Of a stretch of DNA of 64,000 nucleotides, positions 1 to 64,000 are shown one piece after another (position 1 is the first letter of the stretch; every line of letters starts with the position of its first letter). The notes under the pieces were generated by a model, which had not been told where the DNA came from, made no database searches, and saw only the letters and a list, made by a program, of their open reading frames with translations. The translations under genes and the position numbers were made by a program. This stretch comes from Nitrospinota bacterium (lineage in GTDB: Bacteria > Nitrospinota_A > UBA7883 > JACRGQ01): the NCBI GenBank assembly GCA_029881495.1, contig JAOUMJ010000003.1:62001-126000 (forward strand), in the 5' to 3' direction.

Positions 1-1
1 A

Positions 2-493
2 GCGGCGGACATTCAATCCTTAAGGTCGGCTTTGACCGGCCTGGAGCCGCAGGAGCCGACACAGGCAAGCTGGATACCGATGGTCGGTCAGATGGTGATG
101 GGCTTTATCCTGCCGTTCGCCCTCATGTTCGTTGCCATACCTCTTGAATCGTTCATACACTCATCAAGGACCGTGCTTGGAGTAGTGCTTGCATGGTTAT
201 TAAGAGCCTTCGCTTATTTGTTGAGGCTGTTCGGGAATATTGTGAAATCGTTCGCCGATTTTGTCATGGCCGCCTACGACCTTTTCATTTTCCCCCCTTT
301 ATGGCTTGAAGACCTTGTGAAGGGAAACAAAGTTGAATCGGATAATTCTGATATCGGTTCAGATCCGGAAGTCATCAAGGACGTGATAACTTTCAAGGAT
401 GAGAACTCGGTTTCCGCAGAAAAAAATGACGAAGATGGAGATGATACAGGCGTTTTCGAAACCGTAAAAAAAGGAAAGAATGATAAAAAATGA
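2..493 (+). CDS. Membrane protein, 5' end outside the window
   Basis: The reading frame is open from the first bases of the window, so the gene starts upstream; the TTG at 32 is not needed as a start. The visible part begins with hydrophobic stretches (around MVMGFILPFALMFVAIP and the following VLGVVLAWLLRAFAYLLRL) that look like two or more membrane segments. It ends in a charged, Asp/Glu/Lys-rich tail of about 60 residues that is probably cytoplasmic or periplasmic and disordered. The stop overlaps the start of the next gene (ATGA at 490-493), so the two are probably translationally coupled. I do not recognise the family. The overlap suggests it works with the VWA-like lipoprotein. Confidence 0.6.
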   Translation, partial: AADIQSLRSALTGLEPQEPTQASWIPMVGQMVMGFILPFALMFVAIPLESFIHSSRTVLGVVLAWLLRAFAYLLRLFGNIVKSFADFVMAAYDLFIFPPLWLEDLVKGNKVESDNSDIGSDPEVIKDVITFKDENSVSAEKNDEDGDDTGVFETVKKGKNDKK

Positions 494-1140
494 AGAAAAT
501 ATCGCATGCTTTCCTTTTATTTTCCCTGTTTATGCTTACGTCATGTTTTCAGACCGCGCAAAACCACACCAGAGGCGTATACATGCTTCTCGATACCTCG
601 GGGACATATGCCGAGGAGATACAGAAGGCACAATCGATAATCAACTATCTTCTAGGAACACTTCAACCGGGCGACACAATGGTAGTCGCCAGAATTGACA
701 GCGGCAGTTTCAGCGAAAAGGATATTGTCGCAAAAGCAACATTTGACAGCAGGCCTTCCGTGGCGAACAAGCAAAAGCGGGTATTCCTTCAGACGATACA
801 GGATTTCGCCAGCACGGTGAAAGGGAGCAAATATACCGACATCAGCGGCGGACTTCTCCAGGGGGTCGAATTCCTTAATGAAAAAGGGGTCGGGAAAAAG
901 GTCATCCTGATTTACTCCGACTTGCAAGAAGAACTGCCAAAGGGGCATGTTCGGGATTTTCCGATGGAACTATCGGGATTCGTAGTAGTCGCCCTGAACG
1001 TGACAAAACTTAGAGGAGATATCAAGGATCCGAAGCAGTATCTCGACAGGATCGAATATTGGCGCGACAAGGTAGAGTCCAACAGGGGAGAGTGGAAGGT
1101 TATAAACGATCTCGACAGGCTTGAATCTATTTTTGAATAA
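490..1140 (+). CDS. VWA-like lipoprotein
   Basis: A 216-residue protein with a lipoprotein signal peptide (lipobox LTSC, Cys19). The mature part resembles a von Willebrand factor A fold. A hydrophobic strand leads into DTSGT at about residue 35, a variant of the MIDAS motif DxSxS. A Thr lies in the region SKYTDISGG, and a strand ends in YSD, which could give the last metal ligand. It is coupled to the upstream membrane protein by an ATGA overlap. VWA proteins usually mediate metal-dependent protein contacts, so a role as the envelope partner of the upstream protein is plausible. The family assignment comes from motif and strand pattern only. Confidence 0.6.
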   Translation: MKKISHAFLLFSLFMLTSCFQTAQNHTRGVYMLLDTSGTYAEEIQKAQSIINYLLGTLQPGDTMVVARIDSGSFSEKDIVAKATFDSRPSVANKQKRVFLQTIQDFASTVKGSKYTDISGGLLQGVEFLNEKGVGKKVILIYSDLQEELPKGHVRDFPMELSGFVVVALNVTKLRGDIKDPKQYLDRIEYWRDKVESNRGEWKVINDLDRLESIFE

Positions 1141-1216
1141 TAACTGTTTTTTCCGCTTGCGATAAAAGAGAGTTTTTGTTTATTTTCCAGCCTCGATTGA
1201 ACGAACTATTAATTGA

Positions 1217-1984
1217 ATGGCAAATAACGTGGTTGAAGTAGTCGGCTCTAACAATAGCATTCTCGATATTGAAAACTTAACAAAAGTATTTGGCAAGCTT
1301 ACTGCGGTCGACGATCTGTCACTTTCAATTCCTTCAAAAACGATTTTCGGTCTGCTTGGCCCGAATGGGGCAGGGAAGACAACGCTTATCAGGATGATTG
1401 CCGGGCTAGTTCATCCAACAAAAGGGAAGATACGACTATTCGGCAATTTGCCGCCTGAAAGCCTGAAAGCAAGGGGGCAAATCGGATATATGCCTCAGGA
1501 CATCTCCATCTATCCCGGCCTTTCCGTGCTGGAGAACATATATTTCTTTGGAAGGATATACGGACTCGAAAAGGAAAAGCTCATACGCAACGCGGAAGAG
1601 GCGCTTGAATTCGTAGAATTGTCCGCCAAACGTAACACTCAGGTATCCGAGTTATCTGGTGGAATGGTGAGAAGAGTATCTCTTGCGACAGCATTGGTTC
1701 ACAAGCCGAAATTCCTGGTATTGGATGAACCTACAGCAGGTGTCGATCCTCTGCTAAGGCTAAAGATATGGACCCTTCTTGAAGAGTTGGCATCGGAAGG
1801 CACGTCAATACTTATTACGACACACCACATCTCCGAAGCGAGGGAGTGCGGTAATGTTGTTTTCATGAGAAACGGCTCACTCATTGATCAAGGGGCGCCT
1901 CAAAGTATCATGGATAAGTACTCGGCAAGCGATCTTGAATCTGCTTTCGTTAAAGCTACTGAGGAGAGAGGTAACTCCGTGTGA
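1217..1984 (+). CDS. ABC transporter ATP-binding protein (ABC-2 exporter)
   Basis: A 255-residue ABC ATPase of the CcmA/DrrA/NatA type. The Walker A motif GPNGAGKTT is at residues 48-56. The Q-loop is in the YMPQD region, the signature LSGGM near residue 146, the Walker B motif LVLDEP near 167, and the switch His in TTHHISEAR. It drives the permease encoded immediately downstream; the two genes overlap by 4 bases (GTGA), the usual arrangement for a two-component exporter. The substrate cannot be read from the sequence. No clear Shine-Dalgarno sequence precedes the ATG at 1217, so the exact start is less certain than the family. Confidence 0.93.
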   Translation: MANNVVEVVGSNNSILDIENLTKVFGKLTAVDDLSLSIPSKTIFGLLGPNGAGKTTLIRMIAGLVHPTKGKIRLFGNLPPESLKARGQIGYMPQDISIYPGLSVLENIYFFGRIYGLEKEKLIRNAEEALEFVELSAKRNTQVSELSGGMVRRVSLATALVHKPKFLVLDEPTAGVDPLLRLKIWTLLEELASEGTSILITTHHISEARECGNVVFMRNGSLIDQGAPQSIMDKYSASDLESAFVKATEERGNSV

Positions 1985-3156
1985 ATATCAGGTGGATAGC
2001 GCTACGAATTATTCAGGAGATAGTCCGAGACAAACGAACGCTCGCGCTTCTGTTCGTTGTGCCAATAGTTGTGATGACACTCATATATTACGCGCTGGCG
2101 ACGGACGAAATTGCGAAAGTGAGCGTCGTATCTCGCGGCACCGCGCGATTGTTCGATTCTGAGATCATTAACGTGCTCGAAAACGATGATGATGTCGAGT
2201 TGGTTGCCATAGATATCCCCGACGAGGAGACGGATCCGGATATTCTTGTTGAGCTGATAAAAAAGGAACTGATAGCCGGACACGTCGACGGCGTGCTTTA
2301 CATGGATGAACAGCTTCTGCTGGATCGTTTTTCAGACAAAAGGGGGACAATTCACATCTTTGTAGAAGGTTCTAAACCAATTATTACTTCATCCGTTTTC
2401 GCTGCTATCTCCTCCGCAATGGACGACCTGGCCGCCGGACTCCCTGTGGTTATCGATTCTTCATGTTCCGCGTTCTGCGCCGATTCCGTCAACAACAAGA
2501 CAATGGACATGGAGAAACATTTAATATATGGTTCCGATGAATACAGACTGATAGATTTTTTCCTCCCTGTCTTTCCAACGTTTTTTGTATTCTTTTTCAC
2601 TTTTATAATCTCCACTATCAGTTTCCAGCGTGAACGGCTGAGAGGAACACTGGAAAGACTCCAGGCGGCTCCTATCCGCTTTTACGAAATTGTCGGAGGT
2701 TACGTCTTCGGATTCTTCATTTTTGTTACCCTGCAATCGATAATCATCGAGAGCTATATCATGGTGCTGATAGAGTTCGAATTTTCCATACAACAATTCG
2801 TTTCATACAGCGTGGTGGTCATCCTTACCATGCTTGTTTCGCTTATGCTCGGGCTGATGGCATCGTTCCTCGCGGCAAACGAATTTCAGGCTATACAGTT
2901 TATACCGCTCTTCATACTCCCGCAGATATTCCTCTCCGATATGATCTGGAGTATCGACAGCTTCCCGAAAGTGTTCAAATACATTTCGTACGCATTTCCG
3001 CTTACCTATTCGAACAAGGTAGCCCGCGACGTGATGATACGAAACAAGCCGTTGATCGACTCATGGTTTTCATTGCTGGTACTGGTCGGCTTTATTCTGC
3101 TTATTCTCACTGTAATGACCATAATCGCGAACAGGAAACTGCGGAAAAGCGATTGA
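1981..3156 (+). CDS. ABC-2 type transporter permease
   Basis: A 391-residue inner-membrane permease starting at GTG 1981, inside the stop of the ATPase gene. One N-terminal membrane helix (LALLFVVPIVVMTLIYYAL) is followed by an extracytoplasmic domain of about 150 residues and then five or six helices in the C-terminal half. This is the topology of YhhJ/YbhR-like ABC-2 permeases. The C-terminal half carries the conserved RERLRGTLERL loop and a following PLTYSNKVARDV element. With the upstream ATPase it forms an exporter of unknown substrate. The large periplasmic domain resembles that of systems with a MacA/HlyD-like partner, but none is encoded nearby. Confidence 0.9.
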   Translation: MNIRWIALRIIQEIVRDKRTLALLFVVPIVVMTLIYYALATDEIAKVSVVSRGTARLFDSEIINVLENDDDVELVAIDIPDEETDPDILVELIKKELIAGHVDGVLYMDEQLLLDRFSDKRGTIHIFVEGSKPIITSSVFAAISSAMDDLAAGLPVVIDSSCSAFCADSVNNKTMDMEKHLIYGSDEYRLIDFFLPVFPTFFVFFFTFIISTISFQRERLRGTLERLQAAPIRFYEIVGGYVFGFFIFVTLQSIIIESYIMVLIEFEFSIQQFVSYSVVVILTMLVSLMLGLMASFLAANEFQAIQFIPLFILPQIFLSDMIWSIDSFPKVFKYISYAFPLTYSNKVARDVMIRNKPLIDSWFSLLVLVGFILLILTVMTIIANRKLRKSD

Positions 3157-3214
3157 TCGTTTTGTACCCTGAATAAATGATAATCTGGAATTCGCAAAAG
3201 GGGAGGGGGGCAAA

Positions 3215-3652
3215 TTGTTGAAGATCCTGTTTCTATGTACAGGGAATTCCTGCCGGAGCCAGATGGCGGAAGGTTTCGCGAGGGCGTTAAAGGGAGACGT
3301 CATTGAGCCGTATTCCGCGGGAGTTGCTCCATACAGGCTAAGCGCGAAAGCGACAACCGTGATGGCAGAAGCGGGTGTGGATATATCGAAGCAGTACTCA
3401 AAGGATGTATACGATCTTTTTGAAATTCATTTTGATTATGTGATAACAGTCTGCGATAACGCGAGGGAGAGTTGCCCGGTGTTTCCGGGACACGCGACAA
3501 AGGTAGTGCATTTCGGATTCGAGGATCCACCGTTCCTCGCAAAGGACGCAAAAACCGAAGAGGAAGCTCTCTCTCATTATCGACGGGTGAGGGACGAGAT
3601 CAAAAATTTCGTGGAAAAGCTCCCGGGGATCCTGGATCAGCTTTCAAAATAG
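3215..3652 (+). CDS. arsC: Arsenate reductase, low-molecular-weight phosphatase type
   Basis: A 145-residue protein with the PTPase loop CTGNSCRS at residues 8-15 and two more cysteines at 80 and 87 in CDNARESC. This Cys triad is the pattern of thioredoxin-coupled ArsC (S. aureus/B. subtilis type), which reduces arsenate to arsenite through a disulfide relay. Plain low-molecular-weight tyrosine phosphatases lack the second and third cysteines. Start codons TTG TTG at 3215/3218 follow a strong GGGAGGGG ribosome site. No arsR, arsB or acr3 lies beside it, so its role here rests on the motif. It may share a transcript with the exporter, 58 bases upstream. Confidence 0.87.
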   Translation: MLKILFLCTGNSCRSQMAEGFARALKGDVIEPYSAGVAPYRLSAKATTVMAEAGVDISKQYSKDVYDLFEIHFDYVITVCDNARESCPVFPGHATKVVHFGFEDPPFLAKDAKTEEEALSHYRRVRDEIKNFVEKLPGILDQLSK

Positions 3653-3728
3653 CCTAATAATATTTTACGAATTCATTGGCATGCTCCAGCGCAGGGGTAT
3701 GGCTAGAGAGGATTCGAACTGATACAGC

Positions 3729-4787
3729 CTATTTGTCAGGCTCGCTCATTACCCGGCTGTCGCCGTGCCGCAGGATGAAGAACTCCTCTTCGCTTAACCC
3801 GGCTTTTTCTCTCTCTTCTTTCAGCTTTAGCGGCGGTTCGTCCAGCGGTTCGTTCGTAAGGACGAATGTCCCCCAGTGCATGGCGACAGATCTCTTCGCA
3901 TTAAGATCGATATGAGCCTTCACCGATTCCTCCGGGTTGATATGCGAGAACTTCATGAACCATCTAGGTTCGTAGGCTCCGATAGGGATGGCGGCAAGAT
4001 CGAAAGGGCCGTACTTCTCGGCGATCTCCCTGAAGTGCGGCGTGTAGCCGGTGTCGCCGAGGAACACGAAGCGAAAGCCGGGGGAGACAACCACCCATCC
4101 GCACCAGAGTGTATCGTTGGTGGAGAACATCGACCGCCTGCTCCAATGCTGAACCGGCACGGAAACGACTTTTACGTCGTCGAACTCCGTCTCTTCCCAC
4201 CAGTCGCGCTCGATGACGTTGGTTATGTTTGTATCATCGAACCACTCCCGAAGGCCGAGGGGAACCATGAAAACGGTTTTATCCCCGCCATCCCGCTTCC
4301 GTAACGCCATAAGGCTCTTTGTATCGAGGTGATCGTAATGGTTATGGGAGATCACAACTATATCGATCGGGGGGAGGTCTTCCAGAGCGAGGCCCGGTTT
4401 TGTATGCCTTTTCGGCCCGATGTTTTCGAAAGGGGAGGCCCTCTCCGAAAATATAGGGTCGGTAAGGATGTTCTTTCCCCCTATCTGCAAAAGGAGGGTC
4501 GCTTGGCCAATCCAGGTCACCGTGTTTTTTGTTCTGTTTTGCCGGAGGAACTCGGGGTCGTTCTCCCCCATCGGGAAGTTGTATTCGATGTCGTTCGGAT
4601 TCTCCATCCCGATCCGTTCCCACTGCCATTTGACCATGTCGCTGAAACCGGGAAGTTTGTAGTTGTTATGTATGTTCACGAATCCGTTTTCCACATGATG
4701 CTTCTTCATCTTACTCATATCCTGCGCCGAGGCTGTGTTAATAAACAGAATGATCGTCGAAAATATAAACGCAACCTTCATGATCAT
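3729..4787 (-). CDS. Exported MBL-fold hydrolase, NAPE-PLD/RomA-like
   Basis: A metallo-beta-lactamase-fold protein with the metal motif HNHYDH at about residues 148-153, further His/Asp ligands in GDTGY and in AMHWGTF near the C terminus, and the N-terminal element TWIGQATLLLQ typical of the NAPE-PLD/RomA/UlaG-like group. The reading frame extends upstream to 4865, but the ATG codons at 4787 and 4781 begin a clear signal peptide (MKVAFIFSTIILFINTASAQ), so I place the start there. The protein is then periplasmic or surface-bound. Members hydrolyse phosphodiester or lactone substrates; the substrate here is unknown. Confidence 0.85.
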   Translation of the reverse strand: MIMKVAFIFSTIILFINTASAQDMSKMKKHHVENGFVNIHNNYKLPGFSDMVKWQWERIGMENPNDIEYNFPMGENDPEFLRQNRTKNTVTWIGQATLLLQIGGKNILTDPIFSERASPFENIGPKRHTKPGLALEDLPPIDIVVISHNHYDHLDTKSLMALRKRDGGDKTVFMVPLGLREWFDDTNITNVIERDWWEETEFDDVKVVSVPVQHWSRRSMFSTNDTLWCGWVVVSPGFRFVFLGDTGYTPHFREIAEKYGPFDLAAIPIGAYEPRWFMKFSHINPEESVKAHIDLNAKRSVAMHWGTFVLTNEPLDEPPLKLKEEREKAGLSEEEFFILRHGDSRVMSEPDK

Positions 4788-4952
4788 ATTTTGAAATCGA
4801 AAAACCTGATAACAACAGCCATATTTATATCTTATTAAAAGAATATCATGATGATAATGCCACAAAATAATAGTGGCGGTAAGTTTATTATTGTAAATTT
4901 ATTTTGATAATGGATTTAACCGCCTCAGCTTTTATCATGTAAATCCTTGATA

Positions 4953-5816
4953 TTAAATTAATGACTTTTTCAGGAATTCGGCAGCACGTTCGCCGAACTC
5001 GGCGCCAAGCTCTTCCTGGACATAATGGCCGACCTCTTGAAACTGAACAGTCGTTGAGCGTTCGAAGAGGTTTTGCCACCGCACAAGCTCGTTTTTTCCA
5101 AACGCAATATCCTTCTTCCCCCAGAGGATGAGAGCGGGCTTCCCCTTTACAGCCGGGATCTTTTCCCAGATAGATTCGAGCCATGCAGAGGAGCCGATGA
5201 TCTCTTTTGGAAAGACAATGCACCCTTTACGGTTCCCATTTTGCGGCATTATGTACTGCCGATGAATCTGCTTTGTCAGCTTCCTCTTCTCCCCAAATCC
5301 CATTTTCATAACGACCTTCACAAAGAAATTGTAGCGGGTGATAAGGAAACGGCCTATGAATCCCCCCATAACGGCGCTGAACCGCTCAAAGTGAGGGTTC
5401 CCCTTCACCGACCAGGCCCAGGTGTTCTGGATTACGAAAGCGCGGACGTTATCGGGATTATTCACCGCGTAACTCATCCCTATCGGGCCGCCCCAGTCGT
5501 TCAAGGCAATAACGATCCCCTTCAGTTTGAGATGTTCAATAAGCTCGCTGATTATCTTTGCGTGATCGGAAGGGAGATATGACCACTCTTCAGGTTTATC
5601 GGAAAGGCCGAAGCCGAGGAGGTCGGGGGCTATACAGCGATACTCCTTTGATAGTACCGGTATCGACTTCCGGTAGAGGAACGACCACGCCGGGTTCCCA
5701 TGTAGCAGGAGGATCGGCGTACCTTTTCCTTCGTCAAGATAGCTTACCGTTCCCGCCGAACTATTAAAGGTCTTTGGGGAAAACGGATACTCCTCCCTAT
5801 CAAGCCAGTCGTTCAA
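4953..5816 (-). CDS. Haloalkane dehalogenase-like alpha/beta hydrolase
   Basis: A 287-residue alpha/beta hydrolase. HGNPAWS (39-45) gives the oxyanion/halide-binding region. The nucleophile elbow is NDWGG with Asp107 and the adjacent Trp that in haloalkane dehalogenases helps hold the halide. The likely acid is Asp236 and the catalytic base is the His of GHYVQEE (264). A short Trp/Phe-rich cap lies between. The enzyme would split carbon-halogen bonds hydrolytically; an ester or epoxide substrate remains possible, since Asn rather than the usual His precedes the nucleophile. The start is TTG at 5816 behind GGGGAGGA. The frame stays open through tRNA-Asp upstream, which is not coding. Confidence 0.78.
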   Translation of the reverse strand: MNDWLDREEYPFSPKTFNSSAGTVSYLDEGKGTPILLLHGNPAWSFLYRKSIPVLSKEYRCIAPDLLGFGLSDKPEEWSYLPSDHAKIISELIEHLKLKGIVIALNDWGGPIGMSYAVNNPDNVRAFVIQNTWAWSVKGNPHFERFSAVMGGFIGRFLITRYNFFVKVVMKMGFGEKRKLTKQIHRQYIMPQNGNRKGCIVFPKEIIGSSAWLESIWEKIPAVKGKPALILWGKKDIAFGKNELVRWQNLFERSTTVQFQEVGHYVQEELGAEFGERAAEFLKKSLI

Positions 5817-5943
5817 TATTCCTCCCCTTTTAGTGAAAGTAACTGCATTAACAATACCACGCAAATATGTTGATAACAAAAGATGTGGGGGGTGGAGAGT
5901 TTGTTTGATAGATTCGTTTCGACTGAGGGGACGCAGTAAGAAG

Positions 5944-6020
5944 TGGCGGGGTTGACGAGACTCGAACTCGCGACCTCCTGCGTGACAGGCAGGCGTTCTA
6001 ACCGACTGAACTACAACCCC
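5944..6020 (-). tRNA. tRNA-Asp (GTC), CCA encoded
   Basis: Read on the minus strand, a complete cloverleaf: acceptor strands GGGGTTG and CAACCCC pair perfectly, the D arm contains AGTTCAGTCGGTTAGA, the anticodon arm CCTGC-CTGTCAC-GCAGG gives anticodon GTC, the T loop is TTCGAGT, and the discriminator G is followed by an encoded CCA. A good sigma-70 promoter lies directly upstream. Confidence 0.97.
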
Positions 6021-6040
6021 AGTCAAGAAAACGAAAAGGA

Positions 6041-6069
6041 ATTGTAAATCGCTTTTCATCACAAGTCAA
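6041..6069 (-). promoter_or_regulatory. Sigma-70-like promoter of tRNA-Asp
   Basis: On the minus strand, TTGACT (6069-6064) and TACAAT (6046-6041) are separated by exactly 17 bases, each matching five of six consensus positions. The expected transcription start lies about a dozen bases before the tRNA 5' end at 6020. Confidence 0.7.
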
Positions 6070-6187
6070 TTTATTAGTAATCCCCCCCTTTACTATTCAG
6101 CTCCCTCCGAAATGCTAGAATAGGGGTGTTCCGAACAGTAAAGGGGTAATCATCATTCTATCGGCCAGGCTGGCCGTGGGGGACGCT

Positions 6188-7606
6188 ATGGCTGAGACTG
6201 ACAGGATCCGGGAAATTGACCGCATTTTCTCCCTTCAGAAAGGGGCATATTCTAAAAACATGTATCCCACGATTGAGGAACGGCTTCAGCATCTGGACAA
6301 CCTGTACAACGCTATCAGAGAGAACAGGGAGAGGATAGCGACCGCCATTAATGCCGATTTCGGGTGCCGATCCTTCACCGAATCGTACGTAGCCGACGTT
6401 TTCGCCCCTATGGATTGCATCCGGTACGCGAAGAAAAACCTGAAAAAATGGATGAAGCCGTCAAAAAGAGATGTCGCCATATGGTATCTCCCCGCAGAAA
6501 ACATGGTAATACCCCAGCCTGTAGGTCTGGTAGGGGTCATCTCCCCGTGGAATTTTCCTCTATACCTTTCACTCGGACCGGCGATCTCGGCGCTCGCCGC
6601 GGGGAACAGGGTAATGATAAAGTTTTCCGAACATACGCCGCGCACAGGAGAACTGCTTGCCGAAATAATCAGGGGCTCTTTTGCGGAGGACCATTTCGCC
6701 GTGGTAAATGGAGGGGCGGAAACAGGGGAGGCGTTTACGAAGAAAAAGTTTGATCACATCATCTTTACCGGTTCGACCGCGATAGGCCGGAAGGTATTAC
6801 AGGAAGCGAGTGTCAACCTGACTCCGGTAACACTTGAACTTGGCGGGAAATCTCCAGCGATCATATCCCCCGGTTTTCCAATGAAAACAGCGGCCGAGCG
6901 GATAATGTTCTGGAAGTGTATAAACGCCGGGCAGGTCTGCGCCACAACTGATTATGTGATGGTTAGGGAGGGGGAAGAGGAATCGTTTATAAAATCGGCC
7001 AATCAAGCCGTTTCCAGCTATTACCCTAAGCTGGAATCAAACGAGAACTACACCGCGGTCATAGATGAGCGGCACTACAAAAGGCTCGTTGCCCTTCTGG
7101 ATGACGCCAGAAGGAAAGGGGCGCGTATAGTGGAGATAAATCCTGCCGGAGAAAAGTTCTTTCCGTCCAAAAGGAAGATCCCGCCAACGCTTCTGCTCAA
7201 AGTGACGGACGACATGAAGATAATGCAGGAGGAGATCTTCGGGCCTCTCCTACCTGTAATTACATATGGAAACATGGAGGAGGCGAAAAGGTTTGTAAAT
7301 TCAAGACCGCGTCCGCTTGCTCTCTACTATTTTGACCACGACCAAACCCGTATTGACCTGATGCTAAGAGAGACAATTTCAGGGAGTGTCGCTATAAACG
7401 ACACTGTATGGCAGTATTCGCAGGATGGAATGCCTATCGGGGGTATCGGAGAGAGCGGGATGGGGCATTATCATGGCAGGGAAGGGTTTGAGACCTTTTC
7501 AAAGATGAAGCCGGTATTTCGCCAGAAACGTTTTAATGCTCTTGGCCTTATGCGTCCCCCTTACGGCGCGATCATGAAAAACCTCCTGAAGCTGATGCTC
7601 CGCTGA
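6188..7606 (+). CDS. Aldehyde dehydrogenase, coniferyl-aldehyde/ALDH3-like
   Basis: A 472-residue NAD(P)-dependent aldehyde dehydrogenase. It has SPWNFP in the cofactor domain, the general base Glu217 in LELGGKSP, and the catalytic Cys251 in NAGQVC. The C terminus ends with RPPYG and a hydrophobic tail, as in membrane-associated ALDH3-like and coniferyl aldehyde dehydrogenases. ATG at 6188 is preceded by GGGGGA and fits better than GTG at 6176. The stop is 10 bases before the Tat-type protein, which in turn overlaps a GMC oxidoreductase. It therefore probably oxidises the aldehyde made by that alcohol-oxidising flavoenzyme, to a carboxylic acid. Confidence 0.9.
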   Translation: MAETDRIREIDRIFSLQKGAYSKNMYPTIEERLQHLDNLYNAIRENRERIATAINADFGCRSFTESYVADVFAPMDCIRYAKKNLKKWMKPSKRDVAIWYLPAENMVIPQPVGLVGVISPWNFPLYLSLGPAISALAAGNRVMIKFSEHTPRTGELLAEIIRGSFAEDHFAVVNGGAETGEAFTKKKFDHIIFTGSTAIGRKVLQEASVNLTPVTLELGGKSPAIISPGFPMKTAAERIMFWKCINAGQVCATTDYVMVREGEEESFIKSANQAVSSYYPKLESNENYTAVIDERHYKRLVALLDDARRKGARIVEINPAGEKFFPSKRKIPPTLLLKVTDDMKIMQEEIFGPLLPVITYGNMEEAKRFVNSRPRPLALYYFDHDQTRIDLMLRETISGSVAINDTVWQYSQDGMPIGGIGESGMGHYHGREGFETFSKMKPVFRQKRFNALGLMRPPYGAIMKNLLKLMLR

Positions 7607-7616
7607 CCGGCGAAGT

Positions 7617-8150
7617 ATGTTCACGAGAAGGGAGCTGATTAAAACCTCCATCGCCGGAGGTATTCTCCTTGCGGCTATCCGCGTCGCTCATGGCCCTTTC
7701 AAATACGATCCTGTCGCCCCTGAAGATACCGAATATAGTTTCTATTTCCTAACAGAGAAAGACCGCGCAGTCGTTGTGGCGCTCTCTCCCGTGATTCTAG
7801 CGATAGATCCCGCCGGGAATGGCGAACGGATAAACGATATAGTCAGTGGCGTCGATAGGGCTATTTCGGGACTCCTTCCATCGGTGCAGAGTGAGGTTAG
7901 GGATCTGTTCAACATTCTAAATTTTCCGATTACAAGGAGGCTTCTTTGCGGGGTATGGCAACCGTGGTTATTGGCAGAGGTCGACGATATAGACCGATTC
8001 CTCAGCAGTTGGCAACATAGCCGTTTTCTCCTGTTGAGGAGCGGATACCAGGCTCTTCATGAACTTGTTACCGCATCATGGTATGGAAATCCGCGCTCCT
8101 GGGTGGAGATAGGGTACGAACGGCCCCCCGACCTGGGTGAAATAGAGTGA
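7617..8150 (+). CDS. Tat-exported small subunit of a GMC dehydrogenase (subunit-3-like)
   Basis: A 177-residue protein beginning with a twin-arginine signal (TRRELIKTSIAGG, then a hydrophobic run). Its size and position match the gluconate-2-dehydrogenase subunit 3-like proteins that accompany GMC flavoproteins. The 4-base overlap (GTGA) with the GMC gene supports a complex. The GMC protein has no signal of its own, so this subunit probably carries it across the membrane by the Tat hitchhiker route. The mature sequence has no cofactor motif, so family membership is inferred from the signal, size and neighbours. Confidence 0.7.
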   Translation: MFTRRELIKTSIAGGILLAAIRVAHGPFKYDPVAPEDTEYSFYFLTEKDRAVVVALSPVILAIDPAGNGERINDIVSGVDRAISGLLPSVQSEVRDLFNILNFPITRRLLCGVWQPWLLAEVDDIDRFLSSWQHSRFLLLRSGYQALHELVTASWYGNPRSWVEIGYERPPDLGEIE

Positions 8151-9721
8151 CTCCCGACATCTCCACCGGCATATCAAAAGGGTGGGAACACCATGACGCT
8201 TCTCTACTCGAACGGGACATGGTGATTGAAGCTGACGTTGCCGTGATAGGCACCGGCGCGGGGGGTGGCCTTTCGGCGGAGATATTTGCCAAGTCCGGAC
8301 TAAAGGTCGTCATGATAGAGGAGGGGCCTTTAAAGACGTATCGCGACTTTCATCTGCTGGAAAGCGAAGCGTATCCTCACCTCTATCAGGAATCTGCGAG
8401 CAGAAAGACCAAGGATAAGGGAATCGAATTCCTGCAGGGGCGTTGTGTCGGCGGAAGTACTACGGTGAACTGGACAACTTCAATTCGCACACCAATCCAG
8501 ACTCTAGAATATTGGCGCGATATATATGATTTTAAAGGATATGGTATGTCGGAAATAGTGCCGTGGTTCGAACTGGCCGAGGAGCGTTTCAACGTCACGA
8601 GTTGGGATATCCCGCCGAACGAGAACAACGATGTGCTTCGGCGAGGGGCAGAAAAACTCGGTATCTCTTTCGATTTTATGAAAAGGAACGTGAAGAAGTG
8701 CCTAAACATCGGTTATTGCGGTTTAGGCTGTCCCGTCAGCGCCCGGCAATCGGTGGATGTAACTTCCATCCCATCGGCTATGGAAAAGGGGGCGATACTG
8801 TTAAGCCGGGCGAGAGCCGAAAGATTGAATATTAACGGTGGAAAAGTAAAAAGTGTTACCTGTGTCGGGATGGACAGATTCGGAACGGCTCCCGGAAAGC
8901 ATAAAGTTACAGTGGTTGCCAGGGAGTTTGTTCTATCGGGAGGCGCAATTGGAACACCGGCACTCCTCTTGAGGAGCAAAGCTCCCGATCCACATGCGAT
9001 AATCGGCAAGAGGACTTTTCTGCACCCCGTAAGTATTTCGATAGCTCAAATGCCGGACAGGGTGGATGGCTGGTCGGGAGCGCCGCAATCGGTATACTCA
9101 GACCACTTCAATTTCGTTAACGATGGCAGAATGGAGTATAAGCTGGAGATGGCGCCTGTCCATCCGGTACTTGCCGCGACAAAAATCACAGGATATGGGA
9201 AGCGTCATAAAGAGCATATGAAAAATCTGCCATATGCCCAAGTGATTATCGCTCTGAACAAGGATGGTTTCCACCGCGAAAGTCCGGGCGGTTACGTGGA
9301 ATTGAACAGGGACGGAACACCCGTGCTGAATTATCCGATAACCGATTACCTGTGGGACGGTCTTCGCAGGTCGTTGCTCTCTTCCGCCGAGATTCAGTTT
9401 GCCGCCGGAGCAAAAATGGTGCTTCCGCTACATGAAGATTCATTCGGGTTTCGCTCATGGAGCGAAGCTAAAAATGAAATTCCAAAACTTGAGATGTCGA
9501 CTTTAAGGGCAAGGGTCGCCAGCGCACATGTGATGGGTGGATGCCCGATGGGAGCCTCCGAAAAAACATCCCTTCTCGATTTCAATGGAAAGTATCGCTT
9601 TCTGGACAATCTTCATGTGTTCGACGGCTCGATATATCCGACAAGCCTAGGAGCCAATCCGCAACTTACAATATTTGCGGTAACGATGAAGCAGGCCACT
9701 GAGCTGACAAAAGAAATATGA
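8147..9721 (+). CDS. GMC-family FAD-dependent alcohol/sugar oxidoreductase
   Basis: A 524-residue flavoprotein. The FAD-binding GTGAGGG motif is at 35-41, followed by the acidic end of the second strand (IEEGP). A GRCVGGSTTVNW segment places the FAD ring. The C-terminal block GCPMGAS...FDGSIYPTSLGANP carries the conserved Asn-Pro of the active site. GMC enzymes oxidise primary alcohols, sugars or sterols. Translation starts at GTG 8147 inside the stop of the Tat protein. The set ALDH/subunit 3/GMC would carry an alcohol to an acid in two steps. No cytochrome c subunit, the usual third partner, is encoded beside it. Confidence 0.88.
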   Translation: MTPDISTGISKGWEHHDASLLERDMVIEADVAVIGTGAGGGLSAEIFAKSGLKVVMIEEGPLKTYRDFHLLESEAYPHLYQESASRKTKDKGIEFLQGRCVGGSTTVNWTTSIRTPIQTLEYWRDIYDFKGYGMSEIVPWFELAEERFNVTSWDIPPNENNDVLRRGAEKLGISFDFMKRNVKKCLNIGYCGLGCPVSARQSVDVTSIPSAMEKGAILLSRARAERLNINGGKVKSVTCVGMDRFGTAPGKHKVTVVAREFVLSGGAIGTPALLLRSKAPDPHAIIGKRTFLHPVSISIAQMPDRVDGWSGAPQSVYSDHFNFVNDGRMEYKLEMAPVHPVLAATKITGYGKRHKEHMKNLPYAQVIIALNKDGFHRESPGGYVELNRDGTPVLNYPITDYLWDGLRRSLLSSAEIQFAAGAKMVLPLHEDSFGFRSWSEAKNEIPKLEMSTLRARVASAHVMGGCPMGASEKTSLLDFNGKYRFLDNLHVFDGSIYPTSLGANPQLTIFAVTMKQATELTKEI

Positions 9722-9735
9722 TGCCGGAATTTACT

Positions 9736-10731
9736 TTATGCTTTTTTCTTGGCGTCCACTTTCGAAACAAAACTCGCGAATCTCTTGACTACCTCGCCAG
9801 CCGGTTCAATTGAGTCGATCTTCTCCACCGATTTGCCGGCCTGAAAATAGTCCCTGTACCCCGAACCCTGCTGGGAAGCTTTTTTCAGGTGGAAGATCGA
9901 CCTTAATGTGTAAAACATCCTCATCCACCGCTTGATACTTTTATCGCGTAGCAGTAGCTTAACGATCCAATTCGCCTCAGTTCCTGTTTTATCAACAAAA
10001 GGGGTGCGGATCACTGAAACCGGAACGCCGCTTATCTTGTCCGTAAGGACAATATCCTTTTCCTTCGCGTTTAGAATGGCATTCTTATAGTCATCATGCA
10101 CATTACACTCTTTCGTAGCGATAAAGCGTGTTCCCATCTGAACGCCCGCATATCCAAGGTCAAGCGCCGCCTTGAAATCGGCTTCGTTTCCAATACCACC
10201 GGCACATATCAACGGGACTCCAAGATCCTTAAGGTCGTCATACATCTTTTCTGCCGATTCTTTTCCTGCATGTCCACCCGCTCGGTTGTTCACGCAAATC
10301 AACCCATCGACTTCGCTCTCGAGCGCTTTAAGCGCCCATTTCCTGTTTGTTGCGTCATGATATACGATCCCTCCCGCCTGATGTACCTTGTCGACCACCC
10401 ATTTGGGTTTTCCAAGGGCTGTAATAAAAAAACGAACATTCTCCTCTAGCGCAATGTCGACCCACATGCGCATTCTATTCATATAACGTCTGGAAGAATC
10501 CTCAACAAGAGCGTTGAAACCGATAGGCTTGTTTGTGAGGGTTCGAATATAGCGTATACCCTCCCGAAGCGTATGACCATATACGAAGGTCATGGATACC
10601 GGCTGTATGATGCCGATCCCCCCGGCTTTACTCACCTCGGCGACAAGCTCGGGATTACTGCAAGGGTACATAGCTCCGCAGATGAGAGGGACTTCAATCC
10701 CGACCTGCTCGGTAAACGGTGTCACAATCAT
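9736..10731 (-). CDS. Nitronate monooxygenase / 2-nitropropane dioxygenase family
   Basis: A 331-residue FMN-dependent TIM-barrel enzyme of the NMO/FabK superfamily. It starts with PLICGAMYPCSNPELVAEVSKAGG, has the catalytic-type His in NNRAGGHAG, and binds the FMN phosphate with CAGGIG and GVQMGTRF. Members oxidise alkyl nitronates or, as FabK, reduce enoyl-ACP; some act on CoA esters. It lies 4 bases behind the hotdog-fold gene on the same strand, which points to an acyl substrate or shared acyl metabolism. It converges with the GMC gene. The exact substrate is not decidable from sequence. Confidence 0.83.
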   Translation of the reverse strand: MIVTPFTEQVGIEVPLICGAMYPCSNPELVAEVSKAGGIGIIQPVSMTFVYGHTLREGIRYIRTLTNKPIGFNALVEDSSRRYMNRMRMWVDIALEENVRFFITALGKPKWVVDKVHQAGGIVYHDATNRKWALKALESEVDGLICVNNRAGGHAGKESAEKMYDDLKDLGVPLICAGGIGNEADFKAALDLGYAGVQMGTRFIATKECNVHDDYKNAILNAKEKDIVLTDKISGVPVSVIRTPFVDKTGTEANWIVKLLLRDKSIKRWMRMFYTLRSIFHLKKASQQGSGYRDYFQAGKSVEKIDSIEPAGEVVKRFASFVSKVDAKKKA

Positions 10732-10735
10732 ATTC

Positions 10736-11212
10736 TTATTCCTTTAAAGGGCCTATAAGCCAGCAGGCCTTCGCGGTTGCCACTATATCGCCTGCTACGT
10801 CTCGCAGTACCACGTCAACCTCGTACTCTTTTTCGATATTATCCTTCGGCGGATCAAACTCCGACTTTGCCGTGATGGTTCCGCGGGCCTTCTTTGTATA
10901 TTCAATTGAAAATCTTCTGACTATTCCGCGCGCGTTCTCCGGTATTCCTGCCATCATCGCGAGACCGGAGGCGATTTCCGCAAGGTTCACGAGCGCCATT
11001 GCGTGTATGCTGTTCAGATGGTTCCTTACTTTTCTCCTGTCACGCATCTCCACAACGGCTTTGCCGGGTTCAAGGAATACTGTTCGAAAGCCTATTGAAC
11101 CGGAGTAGGGGGCAACCTGCCCTATGAAAAAGCTGAAAACCGCTTTCCCAAAAGGTATTTCGGCCAGCAGGCGCCATGTTTTTAAAATGAAACCCGGTCT
11201 AACTAATGTCAA
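10736..11212 (-). CDS. Hotdog-fold protein, DUF4442-like
   Basis: A 158-residue protein with the DUF4442 hallmark around RNHLNSIHAMALVNLAEIASG, which sits where hotdog thioesterases keep their active-site Asn/His helix. TTG at 11212 follows a GGAG site. The likely role is hydrolysis or binding of acyl-CoA esters, or a proofreading/detoxifying function alongside the NMO-like enzyme 4 bases downstream. Fold assignment is by this motif and length; the activity is inferred. Confidence 0.72.
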   Translation of the reverse strand: MTLVRPGFILKTWRLLAEIPFGKAVFSFFIGQVAPYSGSIGFRTVFLEPGKAVVEMRDRRKVRNHLNSIHAMALVNLAEIASGLAMMAGIPENARGIVRRFSIEYTKKARGTITAKSEFDPPKDNIEKEYEVDVVLRDVAGDIVATAKACWLIGPLKE

Positions 11213-11302
11213 AGATCACTCCAAATAAGTGTATGAGTCGAATAAACGGTTTTTTCATATTCTTCATTTTCGTATTTACGACGAATTATATCAGAAAAGG
11301 GG

Positions 11303-12343
11303 CTATTCGCCTGTAACAAGCAGAACGGAATCCTTCATTTTTTCAACCATGTTTTCAAGAGATAGGCCGTCTGCCTGAACAGATTTTAATGTTCCTGCGT
11401 CCGACGGAGCAGGCGCCCGTTTCAGCAATTCCATAAGTTTTGCCGATTTTGTTGCGTAGTTTATGTTTTGAGGTATATCGCCGTACCAGTTGAAATGGCG
11501 TATTGTTTTCAATTTCACTGAGGTAATGCCGATAACTTCCCCTTTACGGTTAAAGAGCGGGCCACCGCTGTTTCCCTGCTGAACGGGCGCGCTCATCTGC
11601 ATGGTATTCGGATCGTTCTTCAACCCCTTTGTGGAGTTGATCCTGCCGGTAAATAGTTTTGGGGAGAATCCGGTGATATGGGGGAGGGGAAAACCTATCG
11701 TGAACACATCGGCTCCCATCCGGGGCTCTTCTTCGGAGATGGCAAAAGGAGCAGGAATCGATTCGAAACTTTCTGGGATTAGAAGGGCGATATCGTTATC
11801 CATGTCTGAAAGATATACCCTTGCCGCTATTTTCACCCCGTCTGTCCTTATAAGCTGAATATTTTTTCTCCTTTCGATAACGTGTCTGCAGGTAATGATG
11901 TATCCATATTCGGTAGGCCAGGCGGTGCCGAGCGCTCTTTCCATCTCTTCCGTGGAGATAACCTCCTTTGACCTCTCATGTTCCGCTGAAAAAACATCTG
12001 GCCGGGTTCCGGTTCCCCATTTTTCAAGTACGCCGTTCCTGAAGGCTACATATTCCTGATGGTTTATTTCCGGATTGCCATGCAAAACGCTTGGGGCATC
12101 GTAGACATCAAATACAAGGATTTCCCATGTATCACCCCCTTCATTGAGTATTGTTTGCCATACCGGTTTTGCCCCTCTGTATCGCTTGTTCGGCTCTATC
12201 CACCACTTCGCAAAATCCTCTTTAGTGGCCCCTTTCTTGATGCCGTAAAATCCGGTTTGCGTGAGATATAGATCCCTTGAACTGGCGCAGGCAGAAATGG
12301 ATATTGCGATAATGAGGATAGTAATTCCTTTTGCCGCTTTCAT
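11303..12343 (-). CDS. Lipoprotein with trypsin-like serine protease domain
   Basis: A 346-residue lipoprotein (lipobox ISAC, Cys19). Residues about 30-112 form a separate domain (GIKKGATKEDFAKWW ... YVAFRNGVLEKWG) whose pattern resembles SmpA/OmlA/BamE-like modules. The rest is a chymotrypsin-fold protease with His154 (TCRHVI), probably Asp184 (DMDNDIALL) and Ser259 (QQGNSGGPL). This is the HtrA/DegP-like 'Trypsin_2' arrangement, without a PDZ domain. It would act at a membrane facing the periplasm in protein quality control. It is transcribed towards the hotdog gene 90 bases away. Confidence 0.82.
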   Translation of the reverse strand: MKAAKGITILIIAISISACASSRDLYLTQTGFYGIKKGATKEDFAKWWIEPNKRYRGAKPVWQTILNEGGDTWEILVFDVYDAPSVLHGNPEINHQEYVAFRNGVLEKWGTGTRPDVFSAEHERSKEVISTEEMERALGTAWPTEYGYIITCRHVIERRKNIQLIRTDGVKIAARVYLSDMDNDIALLIPESFESIPAPFAISEEEPRMGADVFTIGFPLPHITGFSPKLFTGRINSTKGLKNDPNTMQMSAPVQQGNSGGPLFNRKGEVIGITSVKLKTIRHFNWYGDIPQNINYATKSAKLMELLKRAPAPSDAGTLKSVQADGLSLENMVEKMKDSVLLVTGE

Positions 12344-12450
12344 CCCTTACAAGTTTATCCCCTTTGTTGCACGAATTTCAAAGATAGCGGAAGAATTGGC
12401 TGCTTTTTTAATTTCGTTGACGTTTGAAACAAAGGGTTTAGAATACCTCC

Positions 12451-13200
12451 ATGGGTGTGTCAAATAACTTCAGATTCCATCTGCTGTTTCTTCCGCTAAT
12501 CCTGGTATTCACCACCAGTCAATCCGCACACTCCGAAGTTGTAAACAAGGATGCCGATGGCCTTGAGAGTACAATTTATGCACTCGATTCAAATCAGCAA
12601 ACACCGCTATTTAAGGGGAAATACTCGATACTCCTCGAAGGGGAGAGAGAAACCCAGATAAACACGATACGGGATATGGACGGCAACATCGTCACTGTTG
12701 AAACGCTTGTAGCAGAAAAAGGTATCTTTTCTAAGTACGGGTACCAGAGGGTAAACGCGAGCGAAGGGGGAGAATTGATCCTAAAAGGGAATATTCTTCA
12801 TTACACCTACATCAAGGATGAAAAGACAAAAACTGAGGAGCTGATATACCCTCAAAGCTTTGTGGTCGGGCCAGCGCTCACAGCATATGCCCGCACCAAA
12901 TGGGACACTATCATGAAGGGGGAAGAACTCCCTATAAGGTACGGAGTTCTCGACAGGCTTGATATCTTCCGCTTCATGCTCATAAAAGAGGGGATGGAGA
13001 AGAGAGGATCGGAAGATGTTGTCGTAGTAAAACTTATGCCAGCCACATGGCTGGTGTCCAAATTGGTAAATCCGGTATACATTACCTTTTCAAAGGACGG
13101 CTCAAAGGTCTATAAGGTAAAAGGGAGAACTTTCCTGCTGGTAAAGAAGGACGGGAAGTGGGAGCCGCTCGACGCGGAAACGATATACCACCATCCCTAG
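12451..13200 (+). CDS. Exported protein of unknown function
   Basis: A 249-residue protein with an N-terminal signal peptide (hydrophobic run LLFLPLILVFTTS, likely cleavage after AHS). The mature part is rich in alternating beta-strand pattern with no cysteines or metal motifs. A shape like the DUF3108/DUF6134 periplasmic beta proteins is possible, but I cannot assign it. It is transcribed away from the protease gene; the 107 bases between them must hold both promoters. ATG at 12451 has no visible Shine-Dalgarno sequence. Confidence 0.65.
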   Translation: MGVSNNFRFHLLFLPLILVFTTSQSAHSEVVNKDADGLESTIYALDSNQQTPLFKGKYSILLEGERETQINTIRDMDGNIVTVETLVAEKGIFSKYGYQRVNASEGGELILKGNILHYTYIKDEKTKTEELIYPQSFVVGPALTAYARTKWDTIMKGEELPIRYGVLDRLDIFRFMLIKEGMEKRGSEDVVVVKLMPATWLVSKLVNPVYITFSKDGSKVYKVKGRTFLLVKKDGKWEPLDAETIYHHP

Positions 13201-13671
13201 GCGTACATAATAATCCGTTTGCTGGATTTCATGCCCTATCTGGCTGAATATAAACTGCATGATAAACGCAATACTTGCTCGTTAAGCACGATTCAGATGT
13301 TACGGGAAATGCGCCTCTGCCGGATACAATTACTGCTCTAATACCGGGCTATAACATATCTCGATCCCGAAAGTATGCCCAATCGGTGCCTTTTTGAAAA
13401 ATGCATCAGGCTCTTATATGTTTGCCGATAATTTCCATTCAATGTAACTCCATAATCTCCAAATTATATTTATCGTGTATAATAGTTAAAACATCAGAGA
13501 TGAAAAGGCTCTTATAATTAATATAAATGCAAGCATATCTGTTTGATAACCAGTCAAAATCAAGCATTTTAGTTGATACCGTCCGGCAAATAAGTGGGAT
13601 AATACCAATAGAGGAAAACATGAAGATGCGTTCCGGTTCCAAGATAATGCAAATAAGCCTGGAGGATAGTT
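13201..13671. other. 471-base non-coding gap upstream of the fad operon
   Basis: No convincing gene on either strand. The right half is AT-rich and holds -10-like hexamers (TATAAT at 13478-13483 and 13513-13518) without good -35 partners. An 11-base direct repeat AGGCTCTTATA occurs at 13408-13418 and 13506-13516. It is the longest gap in the window and the likely control region of fadN-fadA-fadE; the operators are not identified. Confidence 0.4.
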
Positions 13672-16059
13672 ATGGGTCAGATTAACAAGGTAGCAGTGCT
13701 CGGCGCAGGGGTGATGGGTTCGACTATCGCCGCCCACTTCGCCAATGCGGGACTGGATGTCCTGCTGCTTGATATTGTCCCGAAAGAGCCTACAGATGAT
13801 GAAAAGAAGAAGGGGCTTGGCCTGGAAAGCCCAGCCGTAAGGAACCGATTCGCATTAAAAGGGCTTGAAGGGGCAAAAAAGGCAAAGCCTGCCCCCTTTT
13901 ACCTCCCGGCCTATGCCTCTCATATTGAAACCGGAAATCTGGAGGATGACCTGGCCCGTCTCAAGGAGTGCGACTGGGTTATTGAGGTCGTTCTTGAAAA
14001 TATGGATGTGAAGAAAAAACTCTTCTCTGAAAAGATTGCTCCAAACCTGAAGGAAGGGGCCATTCTTTCAACGAACACAAGCGGACTCTCGGTAAACGAG
14101 ATGGCCGAGTCGCTTCCACCAAACGTCAGGAAGAATTTCCTGGTCACGCACTTCTTCAATCCGCCTCGATATATGAGGCTTCTTGAAATTGTGCCATGCA
14201 AGGATACATCCCAGGAAACAGTTGCCGCTATGGCGCATTTCATATCCAACAGACTTGGAAAGGGGATAGTCTACGCAAAAGACACCCCAAACTTTGTGGG
14301 GAACCGCATAGGCGTTTACGCGATCTTCAACTCCATAAGGCACATGCTGGAAATGAAGATGACGGTCGAAGAGGTGGATGCCATAGCCGGACCGGCAACA
14401 GGGAGGCCGAAAAGCGCGGCATTTCGTACGGTCGACCTGGTAGGCATCGATACGCTGGTACATATTGCCGAAAATACATACAAGGCACTCCCCAACGACG
14501 AACAGAGGGATATATTCAAGGTTCCCGAATTCATGCTCAAAATGGTGAAAGAGGGGCTTCATGGCAGTAAAACGGAAAAGGGATTCTACAAGAAAGAGAA
14601 AGGGGCGAACGGCTCCAACATCCTCTACTACGACTACACCAGTTCCGACTTCAAGCCACTTCAAAAGCCAAAGTTCGGATCCATACAGTCTGCCAAGATG
14701 ATGGACAACACTGCTGTAAGGGTAAAGGCGGTAGTATCCGGCCCCGACAAGGCTTCGGAATTTGCCTGGAAAAATCTGCGGGATACCATAATTTACGCAT
14801 TCAACAGGGTGCCTGAGATCGCCGATGATGTGGTAAACATCGATAACGCAATGAAGTGGGGTTTCAACTGGGAATTGGGACCTTTCGAGATGCTGGATGC
14901 GATCGGCATCAACTACTTCGTTGAAAGAGCCGGGAAGGACGGTGTTGCCGTTCCTGAAAAACTGAAAGGGATCGAAAGTTTTTACAGGTATACGGATGGA
15001 CGCAAAGAGTATTTCGACATCACAAGTGGTAAATTCAAGGAGGTTCCGCAGAGAGCCAACGAGATAAACCTGGAAATAATAAAGAAGGCCGGGGGAGTGG
15101 TAGAAAAGAATGCCAACTGCTCAATAGTAGACCTCGGCGACGGCGTGTTCTGTTTCGAATTTCATTCCAAGATGAACAGCCTCAGTAACGACATCCTTTC
15201 GTTTACACACAAGGCGGTAAAAAGGGCGGAAACAGAAGGGGTCGGTCTGGTAATCGGAAACCGAGGAGCAAACTTCTCTGCTGGCGCAAATCTTATGATG
15301 CTTGCAGTTGCAATAGCTGAGGGAGCTTTCGAGGATGTCGATATTACAATCCGGGCTTTCCAGAAGGCGACAATGGGTGTTAAATATGCCAAGGTGCCGG
15401 TTGTAGCGGCGCCGTTCCATCTTGCCCTTGGTGGCGGATGTGAATTTCCACTCCATGCCGATGCCATCAATGCGTATGCAGAAACATATATGGGGCTTGT
15501 CGAAATTGGCGTAGGACTACTTCCCGCTGGTGGCGGTACAAAAGAGATGGCTGTAAGGGCAATAGATCTTGCTGATAAATTCGGCACCGACCCAACAACT
15601 TTCATCTTCAAATATTTTAAAAATATCGGTCTTGCAACGGTGTCGATGTCCGCATCTGAACTCTTCGAACTCGGCTATATGAGGGAAGGGGACAGCATAA
15701 CCATGAATTTCGATAACCTGATATCGGATGCAAAACAGAAAGTAATTGCCCTTGCAGGAAACTACCGCCCCAAAAAGCCGCGCGAAGACCTGAAGGCCCC
15801 CGGCCGGAGCATTGCGGCGAGCATGAAGAGCCAGCTTTGGAACATGAAGATGGGTGGTTTTGCAACCGAGTATGAAGCGGAGATCGGCGGAATGATCGCC
15901 GATGTCATTACCGGCGGAGATGTTCCGGCGGGAACGATCATAACCGAAAAATATCTCCTCGACCTTGAAAGGGAAAAGTTCCTAAAGCTCTGTGGAAATA
16001 AAAAGACGATCGAACGTATCCAGCATATGTTGAAAAAAGGTAAGCCTCTCAGGAATTAA
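13672..16059 (+). CDS. fadN: 3-hydroxyacyl-CoA dehydrogenase / enoyl-CoA hydratase
   Basis: A 795-residue beta-oxidation enzyme in the domain order of Bacillus FadN, dehydrogenase first. The NAD-binding GAGVMG is at 11-16, the 3HAD catalytic region is VTHFFNPPRYM near 165, and the two C-terminal 3HAD domains follow. A crotonase domain lies in the last third (FSAGANLMML and LALGGGCEF form its oxyanion hole). E. coli FadB has the opposite order. It hydrates 2-enoyl-CoA and oxidises 3-hydroxyacyl-CoA. ATG 13672 follows CTGGAGGA. The thiolase gene starts 13 bases downstream, and the fadN-fadA-fadE order matches B. subtilis. Confidence 0.93.
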   Translation: MGQINKVAVLGAGVMGSTIAAHFANAGLDVLLLDIVPKEPTDDEKKKGLGLESPAVRNRFALKGLEGAKKAKPAPFYLPAYASHIETGNLEDDLARLKECDWVIEVVLENMDVKKKLFSEKIAPNLKEGAILSTNTSGLSVNEMAESLPPNVRKNFLVTHFFNPPRYMRLLEIVPCKDTSQETVAAMAHFISNRLGKGIVYAKDTPNFVGNRIGVYAIFNSIRHMLEMKMTVEEVDAIAGPATGRPKSAAFRTVDLVGIDTLVHIAENTYKALPNDEQRDIFKVPEFMLKMVKEGLHGSKTEKGFYKKEKGANGSNILYYDYTSSDFKPLQKPKFGSIQSAKMMDNTAVRVKAVVSGPDKASEFAWKNLRDTIIYAFNRVPEIADDVVNIDNAMKWGFNWELGPFEMLDAIGINYFVERAGKDGVAVPEKLKGIESFYRYTDGRKEYFDITSGKFKEVPQRANEINLEIIKKAGGVVEKNANCSIVDLGDGVFCFEFHSKMNSLSNDILSFTHKAVKRAETEGVGLVIGNRGANFSAGANLMMLAVAIAEGAFEDVDITIRAFQKATMGVKYAKVPVVAAPFHLALGGGCEFPLHADAINAYAETYMGLVEIGVGLLPAGGGTKEMAVRAIDLADKFGTDPTTFIFKYFKNIGLATVSMSASELFELGYMREGDSITMNFDNLISDAKQKVIALAGNYRPKKPREDLKAPGRSIAASMKSQLWNMKMGGFATEYEAEIGGMIADVITGGDVPAGTIITEKYLLDLEREKFLKLCGNKKTIERIQHMLKKGKPLRN

Positions 16060-16072
16060 CACGGAGGAAATG

Positions 16073-17368
16073 ATGGCAAAGAGCGCAAAGAAATCGCCGG
16101 TAAAAAAAGAGACGGTCAAGAAAACCGACAAGAAAGTTTCCAGTAAGGTCGTAGCGAAATCGCCTGCGGGAACATCTTCAGGCAAACCTTCTGCAGGGAA
16201 GGCGTACATACTTGCGGCGTATCGCACGCCCGGTTGCAAAGCGAACAGGGGGAAATTCAAGGATATGAGACCGGATGATCTGGCTGCGGTAGCCATAAAA
16301 GGGCTTATCGAGCGGACCGGAATAGATCCTGCCGACGTAGAAGATGTAATTCTGGGGTGCGCTTTCCCTGAAGGTGAATCCGGGATGAACATGGGCCGCT
16401 TTGCGGCCCTGAAAGCGGGTCTTCCATATACGGTTCCGGGTCAGGTTGTTAACAGGTGGTGCTCCTCCGGTTTACAGACCATTGCCATGGCTTCCGAACG
16501 GATCATGGCAGGTTTTGCCGATTGCATAATAGCTGGGGGCGCGGAATCGATGTCGATGGTTCCAATGGGAGGCAACAAGTTCAGCGCAAATCCTACACTT
16601 GCAACCGAGTGGCCCGAAACCTATTCCAATATGGGGATTACCGCTGAGCTTGTGGCCGAAAAATACAAGATAAGCCGAGAGGATATGGACAAGTTCGGAT
16701 ATGAAAGCAACATGAAGGCGGCACAGGCCATCAAGGAGGGGAAATTCAAGGATGAGATAATTCCTGTTGAAGTGGAGAAGGTTTCCCTGGTGAATGGCAA
16801 AGTAAAGAAAGAGAAAGAAATCGTCGATATCGACGATGGAGTACGCGCCGATACGACAGTTGAGGGGCTCTCCAAACTCAAAACACCTTTCAAGGTAAAA
16901 GGGACTGTCACAGCCGGTAACGCTTCACAGGTTACCGACGGCGCGGCCGTGGCACTGATAGTCTCTGAGAATTTCCTGAAGAAAATCGGGAAAAAGCCTA
17001 TAGCGAGGTTCGTTGCCTACACGGTGAAAGGGGTTCCGCCGGAGATCATGGGTATAGGTCCGGTAGAGGCTATCCCCGGAGCGCTTAAACTTGCGGGACT
17101 GACGCAGAATGATATCGGGCTTATCGAGCTAAATGAAGCGTTCGCGTCGCAGTCGCTGGCTGTAATACGGGAATTGAAACTAGATCCGAAGATAATAAAC
17201 GTAAACGGCGGCGCCATAGCGCTTGGCCATCCGCTTGGATGTACCGGCGCGAAGCTGACGGCAACACTGCTATCGGAAATGCAGAGAAGAAAAGATGTGA
17301 GATACGGAATGGTGAGCATGTGCATAGGCGGCGGCATGGGAGCCGCCGGCATTTTTGAAAAAGTCTAA
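16073..17368 (+). CDS. fadA: Acetyl-CoA acyltransferase (thiolase) with Lys-rich N-terminal tail
   Basis: A 431-residue thiolase: nucleophilic Cys130 (NRWCSSG), His in GGAIALGHPLGCTG, and the second Cys in CIGGGMGAAG. It cleaves 3-ketoacyl-CoA to acetyl-CoA and a shortened acyl-CoA. The normal thiolase fold begins at about residue 44 (AYILAAYRTP). Before it is an extra tail with about 12 lysines in 42 residues plus Ala, Ser, Val and Pro, like a disordered histone-H1-type segment. Of the tandem ATG codons, 16073 has the better spacing from GGAGG than 16070. It is the second gene of the fad operon. Confidence 0.93.
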   Translation: MAKSAKKSPVKKETVKKTDKKVSSKVVAKSPAGTSSGKPSAGKAYILAAYRTPGCKANRGKFKDMRPDDLAAVAIKGLIERTGIDPADVEDVILGCAFPEGESGMNMGRFAALKAGLPYTVPGQVVNRWCSSGLQTIAMASERIMAGFADCIIAGGAESMSMVPMGGNKFSANPTLATEWPETYSNMGITAELVAEKYKISREDMDKFGYESNMKAAQAIKEGKFKDEIIPVEVEKVSLVNGKVKKEKEIVDIDDGVRADTTVEGLSKLKTPFKVKGTVTAGNASQVTDGAAVALIVSENFLKKIGKKPIARFVAYTVKGVPPEIMGIGPVEAIPGALKLAGLTQNDIGLIELNEAFASQSLAVIRELKLDPKIINVNGGAIALGHPLGCTGAKLTATLLSEMQRRKDVRYGMVSMCIGGGMGAAGIFEKV

Positions 17369-17387
17369 TTTACGCGAGGTGAGTAAT

Positions 17388-19166
17388 ATGAGCGACACGA
17401 TTATCAAAGGCGGAGAATTTCTTATTACCGATGTTTCGAAAGATGATGTCTTTACTCCCGAGGATTTTACCGACGAACATAAGCAGATTGCCGAGACTAC
17501 GGAAAACTTCATGCTTAACGAACTCCTTCCAAAGATGGACGAGATAGAAGCAAAAAATTTCGATGTCATAAAAAGCGCGATGAAAAAATGCGGAGACCTG
17601 GGGCTTCTTATGATAGACACTCCCGAAAAATTCGGTGGATTACAGCTCGACAAGGTTACAAGCATGCTTGTCGCGGAGAAGATGTCCCCTGCCGGTTCCT
17701 TTTCGGTAACATACGCGGCCCATACAGGAATAGGGACACTGCCGCTTATCTATTACGGCAACGACGCGCAGAAACAAAAGTATCTCGAAAAGATAATTAC
17801 AGGCGAATGGATAGCCGCATATGCCCTTACCGAACCGGGATCTGGAAGCGACGCGATGAAGGTCGATACGACCGCGAAACTCTCCGCTGACGGCAAGCAC
17901 TACATCCTAAACGGCACGAAACAGTTTATTACCAACGCGGGGATGGCGAGCATCTTTACCGTGTTTGCGAAAATTGATAAGGAACACTTTACAGCTTTCC
18001 TTGTCGAGCGCGGTTTCGAAGGGGTATCAATCGGACCCGAAGAGAAAAAGATGGGTATTCACGGCTCTTCAACATGCCAGGTGATACTGGATAATGCGAA
18101 GGTGCCTGTGGAAAACCTCCTCGGTGAAATAGGGAAGGGGTACAAGATAGCTTTCAACGTCCTGAACGTGGGGCGTTTTAAACTTGGCGCGGCGGTTACA
18201 GGAGCATCCAAGTACATACTTGGAGAAGGGGTAAAATACGCCAATCAGCGCAAGCAGTTTGGAAAAACGATTGGAAGTTTTGGAGCGATAAAGGAGAAGA
18301 TTGCCGACCTTACCGCTGAAATCTACGCCGCTGAATCCCTTATCTACAGGTTTGCCGGGATGATAGACAAAAATATTTCGCAACTGGACAGGGATGCCAA
18401 GGATTATTATGTTGATTATCAGAAGGCTATCGAAGGTTATTCATCCGAATGCGGCATAGCCAAAGTGTTTTGCAGTGATACCTTGGCTCACACGGTTGAT
18501 GAGGTTGTTCAGATACATGGCGGATACGGTTTTATAAGCGAGTATGTTGCCGAGAGAGCCTATCGGGACGAGCGGATTAACAGGATATTCGAAGGTACAA
18601 ATGAGATCAACCGCCTCCTGATAACCGGAATGATCCTCCGTAAATCTGTCAAGGGGGAGCTTCCGCTTCAGAGCGAGGCGATGAAAGCGTTTGAATCGCT
18701 TATGAGCCCGACTTTTGAGGAAATAGACGAGACGCTTCCGTTTGCCAGGGAAAAGGCGCTTGTTAAGAATCTGAAAACACTGTTCTTGATACTTTCAGCG
18801 GCGGCAGTGCAGAAATTCATGGAAAAACTCGAAAACGAGCAGGAAATACTTATGGCGGCTTCCGATATCGCCATTCAGATATTCGCGTTGGAAAGCGCCG
18901 TCCTGCGAGCCGAAAAAAATTACCAGAAAGCGAGCGAGAACAAAAAGAAACATTTTGACGCCGCTGTAAAGGTATTTGCCTTCAATGCCACCGAAGAGGT
19001 TGCGAAATCGGCCAGAAAAGCTGCCTTCTTTGTGGAAGAGGGGGATACCCTGAATATGATCTTGAGCGGGATCAGGCGATTTGCGAAATACGACGCCACC
19101 GGACTTCTGAACGCAAAACGGTTTCTTGCCGATTCATCCCTGGAGGTCGACAAGTATATTTTTTAA
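17388..19166 (+). CDS. fadE: Acyl-CoA dehydrogenase, long form
   Basis: A 592-residue FAD enzyme making the 2-enoyl-CoA double bond and passing electrons to ETF. The ACAD core shows YALTEPGSGSDA, the mid beta domain, QIHGGYGFISEY and RIFEGTNEINR. The catalytic Glu is expected in that last motif's neighbourhood, as in medium-chain ACADs. A helical C-terminal extension of about 170 residues matches the long form of B. subtilis FadE. ATG 17388 follows GAGGTGAG at good spacing, so the upstream in-frame ATG at 17355, inside the thiolase gene, is not needed. Third gene of the fad operon. Confidence 0.93.
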   Translation: MSDTIIKGGEFLITDVSKDDVFTPEDFTDEHKQIAETTENFMLNELLPKMDEIEAKNFDVIKSAMKKCGDLGLLMIDTPEKFGGLQLDKVTSMLVAEKMSPAGSFSVTYAAHTGIGTLPLIYYGNDAQKQKYLEKIITGEWIAAYALTEPGSGSDAMKVDTTAKLSADGKHYILNGTKQFITNAGMASIFTVFAKIDKEHFTAFLVERGFEGVSIGPEEKKMGIHGSSTCQVILDNAKVPVENLLGEIGKGYKIAFNVLNVGRFKLGAAVTGASKYILGEGVKYANQRKQFGKTIGSFGAIKEKIADLTAEIYAAESLIYRFAGMIDKNISQLDRDAKDYYVDYQKAIEGYSSECGIAKVFCSDTLAHTVDEVVQIHGGYGFISEYVAERAYRDERINRIFEGTNEINRLLITGMILRKSVKGELPLQSEAMKAFESLMSPTFEEIDETLPFAREKALVKNLKTLFLILSAAAVQKFMEKLENEQEILMAASDIAIQIFALESAVLRAEKNYQKASENKKKHFDAAVKVFAFNATEEVAKSARKAAFFVEEGDTLNMILSGIRRFAKYDATGLLNAKRFLADSSLEVDKYIF

Positions 19167-19261
19167 GCTGACATGATGAATTTAGCCGCAATGGGGAAAA
19201 TGCCACTTTCCGCTTGCAGATCGTCTCCATATAGCGCACCCGGCAACTTTTGGAAAACATA

Positions 19262-20245
19262 ATGGAAATAATCGACAATGGCAGCGGATTAAAATTTGAA
19301 AAACACTCTATTACTACCCCTTATCACGTCGGTGTAGTTCATATCTATACTTGCGAAATAAACGGCAACCTGATCCTTTTCGATACCGGGCCTCCTACCA
19401 TCACCGGCAGGGAGTACCTGAAAAAGAATATAGATATGAAAAGGCTGAAATACCTCTTCATCACCCATTGTCACCCGGATCATTTCGGGCAGATGAAATT
19501 TATAGAGCAATCTAGTGACGCTACGATAATTGTCTCCAAATACGATTCGTACAAATATGAAAGTCCCTTCAAACACCTTTTCCTATTTTATAGCTTTTTC
19601 AGGCAACTTGGATTCCCTCTCTTTCTACACATTTTGTCAAACGCAGGGCTGACAAGCTTCTTCTTTTCCGGGAAATTTTCAAATAAATATAAGCTGCTTG
19701 AAGAATCCGGTGAAATCCTTGATTCACTCGGCATCCGTTATGTGAGATGCCCGGGCCATTCGCAGAGCGATATTATTTATCTCCTAAACGGGTACGCGAT
19801 CTCAGGCGATGTCATTCTGCGGGAAATATTCACAGCTCCGCTTCTTGATACGGACTACGAATCCTTTAGCGGCAGATTCAGGAACTATGATGCTTACTGC
19901 TCTACCATTTCGAAATTAAAAAACATTGAGAAGATGACTTTTCTCCCTTCTCACAGGGATTACATAGATAGCGTGGACAACAGGATAATCTATTTCGTAG
20001 AAAAACTGCTTAGCAGAGCAGAGACGGCGGCGCCTATCCTGAAAGCGAACGACTCCATTTACCAGGCCGCAGAGATACTGTTCCCGTTGACAAAAAAACT
20101 CTCATTCATATTTTTTATCAAGGTTTCAGAACTTGTTTTCATAGATGACTTCATCAAAAACCCGAATCTGCTTGCAGAAGCCTTGAAGAAAAACGGCCTT
20201 TTCGAAGTAGTTGAAAACAAGTTCAGACAGTTCCTTAATCTGTAA
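19262..20245 (+). CDS. MBL-fold hydrolase in the fad operon
   Basis: A 327-residue protein with the metallo-beta-lactamase motif HCHPDH near residue 75, preceded by LILFDTGPP. Later ligands are CPGHSQSD (His) and SGDVI (Asp). The C-terminal 100 residues are helical and end in a short winged-helix-like element. It lies 95 bases after fadE and 21 bases before the Fe-S protein gene on the same strand. Hydrolysis of a thioester such as an acyl-CoA or acyl-glutathione analogue would fit, but this is inferred from the neighbours. ATG 19262 is preferred over the upstream TTG 19250. Confidence 0.8.
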   Translation: MEIIDNGSGLKFEKHSITTPYHVGVVHIYTCEINGNLILFDTGPPTITGREYLKKNIDMKRLKYLFITHCHPDHFGQMKFIEQSSDATIIVSKYDSYKYESPFKHLFLFYSFFRQLGFPLFLHILSNAGLTSFFFSGKFSNKYKLLEESGEILDSLGIRYVRCPGHSQSDIIYLLNGYAISGDVILREIFTAPLLDTDYESFSGRFRNYDAYCSTISKLKNIEKMTFLPSHRDYIDSVDNRIIYFVEKLLSRAETAAPILKANDSIYQAAEILFPLTKKLSFIFFIKVSELVFIDDFIKNPNLLAEALKKNGLFEVVENKFRQFLNL

Positions 20246-20266
20246 TAAACAATAGGGGGAAAGTGC

Positions 20267-21457
20267 ATGGGACATCATCTCTCATCCAAGAGCAGTATCA
20301 TCCCGCTGATAGAAAGGCTTAACAAATATCCCGTCGGACTTGTTGACAACGAAAAGCTCAGGGAGATACTTTCGATCTTATTCGAAGAGAAGGAAGCGTT
20401 CGTTGCGTCCATGTTTCCGCTTGAGGAAGCAACTCTACCCGAACTCATAAATGTAACCGATATGCCAGAAGACGAACTCCTTCCAATACTAGAAAGAATG
20501 GCCGACAAGGGATTGATAATGGATATGCCATATTCCGGCACGACCTACTATCTCCTGATGCCCGGGCTGATAGGTTTCATGGAATTTACGTTCATGAAAA
20601 GCAGGGTGGACCTTCCGATGGCAAAACTGGCAAAACTGATGACCGAATATCTTTCAGGCAACTCAAAAGACGGGATGGCAAATGAGTTCTTCGGTAGCAG
20701 TACACAGCTGACCCGCTCACTTGTATACGAAGACAAGATTCCCGTCACATCTGAAATAACCACATACGAAAATGCCAGGGAGATAATAAAAAATGCCAGC
20801 TTCGGCGCGGTCGGCACATGCTATTGCAGACACAAGAAGGAACACCTCGACCAGAAGTGCAAAAAGGGGGCGCCGGTGAAAGATACCTGCATTACGCTTG
20901 GAAGCGGCGCGCGTTTTCTTGTACGCAGGGGATTTGCCACGCAAAAAACCACAGAGGAACTCTTGGCAATAATAGACATGGCAAGGGATCTTAACCTGAC
21001 GCATGTAACCGATAACATCAGGAACAAACCTTCATTTGTCTGTAACTGTTGCAGGTGCTGTTGCGAACTTATGTCCGGCGTGCAGATGGGCTTCACGGAA
21101 GGGATCGCAAAGACCGCCTTTCTAGCGCGGATTGACCCGGAAAAGTGCGACTACTGCGGCGACTGTTTCAAGGCGTGCAACGTAAAGGCGATCGGCCTTG
21201 CGAAGGGGAGGGTTTTTGCCAGGAAATCCGACAGATTTAGTGAAATTGAGAAGGATATCTGTCTCGGTTGCGGAGCGTGCATCTCCACCTGCGATAAGAA
21301 TGCGATCTCTCTCGTACCACGGGAGCGGAAGATCGTACCGCCTGAGAATAAGCGGAAGATGTTTGCCAGAATCCTTTGGGAAAAGGGAAAGCTATCCCCC
21401 TTCCTGCTGAACAGGGGGAAAAAGATAGTAAGGTCCATCTTCGGAATGAGAGGATAA
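20267..21457 (+). CDS. Cysteine-rich 2x[4Fe-4S] protein with helical N-terminal domain
   Basis: A 396-residue soluble protein. The first 100 residues are helical and resemble a winged-helix fold. Next comes a Cys-rich module: CYC at 185-187, Cys198, Cys208, and a cluster CNCCRCCC at 259-266. Then two classical ferredoxin motifs follow, CDYCGDCFKAC (294-304) and CLGCGACISTC (332-342), and a basic tail. It should hold at least two [4Fe-4S] clusters; what the earlier cysteines bind is unknown. RBS GGGGGA precedes ATG 20267. As last gene of the fad operon it may carry electrons in fatty-acid oxidation. The family is recognisable but has no named function I can support. Confidence 0.75.
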   Translation: MGHHLSSKSSIIPLIERLNKYPVGLVDNEKLREILSILFEEKEAFVASMFPLEEATLPELINVTDMPEDELLPILERMADKGLIMDMPYSGTTYYLLMPGLIGFMEFTFMKSRVDLPMAKLAKLMTEYLSGNSKDGMANEFFGSSTQLTRSLVYEDKIPVTSEITTYENAREIIKNASFGAVGTCYCRHKKEHLDQKCKKGAPVKDTCITLGSGARFLVRRGFATQKTTEELLAIIDMARDLNLTHVTDNIRNKPSFVCNCCRCCCELMSGVQMGFTEGIAKTAFLARIDPEKCDYCGDCFKACNVKAIGLAKGRVFARKSDRFSEIEKDICLGCGACISTCDKNAISLVPRERKIVPPENKRKMFARILWEKGKLSPFLLNRGKKIVRSIFGMRG

Positions 21458-21474
21458 CCTCTTGAAATCCATGC

Positions 21475-21873
21475 CTATTTCAGCATATCAATAATCTCTT
21501 TTCGCACCGGAACGGTCCTGCCCAACTTGGAATCGAAACAGGCCATGACTGTCTTTGCCGTAGCATATACGCCGTCTTTCCCGTCATGTATTGAATAATC
21601 CATATCAAAACTTGAGTTTCCGAACCTTGATGCGCGCATGGAAACGATTACAGTGTCGTTCAGATTGATCGGTTTTTTATAATCGCACTCCGCCCTGACG
21701 ACGAAGAAGAGAAGTCCGCTCTCCATGAACGAGGCGAACTTGTCTGAAAATAGCTTCACCCTTGCAGTTTCAAGGTAGGTGAAATATGTAGCGTTGTTTA
21801 CATGATTGTACGCGTCAAGGTCTGCGAACCTGACGTCAATCGCCGCGGAAAAGGTTCTAGTTTCGTCTGCCAC
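21475..21873 (-). CDS. Acyl-CoA thioesterase, YbgC/4HBT family
   Basis: A 132-residue single-hotdog protein with the 4-hydroxybenzoyl-CoA thioesterase motif DLDAYNHVNNATY (Asp, His and Asn of the active-site helix) near residues 18-30. It hydrolyses acyl-CoA to free acid and CoA. Its start overlaps the SCP2 gene stop by one base, so it is the last gene of the EMO-etfB-etfA-SCP2 operon. It probably recycles CoA when acyl-CoA accumulates. It converges on the fad operon, 17 bases apart, with no clear terminator between. Confidence 0.85.
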   Translation of the reverse strand: MADETRTFSAAIDVRFADLDAYNHVNNATYFTYLETARVKLFSDKFASFMESGLLFFVVRAECDYKKPINLNDTVIVSMRASRFGNSSFDMDYSIHDGKDGVYATAKTVMACFDSKLGRTVPVRKEIIDMLK

Positions 21874-22199
21874 TACAGTTTCGCTTCGGATTTCCCGTGA
21901 AAGGCCTCCAGAAATTCCTTAAGTGCGCTCGGATTGTTTGATTTAATGGCGCCCGAAATTAAATCTTTCAATTGGGGCATGTACCCTTCATTCCATATTT
22001 TCATGAAAAACTCTTCAGAGGTCTTTCCCACGCAATCCGCCTTTTCAATCGTCTTTCCTTTTTCCACTATAAAGGAATCAGGTTTTACGGTTACTGTTCT
22101 CATCACGTCGCCGATATGGAAATAATAGGTTCTGGTTTCCTTTATGACGCCTGCGTGGAAATTATCGCCAAGTTTATCGAATACTTCTTCCGTGTTCAT
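21873..22199 (-). CDS. SCP2-like lipid-binding protein
   Basis: A 108-residue protein with the SCP2 (sterol carrier protein 2) domain pattern: a strand pair around YYFHIGD and TVTVKPD, then ADCVGKTSEEFFMKIW and a helical C terminus that closes a hydrophobic tunnel. SCP2 domains bind fatty acyl-CoA and other lipids. It sits between etfA and the thioesterase in one operon, so a role in presenting acyl-CoA to the beta-oxidation enzymes is likely. Confidence 0.8.
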   Translation of the reverse strand: MNTEEVFDKLGDNFHAGVIKETRTYYFHIGDVMRTVTVKPDSFIVEKGKTIEKADCVGKTSEEFFMKIWNEGYMPQLKDLISGAIKSNNPSALKEFLEAFHGKSEAKL

Positions 22200-22260
22200 C
22201 GTTTTGCCTCCTGCAATTCCTGTGTTGCTAAAACATGTTTGTAAAATATATTGCTTGGCC

Positions 22261-23196
22261 TTACTTTTTCCTGCTCTTAACTTTTTCCGTAAATACAGGT
22301 ATGAACTGCTTCATATCCGCTACGACTAGAACGTCGGCCACCTCGCCGATAGGAGCGTCCTTGTCTGTGTTTATAGCCACGATAAATTCAGATTTTTTCA
22401 TTCCTGCAAGATGCTGTATCGCACCGGAAATGCCGCACGCAAAATATACCTTGGGTGAAACTGTCTGGCCGGTAACACCTACCTGTCTGTTCGATTCCAG
22501 CCAACCAGCGTCAACCACCGGACGGCTTGCTCCAAGCTCACTTCCAAGAACATCTGCCATATTCTTTACGATCTCGATATCTTCCTTTTTCCCGATGCCG
22601 CGGCCAACGCTTACAATCGATTCGGCTTTCGTAAGGTCGATTCCTGTTTTGCCAGATTCTTCATATCCGGTGAATTCAAGGGTGGACGATACATCACCTA
22701 TGTCAATTATCTCAACTGCTGGTGTTCCGGATGGCTCGCCCGACATAGAAAAGGCTCCTGTCTGAAGCGTAACCACCGTTACCGCCGTGCCAGGTTTCAT
22801 ATCTACACGCAATTTGGAGTTGCAGGCTGGAACTACAAGTTTTCCGCTGTTGACATCGACCACTTCAGATACCTGAGCCGCCTTCAGCGCAAATGCTATA
22901 CGAGGGGCGATGTCCCATCCGTAGGAAGAGTGTGAGAAAACGATATATTCCGGCTTCTCCTTTGCGATAACGTCAAGAAGGAGCTTTTTATGAAGCTCGG
23001 TGTTTATCTCGCCGCACTTCTCTGCGTCGGCCAGGTAGAGTTTTCCGTTGTATTTCGGCAGGGAGCCTTCGGAACCGGCTAGAAACATCGCGCTTTCCGC
23101 ACCCAGTTTTCCCGCAAAGGCGATAAGTTCATAGACGGAGTCGAGGAGTTTCCCTTTTCTCTGTTCAGCTACGAGTAATACTTTCATCTGTTCCAC
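22261..23196 (-). CDS. etfA: Electron transfer flavoprotein alpha subunit (first copy)
   Basis: A 311-residue EtfA. The N-terminal domain begins MEQMKVLLVAEQRKGKL. The C-terminal FAD domain contains VSVGRGIGK, ASRPVVDAGW, QVGVTGQTV and the CGISGAIQH segment that binds FAD. With EtfB it takes electrons from acyl-CoA dehydrogenases. The gene is 2 bases behind etfB, in the order EMO-etfB-etfA-SCP2-thioesterase. It differs clearly from the second copy at 56 kb, being shorter. Confidence 0.95.
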   Translation of the reverse strand: MEQMKVLLVAEQRKGKLLDSVYELIAFAGKLGAESAMFLAGSEGSLPKYNGKLYLADAEKCGEINTELHKKLLLDVIAKEKPEYIVFSHSSYGWDIAPRIAFALKAAQVSEVVDVNSGKLVVPACNSKLRVDMKPGTAVTVVTLQTGAFSMSGEPSGTPAVEIIDIGDVSSTLEFTGYEESGKTGIDLTKAESIVSVGRGIGKKEDIEIVKNMADVLGSELGASRPVVDAGWLESNRQVGVTGQTVSPKVYFACGISGAIQHLAGMKKSEFIVAINTDKDAPIGEVADVLVVADMKQFIPVFTEKVKSRKK

Positions 23197-23198
23197 TC

Positions 23199-23975
23199 CT
23201 ATTTCAATACCGCGGTTTTTTCGCCGAGGATTGATATCAGTTTATCAGCCAAATCGTTTACGTCCCCTTCAAGCACGAGGCCGCCACCCTTCTTTTCGGG
23301 GTAGTACATTTTTTCGGCGGTAACGAGCTCTTTATCCTTCAGCAATGTGCCGGCCTCAGAAGTTAACAACTCCTTCTTTTTTGCTTTCATGATGTTTGGA
23401 AGGGTGGGGTACCTGGGGGTATTCAATCCAAGCTGGCATGTGAGGAGTACTGGAGGTTTAACCTTCACCCCTGCCTTTAGACCACCTTCAAGCTCCCGCT
23501 TAACGGAAACCACCCCCCCTTCAAATGCAAATTCCATGATAGTGGTTACCGATGGGATACCGAGCATCTCAGCCAAAAGGGGGCCGACCTGCGCAGAACC
23601 CCTGTCCTGCGACTGCATGCCGGTAAAGATCATCTCAAACCCCTTATCCTTTGCAAATTCATGGAGGATGGAAGCTACCTGGAACGAATCCTTTTTAAAG
23701 TAATCATCGTCCTTGATATGCACGCCGCGGTCACACCCCATCGCAAGAGCTTTCTTGATCGCTTCCTTTACCCTTTCAGGGCCGATTGAAACTACAGTTA
23801 GGTCCGTATCGCCCCCGAGCTTTTCCTTGAGCAGAACCGCTTGTTCCACGGCAAATTCGTCATACTCATTCATTCGGTAGGCGAGATCGGTTTCATCGAA
23901 CCAAGTGCCGCCTCCGTTTATCTTGAATTTTGATTCCATGTCTGGAACCTGTTTAATGCAAACGAGTACCTTCAT
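23199..23975 (-). CDS. etfB: Electron transfer flavoprotein beta subunit (first copy)
   Basis: A 258-residue EtfB starting MKVLVCIKQVPD behind GGAGGAAG. The nucleotide-binding segment reads QSQDRGSAQVGP, the type found in ETFs that serve acyl-CoA dehydrogenases and bind AMP there. This contrasts with the DGDTAQVGP of the second copy in this window. It pairs with the EtfA gene 2 bases downstream and delivers electrons to the EMO-like reductase encoded upstream in the same operon. Confidence 0.95.
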   Translation of the reverse strand: MKVLVCIKQVPDMESKFKINGGGTWFDETDLAYRMNEYDEFAVEQAVLLKEKLGGDTDLTVVSIGPERVKEAIKKALAMGCDRGVHIKDDDYFKKDSFQVASILHEFAKDKGFEMIFTGMQSQDRGSAQVGPLLAEMLGIPSVTTIMEFAFEGGVVSVKRELEGGLKAGVKVKPPVLLTCQLGLNTPRYPTLPNIMKAKKKELLTSEAGTLLKDKELVTAEKMYYPEKKGGGLVLEGDVNDLADKLISILGEKTAVLK

Positions 23976-24065
23976 CTGCTTCCTCCAACGTTAACAATTT
24001 ATATTTCCACTATACAGGAACTGGTCTCTACCTATAGTCTATCAAATAGTTGGCAAAAATTTGAC

Positions 24066-26048
24066 TTAGAGCCTTTCAGCGATAATTTCAGACAGATCCT
24101 TTGTCCAAAGGGTTGCTTCCAGCCCTTCAGCCTTGACTCCATCCTCGAACATGGTCATGCAAAAAGGGCAATTTGATACCAGGACATGAGTATTTGTGGC
24201 ACTTGCCATCCTTATTCGCTCAGCGTTTATGCGTGTCCCCAGCTTCTCTTCCGCCATGACACGCCCTCCGCCACCGCCGCAACAGAAACTGTTGTCACGG
24301 GTTTTATCCATCTCGACTATCGTTCCTCCAATCGCTTTCAAAGCCTGTCGGGGCTCATCGTAAATATCGTTGTACCTCCCCATATAACAGGAATCGTGAT
24401 AAGTGACATCAAACGGGTCTGATTTCAGTTTGATTCTCCCTTCTTTTATGAGGCGGGACAAGAAGGTAGCTTGATGTTCGACTTCAATATCAAGACCCAA
24501 ATCCCTGTAATCCCTGTTAAGGGTATTGAAGCAGTGGGGGCAGGTAGTGACGATCCTTTTGGTTCCTGAATTTTTTATCTTTTCGATGTTTTCGACAGCC
24601 ATCATCTGATAAATATATTCATTGCCGATCTTCCGCATAGGTTCGCCGCAGCATTTTTCATCCTTACCAAGGATACCGACCTTTATGCCGGCTGAACGGC
24701 ATATCTTTATAAAACTTTTGGCGATCATCCTGTTCCTTTTGTCAAAGGAGGCGTAACAACCAGCAAAATAAAGTATATCCATTTCGGTATTACCATCCGC
24801 CAATGTCAACCCTTCCAAACCTTCGGCCCAATCCCCGCGCGAGGCAAACGCAAGACCGAAAGGATTTCCATTCACCTCGGTATTCTCCACCGCCGTTTTC
24901 ACCTCCGGCCCCGGAAATTCACCATCCATCAGAACCAGGTTTCTCCGCATTCCTATTATCTTGTTTACATGCTCAATGCTGGCGGGACATACCTCCTGGC
25001 AAGCGCGGCAAGTGGTGCATGACCAGAGAGCATCCTTGGATAATGCGTTGGCAAGGGGATTTTCTGGAGAATTAAACGCGGTTTCCCGTATCCCGGTGAT
25101 CACCTTCATTGGCGAGAGTGGTTTTTGGGTATTAAACGCTGGACATACATCCTGGCACCTTTTGCACTCCGTGCAGGCATCGGCGTCGAAAATATCCTTC
25201 CAGAAAAAGTCCTTCACAGTCCCTACGCCGAAGCTTTCAACGTTTTCATCCTCAAGGTCCAATGTATCAATACTCCCCTTGGGTCGTCTGTCGGTAAAGA
25301 TATAGTTCGTCGAGGTAGTGAACATATGCTTCAACTTCGTGAAAGGGATAAATACTATAAAACCTATTGCCACGAAGAAATGAAACCACCAAAGATACCG
25401 GTGTGCTGATGACAGGGAGGCGGCGTCCATACCTGTGAATGGAAGAGAAACCGCCAGGCCTACAGGTGAGAAAAATGCCAGCGGCATGTTAGTTTGATAT
25501 TCCGTTGCGGCTATCCTGATCCCTTCCAGGACAAATCCCGTAATGAGAATAGTAAAGAGAAGGAGATGTATTGCATAATCGCCCAAGCGTGTCTCAAGAC
25601 CTTCCGGCCTGATTATAAATCTCCGTACGAAAAGTCCCCCAAGCATCACAATCGCTATCAATCCTGCCACATCAAGTGTGAGGGAGAATATCTTATAGAA
25701 GCTCCCATGAAGGAACCGAATATCAAAAAATGGTTCGGTAATGTCCGCCTGAATAAAGGTTAATGTAGTTCCCAGCAAAAGTAGCATAAACCCCCAAAAG
25801 AACAGGGCATGCATTCCTCCTGAAGACCATACCTTCAATACCTTGGCCTGCAGGAGCGCATCGCTTATAAAGCCGGCGATCCGGCTGATCATCTTATCGG
25901 TGCGGACAAGCTCTTTTCCTTTTTTATATACCTTGAGCCTGAGAAGAAATCCGATTATGAGTATCAGGATGGCAATCCCGGCAATGGAATACATCGGAAG
26001 AAGGACGCTTTTCCCTACGTTCCAGTAAATTTCCCTTGTATCTGTCAT
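24066..26048 (-). CDS. fadF: EMO/FadF-type ETF:quinone reductase (membrane Fe-S protein)
   Basis: A 660-residue inner-membrane protein. About five helices in the first 240 residues form a NarI-like heme b domain with several conserved His. Then come two [4Fe-4S] motifs, CTECKRCQDVCP and CTTCRACQEVCP. Two CCG domains follow (YFAGCYASFD...CCGEP and TYHDSCYMGRYND...CCGGGGGR), as in heterodisulfide reductase HdrDE. This is the layout of Bacillus FadF and of the EtfAB:menaquinone oxidoreductase EMO. It moves electrons from reduced ETF to (mena)quinone. First gene of the operon with etfBA, SCP2 and a thioesterase. Confidence 0.88.
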   Translation of the reverse strand: MTDTREIYWNVGKSVLLPMYSIAGIAILILIIGFLLRLKVYKKGKELVRTDKMISRIAGFISDALLQAKVLKVWSSGGMHALFFWGFMLLLLGTTLTFIQADITEPFFDIRFLHGSFYKIFSLTLDVAGLIAIVMLGGLFVRRFIIRPEGLETRLGDYAIHLLLFTILITGFVLEGIRIAATEYQTNMPLAFFSPVGLAVSLPFTGMDAASLSSAHRYLWWFHFFVAIGFIVFIPFTKLKHMFTTSTNYIFTDRRPKGSIDTLDLEDENVESFGVGTVKDFFWKDIFDADACTECKRCQDVCPAFNTQKPLSPMKVITGIRETAFNSPENPLANALSKDALWSCTTCRACQEVCPASIEHVNKIIGMRRNLVLMDGEFPGPEVKTAVENTEVNGNPFGLAFASRGDWAEGLEGLTLADGNTEMDILYFAGCYASFDKRNRMIAKSFIKICRSAGIKVGILGKDEKCCGEPMRKIGNEYIYQMMAVENIEKIKNSGTKRIVTTCPHCFNTLNRDYRDLGLDIEVEHQATFLSRLIKEGRIKLKSDPFDVTYHDSCYMGRYNDIYDEPRQALKAIGGTIVEMDKTRDNSFCCGGGGGRVMAEEKLGTRINAERIRMASATNTHVLVSNCPFCMTMFEDGVKAEGLEATLWTKDLSEIIAERL

Positions 26049-26240
26049 CCGTGCCCCCTCTGTCCGATAATTATAATCTGCTGGTTTTGAATTACACCGG
26101 TATTATTTCAGTCTGTCGAAACCTGATAACAAGATTCAGTTTAGCAATAGGAGTTCAAAGTCAAAAGGAAAACTTATCTTCAAATCATCATGCCAAAGAC
26201 AGGTTCTGGTATCATATCATCATTGTTGTGGAGGGCGGGG

Positions 26241-27671
26241 ATGAACAGTACTGTTACGATACCTTTTTGGCTGTTGATACTCCTTTGTGTGCTTGCGGCA
26301 TGGGCCGCTATTGGAAGCCTGTTAATACCTAGTGTACGCTGGTTCCTCCGCAGGCGCGTAAGCAGGGTTATCGACGAATTGAATACCAGGTTACAGCTCC
26401 GAATCCAGCCGTTCAAGACCACCAAGCGTCAGGTACTTATTGACAGGCTCCTTTATGACCCTGAAGTATTAAAAGCTGTCGAGTTGCATTCCACGGAACA
26501 TAAACTCAGCCGTGATGAGGCTATGGCGGAAGCGGAAAACTACGCCAGGGAAATTGTTCCTTCCTTCAATGCATACGCTTATTTCCGCGCTGGATATGCA
26601 ATCGCGAGATGGTGCGCGAGGCTTCTCTACAGGGTAAGGCTTGGATATTCGGACGAAACCGGCCTTTCAAAGGTGGATAAGAACGCGGGCGTAGTATTTG
26701 TGATGAATCACAGGAGCAACATGGATTACATCCTGGTAGCCTACCTGGCGGCAACCCGGGCGGCTTTAAGTTACGCGGTAGGGGAGTGGGCGCGCATTTG
26801 GCCTTTACAGACCTTGATACGCACTTTGGGAGCGTACTTCATCCGGCGGAATTCCGGTAATCATCTTTACAGGCGTGTTCTTGCCCGGTATGTACAGATG
26901 GCGACCGAGGGGGGGGTGGTACAGGCGGTGTATCCTGAAGGGGGCTTAAGCAGGGATGGAAAGATCCGGCCTATTAAATTGGGTCTGCTCTCATACATGG
27001 TGCTAGGATTCGATCCAGACAGGGAGAGAGATATTGTTTTTGTACCTGTAGGGATCAATTATGACAGGGTTATTGAAGACAGGAGTCTTCTGTTGAAACT
27101 TGAACCGGCGCCAGTAAAGAGGAGTTTCTTTTTCGCAATCAAAACCACTCTCGGATTTATTCTTCACAATTTCAGCCTGATGCTTCGCCGCCGCTGGTAC
27201 CGTTTCGGCTACGCAGGGGTAAACTTCGGCACTCCTATCTCCATGAAGAGCTACATGAAAAAGCATAGGATTGATTTCCGCAAGATGAACGATGACTCCA
27301 GACATGAGGCTGTGGAACGGCTGGGGAAGGAGCTTATGTCCGAGGTTGGAAAGGTTATACCTGTTCTCCCGGTCTCGCTGGTTGCAACTGTTCTGCTTGA
27401 GGATGGCGTAACGGAGATGGAGGAGGGGAAGGAGTTCAGCGAACTTGAGTTGAAAGTGGCAGTTCAAAGGCTGGTGGAAAAACTTGAAAACCTCGGGGGA
27501 CATGTATACATACCTAGAGCTGATCAGGAGTACGCTATCACTGTCGGACTGCGCATGCTTACCCTTCGCCGGCTAGTTATAAAGGAAGAGGGGATGTACA
27601 GAGCCAACATAAAAGAGGTCCCGCTTCTCCGGTTTTACGCCAATTCCATCGAACATCTTCTTTCGAAGTAA
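26241..27671 (+). CDS. Glycerol-3-phosphate/lysophospholipid acyltransferase-like protein
   Basis: A 476-residue protein with an N-terminal membrane helix (PFWLLILLCVLAAWAAIGSLL) and the PlsB/PlsC acyltransferase blocks: NHRSNMDY (the HX4D motif), FIRRNSGN, and YPEGGLSRDGK. The length and long C-terminal region resemble bacterial PlsB-like GPATs more than 250-residue PlsC. It would esterify glycerol-3-phosphate or lysophosphatidate with acyl-CoA. ATG 26241 behind GGAGGG is preferred to the upstream in-frame ATG at 26190. An acyl-CoA synthetase follows on the same strand, which supplies its substrate. Confidence 0.87.
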   Translation: MNSTVTIPFWLLILLCVLAAWAAIGSLLIPSVRWFLRRRVSRVIDELNTRLQLRIQPFKTTKRQVLIDRLLYDPEVLKAVELHSTEHKLSRDEAMAEAENYAREIVPSFNAYAYFRAGYAIARWCARLLYRVRLGYSDETGLSKVDKNAGVVFVMNHRSNMDYILVAYLAATRAALSYAVGEWARIWPLQTLIRTLGAYFIRRNSGNHLYRRVLARYVQMATEGGVVQAVYPEGGLSRDGKIRPIKLGLLSYMVLGFDPDRERDIVFVPVGINYDRVIEDRSLLLKLEPAPVKRSFFFAIKTTLGFILHNFSLMLRRRWYRFGYAGVNFGTPISMKSYMKKHRIDFRKMNDDSRHEAVERLGKELMSEVGKVIPVLPVSLVATVLLEDGVTEMEEGKEFSELELKVAVQRLVEKLENLGGHVYIPRADQEYAITVGLRMLTLRRLVIKEEGMYRANIKEVPLLRFYANSIEHLLSK

Positions 27672-27757
27672 TAAACTCCGAAATAACAGTATAATGAAGT
27701 AGTGGAGGGTTTCAGCCCGATACCATATATCATGTTTAAATGACACTGGAGGGTAAA

Positions 27758-29557
27758 ATGAGCGAACTGAAGACTATAGGGAAAATGTTCCGTTCCGTTG
27801 TCGAGAAATACCCGGAAAAGCCAGCGCTTTGCAGAAAAGAATCGGGTGCTTGGAAACCGATAACCTATCGCGAACTGCATAATACCGTTTTAACGTTTTC
27901 AAAATCGCTGCATCTGCTTGGCCTGCGGCACGGAGACAGATTGGCAATCATGCTTGGAAACTCTCCAGAATGGGTGATAGCGGATCTTGCCACCATCTCA
28001 ATCGGGGCGGCGGATGTCCCTCTATACGGAACCATTTCAGATGAACAGGCAAAACATATACTGAATGATTCCGGGGCGAAAATCATTCTTATCAGAGGAG
28101 ACGACCAGGTTGCCAAGCTTCGGAATATAATCGGAAGTCTCCCTGAAGTTCAGGTTGTTATCACTGTCGACGAAGGGGTCGGCGCTTTTGGATCAGTCAG
28201 AACCATAAGCTTCGCCTCTGCTCTGAAACTGGGGAAGGAAGCCGATGCGAGCGCAGAATCCAAAGTGAAGGAAGCTGTTGAGAAAACCTCGCCGAACGAT
28301 CTTGCCTCAATAATTTACACGTCCGGCACCACAGGGATGCCTAAAGGGGTAATGCTTTCACACGGCAACATAACATCCAATCTGGAAGCGATATACAAGG
28401 CGGTAGACATTCTGAATTCGGATGTTCACCTTTCATTTTTACCTCTCTCCCATGTTTTTGAGCGGACTTGCGGCTATTACTGCCTGATAGGTGTTGGCGC
28501 GACCATCAACTACGCCGAAAGCATGGAGACGATAGCGGACAACATAAAAGAGATTCATCCGACAGTGGTAATTAGCGTTCCCAGGCTTTTTGAAAAAATG
28601 CTCGCGAAAATAAAGGATAAGGTCGCAAACGGCCCGGCTGTCCGTCAGAAACTTTTCTACTGGGCTCTTGGCGTTGGCGTAAGGATGACCGATCCCGATA
28701 GAAAAGAATCGGATTCACTCTGGCTCCAGTTGCAGTTCAAGCTGGCAAGCAAACTCGTTTTTTCCAAACTCCAGGAGGCGTTTGGCGGCAAGATAAGGTA
28801 TTTCATTTCCGGTGGCGCCGCCTTGAACAAGGACGTCGCGAATTTTTTCCGTTCAATTGGGATCAAGGTGGTGGAAGGGTACGGTCTTACCGAGACCTCT
28901 CCAGTTATCGCTGTAAATCCACCTGACGGAATCAGGCTGGGGACAGTCGGGAAAGTCTTGTCCAACCTGGAAATGAAAATGGAGGAGGATGGCGAGCTTT
29001 GCGTACGAGGTCCCAGCATATCAAAAGGCTATTTCAACAATTTCGAGGCGACCAAGGAGGCTTTCGACAGTGACGGCTGGTTCCATACTGGCGATATCAT
29101 CGAATTAAGCGATGACGGTTATGTAACGATCGTCGACCGCAAGAAGGATATCATAGTCATGTCGAACGGCAAGAATGTCGCTCCTCTTACACTGGAATCG
29201 AAACTCGTTGGGGACGACTATATAGCGCAGATAACGGTAGTCGGCAATAACAGGAAATTCATGGCCGCGCTTATCGTCCCGAATTTCGATAAGCTGAAAA
29301 GGTTTGCCAACGACCAGGGGATAGCGAATGATGATAATTCAAAACTGATCTTGAGCCCAAAGGTTGTCGCCTTATACCAGCAGAGGATCGACGAACATAT
29401 GAAGGACTTCGCGCGGTTTGAGCAGGTCAAAAAGTTTACTCTTCTGGCCCATGAGTTTACGGAAAAGGGGGGAGAGCTTACTCCTTCACTGAAAGTAAAA
29501 AGAAAGGTGATAGATAAAAAGTACGCAGAGATCATCGATAAAATGTATGCGGAGTAG
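27758..29557 (+). CDS. Long-chain acyl-CoA synthetase
   Basis: A 599-residue AMP-forming ligase. Adenylate motif IIYTSGTTGMPKGVM lies near residue 185, then GYGLTETSP, GWFHTGD and DRKKDIIVMSNGKNVAP. The insert and C terminus resemble FadD15/long-chain synthetases. It activates free fatty acids with ATP and CoA, feeding both the fad enzymes and the acyltransferase next to it. ATG 27758 follows TGGAGGG at good spacing; the upstream in-frame ATG at 27740 lies before that site and is not used. Confidence 0.93.
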   Translation: MSELKTIGKMFRSVVEKYPEKPALCRKESGAWKPITYRELHNTVLTFSKSLHLLGLRHGDRLAIMLGNSPEWVIADLATISIGAADVPLYGTISDEQAKHILNDSGAKIILIRGDDQVAKLRNIIGSLPEVQVVITVDEGVGAFGSVRTISFASALKLGKEADASAESKVKEAVEKTSPNDLASIIYTSGTTGMPKGVMLSHGNITSNLEAIYKAVDILNSDVHLSFLPLSHVFERTCGYYCLIGVGATINYAESMETIADNIKEIHPTVVISVPRLFEKMLAKIKDKVANGPAVRQKLFYWALGVGVRMTDPDRKESDSLWLQLQFKLASKLVFSKLQEAFGGKIRYFISGGAALNKDVANFFRSIGIKVVEGYGLTETSPVIAVNPPDGIRLGTVGKVLSNLEMKMEEDGELCVRGPSISKGYFNNFEATKEAFDSDGWFHTGDIIELSDDGYVTIVDRKKDIIVMSNGKNVAPLTLESKLVGDDYIAQITVVGNNRKFMAALIVPNFDKLKRFANDQGIANDDNSKLILSPKVVALYQQRIDEHMKDFARFEQVKKFTLLAHEFTEKGGELTPSLKVKRKVIDKKYAEIIDKMYAE

Positions 29558-29644
29558 TGGAGACCGGTTCCCGGCGGAATAGGTGGGGGGCGCTGTTTTT
29601 TCCGTCCTGACGGGGTGTTAGCCGCTGTTAATGCTTAGGATTTA

Positions 29645-30427
29645 TCAATTAACTCTGAAAAGGATGAATGAAATGTCATCCGGGTGAAATCCTTCGTCGC
29701 TGTTCTCCATATTCATTTTTGCCTGCTCCGAAAGATTTTCCCGCACCGATTCCAAATCGCCTTTTCGGATAATTTCGATTATCCTTTCGAGAGTTAAATT
29801 ATCGGTTACTCCGTCGGTTGTAAGTAAAACAGTATCTCGCGCGTCAAGCGTAATAAACGATCCAATTTCTATTCTCATGTCATCCGAGCCGACAATGTTC
29901 GAGACAATATGTTTTTCATCATGGTTTTCCAGTTCGCTACCCGCGATTATTCCCGACTCAAGCGCGTAGCCGACCGGGGAGTGGGCTATTGACTGATATT
30001 TCAGCTTCCCTCTTTGACCTACGATAATTACGCTTGAATCACCAACGTGATACGGTCGAATCTGCTGCCCCTGTATTTCCACCGCTACTACGGTTGAACC
30101 GGCTCCTACCTGAAGTTCTTTGATCCTTTCATTGGATTTTTCAATGGCTTCAAGTATTGCTCCCCGCAAATCCTCTTCTCCTTTATGCCCTGCAAGGATC
30201 TCGTTGAACGTTTCAGCGATTATGCGGGCGGCCTTTTCACCGGATGGCCGGCCTCCCATCCCGTCGGCAACAACTAGAACTCCAGTGCCGTCTCCAAGGC
30301 AGAGCATGGCGATACTGTCTTCATTAGGATTGGAGTATCCTGGGGCTCTTTCTGAAAATGCGGATAGACGCCCGCTACAGAATTCCTGATCGTCCAGATT
30401 ATATTTCTCTGCTTCGACTATTATCAT
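29645..30427 (-). CDS. PP2C-type Ser/Thr protein phosphatase
   Basis: A 260-residue soluble PP2C phosphatase. The metal-binding motifs are NEDS near residue 35, VADGMGG near 55, a HVGDSS strand, LTTDGVTD near 205, and HPDDISF at the C terminus. It removes phosphate from Ser/Thr in an Mn/Mg-dependent way. Its ATG is 20 bases after the stop of a small protein kinase gene, so the pair probably forms a reversible phosphorylation switch. Confidence 0.9.
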   Translation of the reverse strand: MIIVEAEKYNLDDQEFCSGRLSAFSERAPGYSNPNEDSIAMLCLGDGTGVLVVADGMGGRPSGEKAARIIAETFNEILAGHKGEEDLRGAILEAIEKSNERIKELQVGAGSTVVAVEIQGQQIRPYHVGDSSVIIVGQRGKLKYQSIAHSPVGYALESGIIAGSELENHDEKHIVSNIVGSDDMRIEIGSFITLDARDTVLLTTDGVTDNLTLERIIEIIRKGDLESVRENLSEQAKMNMENSDEGFHPDDISFILFRVN

Positions 30428-30447
30428 TTCCGCGGTAGTGCCTTTAG

Positions 30448-31191
30448 CTATATCAAACTGTCGAAATTCAAATTTTCCAGGTACACTCTTAATTGTCCCG
30501 CAGTTTTGTATTTTTTCCTAATTATTGAGCGCTTCAAACCGCAAACTACCTGTTTAATTTCCTTTGGAAGTTTTGAATAGATTTTTACGCCGCCGATCGA
30601 TTCATGATAAACCTGCAAAAGATCACACACATCGTCGAGAATATTTTCGGAGGTGGCGTCTTTCCAGTGGAAAAAATCGATCAGCTTCACTCCGAAACTC
30701 AAGCCGTACCGTGTGATTATTATATTATCGGTATGGATGTCGCCGTGAAACTCCTTGAGGCTGTGAATACATTCCACCCCCTTGGCCAGAGCAAGAAGGA
30801 GGTGGAGCGCCTGATATGGATCAAGCCGTTTTTTCGGCTGACTCGTGTAAAATTCGGAGAGCATGACGCCGTCTACATATTCGGAGATCAGGATTGGAAT
30901 CTGCTGACGCTTGAATGTAATCGTCTCCTGCGTGTTGTACTGGATAAGTATCTCGCAATTCCTTAGTTTGTGGAGCTTCTTGGCGTGATAGCGCAGAGTG
31001 CTGTTTCTCAGGTTGCGGTGGGGAAAGAAAAACTTCCCAGCACGCTCGATCCCGGTCTCTATTTCAAGCAGTTTATATACTTCCCCCTCCCATCCCGAAC
31101 CTATGCGATGCACGACCTTGTATTTCTTGGCAAGCACTCGGCCAGGTTTGAATTCAAAGGAACTAATCTTTTCTACTTTCACCACCCGCAA
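30448..31191 (-). CDS. Small Ser/Thr protein kinase-like protein
   Basis: A 247-residue protein with the eukaryote-like kinase motifs and little else. The Gly loop is GSGWEGEVYK near residue 32, the Lys is in RAGKFF, and the catalytic loop is HGDIHTDN (Asp and Asn kept; HRD reads HGD). The metal-binding DFG reads DFF. No membrane segment or sensor domain is present. The first Asp, Asn and second Asp remain, so activity is possible, though the altered loops resemble RIO/ABC1-like and lipopolysaccharide kinases. TTG 31191 is the likely start, with a poor ribosome site. It sits between putA and the PP2C gene on the same strand. Confidence 0.78.
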   Translation of the reverse strand: MRVVKVEKISSFEFKPGRVLAKKYKVVHRIGSGWEGEVYKLLEIETGIERAGKFFFPHRNLRNSTLRYHAKKLHKLRNCEILIQYNTQETITFKRQQIPILISEYVDGVMLSEFYTSQPKKRLDPYQALHLLLALAKGVECIHSLKEFHGDIHTDNIIITRYGLSFGVKLIDFFHWKDATSENILDDVCDLLQVYHESIGGVKIYSKLPKEIKQVVCGLKRSIIRKKYKTAGQLRVYLENLNFDSLI

Positions 31192-31262
31192 TATACCAGA
31201 TGTCCCATAATCTCTTTATAAAAACATGCAAAACGGCACTATGAAATGGAGTGCCTCCAGGC

Positions 31263-34247
31263 TTAAATATCGAGGTCGGGAGTGAAACCGCGGCGCATGC
31301 TGTTTTCGGATATCGACCTCGGTTCGACGAAATTCAAGAGGTACCCAGGCCCCCCCGCTTTTGTGCCAAGACCGCTCATCCCGAAGCCTCCGAACGGCTG
31401 GCGATGCACCAGCGCCCCAGTGATCCCGCGATTTATGTACAGGTTCCCCACGCGGAACCTGCTTCTTGCCAGTTCCGTATTTACCGGGCTCCTCGTGAAA
31501 ACTCCACCGGTAAGCATGAACTCGGTTGAGAGCGCGACGTCAATCGCGGTTTCGAAGTCATCTACCACCATCATGGCAACGACAGGGCCGAACAGCTCCT
31601 TCTGCATTAGGGGGTGGTTTTCAGTTTTAACCCTGAAGAGGGCAGGGGGTATGTAATAGCCTCCCTTGGGGAGGAGTTTGCTTTCGCCTATGTATAGCGG
31701 TTCGGCCCCTTCGCCCGGATCGCTGATCACTTCATTAAGACGGACATAGGCCGATTCGTCAACTACAGGACCGAGTTTGCACCCCGGATCCGATGGCGGC
31801 AATATCCGCAAACTCCTGCATGCTTCTATCAGGCGATTGAAAAGCGCATTGTATGTATCTTCACCGACAACTATTGCACGGGAGCAGGCAGAACATTTCT
31901 GTCCGGCATACCCGAACGCACTCTTGATGATTCCAGATACCGCTTCGTCAAGATCTGCGTCATCATCGACGATGATAGCGTTCTTCCCCCCCATTTCGCA
32001 TACGACCCTTTTTATGGTCGGCTGACCTTCGGAGACCTTCGACGCCTTTTCCAGTATCGACAGCCCCACCTCCTTGCTACCGGTAAAGGCTATCTGCGCA
32101 ATGAGCGGATGAGTGACGAGGCTGTCGCCAACCGTTTCACCCCCACCCGGAATGAACTGCACCACCTCGGAAGGGAAGCCTATATCTATCATTCTTGTGT
32201 ATAGCGCGTAAGCTGTTGCGCATGATTTGCCCGACGGTTTCATGATCACGCTATTCCCAGCAACAAGCGGTGCAACGGTCATCCCGCAGAGTATCGCAAC
32301 CGGAAAGTTCCAAGGGGCAACAACCAGCGTTGGGCCGCGCCCTTCGTAGATGAGTTCGTTTATCTCGCCGGCCATGTTCCCCTGTTTTCTTGGAGCCAGT
32401 TCCTTTCTCGCCATCATCGCGTAGTAACGGCAAAAATCTATCGCTTCGGCGACGTCCGCATCCGCCTCGCGCCACGGCTTCCCAACCTCGTATACCTCAA
32501 GCGCCGATATCTCCGCTCGATCTTCATCCAGCCTGTCGGCGAGCTTCTCAAGGAGTGTTGCGCGCTCTTCAATATCGGAATCTCGCCATGGCGCCCATGA
32601 AGCCATCGCCGTGTTCGCCGCCTTCTCAACCTCCTCGATGTTTGGAATCACAACTTCTGTAACGGCAGTTTCATAATCTGCGGGTGAAAAATGGAAAAAT
32701 GATTCTCCGTCGAGTCTGTTCTTTCCGTTAACCACTACCGGAACTTTTATAGGGAGATGCTGGAGGGTCTCCTTCATCCACGACGCAAACTCTTCTCGTT
32801 TGTCCCTGATTGTAAAATCAGTGAGAGAGGCGTTTGTGAATTCGGGAGACATTTTTTCGGTTTTCCCGGTAGAGGAGGAGGGGATGGGTCTTGCCAGGAG
32901 TTTTTCCCGATCCATTTTCTCGTGATAACTCATGCGAAGGAACCCGGCATTTGAGGTGTTTTCGAGTATGCGCCGTACAAGATACCCGATCCCCGGCAAC
33001 ATCTCCCCTATGGGGGCGTATAGCCGAATCCTTTTCCCCATTTTCCGCAAAGCCTTCTGCTCCGGTTCGGCCATACCATAGATCATCTGAACTTCATAGG
33101 CATCTTCCGGCAGGTTCTTACTTTTGGCATATGCCATGGCGTGAAGGAGCGTGCGGTGGTTGTGGCTTGCGAATGCCGTGGAGATAAGATCGGGAAATTC
33201 CAATAATTTTTCGGTCAGGCGTTCATAGTTTGCGTCCGTTGCGCCCTTTTCAGTAAATACAGGAACCTTATATCCTAGTTGTCTGGCATGGACTACTTCG
33301 TAATCCCAATAAGCGCCTTTAACAAGCCTTACCGTGAGCGGCGTACCTCTTACACGAGCAAGGGTGAAAAGCCTCTCAACATCAGCTTCGGCGGCCTTCA
33401 GGTATGCCTGCACCACAATACCGATGTGAGGCCACCCCTTCATATCGGGATGAGCAAGTATCTCCTCGAGAAGAGTATAGGTAATGTCATGATACTCCCA
33501 CTGCTCGAGGTCAATGTTTACAAATACGTTTTTCTCCCTCGCTTTTAGAAAAATGGGGAGAGCCATCTCCTTTAACCTGGAAACGCTGCCGGCAAGGTCG
33601 GCGCTTTCAAGCTGGGAATCAAGCGCCGAAATTTTCAGCGATATGTTCGCGACAGGTATCGAACCGGACGAATTGCGTGATAACAAGCTGTTCTCCGACC
33701 ATTTTCCCACACTGGCGGAGAGCTTTTCAATCAATTCAAGATAGCGGGCCTTATAAATTTCAGCCTCAACCTGGCTTACCGTGGCTTCTCCAAGGAGATC
33801 TGCCGTACACGCAAGACCATCCTTGTAAAGTTTACCCATTACCTTCAGGGCGCTCTCTGGATCTTTTCCGATAATAAATCTTTCGGCAAATTCGAGGATC
33901 CCTTTTTTTATGGCAATCGAGCCGATACCGGAAGTGAGAGGGGAGGAGGCCGCCTTCATGGCAAAATCAAGAATCCCTGAAAACTCGCGCCCTTTCTTCA
34001 GGAAATATTCGTCGATATGCTTCGAGATTTTATCAGAACTGTTCAGCGCCGGAAGGACATCAATGAACCTCAGGAGGTCTACCTTGAAATCGGGCTCGTT
34101 CATCGCCCAGTCGAAGAGTCTCCCTTGCCAGAATGATTTATCGAAGAGACCCGGCACGCCCCCCTCCAACCGGTCATAGAACTCGGTTCCAATGTTTTGG
34201 ATTTCAGCTTCCAGGTCAGAAATATTCTCCAAGATTCTTTCTCCCAT
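31263..34247 (-). CDS. putA: Bifunctional proline dehydrogenase / glutamate-semialdehyde dehydrogenase
   Basis: A 994-residue enzyme. The N-terminal half is the FAD proline dehydrogenase barrel, with DLEQWEYHD, RLVKGAYWD and the C-terminal helix motif RRILENTSN. The second half is the P5C aldehyde dehydrogenase, with APWNFPVA, CEMGGKNA and the catalytic Cys in GQKCSACSRA. It converts proline to glutamate in two steps and passes electrons to quinone. The DNA-binding domain of E. coli PutA is absent. The start is taken as ATG 34247; the frame is open to 34352. The kinase and phosphatase genes follow 71 bases downstream on the same strand. Confidence 0.93.
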   Translation of the reverse strand: MGERILENISDLEAEIQNIGTEFYDRLEGGVPGLFDKSFWQGRLFDWAMNEPDFKVDLLRFIDVLPALNSSDKISKHIDEYFLKKGREFSGILDFAMKAASSPLTSGIGSIAIKKGILEFAERFIIGKDPESALKVMGKLYKDGLACTADLLGEATVSQVEAEIYKARYLELIEKLSASVGKWSENSLLSRNSSGSIPVANISLKISALDSQLESADLAGSVSRLKEMALPIFLKAREKNVFVNIDLEQWEYHDITYTLLEEILAHPDMKGWPHIGIVVQAYLKAAEADVERLFTLARVRGTPLTVRLVKGAYWDYEVVHARQLGYKVPVFTEKGATDANYERLTEKLLEFPDLISTAFASHNHRTLLHAMAYAKSKNLPEDAYEVQMIYGMAEPEQKALRKMGKRIRLYAPIGEMLPGIGYLVRRILENTSNAGFLRMSYHEKMDREKLLARPIPSSSTGKTEKMSPEFTNASLTDFTIRDKREEFASWMKETLQHLPIKVPVVVNGKNRLDGESFFHFSPADYETAVTEVVIPNIEEVEKAANTAMASWAPWRDSDIEERATLLEKLADRLDEDRAEISALEVYEVGKPWREADADVAEAIDFCRYYAMMARKELAPRKQGNMAGEINELIYEGRGPTLVVAPWNFPVAILCGMTVAPLVAGNSVIMKPSGKSCATAYALYTRMIDIGFPSEVVQFIPGGGETVGDSLVTHPLIAQIAFTGSKEVGLSILEKASKVSEGQPTIKRVVCEMGGKNAIIVDDDADLDEAVSGIIKSAFGYAGQKCSACSRAIVVGEDTYNALFNRLIEACRSLRILPPSDPGCKLGPVVDESAYVRLNEVISDPGEGAEPLYIGESKLLPKGGYYIPPALFRVKTENHPLMQKELFGPVVAMMVVDDFETAIDVALSTEFMLTGGVFTRSPVNTELARSRFRVGNLYINRGITGALVHRQPFGGFGMSGLGTKAGGPGYLLNFVEPRSISENSMRRGFTPDLDI

Positions 34248-34449
34248 AGCTACCACCAGCTCTATTATAGGACTCAGGTCTATTATATTCGGTTTTTCAA
34301 GTTTATGGGTTGAACATGGGACTCGATGACTTTCCCTGCGCAAAGAATGCAAAGAATTATATAATCTATTTTGACGGGCACGGTTTACAACTTGCCCCCT
34401 GTTCTTGCGTCTGTTTAGAAACGTCCCATATAAAAGCGAGATATTAGAA

Positions 34450-36204
34450 ATGTTTTCAATTCGAAGGATCTACGATGCGGTCCTCCCAGTTAACCAGGAG
34501 GCGATACGGCAGGCCGAGGAAATAATACTGAACCGGTTTGCCGCTCTCGAAGTATCGGACGTAGATGGATTGTCCAAAAAGCTTATGAACCCGTTCAAGC
34601 AGAAATTTAGAACGATCCTCTATGTAGCGGAGAGGCCTCAGAAGGCGCAGGTAATCGGCGCGGCAATACTGATGCACGATCCCGATCTCAATTTCTGCTA
34701 CCTCGATTTTCTTGCTACCGCAAAAGGTGTTTCAAGCCGCGGGGTAGGGGGCGCCCTTTACGAATATGTGAGGGATGAGGCTCGCGATTTCCAGGCGAAA
34801 GGACTTTTCTACGAATGTCTTCCCGATTCCGAGCAAGAGTGCCCGAAACCAGAAGGGATTTACAAGGAAAATGTATCACGGCTCCGCTTTTACGAAAGAT
34901 ATGGAGCGCTCCCGATTGCCAACACCCAATACCAGCTACCGCTTAAACCGGGCGATACATGCATGCCTTTCCTGGTATATGACGGGTTGATGCCTGGAAA
35001 GGTTCTTAGGAAGGATTACGCAAAGGCGGCGGTTAAGGCAATTCTAGAAAGAAAATACGGCAAGGTCTGCCCTGCTGGATATATCGAAACAGTAGTTAAC
35101 TCATTCAAGGACGATCCGGTCAAACTGCGTGAACCCCGTTACAATAAAAAGTCCGCAAGCGAAGACAGCTCCAGGAAGATAGGCCAGACCATAAGAGAGC
35201 CGATAATGCTTGTAGTGAACGACAAGCACGATATCCATCATATCAAGGAGCGCGGCTACGTCGAATCTCCGGTGAGGATATCGAATATACTAGATGAAAT
35301 ATCGAAAACAGGGCTGTTCAAAAGGGTGCCGCCGAAAGATTTTCCCGAAAAGCATATTAAATATGTTCATGAAGCCGGGTTTGTGGAATACATCAAAAAG
35401 GTATGCGCATCCCTGCCGGAAAAAAAATCGGTATACCCGTATGTATTCCCGATTCGAAACGCAACCCGACCGCCGAAGGAACTTTCCGTTAGGGCAGGGT
35501 ACTACTGCATAGATACCTTCACCCCTATCAACCGTAACGCGTATACTGCGGCCAAAAGAGGGGTCAACTGCACGCTTACGGCGGCAGACTATCTATTGCG
35601 GGGAGAAGTTTTGTCATACGCCCTGGTGAGACCCCCCGGACATCACGCGGAAAGAAAATTGTTCGGAGGTTTCTGCTACTTCAATAACGCGGCAATAGCG
35701 GCGAGGTACCTGAGCAGGTACGGGAAGATCGCCATCCTCGATATCGATTACCATCATGGAAATGGCCAACAGCAGATATTTTTCGACCAAAACGACGTCC
35801 TGACCGTCTCTATTCACGGTCACCCCAATCACGCCTACCCATATTTCTCCGGGTTTGCATCGGAAAAAGGGGAGGGGCCGGGCAAAGGATTCAATCTCAA
35901 CTTCGCATTGGGAGAGAATATCAACGCGGAGGAGTACCGCCGTACACTGAAAGACGCTTTGAACAGAATTCAAAAGTTCCAGCCGATGTTCCTGATAGTC
36001 TGCCTCGGTTTCGATACAGCCAAGGGGGATCCAACCGGCTCATGGAATCTCACCAGCCGCGATTTTTATTTAAACGGCAGAGTAATCGGTAAATTGGGGA
36101 TCAGAACTCTGATAGTGCAGGAAGGGGGGTACAAAACAAAAACCATCGGTATCAATGCAAGGAACTTTTTCACGGGACTGCATGAAGGTTATAAGGAAGT
36201 CTAG
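34450..36204 (+). CDS. GNAT acetyltransferase fused to HDAC-family deacetylase
   Basis: A 584-residue two-domain protein. Residues about 1-190 are GNAT-like, with a YLDFLATAKGVSSRGVGGAL strand and acetyl-CoA loop. Residues about 250-580 are an arginase-fold deacetylase of the HDAC/acetylpolyamine amidohydrolase family: RPPGHHAE (the His pair), DIDYHHGNGQ (zinc ligands), CLGFDTAKGDPTG (Asp ligand) and QEGGY. One polypeptide would thus both add and remove acetyl groups, on lysines or polyamines. ATG 34450 is the likely start; an in-frame TTG lies at 34405. It is divergent from putA. The substrate is unknown. Confidence 0.87.
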   Translation: MFSIRRIYDAVLPVNQEAIRQAEEIILNRFAALEVSDVDGLSKKLMNPFKQKFRTILYVAERPQKAQVIGAAILMHDPDLNFCYLDFLATAKGVSSRGVGGALYEYVRDEARDFQAKGLFYECLPDSEQECPKPEGIYKENVSRLRFYERYGALPIANTQYQLPLKPGDTCMPFLVYDGLMPGKVLRKDYAKAAVKAILERKYGKVCPAGYIETVVNSFKDDPVKLREPRYNKKSASEDSSRKIGQTIREPIMLVVNDKHDIHHIKERGYVESPVRISNILDEISKTGLFKRVPPKDFPEKHIKYVHEAGFVEYIKKVCASLPEKKSVYPYVFPIRNATRPPKELSVRAGYYCIDTFTPINRNAYTAAKRGVNCTLTAADYLLRGEVLSYALVRPPGHHAERKLFGGFCYFNNAAIAARYLSRYGKIAILDIDYHHGNGQQQIFFDQNDVLTVSIHGHPNHAYPYFSGFASEKGEGPGKGFNLNFALGENINAEEYRRTLKDALNRIQKFQPMFLIVCLGFDTAKGDPTGSWNLTSRDFYLNGRVIGKLGIRTLIVQEGGYKTKTIGINARNFFTGLHEGYKEV

Positions 36205-36349
36205 CAAGCAGACGATTGAATCTTAACCGTAATGCCGCGGTAAACGGAATTTGATACAATCACATTATCAATCCGTTCGGAAGAGGGGATTTATTGTTTT
36301 CAAAATTGCTATTGCATAAAGTGAACAGCAGGGAGATTGGGAAAAGAAG

Positions 36350-37165
36350 TTGGTGGCCTTCAGCAGTGACAGCAATCAAAACTCCTCATGGTGGGGTGAA
36401 TATCGCATTCCGCTAAATCAGCTGAAGCAGATATCCATCGGATCGCTTTCGGTATACCTTCAGCGGTATGAAAACGAATGGCAGGCTGTTCACAGCCTTA
36501 TGAACATGGAGGAGGAGAAAAACAGCATTCAATGCGAATTCGCCGATGCCGATACGCTCCCCCTTGGAGCGGAAATTGAGCGAAAGGCATTTGCGCGGAC
36601 GACCGAAACGGTTCGGATCAGACCGATGATCCCTCCCAGACCGATTGTCAGCAGTCCGGTCTCCCCGTTCAAGGTACCGCCAAAACAGTCGATCACCATA
36701 TTCATAAGTCTCCCGGTTTGGGTACGTTTCGAAGTAGGGCATCCCCCCGTCACATTGATAGAGACGTGGACGCAAAAACTTTCCGATACCTGGTTTGGAC
36801 CATCATCGCAGCAGGGTGAGCTCTGCTATGCAAACAAAACATCCTGCTGTCTGAGGCTTGATGATATCGATTTCAAAACCAATCGCGCCATAACGCCCGT
36901 AACCATTCATAACCAGTCGCAGGAAACAATACACCTTAAAAAGATCAGTATGCCGGTAACCAATCTCTCCATTTTCACAAACGAGAAGAAGCAGTTATGG
37001 ACATCCCCGGTAAAGGTCGAGATGCTTAAGAGCGATGAAACTGTAAACGTAAAGATAGAAGAGAAATTCCCGTCATTCGCCGGGAAATCGATAATTCTTG
37101 AAAAACCCAGGAAAGATCTGCAGGAAGGGGCGATGACGCGGGCCATTTCCGCGATCTTCAGCTAG
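36350..37165 (+). CDS. DUF432-like protein paired with MscS
   Basis: A 271-residue soluble-looking protein with no signal peptide or membrane segment. The composition and the block ISIGSLSVYLQRYENEWQ near the start, followed by IFISLPVWVRFEVG, match what I recall of DUF432. The stop is 3 bases before the ATG of an MscS-type channel gene, so the two form an operon and probably a functional pair. A role as a cytoplasmic partner or gate modulator of the channel is inferred. Start TTG 36350 (or GTG 36353) is tentative. Confidence 0.62.
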   Translation: MVAFSSDSNQNSSWWGEYRIPLNQLKQISIGSLSVYLQRYENEWQAVHSLMNMEEEKNSIQCEFADADTLPLGAEIERKAFARTTETVRIRPMIPPRPIVSSPVSPFKVPPKQSITIFISLPVWVRFEVGHPPVTLIETWTQKLSDTWFGPSSQQGELCYANKTSCCLRLDDIDFKTNRAITPVTIHNQSQETIHLKKISMPVTNLSIFTNEKKQLWTSPVKVEMLKSDETVNVKIEEKFPSFAGKSIILEKPRKDLQEGAMTRAISAIFS

Positions 37166-37168
37166 AAT

Positions 37169-38059
37169 ATGGAGAGCATCAATTCGGTACTGGAAACTGT
37201 ATATGCCTACTTGAATGTTGTGGACATCGTTTCCGCGATCCGGGCTTTCCTCCTTCTGTCCGCCGGATACCTCCTCGGTAAATTCGCAAGCCGCTCGCTT
37301 GATGTTACCCTGTCTAAATATTTCGGTGAACACCAGGTAAAACTTGTCAGACGAGCCGTCTATTACACCATATTCCTCCTCTTCTTTATCTCGGCGCTAA
37401 GAGAGATCGGCTTCAGCCTGCAGGTACTGCTCGGAGCGGCCGGTATCTTTTCAGTAGCCATCGGTTTTGCATCACAGACCTCTGTTTCGAACCTTATAAG
37501 CGGTCTTTTCCTGATAGCGGAACGACCGTTCATAATCGGTGATTTGATAAAGGTCGGTAATCAAATCGGCAAAGTGCATTCAATCGACCTCCTTTCCGTA
37601 AAATTGATTACTTTTGATAACCGCTATATCAGGATCCCAAACGAGACCCTTATCAAATCCGAAGTAGTCACGCTTACAAAATACCCTATACGGCGTATTG
37701 ACATGAAGCTGGGTGTTGCCTACAAGGAAAATCTTGAAAAGGTGCGCGATATCTTGAAAGGTATCGCAAATGAAAATCCGCTTTGCCTTGATAATCCAGA
37801 GCCGATATTCATCATTGAAGGCTTCGGTTCATCATCGCTTGAACTTCAGTTCTCATTTTGGGTAAAAAATGAGAATTTCCTAGACCTCCGAAACAGCATG
37901 TATATCGAAATAAAGAAGGTATTCGACAGGGAAGGGATAGAGATTCCGTTCCCGCATATCTCACTTTATTCCGGCTCTGCTACGGAACCTTTCCCGCTGG
38001 AAATGCGCACCGGTGATCCCGGTAGCAAACTTCCGTCAGGAGAGAAAAAGGAGCAGTAG
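37169..38059 (+). CDS. MscS-family mechanosensitive channel
   Basis: A 296-residue membrane protein. Three N-terminal helices include the pore helix LLGAAGIFSVAIGFASQTSVSNLISG, written here as LLGAAGIFSVAIG then FASQT. The cytoplasmic beta domain begins RPFIIGDLIKVGNQIG, and a C-terminal alpha/beta domain ends in EIPFPHISLY. MscS channels open on membrane tension and let solutes out after hypo-osmotic shock. It is coupled to the DUF432 protein upstream by a 3-base gap. The C-terminal 25 residues are low-complexity and charged. Confidence 0.92.
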   Translation: MESINSVLETVYAYLNVVDIVSAIRAFLLLSAGYLLGKFASRSLDVTLSKYFGEHQVKLVRRAVYYTIFLLFFISALREIGFSLQVLLGAAGIFSVAIGFASQTSVSNLISGLFLIAERPFIIGDLIKVGNQIGKVHSIDLLSVKLITFDNRYIRIPNETLIKSEVVTLTKYPIRRIDMKLGVAYKENLEKVRDILKGIANENPLCLDNPEPIFIIEGFGSSSLELQFSFWVKNENFLDLRNSMYIEIKKVFDREGIEIPFPHISLYSGSATEPFPLEMRTGDPGSKLPSGEKKEQ

Positions 38060-38147
38060 ACTGGAGGGTATCTTGAGACATTTATTCAATCCACAAATCC
38101 AAACCTGATCCCATACTTAACATAATATATCTTATCTGCTGTAGGTT

Positions 38148-39275
38148 TTAGCGTGTCCCCTTGACGTTTATTACCGGCTTCAGGTGATGAAGTACCTTCA
38201 CCATATCCTTCTGCTCCTCCATAACCTTAAATATGTCTTTGTAAGCATAAGGGTTCTCGTCAAGCGTATCGCGGCTAACCTTGGCGGTTATACCTTCCAT
38301 CAATCTTTGAAACTCCTCAACGGACGTCTGGGTCTTTGCCTTATTTCGGGATACGGAACGACCAGCTCCGTGAGACGAAGAATTGATGCTTTCTTTATTC
38401 CCAAGCCCTTCCACCACAAAGCTCCCGTCCCGCATATTACCCGGAATAACGCCAGCCATCCCCTTCTCGGCATGTGTAGCCCCTTTCCGGTGTATCCACT
38501 CTCCGTTTTTCTCCTCGGCATGGTTATGATTCCGGTTAATAAATTCCATTTCAGCAGGCTCCCGTTTGAGCCTGTAGGCAATCTCCTTTATAGTTCGCCG
38601 TATGATCTCCCGCCTGTTATCGAGGGCAAACTGTAGCGCCTTGTTCATATCGTGTATGAACGATTCCCCTTCGCGCGATTTGGCTTCAAAGCCGTAGTGG
38701 CCTTCCTTCGGTTTTGGAAGTTTTTTACCTTCGTATGGCTGCCCTGCGGCCATTCTCATGTAAAAAGAGGCTATTTGATGCCCGATATTTCGCGACCCGG
38801 AGTGGACCACAACCCAGAGGTTTTTCTCTTCGTCATACGACAGCTCGATGAAGTGATTACCCCCTCCCAGACTCCCCATCTGAAAACAGGCCTTTTCGTT
38901 TATATTTTCATTCAAAGAGCGGTATCTGCTCTCCAAATCGAACTTTTTTACAGTTTTCGAACGATTTTCATCCCCCATCCCAGTCGGTATAGATCTATAA
39001 ATTCCGCTGAATATCTCCTTCCGGTGTGGGAGTATCTCGTCCACATTTGCATTCAATTTTACCGCCGCCATCCCGCACCCTTGATCAAAACCGACCCATG
39101 AAGGAACAACGACACCATCCGTAACCACCACACCCCCTATCGGGAGGCTGTAGCCGAGATGCGCGTCCGGCATTAATGCGCCCCGCTTGGCAAAACTCTG
39201 CTCCATCGCGGAGTAGAACTGATCCAGCACATCCTTTTCAACGTCGCTGGCAAAAATAGCGGTTTTCTTCCTCAT
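38148..39275 (-). CDS. rtcB: RtcB-family RNA ligase, short form
   Basis: A 375-residue RtcB-like protein, shorter than E. coli RtcB (about 410). The metal and GTP sites are visible: DQGCGM (Asp and Cys ligands), GGGNHFIEL (His), VVHSGSRNIGHQ (His), NRNHNHAE (His), and SSSHGAGR (guanylylated-His type motif). RtcB joins RNA with 2',3'-cyclic phosphate ends to 5'-OH ends, using GTP, as in RNA repair or after tRNA damage. No archease or PrfH gene is next to it. It follows tgt on the same strand, 57 bases away. Confidence 0.9.
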   Translation of the reverse strand: MRKKTAIFASDVEKDVLDQFYSAMEQSFAKRGALMPDAHLGYSLPIGGVVVTDGVVVPSWVGFDQGCGMAAVKLNANVDEILPHRKEIFSGIYRSIPTGMGDENRSKTVKKFDLESRYRSLNENINEKACFQMGSLGGGNHFIELSYDEEKNLWVVVHSGSRNIGHQIASFYMRMAAGQPYEGKKLPKPKEGHYGFEAKSREGESFIHDMNKALQFALDNRREIIRRTIKEIAYRLKREPAEMEFINRNHNHAEEKNGEWIHRKGATHAEKGMAGVIPGNMRDGSFVVEGLGNKESINSSSHGAGRSVSRNKAKTQTSVEEFQRLMEGITAKVSRDTLDENPYAYKDIFKVMEEQKDMVKVLHHLKPVINVKGTR

Positions 39276-39332
39276 ACCGATATGGTAAATCCAGATGAGA
39301 AAAATGTCTTTAAATATTAATCAGATAACAGG

Positions 39333-40439
<1,107 letters not shown>

Positions 40440-40454
40440 TTACTCGGGGGCCTG

Positions 40455-41807
40455 TCAGATAATGCTAAGCAGGAATTTGAAATCGCTTTCATCGACCATT
40501 ATCCCGACGCCGCCAAAATATGTTTTGTAATATTCGTTAAGGAGGTCGTCAGCTCCGAAGTAGGCGTAAATATATTTCTGAAGGTAGTACTTGCCTGTCA
40601 GTTTTAGTTGCGGATTTTTTGAGTTGATGTCATATCCGCTGAAACTGAATATATCGGCGCTAAGCCTTAAGGAATCGCTCCAGGCATAATAATCAAGACC
40701 CAAGCCGCCGGTAGACTCTATCAAACCGGCCTTCATGTTCAGGTTGCCGTACCTTTTGTTCACCAGGAGTGTGAAGAGGAGCGAATTCATCGCGTTTCGT
40801 ATCTGGAGGTCGTCCCTTCTGGTATCCTCACTCACCTCAAAAAGATAGTATTTATCCTCCTTTGGCCTGATGCTGAGAGAGAAATACGATTTGGTTTTCT
40901 GAAGGCTTTCCTGGTATTCAGCTCTTGTGCCGATAGCCAACTGCATTTTTTCGGCGCTTCCCATGAAGCTCTGAGCTCCAATCAGAGTTTCGTTTATGTT
41001 TTCGTAAACTTCCTCTTCATAAACCAGTCTGCCGAACGTCCCCTCGCCTTTTTCTATCTTTGCGGCTATCTTTTCTACGCTGAACATTATGCTGTCCAGC
41101 TTTGAAGTGCTGGCTTTCAGGTTCCCAAGCGTATCCTTGAATGTCTCCCTGTTTTCTACCATCAGTTCGTTAAGGTTTCCCGAAAAATCCTTCACGTTGG
41201 AAAGTCCCATCCTTAGGCTTTTACGATTTTCAGCCAGCATAAGTTTTAGCAACTCCGATGCTTCGCGCGCGTTGTCCACTATCTGCCCAAACGGACTTTT
41301 CTCAGCGCCTACCCCCTCTTCCTCACCGAAGAGCGTGCCCATCCCTTGAGTAAATTTCTTGATATCGTCAAGCGCGGATGAAAGTTTGCTCATGATCTCG
41401 TCCAGATTCGCCGCATCAAGGGAGTTTTCCAGTACGCCGTCGTTTGGGACAAACTCATCAGACGCTCCTGGACGAATGTTTATGAACTTTTCGCCGAGCA
41501 GTCCGGCGCTTTGAATGGTCGCGACTGAATCCACAGGTATCTTTGTATCGGCGTCAAGGAATACGGTAACTTTAACCTTCCGTTTATCGAGAAACAGCCT
41601 TCCGACCGTTCCGATCTTCACGCCGGCCATGCTTACCGGGGTTTTTTCGGATATGCCGGATATGGCATTGAAGTAGATGTGGAAACGGTACTCCCCCTCG
41701 GCACTAAAGCCTGTGAGGCTCCCCATTTTAAAAGACATGAACATGAGGGCGGCGATCCCCGCAAGGATAAAAAGCCCCACTTTGAAATTTAAACTGTAAC
41801 TGCTCAC
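40455..41807 (-). CDS. mlaD: MCE/MlaD-family lipid transport protein with extended C terminus
   Basis: A 450-residue MCE protein. A membrane anchor (VGLFILAGIAALMFMSF) is followed by the MCE domain (residues about 35-115, with GISEKTPVSMAGVKIGTVGRL and FINIRPGA). A helical or coiled-coil stretch runs to about 290. The last 150 residues are short amphipathic strands separated by polar turns, resembling an outer-membrane beta-sheet domain. With MlaF and MlaE it moves phospholipids between the membranes. E. coli MlaD is only 183 residues, so the extra region is notable. Third gene of mlaE-F-D-tgt-rtcB. Confidence 0.87.
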   Translation of the reverse strand: MSSYSLNFKVGLFILAGIAALMFMSFKMGSLTGFSAEGEYRFHIYFNAISGISEKTPVSMAGVKIGTVGRLFLDKRKVKVTVFLDADTKIPVDSVATIQSAGLLGEKFINIRPGASDEFVPNDGVLENSLDAANLDEIMSKLSSALDDIKKFTQGMGTLFGEEEGVGAEKSPFGQIVDNAREASELLKLMLAENRKSLRMGLSNVKDFSGNLNELMVENRETFKDTLGNLKASTSKLDSIMFSVEKIAAKIEKGEGTFGRLVYEEEVYENINETLIGAQSFMGSAEKMQLAIGTRAEYQESLQKTKSYFSLSIRPKEDKYYLFEVSEDTRRDDLQIRNAMNSLLFTLLVNKRYGNLNMKAGLIESTGGLGLDYYAWSDSLRLSADIFSFSGYDINSKNPQLKLTGKYYLQKYIYAYFGADDLLNEYYKTYFGGVGIMVDESDFKFLLSII

Positions 41808-41811
41808 TTCT

Positions 41812-42591
41812 CTACACCGAGTTCCTTATGTCCTTGCCCTGGACCGCTTCCGTCTGCCGGATGATCCGCCCTATCTCCACAAATTCCTTAACTACCGGAT
41901 CCGTCTGGTGGAACATAATATCGTCGGGCGTTCCTACCGCGATAATTTCCCCCTTGTAGAGCATCGCTATCTTATCCGCTATCCTGTTCGCGCTAACCAT
42001 ATCGTGGGTAATTGTAACAGAGGTAACATGCAAAGCGCGCGTCGTCTTTATAATCAGGTCGTTAATTACGTCCGCCATGACCGGGTCAAGGCCTGTGGTA
42101 GGCTCATCGAAAAGGATGATCTCCGGCGTCATTACGATTGCGCGCGCGAGCCCTACCCTCTTTTTCATTCCTCCTGACAGCTCGTCCGGTCTCAGGTTTT
42201 CGATATCCTTCATGCCGACCATCTCGAGGCACTCTTTCACCCTTTTCAAAATTTGAGAGTCGGTCATTTTCGTGTGTTCTTTGAGGGGAAAGCCGACATT
42301 TTCACCTACTGTCAAAGAATCGAATAGCGCGCCACCCTGGAAAAGCATTCCAAATTTTTTACGGAGTTCATTAAGGTCATTCTCATTCAACTCGTCGACG
42401 ACCTGCCCCGCGACCGTAACGTGACCGGCGTCAGGCTTTAAGAGTCCTATCATATGCTTTATCAATACCGACTTTCCGGTTCCCGAACCTCCGATGATCA
42501 CCATACTCTCACCCTTTGGGCAGTGGAGCGTGGCCCCCTGAAGAACCTTTTTGGAGCCGAAAGCCTTGTATACATCCTTGACGTAGATCAA
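41812..42591 (-). CDS. mlaF: MlaF lipid transport ATPase
   Basis: A 259-residue ABC ATPase with Walker A GGSGTGKS near residue 34, the signature LSGGMKKRVGLARA near 139, Walker B IILFDEPTTGLDP, and a switch His in TITHDM. The MlaF subgroup is indicated by the GKSVLIKHMIGL region and by the MCE and MlaE neighbours. It powers lipid transfer by the Mla complex. Start overlaps the mlaE stop by four bases (ATGA). Tight spacing (4 bases) to mlaD downstream. Confidence 0.95.
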   Translation of the reverse strand: MIYVKDVYKAFGSKKVLQGATLHCPKGESMVIIGGSGTGKSVLIKHMIGLLKPDAGHVTVAGQVVDELNENDLNELRKKFGMLFQGGALFDSLTVGENVGFPLKEHTKMTDSQILKRVKECLEMVGMKDIENLRPDELSGGMKKRVGLARAIVMTPEIILFDEPTTGLDPVMADVINDLIIKTTRALHVTSVTITHDMVSANRIADKIAMLYKGEIIAVGTPDDIMFHQTDPVVKEFVEIGRIIRQTEAVQGKDIRNSV

Positions 42592-43442
42592 AATTTGCCT
42601 CCACCGGTCTCAGCGAAGAGCATCGCCGTAAGGATATAGTTTGCCAGAAATATAAGAAGGAACGAGACCACTACGGAACGGGTCGTCGCCTTTCCAACAC
42701 CTTCTGCTCCCCCTTCGGTATAGAAACCGAAATAGCAACCCACTATTGAAATGATGAATCCGAATGCCGATGCTTTTATCAGGCCGGATGAGATATCGTT
42801 GAACCTCAGGTAATCGAATGTCCGCTCCATGTATGTGACCGGATTAGCGTCAAGCGTAAATACAGCGACGATGTATCCGCCAAATATCCCTATCACATCC
42901 GACAAACACGCAAGGATGGGGAGCATCAGAGTGGCCGCGATAACCCGGGGAACAACCAGGTATTTAATGGGATTCGTTGCTAGCGTATACAGCGCATCTA
43001 TCTGTTCCGTAACCCTCATTGTGCCGAGCGAGGCGGTCATGGCGGAACCGGCCCTTCCAGCTACGATAAGCCCTGTAAGAACAGGGCCAAGCTCTCTCGT
43101 CATTGATAGCGCTACAACCGTGCCAACCATGCTTTCAGCGCCGAACCTTTTAAATCCCGTGAAAGTTTGAAGTGAAATGACCATCCCGCTGAATATGGCG
43201 GTGAAAAGAACGACTGGGAACGAAAGAACCCCTACTTCCATCATCTGCTCTACGGCGGCCTGGAACCTGTATGGCCTTTTAAACATCCAGCGGAAAGTGT
43301 CCTTTATAAAAAGCGAAAATGTCCCAAGCCATTCGATAAAATCGACGAAGATCACGCCGAGATTTTCCGTCCATTTTACAAGCGTACCTATGACAAAACC
43401 GTTTTCCCGACCGCCTGACTTCCCCTTGTTTTCCAACTGCAA
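42588..43442 (-). CDS. mlaE: MlaE lipid transport permease
   Basis: A 284-residue inner-membrane protein of the MlaE/YrbE family: four or five helices, with EVGVLSFPVVLFTAIFSG, SMTRELGPVLTGLIVAGR and the GSAMTASLGTMRVTEQIDAL coupling-helix region characteristic of the family. It forms the membrane core of the MCE-type lipid transporter. First gene of the leftward operon mlaE-F-D-tgt-rtcB. An N-terminal extension of 25 residues before the first helix is charged. No MlaB, MlaC or MlaA gene is nearby. Confidence 0.94.
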   Translation of the reverse strand: MQLENKGKSGGRENGFVIGTLVKWTENLGVIFVDFIEWLGTFSLFIKDTFRWMFKRPYRFQAAVEQMMEVGVLSFPVVLFTAIFSGMVISLQTFTGFKRFGAESMVGTVVALSMTRELGPVLTGLIVAGRAGSAMTASLGTMRVTEQIDALYTLATNPIKYLVVPRVIAATLMLPILACLSDVIGIFGGYIVAVFTLDANPVTYMERTFDYLRFNDISSGLIKASAFGFIISIVGCYFGFYTEGGAEGVGKATTRSVVVSFLLIFLANYILTAMLFAETGGGKF

Positions 43443-43504
43443 ATCGATATACCCTTTTTTTTATATGCCGTCCTGGTCGGCTGTAAATAGAGCCCCTTTT
43501 TCTC

Positions 43505-43532
43505 TTCACATATTAATCCTTTATATTATAAC
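43505..43532 (+). promoter_or_regulatory. Putative promoter of surE, overlapping an mla -10
   Basis: TTCACA (43505-43510) and TATAAC (43527-43532) are 16 bases apart on the plus strand. On the minus strand, TATAAT (43530-43525) could serve the mla operon, but its -35 is poor. The two -10 elements overlap, so the divergent transcripts may compete. Confidence 0.4.
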
Positions 43533-43636
43533 CAATCGCCGTGGGAAAAAATTGTTCTCTGTTTAAAACTGAAATTCAGTCTGAAAACCGAAGATATTCC
43601 TTTGACTGCCAGCAATTACCATGCTAGATATTCCTG

Positions 43637-44392
43637 ATGAGAATACTTCTTACAAATGACGACGGTATCAACGCTCCCGGGATACGAGCACTTCACAACG
43701 AATTAAAAAATATCGGAGAGGTCGTTGTCGTTGCCCCGGATAAAGAGCAGAGCGCCGTAGGGCATGCCATAACGATAGCGGATCCTTTGCGCGTTCGAGA
43801 GGTATTTCAGAATGGTGATTCACTAGGCTTTGCTGTGGACGGCACCCCGGCTGACTGCGTAAAGATCGCGGTCAAGGCAATTATGAAAGAAAAGCCCGAT
43901 ATAGTTGTTTCCGGCATAAACCAGGGGGGGAATTTTGCCACGAACATAATCTATTCCGGCACCGTCTCCGCCGCAACTGAAGGGACTATCCTGGGTATCC
44001 CATCCATAGCGTTTTCAATGGACAGTTTTCTCAACAGGGATTTTTCAAAAGCTGTGAAACACGCTGTTGAAATTACAAAACAAGTCGTTGGAAAACCGAT
44101 GCCTGAAGGGACCCTCCTTAATGTCAACATACCTGCGCCAGAAGTTGAGGTAAAAGGTATAAAGGTCTGCAGGCAGTCAAGCTTTACTTTCCGGGTCACA
44201 TTCGACAAAAGGCATGACCCGAGAGGACTCGATTATTACTGGCAAGGTGGGGATATGAATCTGGATGATCCCGACCCTGAAACAGATATACGCGCCTTAA
44301 AGGATGGATATATCACGATCACTCCGATAAAATATGATCTGACCAATTATGATTTTCTCGAAAGCGTAAGATCGTGGGGATTATCAGGGTAG
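43637..44392 (+). CDS. surE: 5'/3'-nucleotidase SurE
   Basis: A 251-residue SurE: metal ligands in LLTNDDGINAPG at the N terminus (Asp-Asp), VAPDKEQSAVGHA, and GINQGGNFATNIIYSGTVSAATEG (Asn ligand region). It removes phosphate from nucleoside monophosphates in stationary phase or stress. It starts at ATG 43637, which has a weak ribosome site. Divergent from mlaE and convergent on ogt, with 7 bases between the two stops. Confidence 0.95.
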   Translation: MRILLTNDDGINAPGIRALHNELKNIGEVVVVAPDKEQSAVGHAITIADPLRVREVFQNGDSLGFAVDGTPADCVKIAVKAIMKEKPDIVVSGINQGGNFATNIIYSGTVSAATEGTILGIPSIAFSMDSFLNRDFSKAVKHAVEITKQVVGKPMPEGTLLNVNIPAPEVEVKGIKVCRQSSFTFRVTFDKRHDPRGLDYYWQGGDMNLDDPDPETDIRALKDGYITITPIKYDLTNYDFLESVRSWGLSG

Positions 44393-44399
44393 CATCCGT

Positions 44400-44912
44400 T
44401 TAATTTACTTTCTCAAGCTCCTGCATTGTCATTTTGAAATCGGCTCCACCGTCGGCTGTAAATTGTCCCAGTGTTCCATCCCCTCTGATAACCCTGTGGC
44501 ATGGGATCAGCAAAGGCAACGGATTCTTCGCCATAGCTGTTCCAACTGCTCTTGCCGCTCCTGCATGCCCTGCTCTCCGCGCAAGTTCGCCGTAGGTCAA
44601 TACCTCCCCTCTTTTCACTCTTAAGAGGGCGGAGTACACTTCTCTTCTGAAAATTGGAAAACGGGCCATTGGGAGCTTGAAATCCTTCATCTCAACAATT
44701 TCCCCGCGGAAATATGCTTGAACGATTCCTTCCAGTTCCGGATATCGTTTTCTTGGGATTTTGCCAATGAATTTTTCCGCTTTCTCCTTTTTTGTAGGGA
44801 GGCAAAAGCGTAAAACAACCCCTTTATCGTCGACAACTGCCGAACAGTAGCCGAATTCGGTTTTAAAAACGGTTCCGAATTCCGCTATTTCATCAATACG
44901 TTGGCGTGACAT
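44400..44912 (-). CDS. ogt: Methylated-DNA--protein-cysteine methyltransferase
   Basis: A 170-residue suicide DNA-repair enzyme of the Ogt/AdaB type: the acceptor Cys in IPCHRV near residue 134, the DNA-binding TYGELARRAG helix region before it, and an N-terminal domain of about 75 residues. It takes methyl from O6-methylguanine. The start overlaps the 3' end of aroA by 28 bases in another frame, so it is translated from within aroA. Confidence 0.93.
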   Translation of the reverse strand: MSRQRIDEIAEFGTVFKTEFGYCSAVVDDKGVVLRFCLPTKKEKAEKFIGKIPRKRYPELEGIVQAYFRGEIVEMKDFKLPMARFPIFRREVYSALLRVKRGEVLTYGELARRAGHAGAARAVGTAMAKNPLPLLIPCHRVIRGDGTLGQFTADGGADFKMTMQELEKVN

Positions 44913-46147
44913 CCGTTCATCAACTCGACAAAATTGGGAAAAGTGATCTTGATCGCCTCGGCAGTGGAGACTTCGGTCTCACCCTCAGCGACAAATCCGG
45001 CGATGGCAAGAGCCATGACGACCCTATGATCGAAATGACCGTTCACCTTCGCCCCTTTTAGTCTTGAACCAGTAATAACCAGCCCATCAGGTTTTTCTTC
45101 AATATCCGCACCCATCTTCTTCAATTCGGAGGCCATCACGGAGATCCTGTCAGTCTCCTTTATCCTCGCCTGAGAAACGTTAACAAGCTCGGTTCTGCCG
45201 TCAGCCATACACGCGGCGACAGCCATTGCAGGAAGAGCGTCCGGCGTACTGTTCAGGTCGAGGACAGCCCCTTTCAGTTTTTTCCCTCTGATTGTTATCA
45301 CATCGCCGCATTCAATATCGGCTCCCATACTTCGGAGATAATCTATTACCTTCTTGTCCCCTTGAGTATCATTGAGATCCAATCCTTCAAGAACTACTTC
45401 TGCCCCATCGATAGCGGAAAGGATCAGGAAAAACGTGGCGGAGGAGAAATCCGCGGGAACTGAAGTTTTAAAGCCTTTAATACGCTGGTTCGGCATAACT
45501 TTGAATTCGTCGTATCCACTCCGCCTGAAGTCGAGGCCGAGCTTCTCCATCCAGTTCGCGGTCATGTCTACATACGGTTTTTCATTCAGCATCCTCACTT
45601 TTATCGATGTTTCCCTGCTGCAAAAACCTGAATGAATAAGGAGTGAAGAGAGATATTGCGAAGTTTCGCCATTTACTTCGGTTGCCCCCCCCTGAATTGG
45701 CCCTTGTATGGTTACAGGGAGTTTTCCATTATCGGATTTCAAAACGGTCGCCCCAAGATTGGATAGTGCGTCCAGCATAGGTTGCATCGGCCTTTTACTG
45801 GTTGAGGCATCGCCGGTTATCGTGACCGGTGTGGAGGAGAGAGAGGCCATGGAGAGAACGAAAAGCGCTGTTGTGCCGCTGTTGCCGACATCGATGATCT
45901 TTTCCCGCGGAACTATTGCTCCTCCCGTTCCCCTTACAAGAAGGGCATCCCCTCTCTCAGTGATATCTGCCCCCAGCGCACGACACGCCGCAATAGCCGA
46001 GTTCACATCCTCCGCCTGAAGTCTTCCATGGATCTCAGATTCCCCCTCTGCAAGAGACGCGAAAAAGACCGCACGGATGGAATGGGATTTGGACGGGGGT
46101 ATTTTAACTTTTCCTCTTGGAACTGAGGTATTTGAACTAATGATCAT
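44885..46147 (-). CDS. aroA: 3-phosphoshikimate 1-carboxyvinyltransferase (EPSP synthase)
   Basis: A 420-residue EPSP synthase of the shikimate pathway. The N-terminal PPSKSHSIRA motif, the NSGTTALFVLSM turn, SQYLSSLLIH and the C-terminal KETDRISVMASEL and HFDHRVVMALAIAG motifs are present. It joins shikimate-3-phosphate and PEP to make EPSP for aromatic amino acids. The frame has Ala in the glyphosate-contact loop (GNSGTTAL rather than NAGTAM), so class I or II is not assigned. Divergent from pal. Confidence 0.95.
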   Translation of the reverse strand: MIISSNTSVPRGKVKIPPSKSHSIRAVFFASLAEGESEIHGRLQAEDVNSAIAACRALGADITERGDALLVRGTGGAIVPREKIIDVGNSGTTALFVLSMASLSSTPVTITGDASTSKRPMQPMLDALSNLGATVLKSDNGKLPVTIQGPIQGGATEVNGETSQYLSSLLIHSGFCSRETSIKVRMLNEKPYVDMTANWMEKLGLDFRRSGYDEFKVMPNQRIKGFKTSVPADFSSATFFLILSAIDGAEVVLEGLDLNDTQGDKKVIDYLRSMGADIECGDVITIRGKKLKGAVLDLNSTPDALPAMAVAACMADGRTELVNVSQARIKETDRISVMASELKKMGADIEEKPDGLVITGSRLKGAKVNGHFDHRVVMALAIAGFVAEGETEVSTAEAIKITFPNFVELMNGCHANVLMK

Positions 46148-46215
46148 CGATGCGCATTATAACTCAACTTAATTGTTTCGCCATACAAATCAGAGCTGGT
46201 AGAAAGTATAAATAT

Positions 46216-46244
46216 TTGATTTAACTTATCCGATTTGTTATCAT
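46216..46244 (+). promoter_or_regulatory. Promoter of the pal-cpoB-ppiD operon
   Basis: TTGATT (46216-46221) and TATCAT (46239-46244) are separated by 17 bases; the -10 matches five and the -35 four consensus positions. Transcription would begin near 46251, about 45 bases before the pal start. Confidence 0.55.
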
Positions 46245-46295
46245 CAAATATGTGTACTAGCAAATGGGTTCGCTGAATTTATGGAGGTTAGGTAA

Positions 46296-46856
46296 GTGTT
46301 AAAAAGCAATAAAAGCCTTTTATTAGTTTTTGTAGCAATATTCGCATTTTCTTTAGCATCGTGCGCGACAGGTGGAAAACCTACAACAGAGGTAGAGCCG
46401 ACAGCCGAACAGCTTGAAAAAGAGCAGATGGAGGAAGTAAGCCGGCTCGAGCAGGAAGAGCTTGAAGCGTTGAAGAGGGATGAGTCATTACAGGACGAAA
46501 TGCGCACAATGGAATTCACACCCGGCGAGCTTGCGACTGTATATTTCGATTTCGACAGATACAACCTGAAACCGGGAGCAAAAGCCGCGTTAAAGAACAA
46601 CGCCGAATGGATAAAGGCCAATCCCAACCAGAGAGTGCAAATAGAAGGTCATTGCGACGAGAGAGGGACTGAGGAATACAACCTTGCTCTTGGCGAAAAA
46701 AGGGCTACAACCACCAAAGCATACCTAGTATCCCTTGGTGTAAATGAAAGCGATATCTATACGATCAGCTATGGTGAAGAGAAACCCGTGGATATGGACC
46801 ATACGGAAGCCGCATGGGCAAAAAACCGCAGAGCTGAATTCAAAGTAACTGAGTAG
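46296..46856 (+). CDS. pal: Peptidoglycan-associated lipoprotein
   Basis: A 186-residue OmpA-family lipoprotein. The signal peptide ends in the lipobox LASC; a Glu/Lys-rich helical linker of about 50 residues follows. The OmpA C-terminal domain (TVYFDFDRYNLKP, IEGHCDERGTEEYN, LGEKRATTTKAYL) binds peptidoglycan diaminopimelate. It anchors the outer membrane as part of Tol-Pal. Start GTG 46296 follows GGAGG. tolB and tolQRA are not in the window, while cpoB follows directly. Confidence 0.94.
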   Translation: MLKSNKSLLLVFVAIFAFSLASCATGGKPTTEVEPTAEQLEKEQMEEVSRLEQEELEALKRDESLQDEMRTMEFTPGELATVYFDFDRYNLKPGAKAALKNNAEWIKANPNQRVQIEGHCDERGTEEYNLALGEKRATTTKAYLVSLGVNESDIYTISYGEEKPVDMDHTEAAWAKNRRAEFKVTE

Positions 46857-46876
46857 TAAGCTTAACGGTATTATCC

Positions 46877-46904
46877 GGGGGTTCTTTGTAATATCCGAAC
46901 CCCC
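46877..46904 (+). other. RNA hairpin between pal and cpoB
   Basis: An exact 8-base stem, GGGGGTTC (46877-46884) with GAACCCCC (46897-46904), and a 12-base loop. No U run follows, so it is more likely an attenuator, pause or mRNA-processing hairpin than a full terminator. It could hold cpoB expression below pal. Confidence 0.6.
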
Positions 46905-46926
46905 ACTCCGTTTTCCATATACCATT

Positions 46927-47886
46927 ATGAAACTCAATTCCTGCGTTTTTATAGCTTTTTCCACAGTTTTCCTGCTCCTTCTCTCTTCCTGCGCCACCGA
47001 AAAAGGGATGCAAACCGTCGGGCAAGATGTAAAAGGACTCAAGGATAAAATGGACAAGGAACTTGATAGCTTGAGGAAAGATCAGGAGAAAACAAAAACC
47101 ACCTTATCTACGGTTGTGATCAATCAGGCAAATACCAAGGACGAGATTGAAAACCTCGCTCTCACGATTGAAACTCTGATGGCAAAAGCCGAGGAGAGCT
47201 CCTTCTTTTCAAAAAAAGTTCTTGAAGAAATGAAGAGCATCAACAGCCAGTTGAAAAGTCTTAATGAGCAAACTATGGAATCGGACATGAAATCGGCCCA
47301 AAGGGACGGGGCCAACAGGGAAGAGATAGAGCTTTCCTTTACCGAGATACGAGCTAGCCTCGCTGAGATCAATGCTGTGATAGATAAACTGGAAAAGGAC
47401 AAAAAAGAGAGCGAAAAAAGAAAGAAGAAAGAGGTCGCCGTAAAACCGAAAGCAAAGCCGCCGGAAAAGAAAACGACCCCGGTCCCCCAAAAAATTTCGC
47501 CGGAACAACTCTATCAAAACGGATATAAAAACTTCATGAATGGGGAATATCAGCAGTCACTGCTTGAATTTCAGGAGTATATAAAACGTTTCCCAAAAGA
47601 GGAACTCGTCGATAACTGCCAATACTGGCTTGCCGAATCTCTTTTAAAACTTGGAAATGAAAAAGAAGCTGTTGAAGCGTTCCTCAAGGTGGAAAAAAGC
47701 TACCCCGATTCCCCAAAAGTGCCGGATGCCCTCTTCAGGGCGGCGGAAATAATGGAAAAAACAGGCGGATTGAAAAAAGCTGAACCAACTCTGGTAAAAA
47801 TACGGGATAATTACCCGAACTCGATTGAGGCGGGCCAGGCGGTAAAAAAGCTTGAGAGCCTGGCAAAAAGCGAAAGTAAAAAATAA
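46927..47886 (+). CDS. cpoB: Cell division coordinator CpoB (YbgF-like) lipoprotein
   Basis: A 319-residue exported protein with a lipobox (LLSSC). Residues about 30-160 are a charged coiled coil, followed by a Lys/Pro-rich linker (KPKAKPPEKKTTPVPQK). The C-terminal 125 residues hold three tetratricopeptide repeats (YQNGYKNFMNGEYQQSLLEF, CQYWLAESLLKLGNEKEA and DALFRAAEIMEKTGGLKKA). This is the CpoB layout; CpoB couples peptidoglycan synthesis to outer-membrane constriction through Tol-Pal. E. coli CpoB is periplasmic rather than lipidated, so the lipobox is a difference. Confidence 0.87.
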   Translation: MKLNSCVFIAFSTVFLLLLSSCATEKGMQTVGQDVKGLKDKMDKELDSLRKDQEKTKTTLSTVVINQANTKDEIENLALTIETLMAKAEESSFFSKKVLEEMKSINSQLKSLNEQTMESDMKSAQRDGANREEIELSFTEIRASLAEINAVIDKLEKDKKESEKRKKKEVAVKPKAKPPEKKTTPVPQKISPEQLYQNGYKNFMNGEYQQSLLEFQEYIKRFPKEELVDNCQYWLAESLLKLGNEKEAVEAFLKVEKSYPDSPKVPDALFRAAEIMEKTGGLKKAEPTLVKIRDNYPNSIEAGQAVKKLESLAKSESKK

Positions 47887-47933
47887 GTGATTAATGTGAC
47901 GAAGTGCAAGAATTGAAAAGGTAGGAGAAAAGA

Positions 47934-49835
47934 ATGCTTGAGAAGCTAAGGGAAAACGCATCTGGCTGGATGCTGCAAAGCATATTATGGCTTTTGGTAC
48001 TGGCTTTTGTAGGAACCATATTCCTTGTGTGGGGTTATGGAGATGAAAGGGGCCAGCGCCCTGTCGCGAAAGTAAAGGGGCAGGCAATTACCATTGCCGA
48101 ATTCCAGCAGAGATACGACAGAACCCTGAAGCAGATAACCCAGTCAAACAGTGAAATTTCGCAGGAAATGCTGAAAAGTCTCCGGCTAGAGAGAAAAGTT
48201 ATTGATGAGTTGGTACTCGAAAAATTACAGATCGAAGCGGCAAAAGAAGCGGGATTCGACGTATCCGACGATGAAATATCGATAATGATAACTACAAATC
48301 CTGGTTTCCAGAGCAATGGAACTTTCAACCGGGATCTATATTTCGCGGTCATGAAAAGCAACCGCCTTTCACCTTCGCAATATGAGAACCTATTACGAAA
48401 CGAACTCCTTAAAGGGAAATTGATAAAACTGATCTCCGATGCTGTAGAGATCACGGAAAAGGAGATCCTCGACGGCTATTCATGGGATTACGACCAGGTT
48501 AATGTCAGGTACTCCTCATTCGGCCATTCCCGTTTTGAATCGAACGTACAGGTGAACGATAAGGATATCGAAGAGTATTACAACAAGAACAGGGTCAAGT
48601 TCATGACACAGGAAAAGCGCCTGATAGAGTATTTATTCATCGATCCAGCCAAGGCGGTCGAATCAATGAGCATCTCCGACGCGGAAATAAATGAGTTTTA
48701 CGGAAATTACAAAGATAATTACAAACAGAAAGAACAGTTTCATGCCAGGCATTTAATCGTAATGGTACCTGAAAATCCGTCGAGGGAACTCGAAGCGGAA
48801 CTACGCGCAAAAGCCGAAGGCTACCTTGCCGAGATACGCGCGGGAGCCGACTTCGCTAAAATGGCTGAAAAATATTCCGAAGGGCCATCTTCCATCAAGG
48901 GTGGTGATCTTGGAAACTTTGGCCCTGGAGATATGGATCCAGTGTTCGAGGATGCCGTCAGGAAATTAAAGCCTGGCGAGATATCCGACATTGTAAAGAC
49001 CAGCTTCGGTTTTCACGTTATCAAACTGGAAAGTCACAAACCGGAAAGCTACACCGAACTTAAACTGGTCAAGGACGATATAATCGAAAAAATTCGACGT
49101 TCCAAAGGGAGCGGAATGGCAAAGGCAAGAATCAACAAAGCGCTGAAGGCAGCTGGTGAAAAAGACGCCGACTGGAAAAAGGTAGCCGAGGCAAACGATG
49201 TTAAATACAGTTCCATCCGTGTTGAAGTAGGTAAAGAACTGAACCTGGGAGAAGACTGGAACAAACTCGTAAAAAGGGCTTTCAGAATGAATGTCGGTGA
49301 ACTCTCCTCCGTGATGGAGATGAGCAAAGGGTATTTCGTTATTCGCCTCATTGAGGTAATACCTCCAAAAATGAGAGAACTTGAGGAAGTAAAAAAAGAG
49401 ATCGAACAAATTATTAGAGTTGAAAGAAGCCACGATCTTGCCAGAAAAACGGCCCAGACTATTAAAGACAGATATAAAGAGGGAACGGAATTTGCCCTTC
49501 TCGCAAAAGAACTCAATATTACCGTTAACCAAACGGGCCTCATCACCAGACTTAATCCCGGTGGCGGACCATTGGCAAAGCCGGAGATATTAAGAACCGC
49601 TTTTGCCATGAATCCAGGAGATATTGAGATCATATCCGAAGAGGACGGCCAACACCTTCTCGTTCTTCTGGAGAAAAAACCTGCAAGCAAGAATGATTTT
49701 TCATCAAAACGGGAAGAGGTAAAGAAAAACCTGATAACTAAAAAACGCTTTGACATTATCTCCGCATGGCGTGAAACGCTCTGGAAAGAAGCTGAAGCCA
49801 GTGGCGATATCAAGATTGAACCGCAATACCTTTAA
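47934..49835 (+). CDS. ppiD: PpiD-like periplasmic peptidyl-prolyl isomerase
   Basis: A 633-residue protein anchored by one N-terminal helix (SILWLLVLAFVGTIFLVWGYG). A SurA/PpiD-type N-terminal chaperone domain (VAKVKGQAITIAEFQQRY) follows. A parvulin domain lies near 270-360 (FHARHLIV, GGDLGNFGPGDMDPVFEDA, FGFHVIKLE), and further C-terminal chaperone repeats come after it. It helps newly exported outer-membrane proteins fold. Start ATG 47934 follows TAGGAGAA. It lies 47 bases downstream of cpoB, so pal-cpoB-ppiD form an envelope operon. Confidence 0.9.
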   Translation: MLEKLRENASGWMLQSILWLLVLAFVGTIFLVWGYGDERGQRPVAKVKGQAITIAEFQQRYDRTLKQITQSNSEISQEMLKSLRLERKVIDELVLEKLQIEAAKEAGFDVSDDEISIMITTNPGFQSNGTFNRDLYFAVMKSNRLSPSQYENLLRNELLKGKLIKLISDAVEITEKEILDGYSWDYDQVNVRYSSFGHSRFESNVQVNDKDIEEYYNKNRVKFMTQEKRLIEYLFIDPAKAVESMSISDAEINEFYGNYKDNYKQKEQFHARHLIVMVPENPSRELEAELRAKAEGYLAEIRAGADFAKMAEKYSEGPSSIKGGDLGNFGPGDMDPVFEDAVRKLKPGEISDIVKTSFGFHVIKLESHKPESYTELKLVKDDIIEKIRRSKGSGMAKARINKALKAAGEKDADWKKVAEANDVKYSSIRVEVGKELNLGEDWNKLVKRAFRMNVGELSSVMEMSKGYFVIRLIEVIPPKMRELEEVKKEIEQIIRVERSHDLARKTAQTIKDRYKEGTEFALLAKELNITVNQTGLITRLNPGGGPLAKPEILRTAFAMNPGDIEIISEEDGQHLLVLLEKKPASKNDFSSKREEVKKNLITKKRFDIISAWRETLWKEAEASGDIKIEPQYL

Positions 49836-49855
49836 ACCCTACGTTTGAACGTCGG

Positions 49856-49883
49856 TAATATCAGCTATAGCGGACTGATATCA
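49856..49883. repeat. Imperfect inverted repeat downstream of ppiD
   Basis: TAATATCAG and CTGATATCA (8 of 9 bases pairing) flank a 10-base loop. It lies between ppiD and the MBL-fold gene. It has no U run, so it is a candidate operator or weak hairpin, not a proven terminator. Confidence 0.35.
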
Positions 49884-49933
49884 TAAATGCCATTTATCAG
49901 GTACGGCTAGAAGTGAGATGATAATATACGAGC

Positions 49934-50839
49934 ATGGAACTTAGGATTCTTGGATCCGGATCTTGCGCCCCCTCTTCGGAGAGGAACAGCTCTGGCTATC
50001 TGCTCAGTGCGGGGGGGAAAAGATTTCTGCTCGATGCCGGTCCCGGCACCTTCGCCCAGCTCAATCGGTTTAGTATCGACTTAACCACTATCGAGGAAGT
50101 GTTCATAACACATCTTCATGTGGACCATGTAAACGACCTCCCCGCCATACTGTTCTCGCTCAGGCATTGTGTTCCGAAAAAATCGCAAAAAATGCCTGTA
50201 ATTCATGGCCCCGAAGGATTTGAAAATGATATTAACACTCTCCTTTCCGCATACGGCAGTCAGATAATCAGTGAAGACTTCAAGCTTAATGTGGTTGAAC
50301 ATAAAGCTGACGAAGAAGGTCATATCGAAGATTTCAATACAGGATTGATGGTTGTGAAATCACTACCAATGGAACACTCTCCCGTATCAGTGGGATACCG
50401 TTTCGACCTCTATCCCGAAAAGCCTGCCTTACTTGAGATAAAGAAATCATCAAACGCCAAGAATATTCAAAGCAATGAAGATATAACTGAAGATGACAGC
50501 GATAATAGTGGATTTGTGCCCGACAACTTCAAAGAGGATGTCGCACCTTTAAAATCACTGACCTATTCCGGCGATACCGCTCCATGTAAAAACATAATAA
50601 ACCTGGCAAACGGCTCGAATTGCCTCCTTATCGAAGCATCTTCTGCCGATACCAACAAATTACAGGGCCATTCCACAATAGCGGAATCTGCCAGTGTAGC
50701 GCAAAAGGCAAAAGTGGAAACACTTGTTCTTACACATATCTCTCCTGAAAATGACCGGATGAACATTGAAAAAAAAGCATCGGAAATTTTCAATGGGATT
50801 GTCATCGTCGCCAAAGACGGTATGCGAATAACGATATAA
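49934..50839 (+). CDS. RNase Z-like MBL-fold hydrolase with acidic insert
   Basis: A 301-residue MBL-fold protein of the ElaC/RNase Z-like group: GSGSCAPSSERNSSGYLL opening, metal motif HLHVDH near 60, EHSPVSVGY (His), SGDTAPC (Asp) and LTHISPEN (His). These are the tRNase Z ligands. An insert of about 45 residues before SGDTAPC is rich in Asp, Ser, Asn and Glu and looks disordered. The exosite of true tRNase Z is not evident, so the substrate may be RNA or a small phosphodiester. It converges on the argH operon. Confidence 0.78.
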   Translation: MELRILGSGSCAPSSERNSSGYLLSAGGKRFLLDAGPGTFAQLNRFSIDLTTIEEVFITHLHVDHVNDLPAILFSLRHCVPKKSQKMPVIHGPEGFENDINTLLSAYGSQIISEDFKLNVVEHKADEEGHIEDFNTGLMVVKSLPMEHSPVSVGYRFDLYPEKPALLEIKKSSNAKNIQSNEDITEDDSDNSGFVPDNFKEDVAPLKSLTYSGDTAPCKNIINLANGSNCLLIEASSADTNKLQGHSTIAESASVAQKAKVETLVLTHISPENDRMNIEKKASEIFNGIVIVAKDGMRITI

Positions 50840-50857
50840 AATCTATTCGGAAGCGTG

Positions 50858-51031
50858 TTACCTGTTCTTGGGCGTTTTTTCTTCCCTGTCTGAGTCATAA
50901 TCGTATTTCATATCGGGAACCTTGTCGGAAATGTCAGGCTCTTCAGGCGGGGGTTTGGGATCCGTTTTAAGGCCGCATGATGAAATAGCCGCTATTAAAA
51001 ATGAAAATATCAGTATTCTGAAACGCATCAT
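50858..51031 (-). CDS. Small LptM-like lipoprotein behind argH
   Basis: A 57-residue lipoprotein: MMRFRILIFSFLIAAISSC signal with a lipobox, then GLKTDPKPPPEEPD and a charged tail. The Cys-Gly-Leu-Lys start after the lipobox matches the LptM (YifL) family, whose members assist LptD disulfide formation in the LPS translocon and often lie beside argH or lysA. Its ATG overlaps the argH stop (TAATG at 51033-51029), so it is translationally coupled. Identity is inferred from position and the CGLK start. Confidence 0.7.
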   Translation of the reverse strand: MMRFRILIFSFLIAAISSCGLKTDPKPPPEEPDISDKVPDMKYDYDSDREEKTPKNR

Positions 51032-52407
51032 TAACCCAGGTGACCCTTTAACCTTTTTATCTGCCGCAATATCTCTTTTTTTGCTGTTGTGCCGATCCCT
51101 TTTTTTCTGTCGGGTGACAGCCTCGGGTTTATAAAACTGAAGATGTCCTTGCCGAAAAATTTTGAATATTTTTTCAAATCGGCTAAAGAAAGTTCCATGA
51201 ACGAAATGCCTCTGCTTTCGCAATAACCGACAATCTCGCCAACGACATGGTGCGCATCCCGGAAAGGTACACCTTTCATTACAAGGTAGTCGGCCATATC
51301 CACGGCAGTCATGAATCCCTTGTCGATGCGCGATTCCAAAACATTTTTGTTGAACTTTATCATGCCGACCATTTCAATCACCAGCGGCAAGCCGGATAGA
51401 ACCTGCTCACTGCTGTCGAAAAGAGCCGGCTTATCCTCCTGCAAATCCCTGTTATAAGCCAAGGGGAGTCCTTTGAGCGTCATCAAAAGGTTAAGGAGGT
51501 TTCCGGTCACCCTGCCGGCCTTTCCTCTTAACAGTTCAGGGAGGTCGGGATTCTTTTTCTGAGGCATTATGCTTGAGCCGGTGCATATCTCATCTGGCAA
51601 AGAGACAGTATTGAACTCGGAGCTCGAAAATATCACCAACTCCTCCGAAAGCCTAGATATGTGCATGAAAAGGACTGATGAGGCGTAGCAAAAATCAAGA
51701 GCGAAATCCCGGTCGGAAACGGCATCGATCGAATTATTGGAAATTTTCGTAAATCCAAGCAGGCGAGCCTGGAACTTCCTGTCCAACCCGAAATTATTTC
51801 CTGCCAGGGCACCGGAGCCGAGCGGCATTGAATCGGTCCTTGCCACCCCCTCCATAAATCTCTCCTGATCCCTTGAAAACATCTCTACATAGGCCAGAAA
51901 CCAATGAGCCACCCGCACTGGCTGAGCCATTTGCAGATGTGTATAAGCAGGCATTATGTAGTCAATATGCTTTTCAGCCTGAAGTACAAGCCGTTTCTGC
52001 AATCGCTTGAGCAGGGAGATTATCTCCCTACCCTTTTCCATTGTATAGAGCCTGAGGTCGGTAGATACCTGATCATTCCTGCTCCTCCCTGTGTGCACCT
52101 TCCCGGCAAGCCCACCTACTTTCTCCCTCAGCCTTCTTTCGATGTTCATATGAACATCTTCATCTTCAATCCTGAATTTGAACTTTCCAGTGAGAACCTC
52201 GTTTTCGATCTCCCTCAATCCCTTTTCAATTTTAGCGAGCTCCGTTTTTGAAATAATCCCTGCCTTTTGAAGGGCCATTGATTGAACGATGTTCTGCCGA
52301 ATATCCAGGAGAGCAAGCTTTTTATCAAAATCAATTGATGCGGAAAATTCCAGAAATTCACCCTTCTGAATATTTTTAAACCTTCCGCCCCATGCACGGT
52401 TTTTCAC
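51031..52407 (-). CDS. argH: Argininosuccinate lyase
   Basis: A 458-residue lyase of the fumarase/aspartase superfamily that splits argininosuccinate to arginine and fumarate. The start WGGRF, the catalytic-His region VHTGRSRNDQVSTDLRLY and the signature GSSIMPQKKNPD are present. GTG 52407 (just before KNRAWGGRF) follows GGGGAAG and fits the family start better than the longer frame to 52452. The gene start lies 15 bases from the divergent DUF3187-like gene. Confidence 0.94.
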   Translation of the reverse strand: MKNRAWGGRFKNIQKGEFLEFSASIDFDKKLALLDIRQNIVQSMALQKAGIISKTELAKIEKGLREIENEVLTGKFKFRIEDEDVHMNIERRLREKVGGLAGKVHTGRSRNDQVSTDLRLYTMEKGREIISLLKRLQKRLVLQAEKHIDYIMPAYTHLQMAQPVRVAHWFLAYVEMFSRDQERFMEGVARTDSMPLGSGALAGNNFGLDRKFQARLLGFTKISNNSIDAVSDRDFALDFCYASSVLFMHISRLSEELVIFSSSEFNTVSLPDEICTGSSIMPQKKNPDLPELLRGKAGRVTGNLLNLLMTLKGLPLAYNRDLQEDKPALFDSSEQVLSGLPLVIEMVGMIKFNKNVLESRIDKGFMTAVDMADYLVMKGVPFRDAHHVVGEIVGYCESRGISFMELSLADLKKYSKFFGKDIFSFINPRLSPDRKKGIGTTAKKEILRQIKRLKGHLG

Positions 52408-52422
52408 GTTATACTTCCCCAA

Positions 52423-53388
52423 ATGTTGAAAAAATTTAATGTAGTTTACCACACAATCCTTTTGTGTCTGCTCCTGCTATTCTACCCCTTTTCAGCAAAA
52501 GCAGAAGCCGAACCTATTCAGATGAAAAACCATGCCCCTATCTGGTTTGGCCTGCTCTTCCCTACTCCAGACAGGACAGAACCTTTGGAAAATAAAAAAC
52601 ATGAAACAAGCCTTCAATTCGAATATTCAAGCATATTTTTTTTAAAAAACCGGGCAGAGTGGTATCTCCTTTTCGACATGGAATTAACACAGCTTACGAT
52701 CTCTCATAGAATAGGTTTGCCAAACCAGTTGGAAACTGGCATCGAAGCTTCCGCGATACATATGGGGGGGGGATTTCTGGATAATACCATTATTAATTTC
52801 CATAATACTACCGGTTTCCCGAATTATATCGGTCAGGAAGAGTCCCCCAGAGACAGGTTCCTCTATGGAATATGGCACTACGACGAGGAGTGGAATCACG
52901 CAGTACCGTATACTTTCACTCTTGGCGAGACAAATATCTGGCTGAAAAAGGGGATTTGGCAATCCGATGACAAAACAGTGTCCGCAAAACTTGTCGTTCA
53001 GGCGCCGACCGCCCCTGCGGATATCGGTATTGGCAATGGCTCATGGGAGTGGTCGGCACTGCTTTTATACAAATTGACCCTTTACTCCTGCGAGACGGAT
53101 ATAAGTGGAGGATATGTAGATACGGGGTATTACACGCGTGGAGAGATATTCCACCCGCATGATTACCTTTTCCTTAGGGGGAGCATGGAAAAGCCTGTTA
53201 ACGGCAGATACAGCCTTATACTTCAGGGGACCGTTTCCAGTACGCCGTTTTATGTGCCTGTATGGGGTGAAGTTACATTTGGGGGGCGTTACAGGGTCCC
53301 GGATGGCTCTGCAGTTACTGTCGGCCTCCTGGAAGATTTAAGCAAAACAGCGCCGGACTTCACCTTTCACCTCTCATACACATTCTGA
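52423..53388 (+). CDS. DUF3187-like outer-membrane beta-barrel protein
   Basis: A 321-residue protein with a signal peptide (LLLFYPFSAKAEA). The mature sequence has repeated 9-11-residue amphipathic strands separated by polar turns and ends in a terminal Phe (FHLSYTF), the usual outer-membrane barrel ending for BamA recognition. The strand pattern around HRIGLPNQLETGIEASAI and the overall size resemble DUF3187. Function is unknown; a porin or surface role is possible. It is transcribed away from argH, only 15 bases between starts, so promoter elements must lie within the coding regions. Confidence 0.7.
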   Translation: MLKKFNVVYHTILLCLLLLFYPFSAKAEAEPIQMKNHAPIWFGLLFPTPDRTEPLENKKHETSLQFEYSSIFFLKNRAEWYLLFDMELTQLTISHRIGLPNQLETGIEASAIHMGGGFLDNTIINFHNTTGFPNYIGQEESPRDRFLYGIWHYDEEWNHAVPYTFTLGETNIWLKKGIWQSDDKTVSAKLVVQAPTAPADIGIGNGSWEWSALLLYKLTLYSCETDISGGYVDTGYYTRGEIFHPHDYLFLRGSMEKPVNGRYSLILQGTVSSTPFYVPVWGEVTFGGRYRVPDGSAVTVGLLEDLSKTAPDFTFHLSYTF

Positions 53389-53486
53389 TACCCCCGCCAT
53401 TTCCAGCATTAAACAGCCTAAAACCGGTGCGTAAGGGGGCTGCAACAGCTCTTCTCATTTTATGGTAAAATCCAAGCTAAATCTGT

Positions 53487-53515
53487 TTGACACTGAACAT
53501 TTATACTGTTAGCAT
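53487..53515 (+). promoter_or_regulatory. Promoter of the atp F0 operon
   Basis: A perfect TTGACA (53487-53492), a 17-base spacer, and TAGCAT (53510-53515, four of six). It lies about 45 bases before the atpZ start codon and is the best promoter match in the window. Confidence 0.65.
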
Positions 53516-53561
53516 TCCTCTTTAATTTTGGGAAGCAACCTGTTCCCGTATCGAGGTAAGG

Positions 53562-53780
53562 ATGGGTAAACGAAGCGGACAATACGTAGAGTTTACGCTC
53601 TTGGCAATGGTCGGAACACAACTTGTTGTTTCCATATTTATCGGGTTTGGTATTGGTTATTGGCTTGATACAAAGCTTGGGACAAAGCCGTTGCTCATGC
53701 TTTTGTTCGGGATACTTGGGGTAGCGGCAGGGTTTTTAAACATCTATAGAACTGTTAAAAAAAGTGTTGATGATGAATGA
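53562..53780 (+). CDS. atpZ: ATP synthase accessory protein AtpZ/AtpI-like
   Basis: A 72-residue membrane protein with two helices (TLLAMVGTQLVVSIFIGFGIGYW and PLLMLLFGILGVAAGF). The GYWLDTKLGTKP hairpin between them is typical of AtpZ. AtpZ/AtpI proteins help assemble the c-ring or transport Mg/Ca. It is the first gene of the F0 cluster, overlapping the next frame. Confidence 0.83.
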   Translation: MGKRSGQYVEFTLLAMVGTQLVVSIFIGFGIGYWLDTKLGTKPLLMLLFGILGVAAGFLNIYRTVKKSVDDE

Positions 53781-54144
53781 AATGGATTTTGCAGGACGCA
53801 TAGGGCTTAGGAGCATTATTTTTGCCCTTTCGCTCGCCGCTGTAGCGTACGCCGTTCACTCGGTTAACGCCTCTATTGCGGTTGTCACCGGAGGTCTTGT
53901 CGCTTTTGTAAACTTCCGTCTCTCTTCAAAGACCTTGAAAAAGATACTGGATCCGGAAATGAATCCAGCTATCGTCAAGGGTATCTCGCTTGTTACTTTT
54001 CTGGTTCGCTATTTAATGCTTTCAATCGTCCTCTACTTCGCGATAATATCCGGCATCAATCCTCTCTTCTTTCTTGTCGGGCTTTCTTCGATCGTAGGCG
54101 GCGCGTTTCTTTCATACAGCGATTTAAAGAGGGAGACCGTATGA
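53770..54144 (+). CDS. atpI: ATP synthase protein I-like membrane protein
   Basis: A 124-residue protein with four predicted helices (IIFALSLAAVAYAV, SIAVVTGGLVAFVNF, YLMLSIVLYFAIISG and LFFLVGLSSIVGGAFL). The topology and position between atpZ and atpB fit ATP synthase I, an assembly factor for the c-ring. Several start codons are possible (GTG 53764, ATG 53770, 53773, 53782); all overlap atpZ. The stop overlaps the atpB start (ATGA). Confidence 0.75.
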   Translation: MMNEMDFAGRIGLRSIIFALSLAAVAYAVHSVNASIAVVTGGLVAFVNFRLSSKTLKKILDPEMNPAIVKGISLVTFLVRYLMLSIVLYFAIISGINPLFFLVGLSSIVGGAFLSYSDLKRETV

Positions 54145-54803
54145 GCGAACCTTTTATGTTTTTGAGAATCCCGGGTCTGGAAAACTACCCGCATGTTACC
54201 TATACATGGGTTGTGATGGCATTGCTTCTCGTCGGTACCTTTTTTGCCAGGCAGAGCATAGGCCTTATTCCCACAGGTATTCAAAACCTTTTTGAGACCG
54301 CTCTTGTAACTCTTGCGGAGTTCATGGATCAGACTATCGGTCATGGCGGCAGGAAATTCATGCCCCTTATCGGGACCCTGGCCTTCTTTATCATCTGCGG
54401 AAACCTGATGGGATTAATACCCGGTTTCAGTTCCCCGACAGCCAATGTAAATACCAACTTCGCCCTTGCGCTCACCGTTGCCATCTTCTATCACGCAGTA
54501 GGAATGCGGAAGCACGGGCTAGCCTACTTCAAGCAATTCCTCGGGCCGGTTTGGTGGCTTATCCCGCTAATGCTTCCGATCGAGATAATCAGCCACCTTG
54601 CAAGACCGATCACTTTAGGGGTCAGGCTTTTCGGAAACGTAAGGGGCGAGGACCTCGTTATACTTGTTCTCCTTTTCCTTGTTCCCCTGTTCCTTCCGAT
54701 CCCAATGATGGCTTTTGCCGTTTTTACAAGCGTATTGCAGACTCTGGTTTTCATTCTGCTCAGCATGGTCTACCTGCAGGGCGCTCTTAGCGACGAACAT
54801 TAA
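54141..54803 (+). CDS. atpB: ATP synthase subunit a
   Basis: A 220-residue F0 subunit a with five or six helices. The essential Arg lies in PITLGVRLFGNVRGE, and the last helices have LVPLFLPIPMMAFAVFTSVLQTLVFILLSMVY. It forms the proton half-channels next to the c-ring. Its start overlaps the atpI stop. The gene order is atpZ-atpI-atpB-atpE; no b subunit or F1 genes are present here. Confidence 0.95.
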   Translation: MSEPFMFLRIPGLENYPHVTYTWVVMALLLVGTFFARQSIGLIPTGIQNLFETALVTLAEFMDQTIGHGGRKFMPLIGTLAFFIICGNLMGLIPGFSSPTANVNTNFALALTVAIFYHAVGMRKHGLAYFKQFLGPVWWLIPLMLPIEIISHLARPITLGVRLFGNVRGEDLVILVLLFLVPLFLPIPMMAFAVFTSVLQTLVFILLSMVYLQGALSDEH

Positions 54804-54850
54804 TTAATAACAGCTAAACTAATTTAGTATTTTGTATTTGGAGGGATATC

Positions 54851-55180
54851 TTGGAAATGAACATAAGTAGATTTTTAACATTGATTGCTGTTGCAGTTGT
54901 AGCCGTTGCTCCAGCCTCTTTCGCTTCCGAAGGCGGCGCCGCAAGCGGTTCGATGAGCTATATGGCTCTTGGCTGTGTTGTCGGTCTCGGTCTCGCCGCT
55001 CTTGGCGGTGGTATCGGCATGGGTCAGGCCATTTCCGGAACTCTTGGCGCTATGGCAAGAAACCCCGGATTTTATTCAAAGCTTTTCCCGAACTTCCTTA
55101 TCGGTATGGCTCTTATCGAGTCGCTCGTTATCTACACGCTCGTAGTTGTACTCATTCTCCTTTACGCAAATCCTTTATAG
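54851..55180 (+). CDS. atpE: ATP synthase subunit c with N-terminal signal peptide
   Basis: A 109-residue c subunit. The first 25 residues look like a cleavable signal peptide (ending ASFAS), then helix 1 with GGGIGMGQAISG, the polar loop ARNPG, and helix 2 with the ion-binding Glu90 (LIESLVIY) and ending LLYANPL. The position that binds Na+ through Gln in Ilyobacter-type rings is Met57 here, so H+ coupling is likelier. TTG 54851 sits 5 bases after GGAGGG; ATG 54857 is alternative. Last gene of the F0 cluster. Confidence 0.93.
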   Translation: MEMNISRFLTLIAVAVVAVAPASFASEGGAASGSMSYMALGCVVGLGLAALGGGIGMGQAISGTLGAMARNPGFYSKLFPNFLIGMALIESLVIYTLVVVLILLYANPL

Positions 55181-55191
55181 AATCGATGTTT

Positions 55192-55222
55192 GCAGTGGAT
55201 AGGGCAATGCCCTGTCCACTGC
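55192..55222 (+). other. Strong RNA hairpin between atpE and etfB
   Basis: A 14-base stem, GCAGTGGATAGGGC with GCCCTGTCCACTGC (one G-U pair), closed by a 3-base AAT loop. It starts 12 bases after the atpE stop. No U run follows, so it may protect the atpE mRNA 3' end or partially end transcription before the ETF genes. Confidence 0.65.
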
Positions 55223-55247
55223 ACTATACTGGCACCGGAGGTTCAAA

Positions 55248-56081
55248 CTGATAAAGGTAATTGTTTTTATAAAACAGGTACCAGACACCAGTTCAAAAGC
55301 TGGTGTAAATCCCGACGGCACTATCGACAGGGCCAGGGCAAAAAGGATGCTTAATCCATTCGACCGATACGCCCTTCAAAAAGCGCTGGAACTTAAAGAG
55401 CGCAACGGCGCTGAAATTACAGCCGTCACAATGGGCCCTCCCCCCGCTATTGAAGTCCTCGTTGACGCGTTTGAATACGGCGCGGATTACGGAATCCTTC
55501 TTACAGACAAACGTCTTGCCGCGAGCGATACTCTTGCCACCGCGTTCGCTCTGCACAAGGTGGTTCACTATATCGAAAAATACGATATCCTCTTTACCGG
55601 TCTTCAGACCACCGATGGCGATACCGCCCAGGTCGGTCCCCAGATAGCCGAAAGGATGGATATTCCCCAGATTACATACTGCGAAGAGCTTTCAGTTGAA
55701 AACAACACTGTTAAGGCCCGCCGTGTTATCGAAGGGGGACATCAGGATATTGAATCAAGTTTTCCAATACTAATAACGGTTGCCAACAGCGCAACCCCGC
55801 TTGGACAGAAAAAATTCAGCGACGTCGCCAGGGTAAAGGAGATGCTCCGCCACCCTGACGAGAGAAACAGAAGAATTAAATCTGTAAACCTCGACGACAT
55901 CAAGGCCGACCCTACCCGTATTGGCCTGGTCGGAAGTCCGACCGTTGTCGGAAAAACATGGAAACTGGGTGACATCGGGGGGAGTTGTACCATGTTCCAA
56001 GGGGAATCGGTGGAACGTGAAGTAACGGAACTTATGGAACATCTGATTAACGACAATCGCGGCATTGAGGAGCTTATCTAA
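55248..56081 (+). CDS. etfB: Electron transfer flavoprotein beta subunit (second copy), CTG start
   Basis: A 277-residue EtfB. In-frame codons from CTG 55248 encode IKVIVFIKQVPD, the conserved EtfB N terminus, and no ATG, GTG or TTG lies between the in-frame stop at 55200 and Met 33 further in. GGAGG at 55237-55241 is 6 bases before the CTG, so CTG is probably the start. The nucleotide region reads TTDGDTAQVGP, the form found in electron-bifurcating or FixA-like ETFs, with MGPPPA and DTLATA nearby. The gene overlaps etfA by TAATG. Confidence 0.88.
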   Translation: MIKVIVFIKQVPDTSSKAGVNPDGTIDRARAKRMLNPFDRYALQKALELKERNGAEITAVTMGPPPAIEVLVDAFEYGADYGILLTDKRLAASDTLATAFALHKVVHYIEKYDILFTGLQTTDGDTAQVGPQIAERMDIPQITYCEELSVENNTVKARRVIEGGHQDIESSFPILITVANSATPLGQKKFSDVARVKEMLRHPDERNRRIKSVNLDDIKADPTRIGLVGSPTVVGKTWKLGDIGGSCTMFQGESVEREVTELMEHLINDNRGIEELI

Positions 56082-57154
56082 TGGCCGGTACAAAGAACGT
56101 CGTTGTCATAGCCGAACAGCTGCAAGGCTCCATGCAGAGGGTCACCTTTGAGCTCCTTGGAGCGGCGAGGAGCCTAGCAAACAAGCTGAATACCGGCGTT
56201 ACGGCCTACCTTATCGGCAACAAAATATCAGGTCAGGCTGAAACGCTGATACATGGCGGAGCGGATGAAGTTTTTGTTGCCGACGACCCGCAGTTGGAAG
56301 AGTATGCCAACCTCCCGTATCGGCGCGCCGTTATTGCCATATTGGAGCATGTTTCCGAGGCACCCCCTATCGTCCTTATGGGGGCAACCACTATCGGACG
56401 CGACCTCGCCCCCAGGATTGCCGCCTACCTCGAAACTGGACTGACTGCCGATACGACCGAACTGGATATAGGCGACTATGTGCATAAGGGGAAAGCCGAC
56501 CCTACCAAAACAGGGGAATACAAAAATATTCTTTACGCTATACGCCCCAGTTTCGGCGAATCGTTGAAAGCAAGGATCCTCGGCCCATGGAAAAACCCGC
56601 AGATGGCTACCGCGCGCATCGGGGTTATGGAGAGATTGCCGATGGACAAATCGAGAAGAGGCTCCGTCACGAAGGTGCCTGTGACCTTTCAACCCTCCGA
56701 TTTCAGGGTAAAGGTGATAGAGACTGTCCGGGATGTATCAGCAACCGTTAATATTACGGAGGCCGATGTGATAGTTTCAGGCGGTTTCGGCCTCGGCGGA
56801 CCCGAAGGTTTCGAGGTAGTAAAGGATCTCGCCTCCGTTTTCAAGAATTCCGTAGTAGGAGCGAGCAGGAGGGCGGTAGATTCCGGCTGGATCCCGTATG
56901 CCCATCAGGTGGGACAAACAGGCAAGACAGTAAGACCTTCACTGTATATTGCGCTCGGTATTTCGGGAGCGATACAGCACAGGGTCGGAATGGTGAACTC
57001 CAAGACTATAATCGCTGTAAACAAGGATCCTGACGCTCCGATCTTCAAATTCGCCCATTACGGCATCGTTGGCAACCTGTACGATGTTGTGCCTGTTCTT
57101 AAAAAGGCGTTCCAGGAGACATTAACAAAATCGAAAGTTGCATCGGGAAAATAG
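56081..57154 (+). CDS. etfA: Electron transfer flavoprotein alpha subunit (second copy)
   Basis: A 357-residue EtfA, longer than the first copy (311). The N-terminal domain begins VVVIAEQLQG; the FAD domain shows VSGGFGLGGPEGF, GASRRAVDSGW, HQVGQTGKTV and LGISGAIQH. An insert near residues 130-150 (DYVHKGKADPTKTGEYKNI) accounts for the extra length. It partners with the upstream EtfB and is followed, after one base, by an ETF:quinone oxidoreductase-like gene. The start overlaps the etfB stop (TAATG). Confidence 0.94.
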   Translation: MAGTKNVVVIAEQLQGSMQRVTFELLGAARSLANKLNTGVTAYLIGNKISGQAETLIHGGADEVFVADDPQLEEYANLPYRRAVIAILEHVSEAPPIVLMGATTIGRDLAPRIAAYLETGLTADTTELDIGDYVHKGKADPTKTGEYKNILYAIRPSFGESLKARILGPWKNPQMATARIGVMERLPMDKSRRGSVTKVPVTFQPSDFRVKVIETVRDVSATVNITEADVIVSGGFGLGGPEGFEVVKDLASVFKNSVVGASRRAVDSGWIPYAHQVGQTGKTVRPSLYIALGISGAIQHRVGMVNSKTIIAVNKDPDAPIFKFAHYGIVGNLYDVVPVLKKAFQETLTKSKVASGK

Positions 57155-57155
57155 G

Positions 57156-58871
57156 ATGAGCAGAATCGAATATGATGTTTTATTTGTAGGCGGCGGTCCC
57201 GCGTCCCTCTCCGCCGCGCACAGGCTAGTGGACCTCTCCCTGAAAAATGGCGGAAAGATAAAAATCGCGATACTGGAAAAGGGGAAAGACTTCGGCAACC
57301 ACTCCCTCAGCGGAGCGGTAAGCAATCCACGCTCGATAAAAAAACTCTTCCCCGATTACAAGGAACAGGGATTCCCGGTTGAAGGTGTATGCTCATCCAG
57401 TTACCTGACCCTCCTCGGACTGAAGAGATCGTGGAACATCCCATCCCCCTTCTCTCCTCCTGAGATGAACAAAAAGGGTTACCTTATCCTCTCCCTCAGC
57501 AATGTAACATCCTGGATGGCCTTAAAACTTGAGGAGAAGGTGAAGGACAATACGGATGTCATTGTGGACCTCTATCGCGGGTTTCCTGCCACAGAGGTTG
57601 TATATGAAGGGGAGAAAATCGTAGGCGTACAGGTCGACAACACCGGTAATCCCGAAAAGGACAACTGCTATGCGGGCGTTACCGTGTTCGGGGATAGAGG
57701 TTTCCTCTCGAAGGATATCATCAAGAAATTCAATCTTGCCAACTCCAGCCAGACCTGGGCCGTTGGTGTGAAGGAGGTTTGGGACGTCGCGAACGACTAT
57801 TCAGGCAAGGTGTGGCACACCCTCGGATACCCTCTGCTGGATGGAACGTTTGGAGGGGGCTTTATATATGGTCTTTCTGACAAAAAACTGGCCATAGGAT
57901 TGGTCGCCGGGCTTGATTCGGAAAATCCCTCCCTACGGCCTCCACAACTGCTTCAGAACCTAAAAAAACACCCTATGATTCAGAAGATGCTAAAAGGTGG
58001 GAAAATATCCAGATACGGAGCTTCCGTCATCCCTGAGGCCGGTTACTACGCCCTCCCCTCCAAGTTCGCTCTGGATGGCGCGATGATAATCGGCGATGCG
58101 CTTGGGGTGATGGATATAAAAGGCTTCTCTGGCGTCGATAAGGCGATGGAGAGCGGAATGACAGCCGCTGAGGTCTTATATGATGCTGTACAAAAACGTG
58201 ATTATTCCGGGGCCACACTCGGCAATTTTAAGATAAAATTGATGTCCGAAAGCTGGGTTGGGCCTGAGCTTAACAGATCCCGTTATTACAGATGGACCTT
58301 CCATGAGATGAAAGAACTTCTTTCTGACATCCTCCCCTCATTCCTGAAAAGGATGGATTCCGTAGGCCCATACCTGGGAGGGATCCTTACGCTTCTTGGC
58401 GACCCGGGAATAGCTGGAAAGGGATTATCCGCGCTTCGTTTAATGAACGGTATGGCCGATAAGGGGGAGATTAAATACGCTGAAGACCATATACAGAATA
58501 GAGCCGATTACAAGGCCAAAGGCGAAGTAGAGCCTGGCGGATACAACAAATCCACCGTTTACTCGACCGCAGATATCGTCTTTTACGCGCATACTCATTA
58601 CCATGAGGGGAACAGGCATATAGATGAATTCAGCGTCGAGGTATGCAGAAAATGTATCGGCAAATTCAGTGCCAGCGGAAATAGCGTACCGTGCGTTGGC
58701 GATTGTACCGCAGAAGTGCACGAGATTCTCGATAGCGGTGGCGAAAAATCGCACCATATGAATTTGGAAAACTGTGTCCAATGCCGGACTTGCGAAATCG
58801 TCTGCCCTGAACAGAACCTTCGGGTCAACCCTGCCCTGCATGGTAGCGGTCCTGATTTTAATGGATTATAA
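57156..58871 (+). CDS. ETF:quinone oxidoreductase-like flavoprotein with [4Fe-4S] domain
   Basis: A 571-residue protein: FAD-binding GGGPASLSAAHRL at about residue 12, FGNHSLSGAVSNP, VKEVW and a GDALGVMD...IKGFSGVDKAMESG region that matches human and bacterial ETF-QO, and a C-terminal ferredoxin-type domain with CVQCRTCEIVCP. ETF-QO moves electrons from reduced ETF to membrane quinone. The fused iron-sulphur part replaces separate FixX. ATG 57156 is one base after the etfA stop. Last gene of the second ETF operon. Confidence 0.9.
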   Translation: MSRIEYDVLFVGGGPASLSAAHRLVDLSLKNGGKIKIAILEKGKDFGNHSLSGAVSNPRSIKKLFPDYKEQGFPVEGVCSSSYLTLLGLKRSWNIPSPFSPPEMNKKGYLILSLSNVTSWMALKLEEKVKDNTDVIVDLYRGFPATEVVYEGEKIVGVQVDNTGNPEKDNCYAGVTVFGDRGFLSKDIIKKFNLANSSQTWAVGVKEVWDVANDYSGKVWHTLGYPLLDGTFGGGFIYGLSDKKLAIGLVAGLDSENPSLRPPQLLQNLKKHPMIQKMLKGGKISRYGASVIPEAGYYALPSKFALDGAMIIGDALGVMDIKGFSGVDKAMESGMTAAEVLYDAVQKRDYSGATLGNFKIKLMSESWVGPELNRSRYYRWTFHEMKELLSDILPSFLKRMDSVGPYLGGILTLLGDPGIAGKGLSALRLMNGMADKGEIKYAEDHIQNRADYKAKGEVEPGGYNKSTVYSTADIVFYAHTHYHEGNRHIDEFSVEVCRKCIGKFSASGNSVPCVGDCTAEVHEILDSGGEKSHHMNLENCVQCRTCEIVCPEQNLRVNPALHGSGPDFNGL

Positions 58872-58896
58872 AATCAGCATTCAAACTATTAATTTC

Positions 58897-58926
58897 TTTA
58901 CAAATGTCATTCGAATGTGTTAAAAA
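58897..58926 (+). promoter_or_regulatory. Weak promoter upstream of rpsO
   Basis: TTTACA (58897-58902) and TAAAAA (58921-58926) with an 18-base spacer. The -10 is weak, and the distance to the ATG is 38 bases. Listed as a candidate because rpsO needs a start separate from the ETF operon. Confidence 0.3.
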
Positions 58927-58964
58927 TTAGCACTTAAATTTTACGGAGAAAAAAAGAAGAGATT

Positions 58965-59234
58965 ATGGCACTAGCAAAAGAAGATAAAACAGCTTTAATA
59001 GACAAATTTAAAACGGGTGAAAAAGATACCGGTTCACCGGAAGTACAGGTTGCGATTCTTAGCAATCGTATAAGCTATCTCACCGAGCATTTTAAAACCC
59101 ATAAAAAGGATCATCACTCCAGGAGAAGGCTATTAGCTCTGGTAAATAATCGAAAAAAGCTTCTTAACTACTTGAAAAAGAAAGAAGAAGGTCGATACCT
59201 TAAGCTTATAGAAGAACTTGGAATCAGAAAATAG
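58965..59234 (+). CDS. rpsO: 30S ribosomal protein S15
   Basis: An 89-residue S15, full length for the family, with [16 protein letters not shown] and the C-terminal basic [21 protein letters not shown] that contacts 16S rRNA. It is followed by an intrinsic terminator and then pnp, the classical rpsO-pnp pairing. Autoregulation through its own mRNA leader is known in E. coli; the sequence here does not show it clearly. Confidence 0.97.
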
Positions 59235-59247
59235 ATTTGCTTTTCAC

Positions 59248-59270
59248 TCCGCCATTCGGCGGATGTTTTT
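59248..59270 (+). terminator. Intrinsic terminator of rpsO
   Basis: Stem TCCGCC/GGCGGA with a 4-base ATTC loop, followed by TGTTTTT. It lies 14 bases after the rpsO stop and ends in T-rich sequence, the normal Rho-independent form. Some readthrough into pnp may occur. Confidence 0.75.
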
Positions 59271-59340
59271 CCCTCTGGTTTTCCAGCGGGAACAATATAA
59301 AGTATCAATATTTGCGGAAAACTAGAGGAGAAATTATCAC

Positions 59341-61455
59341 ATGAAATCCCGAGTGGAAACCAATATCGGACACTCTGTCTATTCGATAGAGACCGGTGAA
59401 ATGGCCAGACAGGCCGGCGGAGCAGTACTGGTCCAATTTGGAGAATCAATCGTTTTTGCTTCTGCCACGGCTGAAGAGGCGCCAAAGGAAGGTTTTGACT
59501 TCTTCCCTTTAACAGTAGATTACCGGGAGAAATTTTACGCCGCCGGCAGGATTCCTGGCGGTTTTTTCAAGCGTGAAGCGAGGCCGACGGAAAAAGAAAC
59601 GCTTGTCTGTAGACTTACCGACAGGCCGCTTCGTCCCCTCTTCCCGAAGGGATTCCAGAACGAAACGCAGATCCTTCTTTACGCGCTTTCACATGACGGT
59701 GAAAACGATACCGACGTTTTGGCCGTAACTGCGGCCTCCGCGGCGCTATGCATATCAAATATCCCTTTTATCGAGCCTGTAAGCGCTATCAGAGTCGGTT
59801 ATCTGGACGGGAAATTCATCGTGAACCCAACCCTGAAACAGCGGGATGAATCCAAGCTCGACATGATAGTCGGCGGAACAGCCAGCTCCATAACGATGGT
59901 CGAAGGGGAAGTAAAGGAACTGACGGAAGCCGTAATGGTGGAAGCACTTCAGGTTGCCCATACTGAAATTAAAAAACTTTGCGCTATTCAGAAAGAGCTG
60001 GCGGACAAAGCCGGCAAGAAGGAAAAACTGACCTTCACCGAGCCTGTAAAAGACACTCATTGGCACGATAAGATCGCAAGCGGGTACTCCGCCCAGATCA
60101 AAACTGCCGTATCTACCCCTGAAAAGGATCTGAGAAGCAAAAACCTCTCAGCTCTCAGGACTGAAATCATCGAAGCATTGACAACCGAGGAAGAGCGTGC
60201 CGTGCATAAAGGCGCGATCAAGGATGCATTCGGCGATCTGCAAAAGGAGATAGTCCGCAAGATGATCCTTGAGGAGGGTAAAAGGGCCGATGGACGCGGA
60301 CTTGCCGACGTCCGTCCTATCACCATCCGCACGGGAGTACTGCCACGAACACACGGTTCTGTCCTCTTTACAAGGGGCGAAACGCAGGCTCTGGTTGTCT
60401 GTACGCTTGGCTCGGGAAAAGATGAGCAGATGTTCGACAACATCGAGGGGAAAGTTTATAAACGATTTATTTTTCACTACAACTTCCCCCCTTTCTCCGT
60501 AGGTGAAGTAAAGTTTGCTGGCGGCCCGGGACGCCGCGAAATCGGTCATGGCGCCCTTGCGGGTCGTGGTGTACAGTTCTGCCTTCCCGATCCTGAAGAG
60601 TTCCCTTACACGGTCAGGATAGTTTCTGAAATATTTGAATCAAACGGATCTTCATCCATGGCTTCCGTCTGTGGAGGTTCACTAGCCCTTATGGATGCGG
60701 GTGTAAAGATCAAAGCACCGGTTGCAGGCGTTGCCATGGGGCTTGTAGCTGAAGGGAACAAGACCGCCATCCTGACAGATATCCTCGGCCTTGAGGATGC
60801 GTTAGGTGATATGGATTTCAAGGTTGCCGGAACCAAAAACGGCATTACAGCTATTCAGATGGATATTAAAGTTGCGGGGATATCTGCCGACTTAATGTCT
60901 AGCGCTCTTGATCAGGCTCTAAAGGCAAGGCTACATATCCTCAATGAAATGGAAAAAGCTATGCCGGCGCCAAGGGCTGAAGTATCGCCATTTGCTCCGA
61001 AGATGATTACCATGAACATCCCCGCGGATATGATGGGGATGGTTATCGGACCTGGCGGAAAGAATATCCGCGGCATAACAGAAGCAACCGATGCTACCGT
61101 CGACCTTGAAGACGGCGGACTTGTAAAAATATTCGCCCTCAATGCCGAAAATGCCAACAAGGCGAAGGAGATGATAGAAGCGATGGTTCGAATACCAGAG
61201 GTTGGTGAATACTACCTCGGTAAAGTGGTAAAGATAATGGACTTCGGAGCATTTGTTGAAATAGCCCCCGGAACCCAGGGCCTCGTCCATATCTCCCAGT
61301 TCTCCCGCAACAAGATTCGAACCGTGGAAGATGTCATTTCCGAAGGTGAAGAGCTTTGGGTAAAGATAATTGAAATAGACCAAAGGTCGAAGAAGATACG
61401 TCTCAGCCATCTTGAAGCTGTTGAAGACGGCAAGCCTGAAATCTCACGCAATTAA
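59341..61455 (+). CDS. pnp: Polyribonucleotide nucleotidyltransferase (PNPase)
   Basis: A 704-residue PNPase: two RNase PH domains (FKREARPTEKETLVCRL and the second with EIGHGALAGRG), a KH domain around GMVIGPGGKNIRGI (near 567), and a C-terminal S1 domain (GKVVKIMDFGAFVEIAPG). It degrades RNA 3' to 5' by phosphorolysis. ATG 59341 follows GAGGAGAA. It is the usual downstream partner of rpsO. Confidence 0.97.
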   Translation: MKSRVETNIGHSVYSIETGEMARQAGGAVLVQFGESIVFASATAEEAPKEGFDFFPLTVDYREKFYAAGRIPGGFFKREARPTEKETLVCRLTDRPLRPLFPKGFQNETQILLYALSHDGENDTDVLAVTAASAALCISNIPFIEPVSAIRVGYLDGKFIVNPTLKQRDESKLDMIVGGTASSITMVEGEVKELTEAVMVEALQVAHTEIKKLCAIQKELADKAGKKEKLTFTEPVKDTHWHDKIASGYSAQIKTAVSTPEKDLRSKNLSALRTEIIEALTTEEERAVHKGAIKDAFGDLQKEIVRKMILEEGKRADGRGLADVRPITIRTGVLPRTHGSVLFTRGETQALVVCTLGSGKDEQMFDNIEGKVYKRFIFHYNFPPFSVGEVKFAGGPGRREIGHGALAGRGVQFCLPDPEEFPYTVRIVSEIFESNGSSSMASVCGGSLALMDAGVKIKAPVAGVAMGLVAEGNKTAILTDILGLEDALGDMDFKVAGTKNGITAIQMDIKVAGISADLMSSALDQALKARLHILNEMEKAMPAPRAEVSPFAPKMITMNIPADMMGMVIGPGGKNIRGITEATDATVDLEDGGLVKIFALNAENANKAKEMIEAMVRIPEVGEYYLGKVVKIMDFGAFVEIAPGTQGLVHISQFSRNKIRTVEDVISEGEELWVKIIEIDQRSKKIRLSHLEAVEDGKPEISRN

Positions 61456-61464
61456 TAACTGAAT

Positions 61465-61491
61465 AAAGCGCCGGCTAACTACCGGCGTTTT
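61465..61491. terminator. Bidirectional terminator between pnp and the radical SAM gene
   Basis: CGCCGG (61469-61474) pairs with CCGGCG (61482-61487) around a 7-base loop. AAAG before and TTTT after extend the stem and give a U run on both strands. It can end pnp transcription from the left and the radical SAM gene from the right; the gene stops are at 61455 and 61541. Confidence 0.75.
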
Positions 61492-61540
61492 AAATTAATT
61501 CCAGGTAGAAATCCCAATACCAGGTAACTCGCGGGGTTTA

Positions 61541-64000
61541 CTAAACTCCGGCCTTTTTCATCGGTTTTTCCAGCGATATCCCGGTCTTAACCAGTCTTAC
61601 ATCCGGCCCAAGTGAGAAATCGGGCAGTACTTTTCTTATTCTGGTGAGAATGCCTAGATGCACAGACTCAAATTTTATAAAGTCCATTGATTCGGATTTT
61701 TCGAGAATTTCCACACCGTCCATTTCCATTAAAACCCTTAGCAAAGGTTCGAATACCTTGTTCCCGCTCTCCTCACTAAGGAGCACTTCGTATGTCGCGC
61801 TCTTTATTTCGGATTGAATGGACGAGAATGGCGGCAGAAGCTTGTTGACTTGGTAAACCTCAAGCCCTTTTTCGAAATTCATGTTGATAGTTTTCAATAT
61901 ATACTCCGGCGGCATATTTTCTTCCAGTGCCAAGTCGAGCAGTTCATAGTGGCTCTCTACGCCAACCGATAAGGCGGGACCAAAAGAGAGTTTAGGATGT
62001 GGATGAAATCCCTCCGAATATGCTACCGGCAGTCCCCCTCTTTTCAAGGCCCTCGTTATGGCCGATTTCAATTCGAGATGCGACAGATATTTTGAGAGCC
62101 CCGCTTTTCTGAAATGCAATCTGAAGTGATGTAGTTTTTCATTATCGACCCTTTTATATACAGCGGATGGTAATGGAAAAGTTTCGCTCTTTGCGATTAT
62201 TTTATGCTCTTTGTTCATTCCGCACCCGAGGCATTTGTTATTACGGCAATCCTCGGAAATTTCCCCTTTCTCGGAGAGCGCCAGTTCCCTTAGCAGGTAT
62301 TTTTTGTTTACACCCACGTTTATATGATCCCATGGAAGAGTTTCATCCTGTTGCCTTTTCCTGTTGGCGTACTCTTCCGGTTTAATGCCGCATTCCGCGA
62401 ACGCCTCGAGCCAGAGATCGTACCGGAAATAGTCCGACCATCCATCGAGCCGGCACCCCTTTTCATACGCCTTTTTTATAACGGCACCAAGACGCCTGTC
62501 CCCTCTGGAAAATACCCCTTCCAGGAAGGACATTTCCACTTCATGCCCTTTCATCGAAACCTTTTTCATTTTCCTGAAAGCGCCAATCAGTATGGTCTTT
62601 TTCCTTAACAGGGTCTCGAAGCTGTCCATGGCCACCCACTGAAAGGCCGTGTGAGGCTTCGGCACAAACTGCGCTACGCCAACGTTTATGCTTTTGAATC
62701 GTTTACCATTTTCGCTCAATGAGACGATCTTTTTCACCATCTCAGGTATCGAATATACATCTTCATCCGTTTCAGTCGGCAGACCGATCATGAAATACAT
62801 TTTCAGCGTTGTCCATCCGCCACTTAACACTTTCCTGGCAGTATCTATGATCTCATCATCCGATATGTTTTTATTTATTACCCACCTCAGCCTTTCGTTG
62901 CCGGCTTCAGCGGTGATGGTGAATCCGGTTTTTCTTACCCGGCTTATAGTGTCTATCATATCCCTGGTAAGGCTTCCCGATCGTAGCGAGGGCAGTGATA
63001 TGGCGACATGCTGTTTCTCCATTTCATCCATCAAAGTTTTAACCAGCGGTTCAATCGAGCTGTAATCACCGCTGGAAAGGGAAGCGAGGGAAATGTTGTC
63101 GAATCCGGTGCTTTTCATTCCATATTCGGCGATCCTCAACACTTCGGATGGCGCTCTTTCGCGAACCGGTCTGTATGTAATACCCGCCTGGCAATACCGG
63201 CATCCAACGGTGCAACCTCTATCGATCTCAACCGAGAGCCGGTCGAAAACCGGCTGTCCGTACGGGATGACCATTTTGAAAGGGTATGGGCTATTATTCA
63301 AATCACTTAGAAAATATTTTATTGGTTTTGGCAGATTCTTCTTCAGATGGGTTACCTCTGCGACCTTTATACCGTCGTACAAAACGGAGAAATGCGACGG
63401 GACATAAATCCCCTCTACCTTTGCTACCTCTTCAAGTATCTTATCTTTTGGGACGTTCGCTTTTCTTAGTCTGCCGATGGTTTCACATATCTCAGGCAAT
63501 AATATTTCTGCCTCGCCTATAAAAAACATATCGAAAAAATCCGATATCGGTTCCGGATTAAAAATGGACGGCCCCCCCCCTATGACTATCGGATCATCAT
63601 CGCCTCTCTCTGAACCGAGTAAAGGAACCTTTCCAAGCTCCAGCATCGCGAGTATTTCCGAATAGCATAACTCGGTAGGGATGCTGAAACCTATAACATC
63701 GAAATCGGATAAAGGATCGTGAGATTCATGGCTCCGAAGAGCGACATTTTCGTTTCGTAATATTTGCTCGAAATCGGGTTCCGGGGCAAAGAAGCGCTCG
63801 GCCCAGAGCGTCTTTCTTTCGTTAACGGCAGAATAAAGTATCTTTACCCCCAGGTTTGACATCCCTATTCCATAAAGTTCGGGGAAACAGATAGCCAGAC
63901 GGCAATCAACAGCCTCCCTCACCTTGATTATTGAATTTACTTCCTCTCCGATATACTGTGACGGATTATGGATTTTATCCAGCCACCTGGCGTATGGGTG
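61541..64000 (-). CDS. Radical SAM protein fused to a DUF2344 domain, 5' end outside window
   Basis: At least 819 residues are visible. The GTG at 63922 is not the start: the frame continues without a stop to the last base, encoding SQYIGEEVNSIIK, the usual beginning region of this family. A B12-binding-like N-terminal part (LAICFPELYGIGMSNLG) precedes the radical SAM cluster motif CTVGCRYC and LSSGDYSSI region. The last 200 residues are a DUF2344-like domain (FRKAGLSKYLSHLELKSA). This is the TIGR03960-TIGR03936 fusion; its substrate is unknown. It converges on pnp. Confidence 0.87.
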   Translation of the reverse strand, partial: HPYARWLDKIHNPSQYIGEEVNSIIKVREAVDCRLAICFPELYGIGMSNLGVKILYSAVNERKTLWAERFFAPEPDFEQILRNENVALRSHESHDPLSDFDVIGFSIPTELCYSEILAMLELGKVPLLGSERGDDDPIVIGGGPSIFNPEPISDFFDMFFIGEAEILLPEICETIGRLRKANVPKDKILEEVAKVEGIYVPSHFSVLYDGIKVAEVTHLKKNLPKPIKYFLSDLNNSPYPFKMVIPYGQPVFDRLSVEIDRGCTVGCRYCQAGITYRPVRERAPSEVLRIAEYGMKSTGFDNISLASLSSGDYSSIEPLVKTLMDEMEKQHVAISLPSLRSGSLTRDMIDTISRVRKTGFTITAEAGNERLRWVINKNISDDEIIDTARKVLSGGWTTLKMYFMIGLPTETDEDVYSIPEMVKKIVSLSENGKRFKSINVGVAQFVPKPHTAFQWVAMDSFETLLRKKTILIGAFRKMKKVSMKGHEVEMSFLEGVFSRGDRRLGAVIKKAYEKGCRLDGWSDYFRYDLWLEAFAECGIKPEEYANRKRQQDETLPWDHINVGVNKKYLLRELALSEKGEISEDCRNNKCLGCGMNKEHKIIAKSETFPLPSAVYKRVDNEKLHHFRLHFRKAGLSKYLSHLELKSAITRALKRGGLPVAYSEGFHPHPKLSFGPALSVGVESHYELLDLALEENMPPEYILKTINMNFEKGLEVYQVNKLLPPFSSIQSEIKSATYEVLLSEESGNKVFEPLLRVLMEMDGVEILEKSESMDFIKFESVHLGILTRIRKVLPDFSLGPDVRLVKTGISLEKPMKKAGV

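Follow-up and report, generated by a model that had tools for sequence, protein, structure and literature searches.

A GNAT-deacetylase fusion protein and its genomic link to a KamA/ATP-grasp cassette in bacteria

Closest described systems

Thousands of bacterial HDAC-like proteins are described as uncharacterised in the accessible part of a work on these enzymes, which also assigns the motifs RPPGHH and EGGY to the cluster 4 acetylpolyamine amidohydrolases (APAHs), links Glu106 to the choice of polyamines in bacterial deacylases, and discusses the PIS motif of polyamine enzymes (PMC11532494). The protein considered here is a fusion of an acetyltransferase and a deacetylase from a Nitrospinota bacterium. 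Through its HDAC half, it shares with the bacterial APAHs among the cluster 4 classical deacylases (6phr, 3q9b, and 9gkz) the fold, the zinc-binding and catalytic residues, both motifs, and an equivalent of R95. However, it differs from them in its N-terminal GNAT domain, in the replacement of Glu106 and of PIS, in a frequent Arg or Lys at the equivalent of D163, and in its genomic partners, which are KamA and ATP-grasp enzymes.

A second related system is the pathway of AblA and AblB, whose product, N-epsilon-acetyl-beta-lysine, accumulates under salt; as far as the accessible part of the source goes, the likeness lies in a lysine 2,3-aminomutase followed by an acetyltransferase (PMC12776343). 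By analogy, acetylation of beta-lysine would be the natural reading of an aminomutase paired with an acetyltransferase. Compared with AblA-AblB, the cassette associated with the fusion adds two ATP-grasp ligases and the GNAT-deacetylase, and its GNATs are not named AblB by NCBIfam. In the synthesis of the dipeptide NAGGN, a GNAT-ATP-grasp protein works with an amidotransferase. The logic of a GNAT and an ATP-grasp enzyme for an acetylated peptide solute is similar; however, no amidotransferase is among the recurrent partners listed for the fusion, whose cassette has KamA and the HDAC instead.

No description of the fusion or of the cassette was found among the best matches in the open-licence literature, in which the term "lysine 2,3-aminomutase" is poorly searchable. 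The words "fused," "multi-domain," and "additional domain" are absent from a survey of classical deacylases in bacteria published in 2024, in which GNAT occurs three times and whose accessible part does not treat such a chain. A 2009 survey of ATP-grasp amidoligases might already mention them, so that an earlier description is possible.

The fusion gene, its two halves, and its family

The window, i.e., the whole stretch of 64,000 nucleotides that was analysed, contains the fusion gene at 34450..36204 on the plus strand, as a single open frame of 584 codons that runs uninterrupted from ATG to TAG and is collinear with 83 homologues. The alignment of 84 proteins used throughout comprises the best 80 of a species-genome collection, three from related genomes, and the window protein. 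An alternative TTG start lies 45 bases upstream (34405) and would give 599 aa; the ATG is the likely start because the family alignment begins at this residue, which is M in 74 of the 84 and V or L (GTG/TTG) in nine. Scans for promoters and terminators around the gene returned chance-level results only. A join of two genes by frameshift or assembly error was also considered; it is ruled out by the 83 collinear homologues from other genomes and further contradicted by matches to the GNAT half that lie within ORFs of 577-771 aa in 36 of 37 genomes.

As the earlier note had proposed, Pfam, the alignment, and the structural models place a GNAT and an HDAC domain in one chain of 584 residues. The GNAT domain (34450..35004, plus strand, approximately residues 1-185) is supported by all three. 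It is followed by a linker (35005..35199, approximately residues 186-250), for which the AlphaFold2 models predict helices at 188-203 and 211-217 and then a low-confidence segment at 234-246, and by an HDAC/acetylpolyamine amidohydrolase-like domain (35200..36201, approximately residues 251-584) that is recognised by Pfam, phmmer, Foldseek, and the alignment. The AlphaFold2 model of the full chain (pLDDT 82.0) contains two folded units, whose relative placement is unreliable at a pTM of 0.59. The NCBIfam scan of the protein gave zero matches at E ≤ 1.

In the GNAT half, Pfam Acetyltransf_1 matches residues 56-126 with 22.7 bits (cut-off 20.7), and Acetyltransf_7 scores 22.9 bits, under its cut-off of 27. 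A model of residues 1-235 alone (pLDDT 88.5, pTM 0.87) confirms the GNAT fold, and the domain shares with the superfamily the acetyl-CoA glycines and Tyr148. The tandem GNAT 2wpx (Z 15.6, rmsd 2.8, 168 aligned residues), Gcn5, and RimI lie within 1 Z of each other as structural matches, identity is at most 19% among the 50 structural matches listed, and a PDB sequence search with this half returned weak profile matches only (best E 0.014); thus, no subfamily can be named. The acetyl-CoA loop of GNATs follows the consensus Q/R-x-x-G-x-G/A. At its first place (position 95), the window protein has S, and 61 of the 84 proteins have T, A, or S, the commonest residues there; both glycines (G98 and G100) and E122 are present in 84 of 84 and Y148 in 83 of 84. 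The loss of the usual Gln or Arg would suit a chain with one catalytic half only, in which the GNAT half acts as an acetyl-CoA sensor gating the deacetylase; the conservation of the two glycines, Glu122, and Tyr148 argues against such a sensor, which is considered very improbable.

The HDAC half is matched by Pfam Hist_deacetyl over residues 271-575 with 253.8 bits (cut-off 27.9), and its closest solved relatives are acetylpolyamine amidohydrolases both by phmmer (E 1.2e-69 to 6phr) and by Foldseek with the HDAC unit of the model (E 1.4e-26 and 37% identity to 6pi8). The expected His and Asp residues, pointed out earlier in the window protein, are a property of the whole family: H398, H399, D431, D433, H435, D522, and Y561 are invariant in 84 of 84 aligned proteins, and the cluster 4 APAH set of zinc ligands, catalytic His-His, and Tyr (H398, H399, D433, H435, D522, and Y561) is complete. 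The RPPGHH (394-399) and EGGY (558-561) motifs are likewise found in 84 of 84 fusions. The position of Glu106, which forms the polyamine salt bridge in the Mycoplana-type enzyme, is occupied by S346 here and by P, S, A, or T in 82 of 84 fusions, with E in one, and the PIS motif (290-292 of APAH) is replaced by PTG (528-530) in all 84. Glu117 of APAH has a functional role; the residue aligned to it is F357 in 84 of 84. The R95-D163 pair is the salt bridge of the head-to-head APAH dimer, and the equivalent of D163 is K403, with R or K in 62 of the 84. Judged by the accessible part of PMC11532494, the EGGY and RPP motifs would fit acetyl rather than longer acyl groups.

These residues bear on both targets named in the earlier note, i.e., polyamines and one partner protein. 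A polyamine acetylation-deacetylation cycle would be in keeping with the relatedness to APAHs. However, the replacement of both Glu106 and PIS weakens polyamines as substrates, and it does no more than weaken them, since PsApaH, with His at position 106, is still an active polyamine deacetylase in the accessible part of PMC11532494. Moreover, no polyamine enzyme is among the 25 listed of 121 neighbour families, and the cycle is considered improbable. The fusion might instead write and erase acetyl-lysine on proteins and thereby control the acetylation of one partner: Gcn5/PCAF and RimI are among the structures that the GNAT model resembles, along with small-molecule GNATs, and the accessible part of the same source reports deacetylation of some peptides and of a protein by bacterial APAHs that have been characterised (PMC11532494). 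Against this, part of the L2 loop, which narrows the active site of APAHs, can be recognised, with R336, the equivalent of Arg95 in this loop, in 84 of 84 fusions, and the recurrent partners, KamA and the two ATP-grasp enzymes, point to small-molecule biosynthesis; action on proteins is thus judged unlikely. Separately, the window genome encodes a free-standing HDAC family protein (contig C17:60570-61430; Pfam 312.5 bits), which is 34% identical to part of the HDAC half of the fusion.

The phylogenetic distribution, a check put forward earlier, shows a family spread across many bacterial phyla. In the species-genome collection, 435 stretches encode relatives at E ≤ 1e-3; the best 80 of these are all fusions, with matches that start at residue 1 and end at 569-584 (in one case 7 to 580), and belong by their titles to Desulfobacterota, Planctomycetota, Chloroflexota, Calditrichota, KSB1, Acidobacteriota, Bacteroidota, and others. 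Among 97 genomes related to that of the window, three further full-length fusions were found, with 54-56% identity and all in distant families, and the fusion was not found in ten other genomes of the window genome's own family. A sample of 395 genomes of one phylum (that of G046) contains the GNAT half in 37. A free-standing GNAT half was rejected, as the sole short match (G449, profile positions 1-103) ends at the last base of its contig; in the other 36 ORFs, the HDAC half was confirmed by reading in 24 and is suggested by ORF length in 12. The earlier description of the arrangement as unusual is therefore only partly right: the union of the two domains in one chain is real, and it is widespread. 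The protein tree needs 24 label changes for 10 phylum groups, where 9 is the minimum possible; it is not cleanly sorted by phylum, which is consistent with transfer but is no proof of it, and some bins are mixed.

The cassette and other neighbours

Clustering of the flanking ORFs identified as recurrent same-strand neighbours of the fusion KamA, a lysine 2,3-aminomutase-like radical SAM protein, two D-Ala-D-Ala-ligase-like ATP-grasp proteins, and a GNAT. Within the fetched flanks, at least one cassette ATP-grasp gene lies near the fusion in 62 of 84 loci and kamA in 54; neither is present in 22 loci, and many contigs end early. In Desulfofustis glycolicus DSM 9705 (L088), the whole cassette adjoins the fusion, and 18 of the 84 proteins carry the cassette GNAT fused at their C-terminal end, resulting in a GNAT-HDAC-GNAT chain. 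The genome of the window has a complete cassette on contig C5 (approximately C5:97131-103457), unlinked to the fusion on C3, in which a sigma-54 response regulator (C5:97131-98540) is followed by kamA (C5:99067-100344), ATP-grasp 1 (C5:100839-101846), ATP-grasp 2 (C5:101871-102884), and the cassette GNAT (C5:102888-103457). A response regulator of the same kind precedes the cassette in G047.

Such sigma-54 response regulators occur near the KamA/ATP-grasp cassette in several genomes, with or without the fusion, namely in L120 (5132-6541), L123 (12259-13689), L134, L144, L145, L149, L158, L184, L187, L188, L193, and L194. The second ATP-grasp protein and the cassette GNAT form one ORF of 510-600 aa in L139, L149, L171, L175, L182, and L195, and in G403 (L200, 60-4604) two kamA-like ORFs flank the fusion, with the ATP-grasp pair on another contig (L179). 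Adjoining the cassette of the window genome (L120, 11474-15931 on C5), a 717-aa protein combines a D-Ala-D-Ala-ligase-like ATP-grasp domain with an extended C-terminal region that Pfam does not match at E 0.001; next come a gamma-glutamyltranspeptidase and a member of the N-formylglutamate amidohydrolase family, and these three may belong to a second peptide pathway.

All 83 KamA sequences aligned to 2a5h, some of which were fetched twice, retain the residues that correspond to Asp293 and Asp330 along with the three cluster cysteines. In clostridial lysine 2,3-aminomutase, these two aspartates bind the side-chain amine of lysine, and their retention makes beta-lysine the likely product. The KamA proteins of L088 and L006 both pass the KamA family model TIGR00238 and both score below the cut-off (525.4) of the NCBIfam equivalog TIGR03820, with 508.6 and 433.4 bits, respectively. 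The resemblance of the ATP-grasp pair to D-Ala-D-Ala ligases, their nearest relatives, suggests an amide bond at a carboxyl group. NCBIfam presumably includes a model of the AblB acetyltransferase, and none appeared among the matches of the cassette GNAT or of the fusion; the NAGGN synthetase model TIGR03103 gave the cassette GNAT 14 bits against a cut-off of 569 (E 0.014).

The co-occurrence of the fusion and the cassette was examined in the 395 genomes of one phylum with a profile of the cassette ATP-grasp protein at E ≤ 1e-50. It matches 139 genomes, namely 37 of the 37 with the GNAT half against 102 of the 358 without it (Fisher p 4.8e-19, kinship ignored); at 300 bits or more, the figures are 28 of 37 against 44 of 358 (p 4.9e-16, kinship ignored). 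The match is weak, at 203-294 bits, in nine of the 37, and the cassettes there may thus make something else. Reading of the DNA in all 37 revealed both ATP-grasp genes in every genome and kamA in the same stretch in 34; of the remaining genomes, G403 carries it on a different contig, next to the fusion, the stretch of G373 ends at a contig end, and kamA is absent from the 16 kb read in G383. The fusion lies inside the stretch read around the cassette in 15 of the 37 and outside it in 22. One stretch was read for each of 20 of the 102 ATP-grasp genomes without a GNAT half, and all four cassette genes were found in 16; one or more are missing from the stretches read in L134, L140, L143, and L148. 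Among the 97 relatives, the profile (E ≤ 1e-40) matches 4 of 4 genomes with the full-length fusion, two of which supplied rows of the profile, against 8 of 93 others. A 24,479-aa open frame in G125 was set aside; the DNA read there contains 10,001 consecutive N.

In both samples, every genome with the fusion also has the cassette ligases, whereas the ligases also occur without the fusion. The genomic link of the fusion to the cassette is well supported, although the 102 genomes with an ATP-grasp match and no GNAT half indicate that it is not essential to the pathway. The same counts bear on the main alternative to an acetyl-state role, in which acetyl would be a transient protecting group: the GNAT half would mask one amine of either lysine or beta-lysine, which would let the ATP-grasp ligases couple the other groups correctly, and the HDAC half would unmask the finished peptide. 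The common position of the two ligases between kamA and the acetyl enzymes, the presence of both halves on one chain, and the third acetyl domain in GNAT-HDAC-GNAT proteins speak for such masking; however, with 102 of 139 ATP-grasp genomes lacking a GNAT-half match, the ligases usually occur without this eraser, and the alternative is possible but doubtful.

In the window, the fusion is flanked by a divergent putA-like proline/P5C dehydrogenase gene (31263..34352, minus strand; Pfam and NCBIfam), a DUF432-like gene (36350..37165, plus strand), and a gene for an MscS-type mechanosensitive channel (37169..38059, plus strand; Pfam), as the earlier note had stated, with a weak match for DUF432 (Pfam 22.0 bits, cut-off 21). 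Beyond putA, the minus strand carries a PP2C-type phosphatase gene together with a protein-kinase-like one (29645-31191). No putA cluster is among the recurrent neighbours listed or the 25 listed of 121 neighbour families, and DUF432 was not found in the ORFs of the other 83 fusion loci. MscS ORFs occur in seven other loci and lie within 2 kb of the fusion in six of them, a zone that makes up 28% of the flanking sequence (p 0.0025); this proximity was noticed first and tested after, on small numbers. For the neighbour survey, 180 flanking ORFs were selected, of which 109 passed filters of length, distance (1.5 kb), contig end, and total size that left out the window and L004-L006; by hand, one L088 ORF was dropped and one L043 ORF was swapped for the MscS ORF of that locus, leaving 108 to be scanned. 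The most frequent families were AhpC/TSA (7) and Redoxin (6), followed by MscS, NFACT-R_2, and ThiI (4 each, at most one MscS being owed to the swap).

Proposed function and significance

The cassette probably makes a small molecule from beta-lysine, and the fusion is more likely to tune this molecule than to act on proteins or polyamines. We propose, with a probability of about one half, that the fusion writes and erases acetyl on a beta-lysine compound of the KamA/ATP-grasp cassette, most likely a compatible solute. The fusion would then be the optional fifth enzyme of a conserved small-molecule cassette, in which KamA would convert lysine to beta-lysine and the two ATP-grasp enzymes would form amide bonds at carboxyl groups. 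With acetyl-CoA as the donor, the GNAT half may acetylate an amine of either beta-lysine or a beta-lysyl peptide, and the HDAC half, which belongs to the acetylpolyamine deacetylase type of amidohydrolases, may hydrolyse that amide again, such that one chain could fill or empty the pool of an acetylated beta-lysine compound. This compound would most likely serve as a compatible solute, comparable to N-epsilon-acetyl-beta-lysine or to the dipeptide NAGGN. For the fusion, catalytic activity in each half, its substrate, its direction, and an osmotic role are all inferred.

The proposal is based on the ATP-grasp and kamA genes near the fusion, the co-occurrence across genomes, the GNAT-HDAC-GNAT fusions, the lysine-type residues of KamA, and the proximity of MscS, which, in the window and six other loci, hints at a solute role. 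Weighed against it are the 22 loci with neither kamA nor ATP-grasp genes in the fetched flanks, the 22 genomes in which the fusion lies outside the stretch read around the cassette, the KamA scores under the TIGR03820 cut-off, and a cassette GNAT that NCBIfam does not name AblB. In the simplest account, the fusion would control the acetylation state of the cassette product.

More tentatively, the five enzymes (KamA, two ATP-grasp proteins, GNAT, and GNAT-HDAC) might constitute an undescribed pathway across many bacterial phyla, with an acetylated beta-lysine peptide as the compatible solute and the fusion as a single-chain valve, which would acetylate to store and deacetylate to recycle; an HDAC fold would then act on a substrate that is neither protein nor polyamine.

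The constant pairing of GNAT and HDAC in one chain, together with its link to a KamA/ATP-grasp cassette, offers a concrete class of metabolites to test and could lead to a beta-lysine compound so far overlooked in Desulfobacterota, Planctomycetota, and Dehalococcoidia. It would also provide a natural case of acetyl reactions in opposite directions within one chain, perhaps with a shared small-molecule substrate.
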